A stretch of DNA of 9,332 nt, from NCBI GenBank assembly GCA_030636125.1, contig DAOVXM010000066.1:1-9332 (forward strand), given 5' to 3'. Made by a program: the position numbers and the translations under genes. Source of the stretch: Chloroflexota bacterium. Lineage in GTDB: Bacteria > Chloroflexota > Anaerolineae > Anaerolineales > UBA4823. Positions 1-9,332 of the stretch are shown piece after piece (the stretch's first letter is position 1; every line of letters starts with the position of its first letter). A model generated the notes under the pieces. That model had not been told where the DNA came from, made no database searches, and worked only from the letters and a program-made list of their open reading frames with translations.

Positions 1-213
1 ACTGCTAACATGCGCCTGAACGGCAAAATTCACGACGCATCCGTGGCAGGCATCACCCAGCTGCTCACCGGTCAGATGATGGAAAACCTGCCTTTGGCCT
101 GGAAGCTCTTCGTGCGGGGTCGGGTTAAACCCCCACCTCTCCCTCTGGGCGGCGGAAGGTTCCGCAAAATTTACAGAAACGCCCTCGAAAGGGAGGCTAA
201 TGCCAGGATTTGA
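1..213 (+). CDS. hdrC: Heterodisulfide reductase-like subunit C, C-terminal part (5' truncated)
   Basis: This is the last 70 codons of a gene entering from the left edge, in frame from base 1 to the TGA at 211-213. The first ATG, at base 10, is probably internal. HdrC carries two [4Fe-4S] clusters that pass electrons from HdrA to HdrB, but those cluster motifs would lie upstream and cannot be seen. What remains is a helical tail with MMENLPLAWKLFVRGRV followed by a proline-rich stretch and a basic end. It resembles HdrC C-termini, where a leucine-rich helix leads to a KRGR-like segment and prolines. The call rests on this tail plus the position just ahead of hdrB. A C-terminal domain of another ferredoxin-like subunit is the alternative. 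The gap of 61 bases to hdrB shows no clear terminator. Confidence 0.7.
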   Translation, partial: TANMRLNGKIHDASVAGITQLLTGQMMENLPLAWKLFVRGRVKPPPLPLGGGRFRKIYRNALEREANARI

Positions 214-274
214 ATCTTGTTCTAACCTGCTACTTCACATGGTATCAAGGCCTCATCAGCGAAAGGTTTTCTAA

Positions 275-1186
275 ATGAAATACGGTTACTATCCTGGATG
301 TTCCCTCGAAGGCATCAGCGTGGAATATAACCACTCAATGCGCAGCCTGTTCAATGCATTAGATGTGACCGTTGAGGACTTACCAGAATGGATCTGCTGT
401 GGCACTCTCGCCGCTCCTTCGATCTCACGTTTGCTAGGGGTGGCCACCCCATTGTGGAACGTAGCCAGAGCCAAACAGGAAGGGTATGAACAATTGATCG
501 CACCCTGCAGCGCATGTGTTTATCACTTTAAGAACGCTGAGAAGCAGGTGGACAAAGACATCGAGCTGCGCGAAGATGTCGAAGCAGTATTGGAATTACC
601 CCTCTCTGACCTGCCACGTACCGTCCATCCTCTTGAAATCCTGATCAAGGACGGTTTTGAAGAACGGATCAAATCCACTATTATCCGGGATATGTCAGAT
701 TTAAAAGTAGTGTGCTACTACGGCTGTCATATTTCACGCCCAGCTGATGTAATGCAGTTTGATGACCCTGAAGACCCACAAAGCATGGACCTTTTGCTCA
801 ACTGGGCAGGGGTGGAGACGTTGGATTGGTCAAGTAAAGTCGATTGCTGTGGGGCACATTTCAGCCTGATCAGACCTGATATCGTCGTGGATCTGTGCGC
901 CAAACTCGTCGATGCAGCCCTTGAAGCTGGTGCAGATGCGATCGTTGTCGCCTGCCCTATGTGTCATGCCAACCTCGATACCCGCCAGGAGGAGATTGCC
1001 GGCAGGTTGGGACATCCAATCAAACTCCCGGTCCTGTACTTCTCACAAGTGCTGGGGTATGCCTTAGGTTTGGAGCCTAATGTTCTGGGACTGAAGAAAC
1101 ACATCGTTGACCCGCTTCCGTTGATGCTGGAGAAATGCCAGGCGCGGGGCGCAGGATTTGCTCACCTCCCGGAGGTGACAGCATGA
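275..1186 (+). CDS. hdrB: Heterodisulfide reductase-like subunit B, both CCG motifs intact
   Basis: HdrB is the catalytic subunit of heterodisulfide reductase; two noncubane [4Fe-4S] clusters reduce a disulfide. The 303-residue length is normal for the family. Two complete CCG cysteine motifs are visible. The first is C9, C41-C42, C78 and C81; the second is C151 (with an extra C147), C191-C192, C227 and C230. This spacing closely matches the methanogen enzyme as I remember it. No signal peptide or membrane segment is present, so the protein is cytoplasmic. The ATG at 275 has a modest GAAAGG at 261-266, and the family N-terminus MKYGYYPGC begins there. Its stop overlaps the hdrA start (ATGA), so the two are probably translationally coupled. 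The natural disulfide is unknown: bacteria generally lack the CoM-S-S-CoB of methanogens. Related CCG proteins such as lactate-oxidase or GlpC-type subunits are less likely given the neighbours. Confidence 0.93.
   Translation: MKYGYYPGCSLEGISVEYNHSMRSLFNALDVTVEDLPEWICCGTLAAPSISRLLGVATPLWNVARAKQEGYEQLIAPCSACVYHFKNAEKQVDKDIELREDVEAVLELPLSDLPRTVHPLEILIKDGFEERIKSTIIRDMSDLKVVCYYGCHISRPADVMQFDDPEDPQSMDLLLNWAGVETLDWSSKVDCCGAHFSLIRPDIVVDLCAKLVDAALEAGADAIVVACPMCHANLDTRQEEIAGRLGHPIKLPVLYFSQVLGYALGLEPNVLGLKKHIVDPLPLMLEKCQARGAGFAHLPEVTA
1162..1178 (+). promoter_or_regulatory. Hairpin sequestering the hdrA ribosome binding site
   Basis: TCACCTCC at 1162-1169 and GGAGGTGA at 1171-1178 are perfect reverse complements separated by one base. 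A foldable form has a 7-bp stem (1162-1168 with 1172-1178) and a CCG triloop. The right arm is the hdrA Shine-Dalgarno, 4 bases before the ATG at 1183. The left arm equals the anti-Shine-Dalgarno core of bacterial 16S rRNA. Both arms are codons at the end of hdrB, so a ribosome finishing hdrB would open the hairpin. This fits translational coupling; the folding itself is an inference. Confidence 0.55.
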
Positions 1187-4100
1187 TCATTCCTAAAGGC
1201 GCCATCCCCACATTGGCCTCTAAAAATGGCCAGCCAGTCGGTGCGGTGATGGTTGTGGGGGGTGGCATCGCAGGGATGCAGGCTAGCCTGGACCTGGCGG
1301 ATGCCGGCTTTAAAGTGTATCTGGTAGAAAAAGAACCTGCCATCGGGGGTCACATGGCGGCCCTTGATAAAACCTTCCCAACCAATGACTGTGCCATGTG
1401 CACCATAAGTCCCCGGTTAGTATCCACTGCCGGTCACAATAATATTGAGGTATTAACCGATACAGAACTAATCGGGCTAGATGGGGAGGCTGGAAATTTC
1501 ACAGCCAATGTCCGCCGTAATGCGCGCTACATCGATGTAGAGAAATGCACGGCATGTGGTGATTGTGCGGCGGTATGTCCGATAACCCTGGTTGATAATT
1601 TCAATGGCGGACTTAGTCAACGCAAGGCGGCCTATAAACTATATCCTCAAGCCGTCCCCAACGCATACGCCATTGAGAAGAAAGGCATCGCTCCTTGCCG
1701 GGATGCATGCCCGGCAGGACAACGCGCTCAGGGCTATATCGCTCTAATTCGAGAAGGGCGCTACGAAGACGCACTCCGAGTCATCAAAGAGGACAATCCC
1801 TTCCCGGGGATATGCGGCCGGATTTGTAATCATCGCTGTGAAACGGCTTGTAACCGCAACCTGGTTGATGAGCCAATCTCCATCGCCGCGCTAAAACGGT
1901 TCGTGACCGACCAGGTGTACGCCACACCTTACGAACCACCTCAGCCTGCCAAACGAAAATATGATCAACGTGTAGCTGTTATCGGTTCAGGACCTTGTGG
2001 GCTGACAGCTGCCAAAGATCTGGTGCAGGCTGGATATGGTGTGACCGTTTTTGAGGCGCTTCCCGTGGCTGGTGGGATGCTGCGGGTGGGGGTTCCAGAA
2101 TACCGTTTGCCAACCTCGATCGTGAACCGAGAAGTACAAGAGATCATTGACCTGGGGGTTGAACTTCGCTTGAACACGCGCATCGAGAATCTAGATGACC
2201 TCTTTGCGGAGGGTTTCGACTCCGTGCTAATTGCAGTTGGTGCTCACAATGGCAGACGCCTCCCTATTCCAGGTTCAAATCACCCGGAAGTATCCACTGC
2301 AATACATTTTCTACGGGATGTGTGCCTGGGGAAAGGACCGGATATTCGAGGTCGCCACGTGCTGGTGCTCGGTGGAGGAAATGTGGCTCTGGACAGCGCC
2401 CGCACTGCCGTCCGTTTGGGAGCCAAGCAGGTAGACGTCGCCTGTCTGGAGGCTCGCCATGCGATGCTGGCCGACGAACATGAAATTATTGAAGCAGAAG
2501 AAGAAGGCATCCGACTCTTCCCTGAACGAGCCTTCAACCAGATCGTCAACAATAATGGCCACATCACTGGTGTTGAGGCAGTGGATGTGAAATTCATGCA
2601 ATTCGAGGCGGATGGATCACTGACTCTAGAGACGGAACCAAACAGCGAGCACCTCCTGGCGGGAGACATGGTGTTCTTTGCCATTGGACAATCGGCTGGT
2701 TTAGCCGTCATCCCCGAAGATCGCCAGGTTGGCACCACCCGGGGAGGGAATGTAGCAGTCAATCCAAACACATTCTCTACCAGCCATCCAGGGGTATTCG
2801 CAGCGGGCGATGCCACTACTGGAACCGCATTTGTAATCGAGGCTGTAGCTGCAGGTCACCAAGCTGCTGAGAGCATTCTGAAGTATCTACAAGGTGAGGA
2901 GCTTGAAGTTCGTGATCAACCACTGCTGCCGGTGGTCAAAATGAGCCCGACAGAAGTGTCGCTGCGTGTCGCCAGAGGTGAAATTGAACCGGAACCTCGC
3001 CTCCGTATGAGCGCGCTGGAGAGCACTCAGCGCCGTCAAACGTTTGATGAGGTCAACCTGGGCTACACTGAAGAACAGGCACGCGCGGAAGCTGCCCGCT
3101 GCCTGCAGTGTGGAGTTTGCTCGGAGTGCCTTTCATGTTACTACAATTGCGCCGCGGGAGCGATCAATCACGATCAGGTGGCAAGCCTTCAAAATCTCGA
3201 CGTGGGGGCTGTCATCCTGGCCAGCGGTTTTGAGCCCTATGACGCCCACCCGAATGGTGAATATGGCTTGGGTCGCTTTCCTAACGTGGTCACCAGCATG
3301 CAATTTGAACGCGTGCTGTCACCCACCGGTCCCTATAGCGGTCATTTAGTCCGCCCATCGGATGGGCACGAACCTAAACGTATCGCCTGGATCCAATGTG
3401 TCGGCTCTCGAGAGGTTGAGCGTAACTGGTGCTCAGCGGTGTGCTGCATGTATGCCACCAAGCAAGCGATCATCACCCAAGAACATGCACCGGGAACAGA
3501 GTGCACGATTTTCTTCATCGATTTCCGAGCCTATGGCAAGGGATTCGACGCATACTATGAGCGGGCCAAAGAAGAGGGTGTCCGGTATGTCAGGGCGCTG
3601 CCTTCCACGATTAAAGAAAATCCCAATAACGAAGGACTCGAAGTTCACTATGTCCTACCCGACGGAAGCCAGGCTCTAGAAGAATTCGATCTGGTGGTCC
3701 TCTCTGTCGGAATGCAGCCTCCGAATGGCATGACCCAGCTTGCGGGTGATTTAGGTGTTGAACTAACAAGCGATGGTTTCTGCCAGACAACCAACTTATC
3801 TCCCCTGGACACGACTCGCAGTGGAGTGTACGTCTGCGGTCCATTTGCGGAACCAAAGGATATCCCTGAGACAGTGATGTCTGCCAGCGCTGCCGCGGCA
3901 AGAGCGATGACCCTGCTGGCCGAGGCTCGCCATACTCTTGTTCAACCCAAAGAATACCCACCAGAAATCGACGTCTCGGATCAAGCTCCCCGTGTGGGTG
4001 TCTTCGTTTGCCATTGTGGAACGAACATCGCCGGTGTAGTGGATGTGGAAGCCGTCACCGAATATGCTCGTTCTCTCCCCGATGTAGTTTTTGCTGATAA

Positions 4101-5682
4101 CAATCTTTTCACCTGTTCAACCGATTCCCAGACTCGCATCCAGCAGGCAATCAAAGAACAAAACCTCAACCGGGTGGTGGTGGCTTCCTGTACTCCTCGC
4201 ACGCACGAACCGATTTTCCAGGATACCATTCGCCAGGTTGGCCTGAATTTCTATTTATTCGAATTGGCCAATATCCGCGACCAATGTTCCTGGGTACACC
4301 GCGACTTCCCCGAGGAAGCCACTGAGAAAGCTAAAGATTTGGTACGTATGGCGGTAGCTAAAGTTCGGCTGGTAGAACCCTTGCAAAGGAAATGGTTGGA
4401 ATTCAACCACGACGCCCTGATCATCGGCGGCGGATTGGCAGGGATGACCGCCGCGCTCGAGCTGGCTGACCAGGGGTTCAAGATTTCGCTGGTTGAGCGC
4501 CAGGCAGAACTGGGTGGAAATATGCGCCACCTGCATTTCTTACTCAGCCATGCCGACCCCCAGGCGTTATTGGCTGAACTGATCAAGAAAACAATCAATC
4601 ACCCCAACATTTCTACTTTCCTTAATACAGAGGTTGACTCATTCGAGGGCAGTCTGGGTAAGTTCAACAGCACACTCAAGATCGCGCACGGTGAAAATAC
4701 TCCCATCATCCATCACGGTGTGGTGATCGTCGCCACAGGTGCCCAACCCTACCAGCCATCAGAACATCTTTATGGGCAGGATGAGCGTGTTCTCACCCAA
4801 CTGGACTTCGAAGATATTCTCGCCAGGGGATCAACAGAAATCTCTAACCTGAAATCAGTTGTCATGATCCAATGTGTAGGCTCACGCACAAAGGAGCGCC
4901 CTTACTGCAGCCGTATTTGTTGTGGACAGGCCGTGAAGAACGCTTTGCAGATCAAAAAGATCAACCCGGATTGCGAGGTGTATATCCTTTATCAGGATAT
5001 CCGCACCTATGGCCTTTTGGAGAAATATTACCGGCAGGCGCGTCAAGAGGGAGTGATGTTTCTGCGCTTCGAGCCAGAACAACCTCCACAGGTAAAGGCA
5101 GATGGTACCCTGCAGGTGATCATCCATGACGCCATGCTTGAGACGGATATCCTCCTCGAGGCAGATCGCGTGGTTCTATCAGTGGCCACCATCCCCCGGG
5201 AGGATGCCAGTCAACTCGCCCAACTGCTCAAAGTACCACAAATGCAGGATGGCTTTTTCCAAGAAGCGCACATGAAGCTGGCACCGATAGACTTCGCCTC
5301 GGAAGGAATCTTCTTGTGCGGCATGGCGCACTACCCTAAGAAGGCTGTAACAGAGACCGTGATCCAGGCCAAAGCAGCGGCAGGGCGGGCAGGGACGATC
5401 CTCGCCCGGCGGAATCTTGAGATAGAACCGATCACCTCCCATGTACTGGATGACAAATGCGATGGCTGTGCCTATTGTGTTGACCCTTGTCCCTTTGACG
5501 CGATCACGTTGATCGAATACACGAATGAATCTGGCCAGACGAAGAAACGGGTAGTTGTCGATGAGACGATATGCAAGGGCTGCGGCACCTGCCAGGCTAC
5601 CTGTCCCAAGGATGCAATATACGTCTCACACTTTAAGCTGGATTATTTACGAGCTATGACTATGGCCGCCTTGGAGGTGTAA
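1183..5682 (+). CDS. hdrA: Giant HdrA: HdrA unit 1 with nested GltD domain, fused to HdrA unit 2
   Basis: HdrA is the flavin subunit that bifurcates or confurcates electrons between hydrogenase, HdrBC and ferredoxin. This protein has 1499 residues, about twice the usual length. Order of parts: FAD Rossmann motif GGGIAG at 26-31; TFPTNDCAMC at 64-73; [4Fe-4S] ferredoxin cysteines C122, C125, C128 and C132; a GltD-like insert at about 170-639; a six-cysteine cluster C640 to C656; the rest of unit 1 with IQCVGSR and C750, C754-C755. Unit 2 has the HdrA N-terminal domain (C943, C945, C978, C1003), a second FAD motif GGGLAG at 1082-1087, IQCVGSR at 1229-1235, and two C-terminal [4Fe-4S] ferredoxins (C1426-C1436, C1464-C1474). 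The ATG at 1183 is chosen for its GGAGGTG and ATGA overlap; an upstream in-frame ATG at 1135 adds residues unlike the family. No frameshift is seen. HdrL or FAD-dependent oxidoreductase would be equally fair names. Confidence 0.92.
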   Translation: MIIPKGAIPTLASKNGQPVGAVMVVGGGIAGMQASLDLADAGFKVYLVEKEPAIGGHMAALDKTFPTNDCAMCTISPRLVSTAGHNNIEVLTDTELIGLDGEAGNFTANVRRNARYIDVEKCTACGDCAAVCPITLVDNFNGGLSQRKAAYKLYPQAVPNAYAIEKKGIAPCRDACPAGQRAQGYIALIREGRYEDALRVIKEDNPFPGICGRICNHRCETACNRNLVDEPISIAALKRFVTDQVYATPYEPPQPAKRKYDQRVAVIGSGPCGLTAAKDLVQAGYGVTVFEALPVAGGMLRVGVPEYRLPTSIVNREVQEIIDLGVELRLNTRIENLDDLFAEGFDSVLIAVGAHNGRRLPIPGSNHPEVSTAIHFLRDVCLGKGPDIRGRHVLVLGGGNVALDSARTAVRLGAKQVDVACLEARHAMLADEHEIIEAEEEGIRLFPERAFNQIVNNNGHITGVEAVDVKFMQFEADGSLTLETEPNSEHLLAGDMVFFAIGQSAGLAVIPEDRQVGTTRGGNVAVNPNTFSTSHPGVFAAGDATTGTAFVIEAVAAGHQAAESILKYLQGEELEVRDQPLLPVVKMSPTEVSLRVARGEIEPEPRLRMSALESTQRRQTFDEVNLGYTEEQARAEAARCLQCGVCSECLSCYYNCAAGAINHDQVASLQNLDVGAVILASGFEPYDAHPNGEYGLGRFPNVVTSMQFERVLSPTGPYSGHLVRPSDGHEPKRIAWIQCVGSREVERNWCSAVCCMYATKQAIITQEHAPGTECTIFFIDFRAYGKGFDAYYERAKEEGVRYVRALPSTIKENPNNEGLEVHYVLPDGSQALEEFDLVVLSVGMQPPNGMTQLAGDLGVELTSDGFCQTTNLSPLDTTRSGVYVCGPFAEPKDIPETVMSASAAAARAMTLLAEARHTLVQPKEYPPEIDVSDQAPRVGVFVCHCGTNIAGVVDVEAVTEYARSLPDVVFADNNLFTCSTDSQTRIQQAIKEQNLNRVVVASCTPRTHEPIFQDTIRQVGLNFYLFELANIRDQCSWVHRDFPEEATEKAKDLVRMAVAKVRLVEPLQRKWLEFNHDALIIGGGLAGMTAALELADQGFKISLVERQAELGGNMRHLHFLLSHADPQALLAELIKKTINHPNISTFLNTEVDSFEGSLGKFNSTLKIAHGENTPIIHHGVVIVATGAQPYQPSEHLYGQDERVLTQLDFEDILARGSTEISNLKSVVMIQCVGSRTKERPYCSRICCGQAVKNALQIKKINPDCEVYILYQDIRTYGLLEKYYRQARQEGVMFLRFEPEQPPQVKADGTLQVIIHDAMLETDILLEADRVVLSVATIPREDASQLAQLLKVPQMQDGFFQEAHMKLAPIDFASEGIFLCGMAHYPKKAVTETVIQAKAAAGRAGTILARRNLEIEPITSHVLDDKCDGCAYCVDPCPFDAITLIEYTNESGQTKKRVVVDETICKGCGTCQATCPKDAIYVSHFKLDYLRAMTMAALEV
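1690..3099 (+). other. GltD-like NAD(P)H oxidoreductase domain nested within HdrA unit 1
   Basis: Residues about 170-639 of the HdrA fusion have the layout of the glutamate synthase small subunit and NfnB. An N-terminal cluster-binding part holds C172 and C176 (PCRDACPAG), then C211, C215, C219 and C223 (ICGRICNHRCETAC). An FAD motif GSGPCG follows at 268-273, with GGMLRVGVPEYRLP after it. The dinucleotide motif GGGNVALDSAR is at 397-407, and GVFAAGD marks the closing FAD site. In NADPH-using relatives a YRR triplet after the second Rossmann strand contacts the 2'-phosphate; here the aligned residues 421-423 are CLE, which points to NAD(H). The domain likely gives the complex a pyridine-nucleotide port. 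Boundaries are approximate. Confidence 0.88.
3991..5679 (+). other. Second HdrA unit within the fusion
   Basis: Residues 937-1499 repeat the HdrA plan. They start with the family N-terminal domain (RVGVFVCHCGTNIAG, then CTPRTHEP and NIRDQCSWVH), go on to an FAD-binding thioredoxin-reductase-like domain, and end in a double ferredoxin. The unit lacks the TFPTNDCxxC segment and the inserted ferredoxin that unit 1 has; after ELGGNM the chain runs into an unrelated helix (HLHFLLSHADPQ). The double ferredoxin is the probable exit to soluble ferredoxin, or the contact to MvhD encoded directly downstream. Which flavin bifurcates cannot be told from sequence alone. Confidence 0.88.
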
Positions 5683-5687
5683 TTTTG
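5673..5687 (+). promoter_or_regulatory. Ribosome binding site fixing a TTG start for mvhD
   Basis: GGAGGT at 5673-5678 lies inside the last hdrA codons and is followed after 6 bases by TTG at 5685. The nearby ATG at 5689 is in another frame, and the first in-frame ATG falls in the middle of the conserved domain (residue 45), so TTG is the only workable start nearby. Two bases separate the hdrA stop from this start. Confidence 0.75.
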
Positions 5688-6092
5688 AATGATTATGAAC
5701 CCTTGATCATCGCTTATACATGCTACTGGTGCTCCTATACCGCGGCTGACCTGGCAGGAACGTCTCGCATCCAGTATCCCCCCAATATTAGGATCATCCG
5801 CGTTCAATGCAGCGGCATGGTTCATCCCAACCTGGTGATTGATGCACTCACCAATGGCGCGGATGGCGTTCTGATGTGCGGCTGCCATCTAGGGGATTGT
5901 CATTATCGCGAAGGGAATTTGCGTGCCCAATCGCGTGCCGATGCTCTCGACTTGATGCTAGAAGATTTCGACCTTGAACCGGAACGCTACCGTCTTGAGT
6001 GGGTAGCAGCTTCAGAAGGCCCACAATTTGCCAAAGTTGTGACAGATATGGTTGAAGATTTGCGTGAGATAGGACCGAGTGTCTACAAATGA
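5685..6092 (+). CDS. mvhD: MvhD/HdrD-family [2Fe-2S] electron-transfer subunit
   Basis: MvhD connects the hydrogenase pair MvhAG to HdrA and carries one [2Fe-2S] cluster. The 135-residue length is usual. The characteristic cysteines are C13 and C16 (CYWCSYTAADLAG), C42 (VQCSGMV), C65 and C67 (MCGCHLGDC) and C72, followed by HYREGN. The C-terminal block LEWVAASEGPQFAK with EIGPS also fits the family. It starts with TTG at 5685, two bases after hdrA, and sits between hdrA and the hydrogenase genes as expected for a physical bridge. It is a separate gene here, whereas some lineages fuse it to HdrA. The protein is soluble and cytoplasmic. Confidence 0.93.
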   Translation: MNDYEPLIIAYTCYWCSYTAADLAGTSRIQYPPNIRIIRVQCSGMVHPNLVIDALTNGADGVLMCGCHLGDCHYREGNLRAQSRADALDLMLEDFDLEPERYRLEWVAASEGPQFAKVVTDMVEDLREIGPSVYK

Positions 6093-6159
6093 TTCGATGA
6101 AAGAATTATGAGCATTAGAATCCTATCTCGTCCATGTTCTCAGAGAAAAGGAGGATATA

Positions 6160-6225
6160 TTGGAAAGATTATTTTTTTTCGGGCAATGTCTAGAAATAGA
6201 TAAGACTAATAAGGAGGTTGACTGA
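6160..6225 (+). CDS. Possible 21-residue leader peptide before mvhG
   Basis: The mvhD-mvhG spacer (6093-6224) contains a short frame starting at TTG 6160, with AAGGAGG at 6148-6154 five bases upstream. It encodes MERLFFFGQCLEIDKTNKEVD, and its TGA (6223-6225) shares one base with the mvhG ATG (TGATG). A good Shine-Dalgarno and a stop-start overlap suggest a translated leader coupled to mvhG. The frame stays open upstream to a stop at 6109, so a decayed gene fragment is also possible. I recognise no family. Eight consecutive T at 6172-6179 make it AT-rich compared with its neighbours. Chance remains a fair explanation. Confidence 0.25.
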   Translation: MERLFFFGQCLEIDKTNKEVD

Positions 6226-6227
6226 TG
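6211..6227 (+). promoter_or_regulatory. Strong ribosome binding site of mvhG
   Basis: AAGGAGG at 6211-6217 stands 7 bases before the ATG at 6225. The same heptamer occurs 63 bases upstream at 6148-6154. The site fixes the mvhG start and suggests independent high translation of the hydrogenase subunits after the 132-base spacer. Confidence 0.8.
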
Positions 6228-7151
6228 GCTGTAAAAGTCGCACAAGAGTGGTTTGCCATTTGCGGTGGCTGTGAAGTCACCGTGCTTGACGTTGGCGAAC
6301 CGTTGATCGACCTGCTGCCTGAGCTAGAATTCGTACACATGCCAGTGATCATGGATCACAAAATATACGGTCAGACAGGGGAGGAAAGCAAGGCGGATAT
6401 CCCCGAGGCGGATGTAGGTATCATCACCGGCAGCATCCGAAATGAAGAAAACAAAGAGCTTGCTGAGTTGATGCGCTCTCGAGTAAATTTTCTGATATCC
6501 ATGGGCTCATGCGCCTGCTATGGAGGTGTACCCGCGCTGGCCAACCAGTTCGCGGTGGATGAGATCTACCAGCGGGTGTTCCAAGGAAATTCGACAACCG
6601 AACCCGGAGAGACACCCACAGAAGGTTTACCAGCCTTGCTAGACCGTGTTTACGCAGTGCACGAGATCGTGGATATAGACCTAAATCTGCCAGGCTGCCC
6701 TACAACACCGGATATGTTTGTAGCTGCGATAATGCACCTGCTGAAAGGTACACCCTTTGCGCTGGAGACGAAAAGCGTATGCGATCAATGTCCAACTATC
6801 CGCGAGCAAAAGGCGGGAGCGGGCATCACCCTCAAGCGTCCGCTTGAGTCAGTGGAGGGAGTTGGAGAGTCACTGGAAAAAGTACGCTGCTTCATGGAGC
6901 AGGGTTATCTCTGCCAGGGGCCAGCCACACGTGCTGGGTGCGGTGGTATGGATGGAGGCACTCCCCGCTGCATCAGGGCATATATGCCCTGCCGAGGTTG
7001 CTTCGGTCCTCTCACCGATCAGGCCAACCCCATGGTAGATATGATGGGTGCTATCTCGACCATTGGCCTCAACCCCCGGGAGATCCCCGACCGGGCAGCT
7101 CAATTTAACCGGTTTGCAGGTTCCGGGCGCTTACGAACGAAGAGGAGGTAA
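6225..7151 (+). CDS. mvhG: Group 3c [NiFe] hydrogenase small subunit
   Basis: The small subunit of the MvhADG hydrogenase conducts electrons from the Ni-Fe site through iron-sulfur clusters to MvhD. Proximal-cluster ligands are visible: C13 and C16 (CGGCE), C96 in GSCACYGG, and C158 in LPGCPTTPD. The C-terminal half has further cysteines for two more clusters: C186 and C189 (CDQC), C222, C230, C239, C249, and C256 and C259 (CRGC). At 308 residues it is normal for the group. There is no twin-arginine signal peptide and no membrane helix, so the enzyme is cytoplasmic, unlike uptake hydrogenases. The ATG at 6225 follows a strong AAGGAGG. The next gene starts 2 bases after its stop, so mvhG and mvhA are translated together. 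The F420-reducing FrhG is the nearest alternative, but no FrhB is present. Confidence 0.94.
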   Translation: MAVKVAQEWFAICGGCEVTVLDVGEPLIDLLPELEFVHMPVIMDHKIYGQTGEESKADIPEADVGIITGSIRNEENKELAELMRSRVNFLISMGSCACYGGVPALANQFAVDEIYQRVFQGNSTTEPGETPTEGLPALLDRVYAVHEIVDIDLNLPGCPTTPDMFVAAIMHLLKGTPFALETKSVCDQCPTIREQKAGAGITLKRPLESVEGVGESLEKVRCFMEQGYLCQGPATRAGCGGMDGGTPRCIRAYMPCRGCFGPLTDQANPMVDMMGAISTIGLNPREIPDRAAQFNRFAGSGRLRTKRR

Positions 7152-7153
7152 AA

Positions 7154-8593
7154 ATGGGAAAAACACTGGTCATACAACCTGTCAGCCGCATTGAGGGCCA
7201 CGCGAAGATCACCATTCAACTTGATGATGCTGGCAACGTGTCCGACACCATGGTGAACGTCATCGAGCTGCGGGGTTTTGAACGCTTTTGCGTCGGCAAA
7301 CCGGTCGAGGAGATGCCGCGCATTACAACCCGCATCTGCGGTGTGTGCCCCTGGTCGCACCACCTGGCATCTGCCAAAGCCACTGATGCAGTCTTTGGCG
7401 TAGAGCTGCCACCAGCCGGCGAAAAACTTCGTCGGTTGTGCAACAGTATCGCTTATATGGAAGAACACATCCTCCACTTCTATGTACTGGCTGGTCCCGA
7501 TTTCGTCCTGGGACCTGATGCAGAATACCCGGTGCGCAACGTGATCGGCATCCTGAATGCCGTTCCTGATGTGGGCAGAAGGGTGGTTAAAGTTCGCCAT
7601 ATGTGTGCCAAGATGCTGGAGATGGTCGCCGGAAAAGCTATCCATCCGGCTGCTGCCGTACCAGGCGGCTTCAGTCGACCCCTTCCAGAGGAAGAACGCC
7701 AAACTCTGTTGCCAATGGCAGAAGAAGCACTGGAATTAGCCAAGTTCACAATGGCTTTTGCCAAGGAAAATATCTTCCCCAAGTATTTGGATGTGGTTAA
7801 AACCGTCGGTACGATCACCAGCGGATTCTTGGGCACAGTCACCGACGATGGCGCCTTTGAGCTTTACGATGGCAAACTGCGTATGATGTATTCGGACGGC
7901 TCATTCGAGGAGTTCGGCTACGATGAGTACGCCGACTTCATTGGCGAGCATGTTGAGCCGTGGACTTACCTCAAGTTCCCTTATGCCAAGAAGCGCGGCC
8001 CCTTCGCATTGGAAGACGACGCCCCCAGCCTCTACAGGGTGAACTCCCTGGCGCGCATCAATGTGGCAGACTACATGCCGACGCCGCTGGCTCAGAAAGA
8101 ACTCGAAGAGTTCCGCGCCAGCTTTGGTCGTCCAGCGCAGCTGACCTTGCTCTACCACTGGGCTCGCTTAATCGAGCTGCTCTATAACGCCGAAATTGTA
8201 GTGCAGTTGCTCAACGATCCAGAGATCACCAGCCGCGATATTCGCGCCTCGGTGACACCACGGGCAGCACGTGGAGTGGGTGTGGTTGAAGCCCCAAGGG
8301 GTACATTAATCCATGACTACACGACCGACGAAGATGGATTGCTCACCCACGTTAACCTGCTCGTTGCAACCTGCCAGAACAATTCAGCCATCAACCTGTC
8401 AGTGAAACAGGCTGCTCAAACTCTGATCAAGAATGGAGAGTACGATCAGGGAACACTCAATACTGTCGAAATGGCAATTCGCGCTTACGATCCATGCCTG
8501 TCCTGCGCCACCCATCGAATGGATGGCACCATCCCAGTCAAAGTGGAGATCCTCGCACCGAATGGTGAAGTGATCGACACCCTCACCAACTGA
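7154..8593 (+). CDS. mvhA: Group 3c [NiFe] hydrogenase large subunit, precursor form
   Basis: The large subunit holds the Ni-Fe(CN)2CO centre that splits or forms H2. All four nickel-ligand cysteines are present: C62 and C65 in RICGVCPWSHH, and C448 and C451 in DPCLSCATH. RIEGH at 12-16 includes the conserved E14, and EAPRG at 379-383 supplies the arginine near the cyanide ligands. After H454 there is a 25-residue tail (RMDG to the C-terminus), typical of the extension that a maturation protease removes once nickel is in place; such a protease is encoded next. The length of 479 is usual for MvhA/FrhA. The start is supported by AGGAGG at 7143-7148, which overlaps the end of mvhG. A strong hairpin follows its stop. 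The gene looks intact and fully functional. Confidence 0.95.
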   Translation: MGKTLVIQPVSRIEGHAKITIQLDDAGNVSDTMVNVIELRGFERFCVGKPVEEMPRITTRICGVCPWSHHLASAKATDAVFGVELPPAGEKLRRLCNSIAYMEEHILHFYVLAGPDFVLGPDAEYPVRNVIGILNAVPDVGRRVVKVRHMCAKMLEMVAGKAIHPAAAVPGGFSRPLPEEERQTLLPMAEEALELAKFTMAFAKENIFPKYLDVVKTVGTITSGFLGTVTDDGAFELYDGKLRMMYSDGSFEEFGYDEYADFIGEHVEPWTYLKFPYAKKRGPFALEDDAPSLYRVNSLARINVADYMPTPLAQKELEEFRASFGRPAQLTLLYHWARLIELLYNAEIVVQLLNDPEITSRDIRASVTPRAARGVGVVEAPRGTLIHDYTTDEDGLLTHVNLLVATCQNNSAINLSVKQAAQTLIKNGEYDQGTLNTVEMAIRAYDPCLSCATHRMDGTIPVKVEILAPNGEVIDTLTN

Positions 8594-8606
8594 GACAGGT
8601 AAATCG

Positions 8607-8648
8607 ACCCCCAGGGATAACAAACCTTCCCTGGGGGTTCTCTCTTCA
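8607..8648 (+). terminator. Hairpin terminator or attenuator between mvhA and the protease gene
   Basis: ACCCCCAGGGA at 8607-8617 and TCCCTGGGGGT at 8628-8638 form a perfect 11-bp GC-rich stem with a 10-base loop. A pyrimidine-rich stretch (TTCTCTCTTC) follows, with only moderate T content. It starts 13 bases after the mvhA stop. It may end most transcripts after the structural genes, let some read through to the maturation genes, or protect the upstream mRNA 3' end. The T tract is weaker than in a textbook terminator. Confidence 0.7.
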
Positions 8649-8661
8649 GGATTTGAGGTAT

Positions 8662-9186
8662 ATGGATACTGAGCAAACCTTAGACTTTAATCTCTTGCCA
8701 GCTTTTTGCCAAGCCCGAGTGCTTGTCTTGGGAGTTGGCAATGTCCTTTTTGGAGACGATGGTTTTGGTCCGGTAGTTGTCGAGTCCCTCTTACAGGATT
8801 ACGATATCCCTGATGATGTGTATGTGATGGATGTAGGCACTGGTGTTCGCAAGCTGCTTTTTACATTGATCTTGGGAGATACCCTTCCTGAAGAAATCGT
8901 GATCGTTGATGCTGTAGATTGGGGATATTCCATCGGCGACGTGCAGGAGATCTCTGCAGACGAGCTGCCGGTGACCAAGATCGACGATTTTTCACTACAC
9001 CAGGTACCAACTTCAAACATGCTGCGCGAATTGCAAGACCACAGTCAAGTCAAGGTCTCCGTTATAGTTTGCGATATAGGGAACCTGCCCCAGAAGATTG
9101 ATCCGGGATTGTCACCCAAGATCCGACAAGCAGTGCAAAGTGCGGCTGAGAAGATCGCCACACGGTTTTCGCTAGAACCTTTATAA
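8662..9186 (+). CDS. [NiFe] hydrogenase maturation endopeptidase (HycI/HyaD/FrcD family)
   Basis: This nickel-dependent protease cleaves the C-terminal tail of the hydrogenase large subunit, here MvhA after its DPCLSCATH motif. The start of the fold is visible as LGVGNVLFGDDGFGP at residues 23-37. The three nickel-site residues can be placed by comparison with HybD/HycI: D33 (in GDDG), D83 (in VIVDAVD) and H113 (in LHQVP). The length of 174 residues is usual. I prefer ATG 8662. An in-frame TTG at 8653 would add three residues, but the AGGA at 8648-8651 is too close to it; the same AGGA is 10 bases from the ATG, with GAGG at 8655-8658 as another weak site. Expression is probably lower than for the subunits because of the hairpin upstream. 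The exact family symbol (hyaD, hycI, frcD) cannot be settled. Confidence 0.9.
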   Translation: MDTEQTLDFNLLPAFCQARVLVLGVGNVLFGDDGFGPVVVESLLQDYDIPDDVYVMDVGTGVRKLLFTLILGDTLPEEIVIVDAVDWGYSIGDVQEISADELPVTKIDDFSLHQVPTSNMLRELQDHSQVKVSVIVCDIGNLPQKIDPGLSPKIRQAVQSAAEKIATRFSLEPL

Positions 9187-9230
9187 TAATATCCCTTTTT
9201 AGTCGTTTCAATTAATCGGTGGAGTTTATT

Positions 9231-9332
9231 ATGAAGCAGCGCATGCCGGTTGTAGAAAACATTCTCAGCGCCAACGACCGTTTAGCAGAGGAGAATCGGT
9301 TCCGCCTGGAAACTGCCGGGGTATATGCCATC
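9231..9332 (+). CDS. hypB: Hydrogenase nickel incorporation GTPase HypB, N-terminal part (3' truncated)
   Basis: The last 34 codons of the window open a gene with GGTGGAG at 9218-9224, 6 bases before the ATG at 9231. The visible segment, including VVENILSANDRLAEENR and then FRLETAGVYAI, matches the start of HypB. There, a helix with ANDxxAxxNR leads into the strand ahead of the P-loop; the P-loop itself lies beyond the edge. HypB is a GTPase that works with HypA to deliver nickel to the hydrogenase large subunit. No histidine-rich or CxxCGC metal-binding N-terminal extension is present, so this is the short form. Position after the protease gene supports the call. Without the GTPase motifs it remains probable rather than certain. 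Confidence 0.8.
   Translation, partial: MKQRMPVVENILSANDRLAEENRFRLETAGVYAI

Follow-up and report, generated by a model that had tools for sequence, protein, structure and literature searches.

A tandem HdrA with a nested GltD module beside a group 3c [NiFe] hydrogenase in a Chloroflexota bacterium: domain layout and signs of a chimeric origin

The tandem HdrA layout with a GltD module has already been described and is common; it is known from acetogens and sulfate reducers. In the HdrA of Moorella thermoacetica (MetVF-HdrABC-MvhD), one FAD domain is split by GltD, the second lacks the inserted ferredoxin, and both contain E/K pairs (PMC9430772, in excerpt). The HdrL proteins of Desulfobacterium autotrophicum are related fusions, likened here by their description; two of the three are selenoproteins, and a fumarate reductase domain is predicted in HdrL3. 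In the archaeal type III HdrA and ANME-1 HdrA9-11, the inserted ferredoxin itself contains GltD or an NfnB-like module; these proteins are described as most similar to type I HdrA plus GltD (excerpts of PMC12054007 and PMC9012536). In the methanogen HdrABC-MvhAGD complex, two single HdrA units, neither with a GltD module, form a dimer, and ferredoxin, the presumed acceptor, is presumably reached via the inserted ferredoxin domain (excerpts of PMC9012536); HdrB, MvhD, MvhG, MvhA and the HdrA domains of this complex recur in the DNA described below. Finally, StnC and NfnC-type subunits (8oh5, 9bov) contain a GltD module with a C-terminal RCLxC motif; StnC, which binds NADPH, is in addition fused to NuoG-like domains (PMC10482914).

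We have analysed by computation a stretch of 9,332 nucleotides from a Chloroflexota bacterium (contig DAOVXM010000066.1, hereafter the window), which contains the gene run hdrC-hdrB-hdrA-mvhD-mvhG-mvhA-protease. Its features are as follows.

1..213, plus strand: 3' fragment of hdrC, 70 codons, at the window edge (71% to the C-terminal part of an HdrC-like ORF, L001)
275..1186, plus strand: HdrB, 303 aa, two CCG cysteine modules (Pfam CCG PF02754, two stretches)
1183..5682, plus strand: tandem HdrA with nested GltD, 1499 aa
1225..1680, plus strand: HdrA unit 1, first half of the thioredoxin-reductase-like FAD domain, residues 15-166 (HdrA alignment)
1399..1401, plus strand: Cys73, aligned with methanogen HdrA Cys197 (counted along the alignment)
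1681..3117, plus strand: GltD/StnC-type FAD and NAD(P)H module, residues 167-645 (PRK12771, NF009410)
2371..2457, plus strand: dinucleotide-binding motif GGGNVA ... LEAR, residues 397-425, Glu423 ending the second strand
3118..3957, plus strand: unit 1, second half, rest of the FAD domain, residues 646-925
3250..3432, plus strand: putative crossover zone from metV-type to Mvh-type sequence, approximately residues 690-750 (affinity profile, trees, AU tests)
3979..4398, plus strand: HdrA N-terminal domain between the two units, residues 933-1072, Cys 943, 945, 978 and 1003
4405..5442, plus strand: unit 2 FAD domain without inserted ferredoxin, E1210, K1252, Cys 1231/1242/1246/1247
5443..5679, plus strand: C-terminal ferredoxin, two [4Fe-4S] motifs
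5685..6092, plus strand: MvhD (Pfam FlpD PF02662)
6225..7151, plus strand: MvhG, hydrogenase small subunit (profile matches)
7154..8593, plus strand: MvhA, group 3c [NiFe] hydrogenase large subunit (ICGVCPWSH and AYDPCLSCATH)
8653..9186, plus strand: HycI/FrhD-type hydrogenase maturation protease (Pfam HycI; TIGR00072 above cut-off)

The hdrA frame is open from 1183 to 5682 and has no internal stop, as the initial annotation had read it. The ATG at 1183 has GGAGGTGA directly 5' and overlaps the hdrB stop; an alternative ATG at 1135 gives a longer reading. An assembly join of separate genes is very unlikely, because 119 further protein clusters are listed besides the window's own, most of about 1500 aa, and one listed relative sits on a 4.5-Mb contig. 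As proposed, hdrB, mvhD, mvhG and mvhA lie in one run with hdrA, and so does the protease gene; of hdrC, only the 70-codon fragment lies in the window, and a Pfam search of this fragment gave no match. HdrB scores 144.6 bits against the NCBIfam HdrB model, below the cut-off of 345.15, and its two CCG modules support the proposed thiol/disulfide-type function. The proposed link to H2 is likewise supported, since MvhA carries the L1 (ICGxCxxxH) and L2 (AYDPCxxCATH) motifs of group 3c (PMC6085437), and MvhG and MvhD are present. No MetV or MetF is found among the identified genes of the window, which ends after the protease. This distinguishes the locus from that of M. thermoacetica, where HdrA is joined to MetV/MetF rather than to hydrogenase subunits.

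The 1499-residue protein does have the three FAD-type Rossmann sites noted earlier, several [4Fe-4S] motifs and Fer4_20/GltD. The two HdrA units and GltD are also there, but not in the order HdrA-GltD-HdrA. The thioredoxin-reductase-like FAD domain can be aligned to solved HdrA; the alignment covers query 38-182 and resumes at about 660. GltD (about 185-588; all in the 1515-aa numbering) lies between these two stretches, and all of this falls within one HdrA unit. GltD is thus nested inside the inserted-ferredoxin domain of unit 1, and a position between two whole HdrAs is rejected. A predicted structure agrees; it covers residues 1-930 (the limit for one protein was 1200 aa), and its Foldseek comparison could return only ranked folds. 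The first [4Fe-4S] motif of the inserted ferredoxin (cysteines 122, 125, 128 and 132) precedes the module, and the second lies in the second half of unit 1, together with E709, K760 and Cys 739/750/754/755 of the FAD domain. Unit 1 has neither the HdrA N-terminal domain nor the C-terminal ferredoxin, and unit 2 lacks the inserted ferredoxin. Since no single unit joins all three parts, the protein is a tandem rather than a canonical HdrA, and since the gaps are complementary, one chain mimics the HdrA dimer. The nested GltD, the gap in unit 2 and the complementary loss of Cys197 and the N-terminal domain are those of a Moorella-type tandem GltD-HdrA. The domain order is the same as in M. thermoacetica, as far as the excerpts of PMC9430772 describe it, and the Moorella stamsii homologue (L050) reaches 48% in its best segment. 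The fusion of two HdrA units sets the protein apart from the archaeal type III and ANME-1 proteins.

The GltD module scores 529.5 bits against PRK12771 (NF009410; cut-off 516) and has the FAD and NAD(P) Rossmann pair and the Fer4_20 domain of the GltD/NfnB fold. This complete fold with its conserved motifs supports the pyridine-nucleotide link of the initial annotation. According to excerpts of PMC12054007, GxGxxA indicates NADP, which would make the GGGNVA of the window NADP-type. However, the GxGxxA/GxGxxG rule does not separate the displayed GltD rows, since alanine is found in every one of them, LE and RR alike, and the LE/RR position was used for typing instead. At this position the window has LEAR, as in M. 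stamsii, versus YRR in NfnB and StnC, including the 8oh5 and 9bov chains, which suggests NADH as the partner. Among 22 metV-linked GltDs, 14 are of the LE type, 7 of the RR type and 1 of another; L045, which reads YRGSLE, is doubtfully scored as LE. All 43 GltD rows keep R308, and 28 of the 43 keep R301; either may correspond to the arginine that is hydrogen-bonded to FAD N5 at the bifurcating flavin of NfnB. StnC retains its arginine without bifurcating (PMC10482914). From its motifs, the GltD module probably exchanges electrons with NADH. It could in principle be a structural relic without a part in electron transfer, comparable to the FdhF-like part of StnC; StnC retains clusters that lie off its electron path (PMC10482914). 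We consider this very improbable: the glycines of the FAD and NAD motifs and the cysteines are invariant in a 42-row alignment, and GltD appears to have been taken up from separate GltD lineages.

The complex had also been proposed to link to ferredoxin. This role is unsupported, because the only known ferredoxin port, the single inserted ferredoxin domain, is occupied by GltD. A four-way switch, with H2, NAD(P)H, ferredoxin and a disulfide in one complex and ferredoxin at a site that is still free, seems unlikely to us. The E/K markers of a bifurcating flavin occur in both units (E709/K760 and E1210/K1252), so that two splitting events are possible in principle, and the cysteines of the inserted ferredoxin are retained. 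Nevertheless, GltD interrupts the presumed ferredoxin exit (PMC9012536, in excerpt), where it could block ferredoxin, as excerpts of PMC12054007 argue, and no separate ferredoxin gene is among the identified genes of the window.

We favour, at a probability of roughly 0.55, an HdrCBA-MvhDGA complex in which HdrA is a single-chain pseudo-dimer, NAD(H) replaces ferredoxin, and HdrA itself is a recombinant of metV-linked and hydrogenase-linked forms. The N-terminal domain of unit 2 would be the route to HdrC/HdrB, its C-terminal ferredoxin the route from MvhD, and unit 1 would contribute the inserted ferredoxin with the nested GltD module. Electrons from H2 would pass through MvhA, MvhG and MvhD to the C-terminal ferredoxin and on to the HdrA flavin or flavins, with coupling of the two flavins assumed. 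One branch would then run via the cluster of the N-terminal domain, completed by Cys73 of unit 1, to HdrC/HdrB and a disulfide, and the other via the clusters of the inserted ferredoxin to the clusters and FAD of GltD and to NAD+. The direction of flow may be reversible. With NAD(H) in place of ferredoxin, NAD+ could be reduced at low H2, drawn by the exergonic branch to the disulfide. At standard potentials, H2 can reduce NAD+ unaided, and bifurcation is therefore not required. The proteins might instead form a two-input reductase without bifurcation, in which H2 (via MvhD) or NADH (via GltD) feeds HdrB. In many metV-linked relatives, MvhD and GltD occur but no hydrogenase subunits follow downstream. 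The M. thermoacetica HdrA oxidises NADH, and in S. ovata, whose HdrA is without GltD, no co-reduction of NAD(P)+ or ferredoxin was seen (excerpts of PMC9430772). We regard this as rather improbable, since the E/K markers are conserved at both HdrA sites of the window and, in the second motif of the inserted ferredoxin, the nine Mvh-linked rows without GltD still have three or all four of the cysteines.

Neither the architecture nor its pairing with mvhADG is unique. HdrL-type proteins were rightly cited as known, yet the layout occurs more widely than had been supposed: in one class, 82 of 155 genomes contain a near full-length match to a relative. The group 3c combination is not in itself the novelty that had been proposed, as mvhADG beside a GltD-containing HdrA is reported from Bathyarchaeota (PMC12054007, in excerpt) and is found in several bacterial phyla. 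DsrC and CdhC were sought in the relatives. New are the clade formed by the hydrogenase-linked tandem HdrAs, the mixed origins of their GltD modules, the chimera signal, and a NuoE/NuoF cassette that sits, in three other genomes, in the linker where the window has GltD. GltD is present in 7 of the 16 hydrogenase-linked proteins and absent from 9, and the trees, which standalone GltD rows do not root, divide these GltD domains into more than one group.

A broader, more tentative reading, which we put somewhat below even odds, is that the linker between the two cluster motifs of the inserted ferredoxin serves as a plug-in port, with repeated, independent uptake of pyridine-nucleotide modules in hydrogenase-linked tandem HdrAs, turning the ferredoxin outlet into an NAD(P)H outlet for H2:NAD(P)+/disulfide bifurcation, with the window as a chimera. 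The modules would be NADH- or NADPH-type GltD or the gene-splitting NuoE/NuoF cassette, and the window would have received its NADH module from a methylene-THF-reductase-linked paralogue. If so, evolution has repeated a swap experiment several times on the same hydrogenase-HdrA chassis, with no module, NADH-type GltD, NADPH-type GltD or the NuoEF cassette. Such natural variants would make the carrier at the HdrA ferredoxin port directly testable, as well as whether NAD(P)+ can be one of the acceptors in bifurcation by the HdrA family. The reading would also predict a way for uncultured Chloroflexota to use H2 at low pressure, and annotating every MvhADG/HdrABC locus as ferredoxin-reducing would be unsafe.

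The HdrA of the window and its close relatives seem to be chimeric: up to about residue 690 they resemble metV-linked HdrA, and beyond it hydrogenase-linked HdrA. The C-terminal half belongs to another lineage than that of the M. thermoacetica HdrA. The label metV-type is assigned by the MetV query alone (PF12225, methylene-tetrahydrofolate reductase C terminal). The ORF L050:16501-17490, used as the MetF query, has no Pfam or NCBIfam match and is probably not MetF, and its matches therefore carry no meaning. In the window, L170 and L171, affinity switches at one place. Residues 15-166 occur in most rows, GltD present or absent, and their tree (152 columns) groups this trio with the metV-type proteins (support 94, not starred). 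AU tests reject both one-history arrangements; the group for the C-terminal part was named after the tree had been seen, and the trees are quick searches on 66 rows chosen out of 214 ORFs. In the favoured reading, the segment up to about residue 690, including the NADH module, would come from the metV-linked (methylene-THF-reductase-linked) HdrA lineage, and everything beyond it from HdrA of the hydrogenase-linked kind. A mixed affinity could also arise without recombination, if other hydrogenase-linked lineages had lost GltD and rates were uneven, in line with the 9 of 16 Mvh-linked rows without GltD and with the different conservation of the two halves. We think this quite improbable in view of the single switch, the placement of residues 15-166 and the AU results. 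The neighbouring genes are less distinctive. The HdrB of the window is only slightly nearer to Mvh-type HdrBs (39-46%, with one partial match of 32% to L172) than to metV-type HdrBs (35-39%), and in L003, a metV-type locus, one copy of MvhD has 58% identity, inside the gap between the two groups.

The initial annotation had described a single uninterrupted frame of 1499 residues, and this was borne out.

1183-5682, + strand: hdrA, open frame of 1499 aa

HdrA would be 16 residues longer if it started at an in-frame ATG at 1135, but the ATG at 1183 has GGAGGTGA in front of it and overlaps the hdrB stop. The gene is part of a plus strand run of hdrC (3' fragment), hdrB, hdrA, mvhD, mvhG, mvhA and a maturation protease gene, with intergenic gaps of -4 (hdrB/hdrA), 2 (hdrA/mvhD), 132 (mvhD/mvhG), 2 (mvhG/mvhA) and 59 nt (mvhA/protease). 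We infer that the hdr-mvh genes are expressed as one transcript and that their products form one complex. HdrB has two CCG modules, and MvhA carries the motifs ICGVCPWSH and AYDPCLSCATH, of the type given as a group 3c signature in PMC6085437.

One of the cysteines of the N-terminal cluster of HdrA, Cys197, is supplied by the second protomer; the Moorella HdrA is described as two fused HdrAs, in which Cys197 and the N-terminal domain have been lost complementarily (PMC9012536). Counted along the alignment with the solved HdrA, the counterpart of Cys197 in unit 1 of the window protein is Cys73. This residue is found in 61 of the 66 rows aligned for the trees (the other five have gaps), the region 1110-1149 of unit 2 is free of cysteines in 63, and the four cysteines of the N-terminal domain are present in all 66. 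E709 and K760 are also found in all 66 rows, E1210 in 60 and K1252 in 58; the window HdrA has all four.

The 66 rows were picked from 214 ORFs that include repeats of the same genes. With the GltD columns removed, the 16 hydrogenase-linked (Mvh-type) tandem HdrAs among them form one clade (SH-aLRT 100). Seven contain GltD (the window and loci L170, L171, L172, L180, L181 and L198), and nine do not (L173-L178, L197, L200 and L109); across the tree, the presence of GltD requires at least 13 changes. L180 and L181 hold the same genes as L005 and L019. In the tree of GltD itself (65 rows), the seven are scattered: there are five changes, each of them required by starred branches, and holding the seven together was rejected (p-AU 0.0008). 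A further genome, G005, probably carries this operon too, split over two contigs, one with hdrB and the GltD half (L055), the other with the remainder and mvhA (L179). Other Chloroflexota have separate neighbouring genes for HdrA-GltD and a second HdrA beside mvhDGA (L183, L184), or combine mvhDGA with one GltD-bearing single HdrA (L185, L187). In L003, L201, L204 and L078, also from Chloroflexota, the GltD-containing tandem HdrA beside metV comes after another tandem HdrA that lacks GltD and has an MvhD of its own. In L182 (14 kb from a Chloroflexota contig of 1.5 Mb), MvhG, MvhA and the protease were matched, with no matches for MvhD or HdrA. In L076 (Bathyarchaeota), the query was matched along most of its length, and there are two neighbouring HdrA-like ORFs.

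The two halves of the window HdrA have different affinities, which suggests a chimera. The tree of GltD puts the window together with L170 and L171 among metV-linked (metV-type) proteins, mostly Chloroflexota ones (sets of 10 and 12 rows, support 99 and 100), and residues 15-166 alone again place the trio with metV-type proteins (support 94, not starred). Residues 721-1499, in contrast, place it in the Mvh clade with support 100, and in all three, identity along a sliding window is higher to metV-type proteins up to about residues 690-750 and to Mvh-type ones beyond. For the C part, joining the trio to seven metV-type rows was rejected (p 7e-10, for a group named after the tree had been seen); for the N-terminal and GltD part, joining all seven hydrogenase-linked GltD proteins was rejected (p 1.3e-4). 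Among 120 listed proteins, a set that includes the window and some fragments, the mixed profile of the trio recurs in 62, where each part is decided by 4 points or more; in 40 the C part is undecided, and the remaining 18 are of the metV type along their whole length. A metV-type copy (L056) occurs in the same genome as L001. The MvhD flanking the window hdrA is Mvh-type, with 64-79% identity to Mvh-type versus 32-45% to metV-type counterparts (one L003 copy, 58%), and HdrB leans the same way with 39-46% versus 35-39%, so the replacement does not seem to extend beyond the 5' half of hdrA.

In G729 (L239, L200), G185 (L178) and G466 (L241), unit 1 of hdrA is broken behind the first of its ferredoxin motifs. 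A NuoE-like domain is fused to the first piece, and next comes a NuoF-like gene, separated in G729 from the second piece by further small genes. The second piece has a [2Fe-2S] Fer2_4 domain ahead of the point where HdrA resumes. A second piece with Fer2_4 also follows a NuoF tail in G538 (L197, at a contig edge) and a NuoF-GltD fusion in G519 (L240). L178, L197 and L200 are hydrogenase-linked. A YPQAVP-like stretch is located in the second piece in L141, L197 and L200, but before GltD in the window. NuoEF and GltD occupy the same linker, but not the same residue. Immediately after the fusion ORF in L240 (1-3168, open at the slice start) comes a tandem HdrA without GltD, which is followed by MvhD.

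After GGGNVA, the window GltD reads CLEAR and that of Moorella stamsii CLESR, whereas NfnB (5jca) and StnC (8oh5) align with YRR at the position of CLEAR. An acidic residue at this position is usually read as a sign of NAD(H), and an arginine pair as one of NADP(H). By context, LE and RR occur in 4 and 3 hydrogenase-linked GltDs, 14 and 7 metV-linked ones (1 other), and 3 and 11 of the remainder, with one LE call doubtful. In a set of 42 rows including the window (A2), 41 have LE and one IE. The M. thermoacetica HdrA oxidises NADH (PMC9430772); against NAD(H), the GxGxxA rule of PMC12054007 would make the window GltD an NADP module.

In HdrA, one electron branch exits via HdrC/HdrB, and the other via the inserted ferredoxin (PMC9012536). 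In the window HdrA, the latter outlet is joined to GltD. Nothing in the structural features of the window supports the ferredoxin link of the initial annotation. With H2 at about 1 Pa, its potential rises to approximately -270 mV (our own estimate), above that of NAD+/NADH, and NAD+ reduction would benefit from being coupled to a disulfide. As a lead only, DsrC is a candidate disulfide partner. It exceeds the cut-off in five of seven genomes with hydrogenase-linked GltD-HdrA (G036, G005, G178, G002, G003) versus none of seven with the GltD-less form, the genomes being incomplete and related; CdhC is found in nine of the same 14.

The tandem GltD-HdrA architecture is already in the literature, as is mvhADG beside GltD-HdrA in Bathyarchaeota (PMC12054007). 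A search covering part of the literature found no description of hydrogenase-linked tandem HdrAs in bacteria, of their origin as chimeras, or of NuoEF in place of GltD. A genome scan found at least 579 relatives; the 80 loci kept from it contain 71 single ORFs of at least 1300 aa with GltD. Where at least 5.5 kb downstream were available (45 ORFs), mvhG/mvhA followed in 3, metV in 23 and neither in 19; with less (26 ORFs), metV followed in 13 and neither in 13. At least 79 of 400 Chloroflexota genomes match at E 1e-100, a lower bound with two candidates scored per genome, and many matches span only part of the protein. In the class of one Syntrophaceae genome, 112 of 155 genomes, each with three candidates scored, match a relative protein (P0072) at 1e-200. 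In 82 of the 155 genomes, a single match begins no later than residue 57 and reaches at least residue 1489, whereas the other matches are partial or lack GltD. The architecture is thus ordinary in this class, and it is frequent elsewhere. Some P0072 matches (in G803, G930, G904, G913 and others) contain an in-frame TGA, possibly selenocysteine or only read-through at the end.
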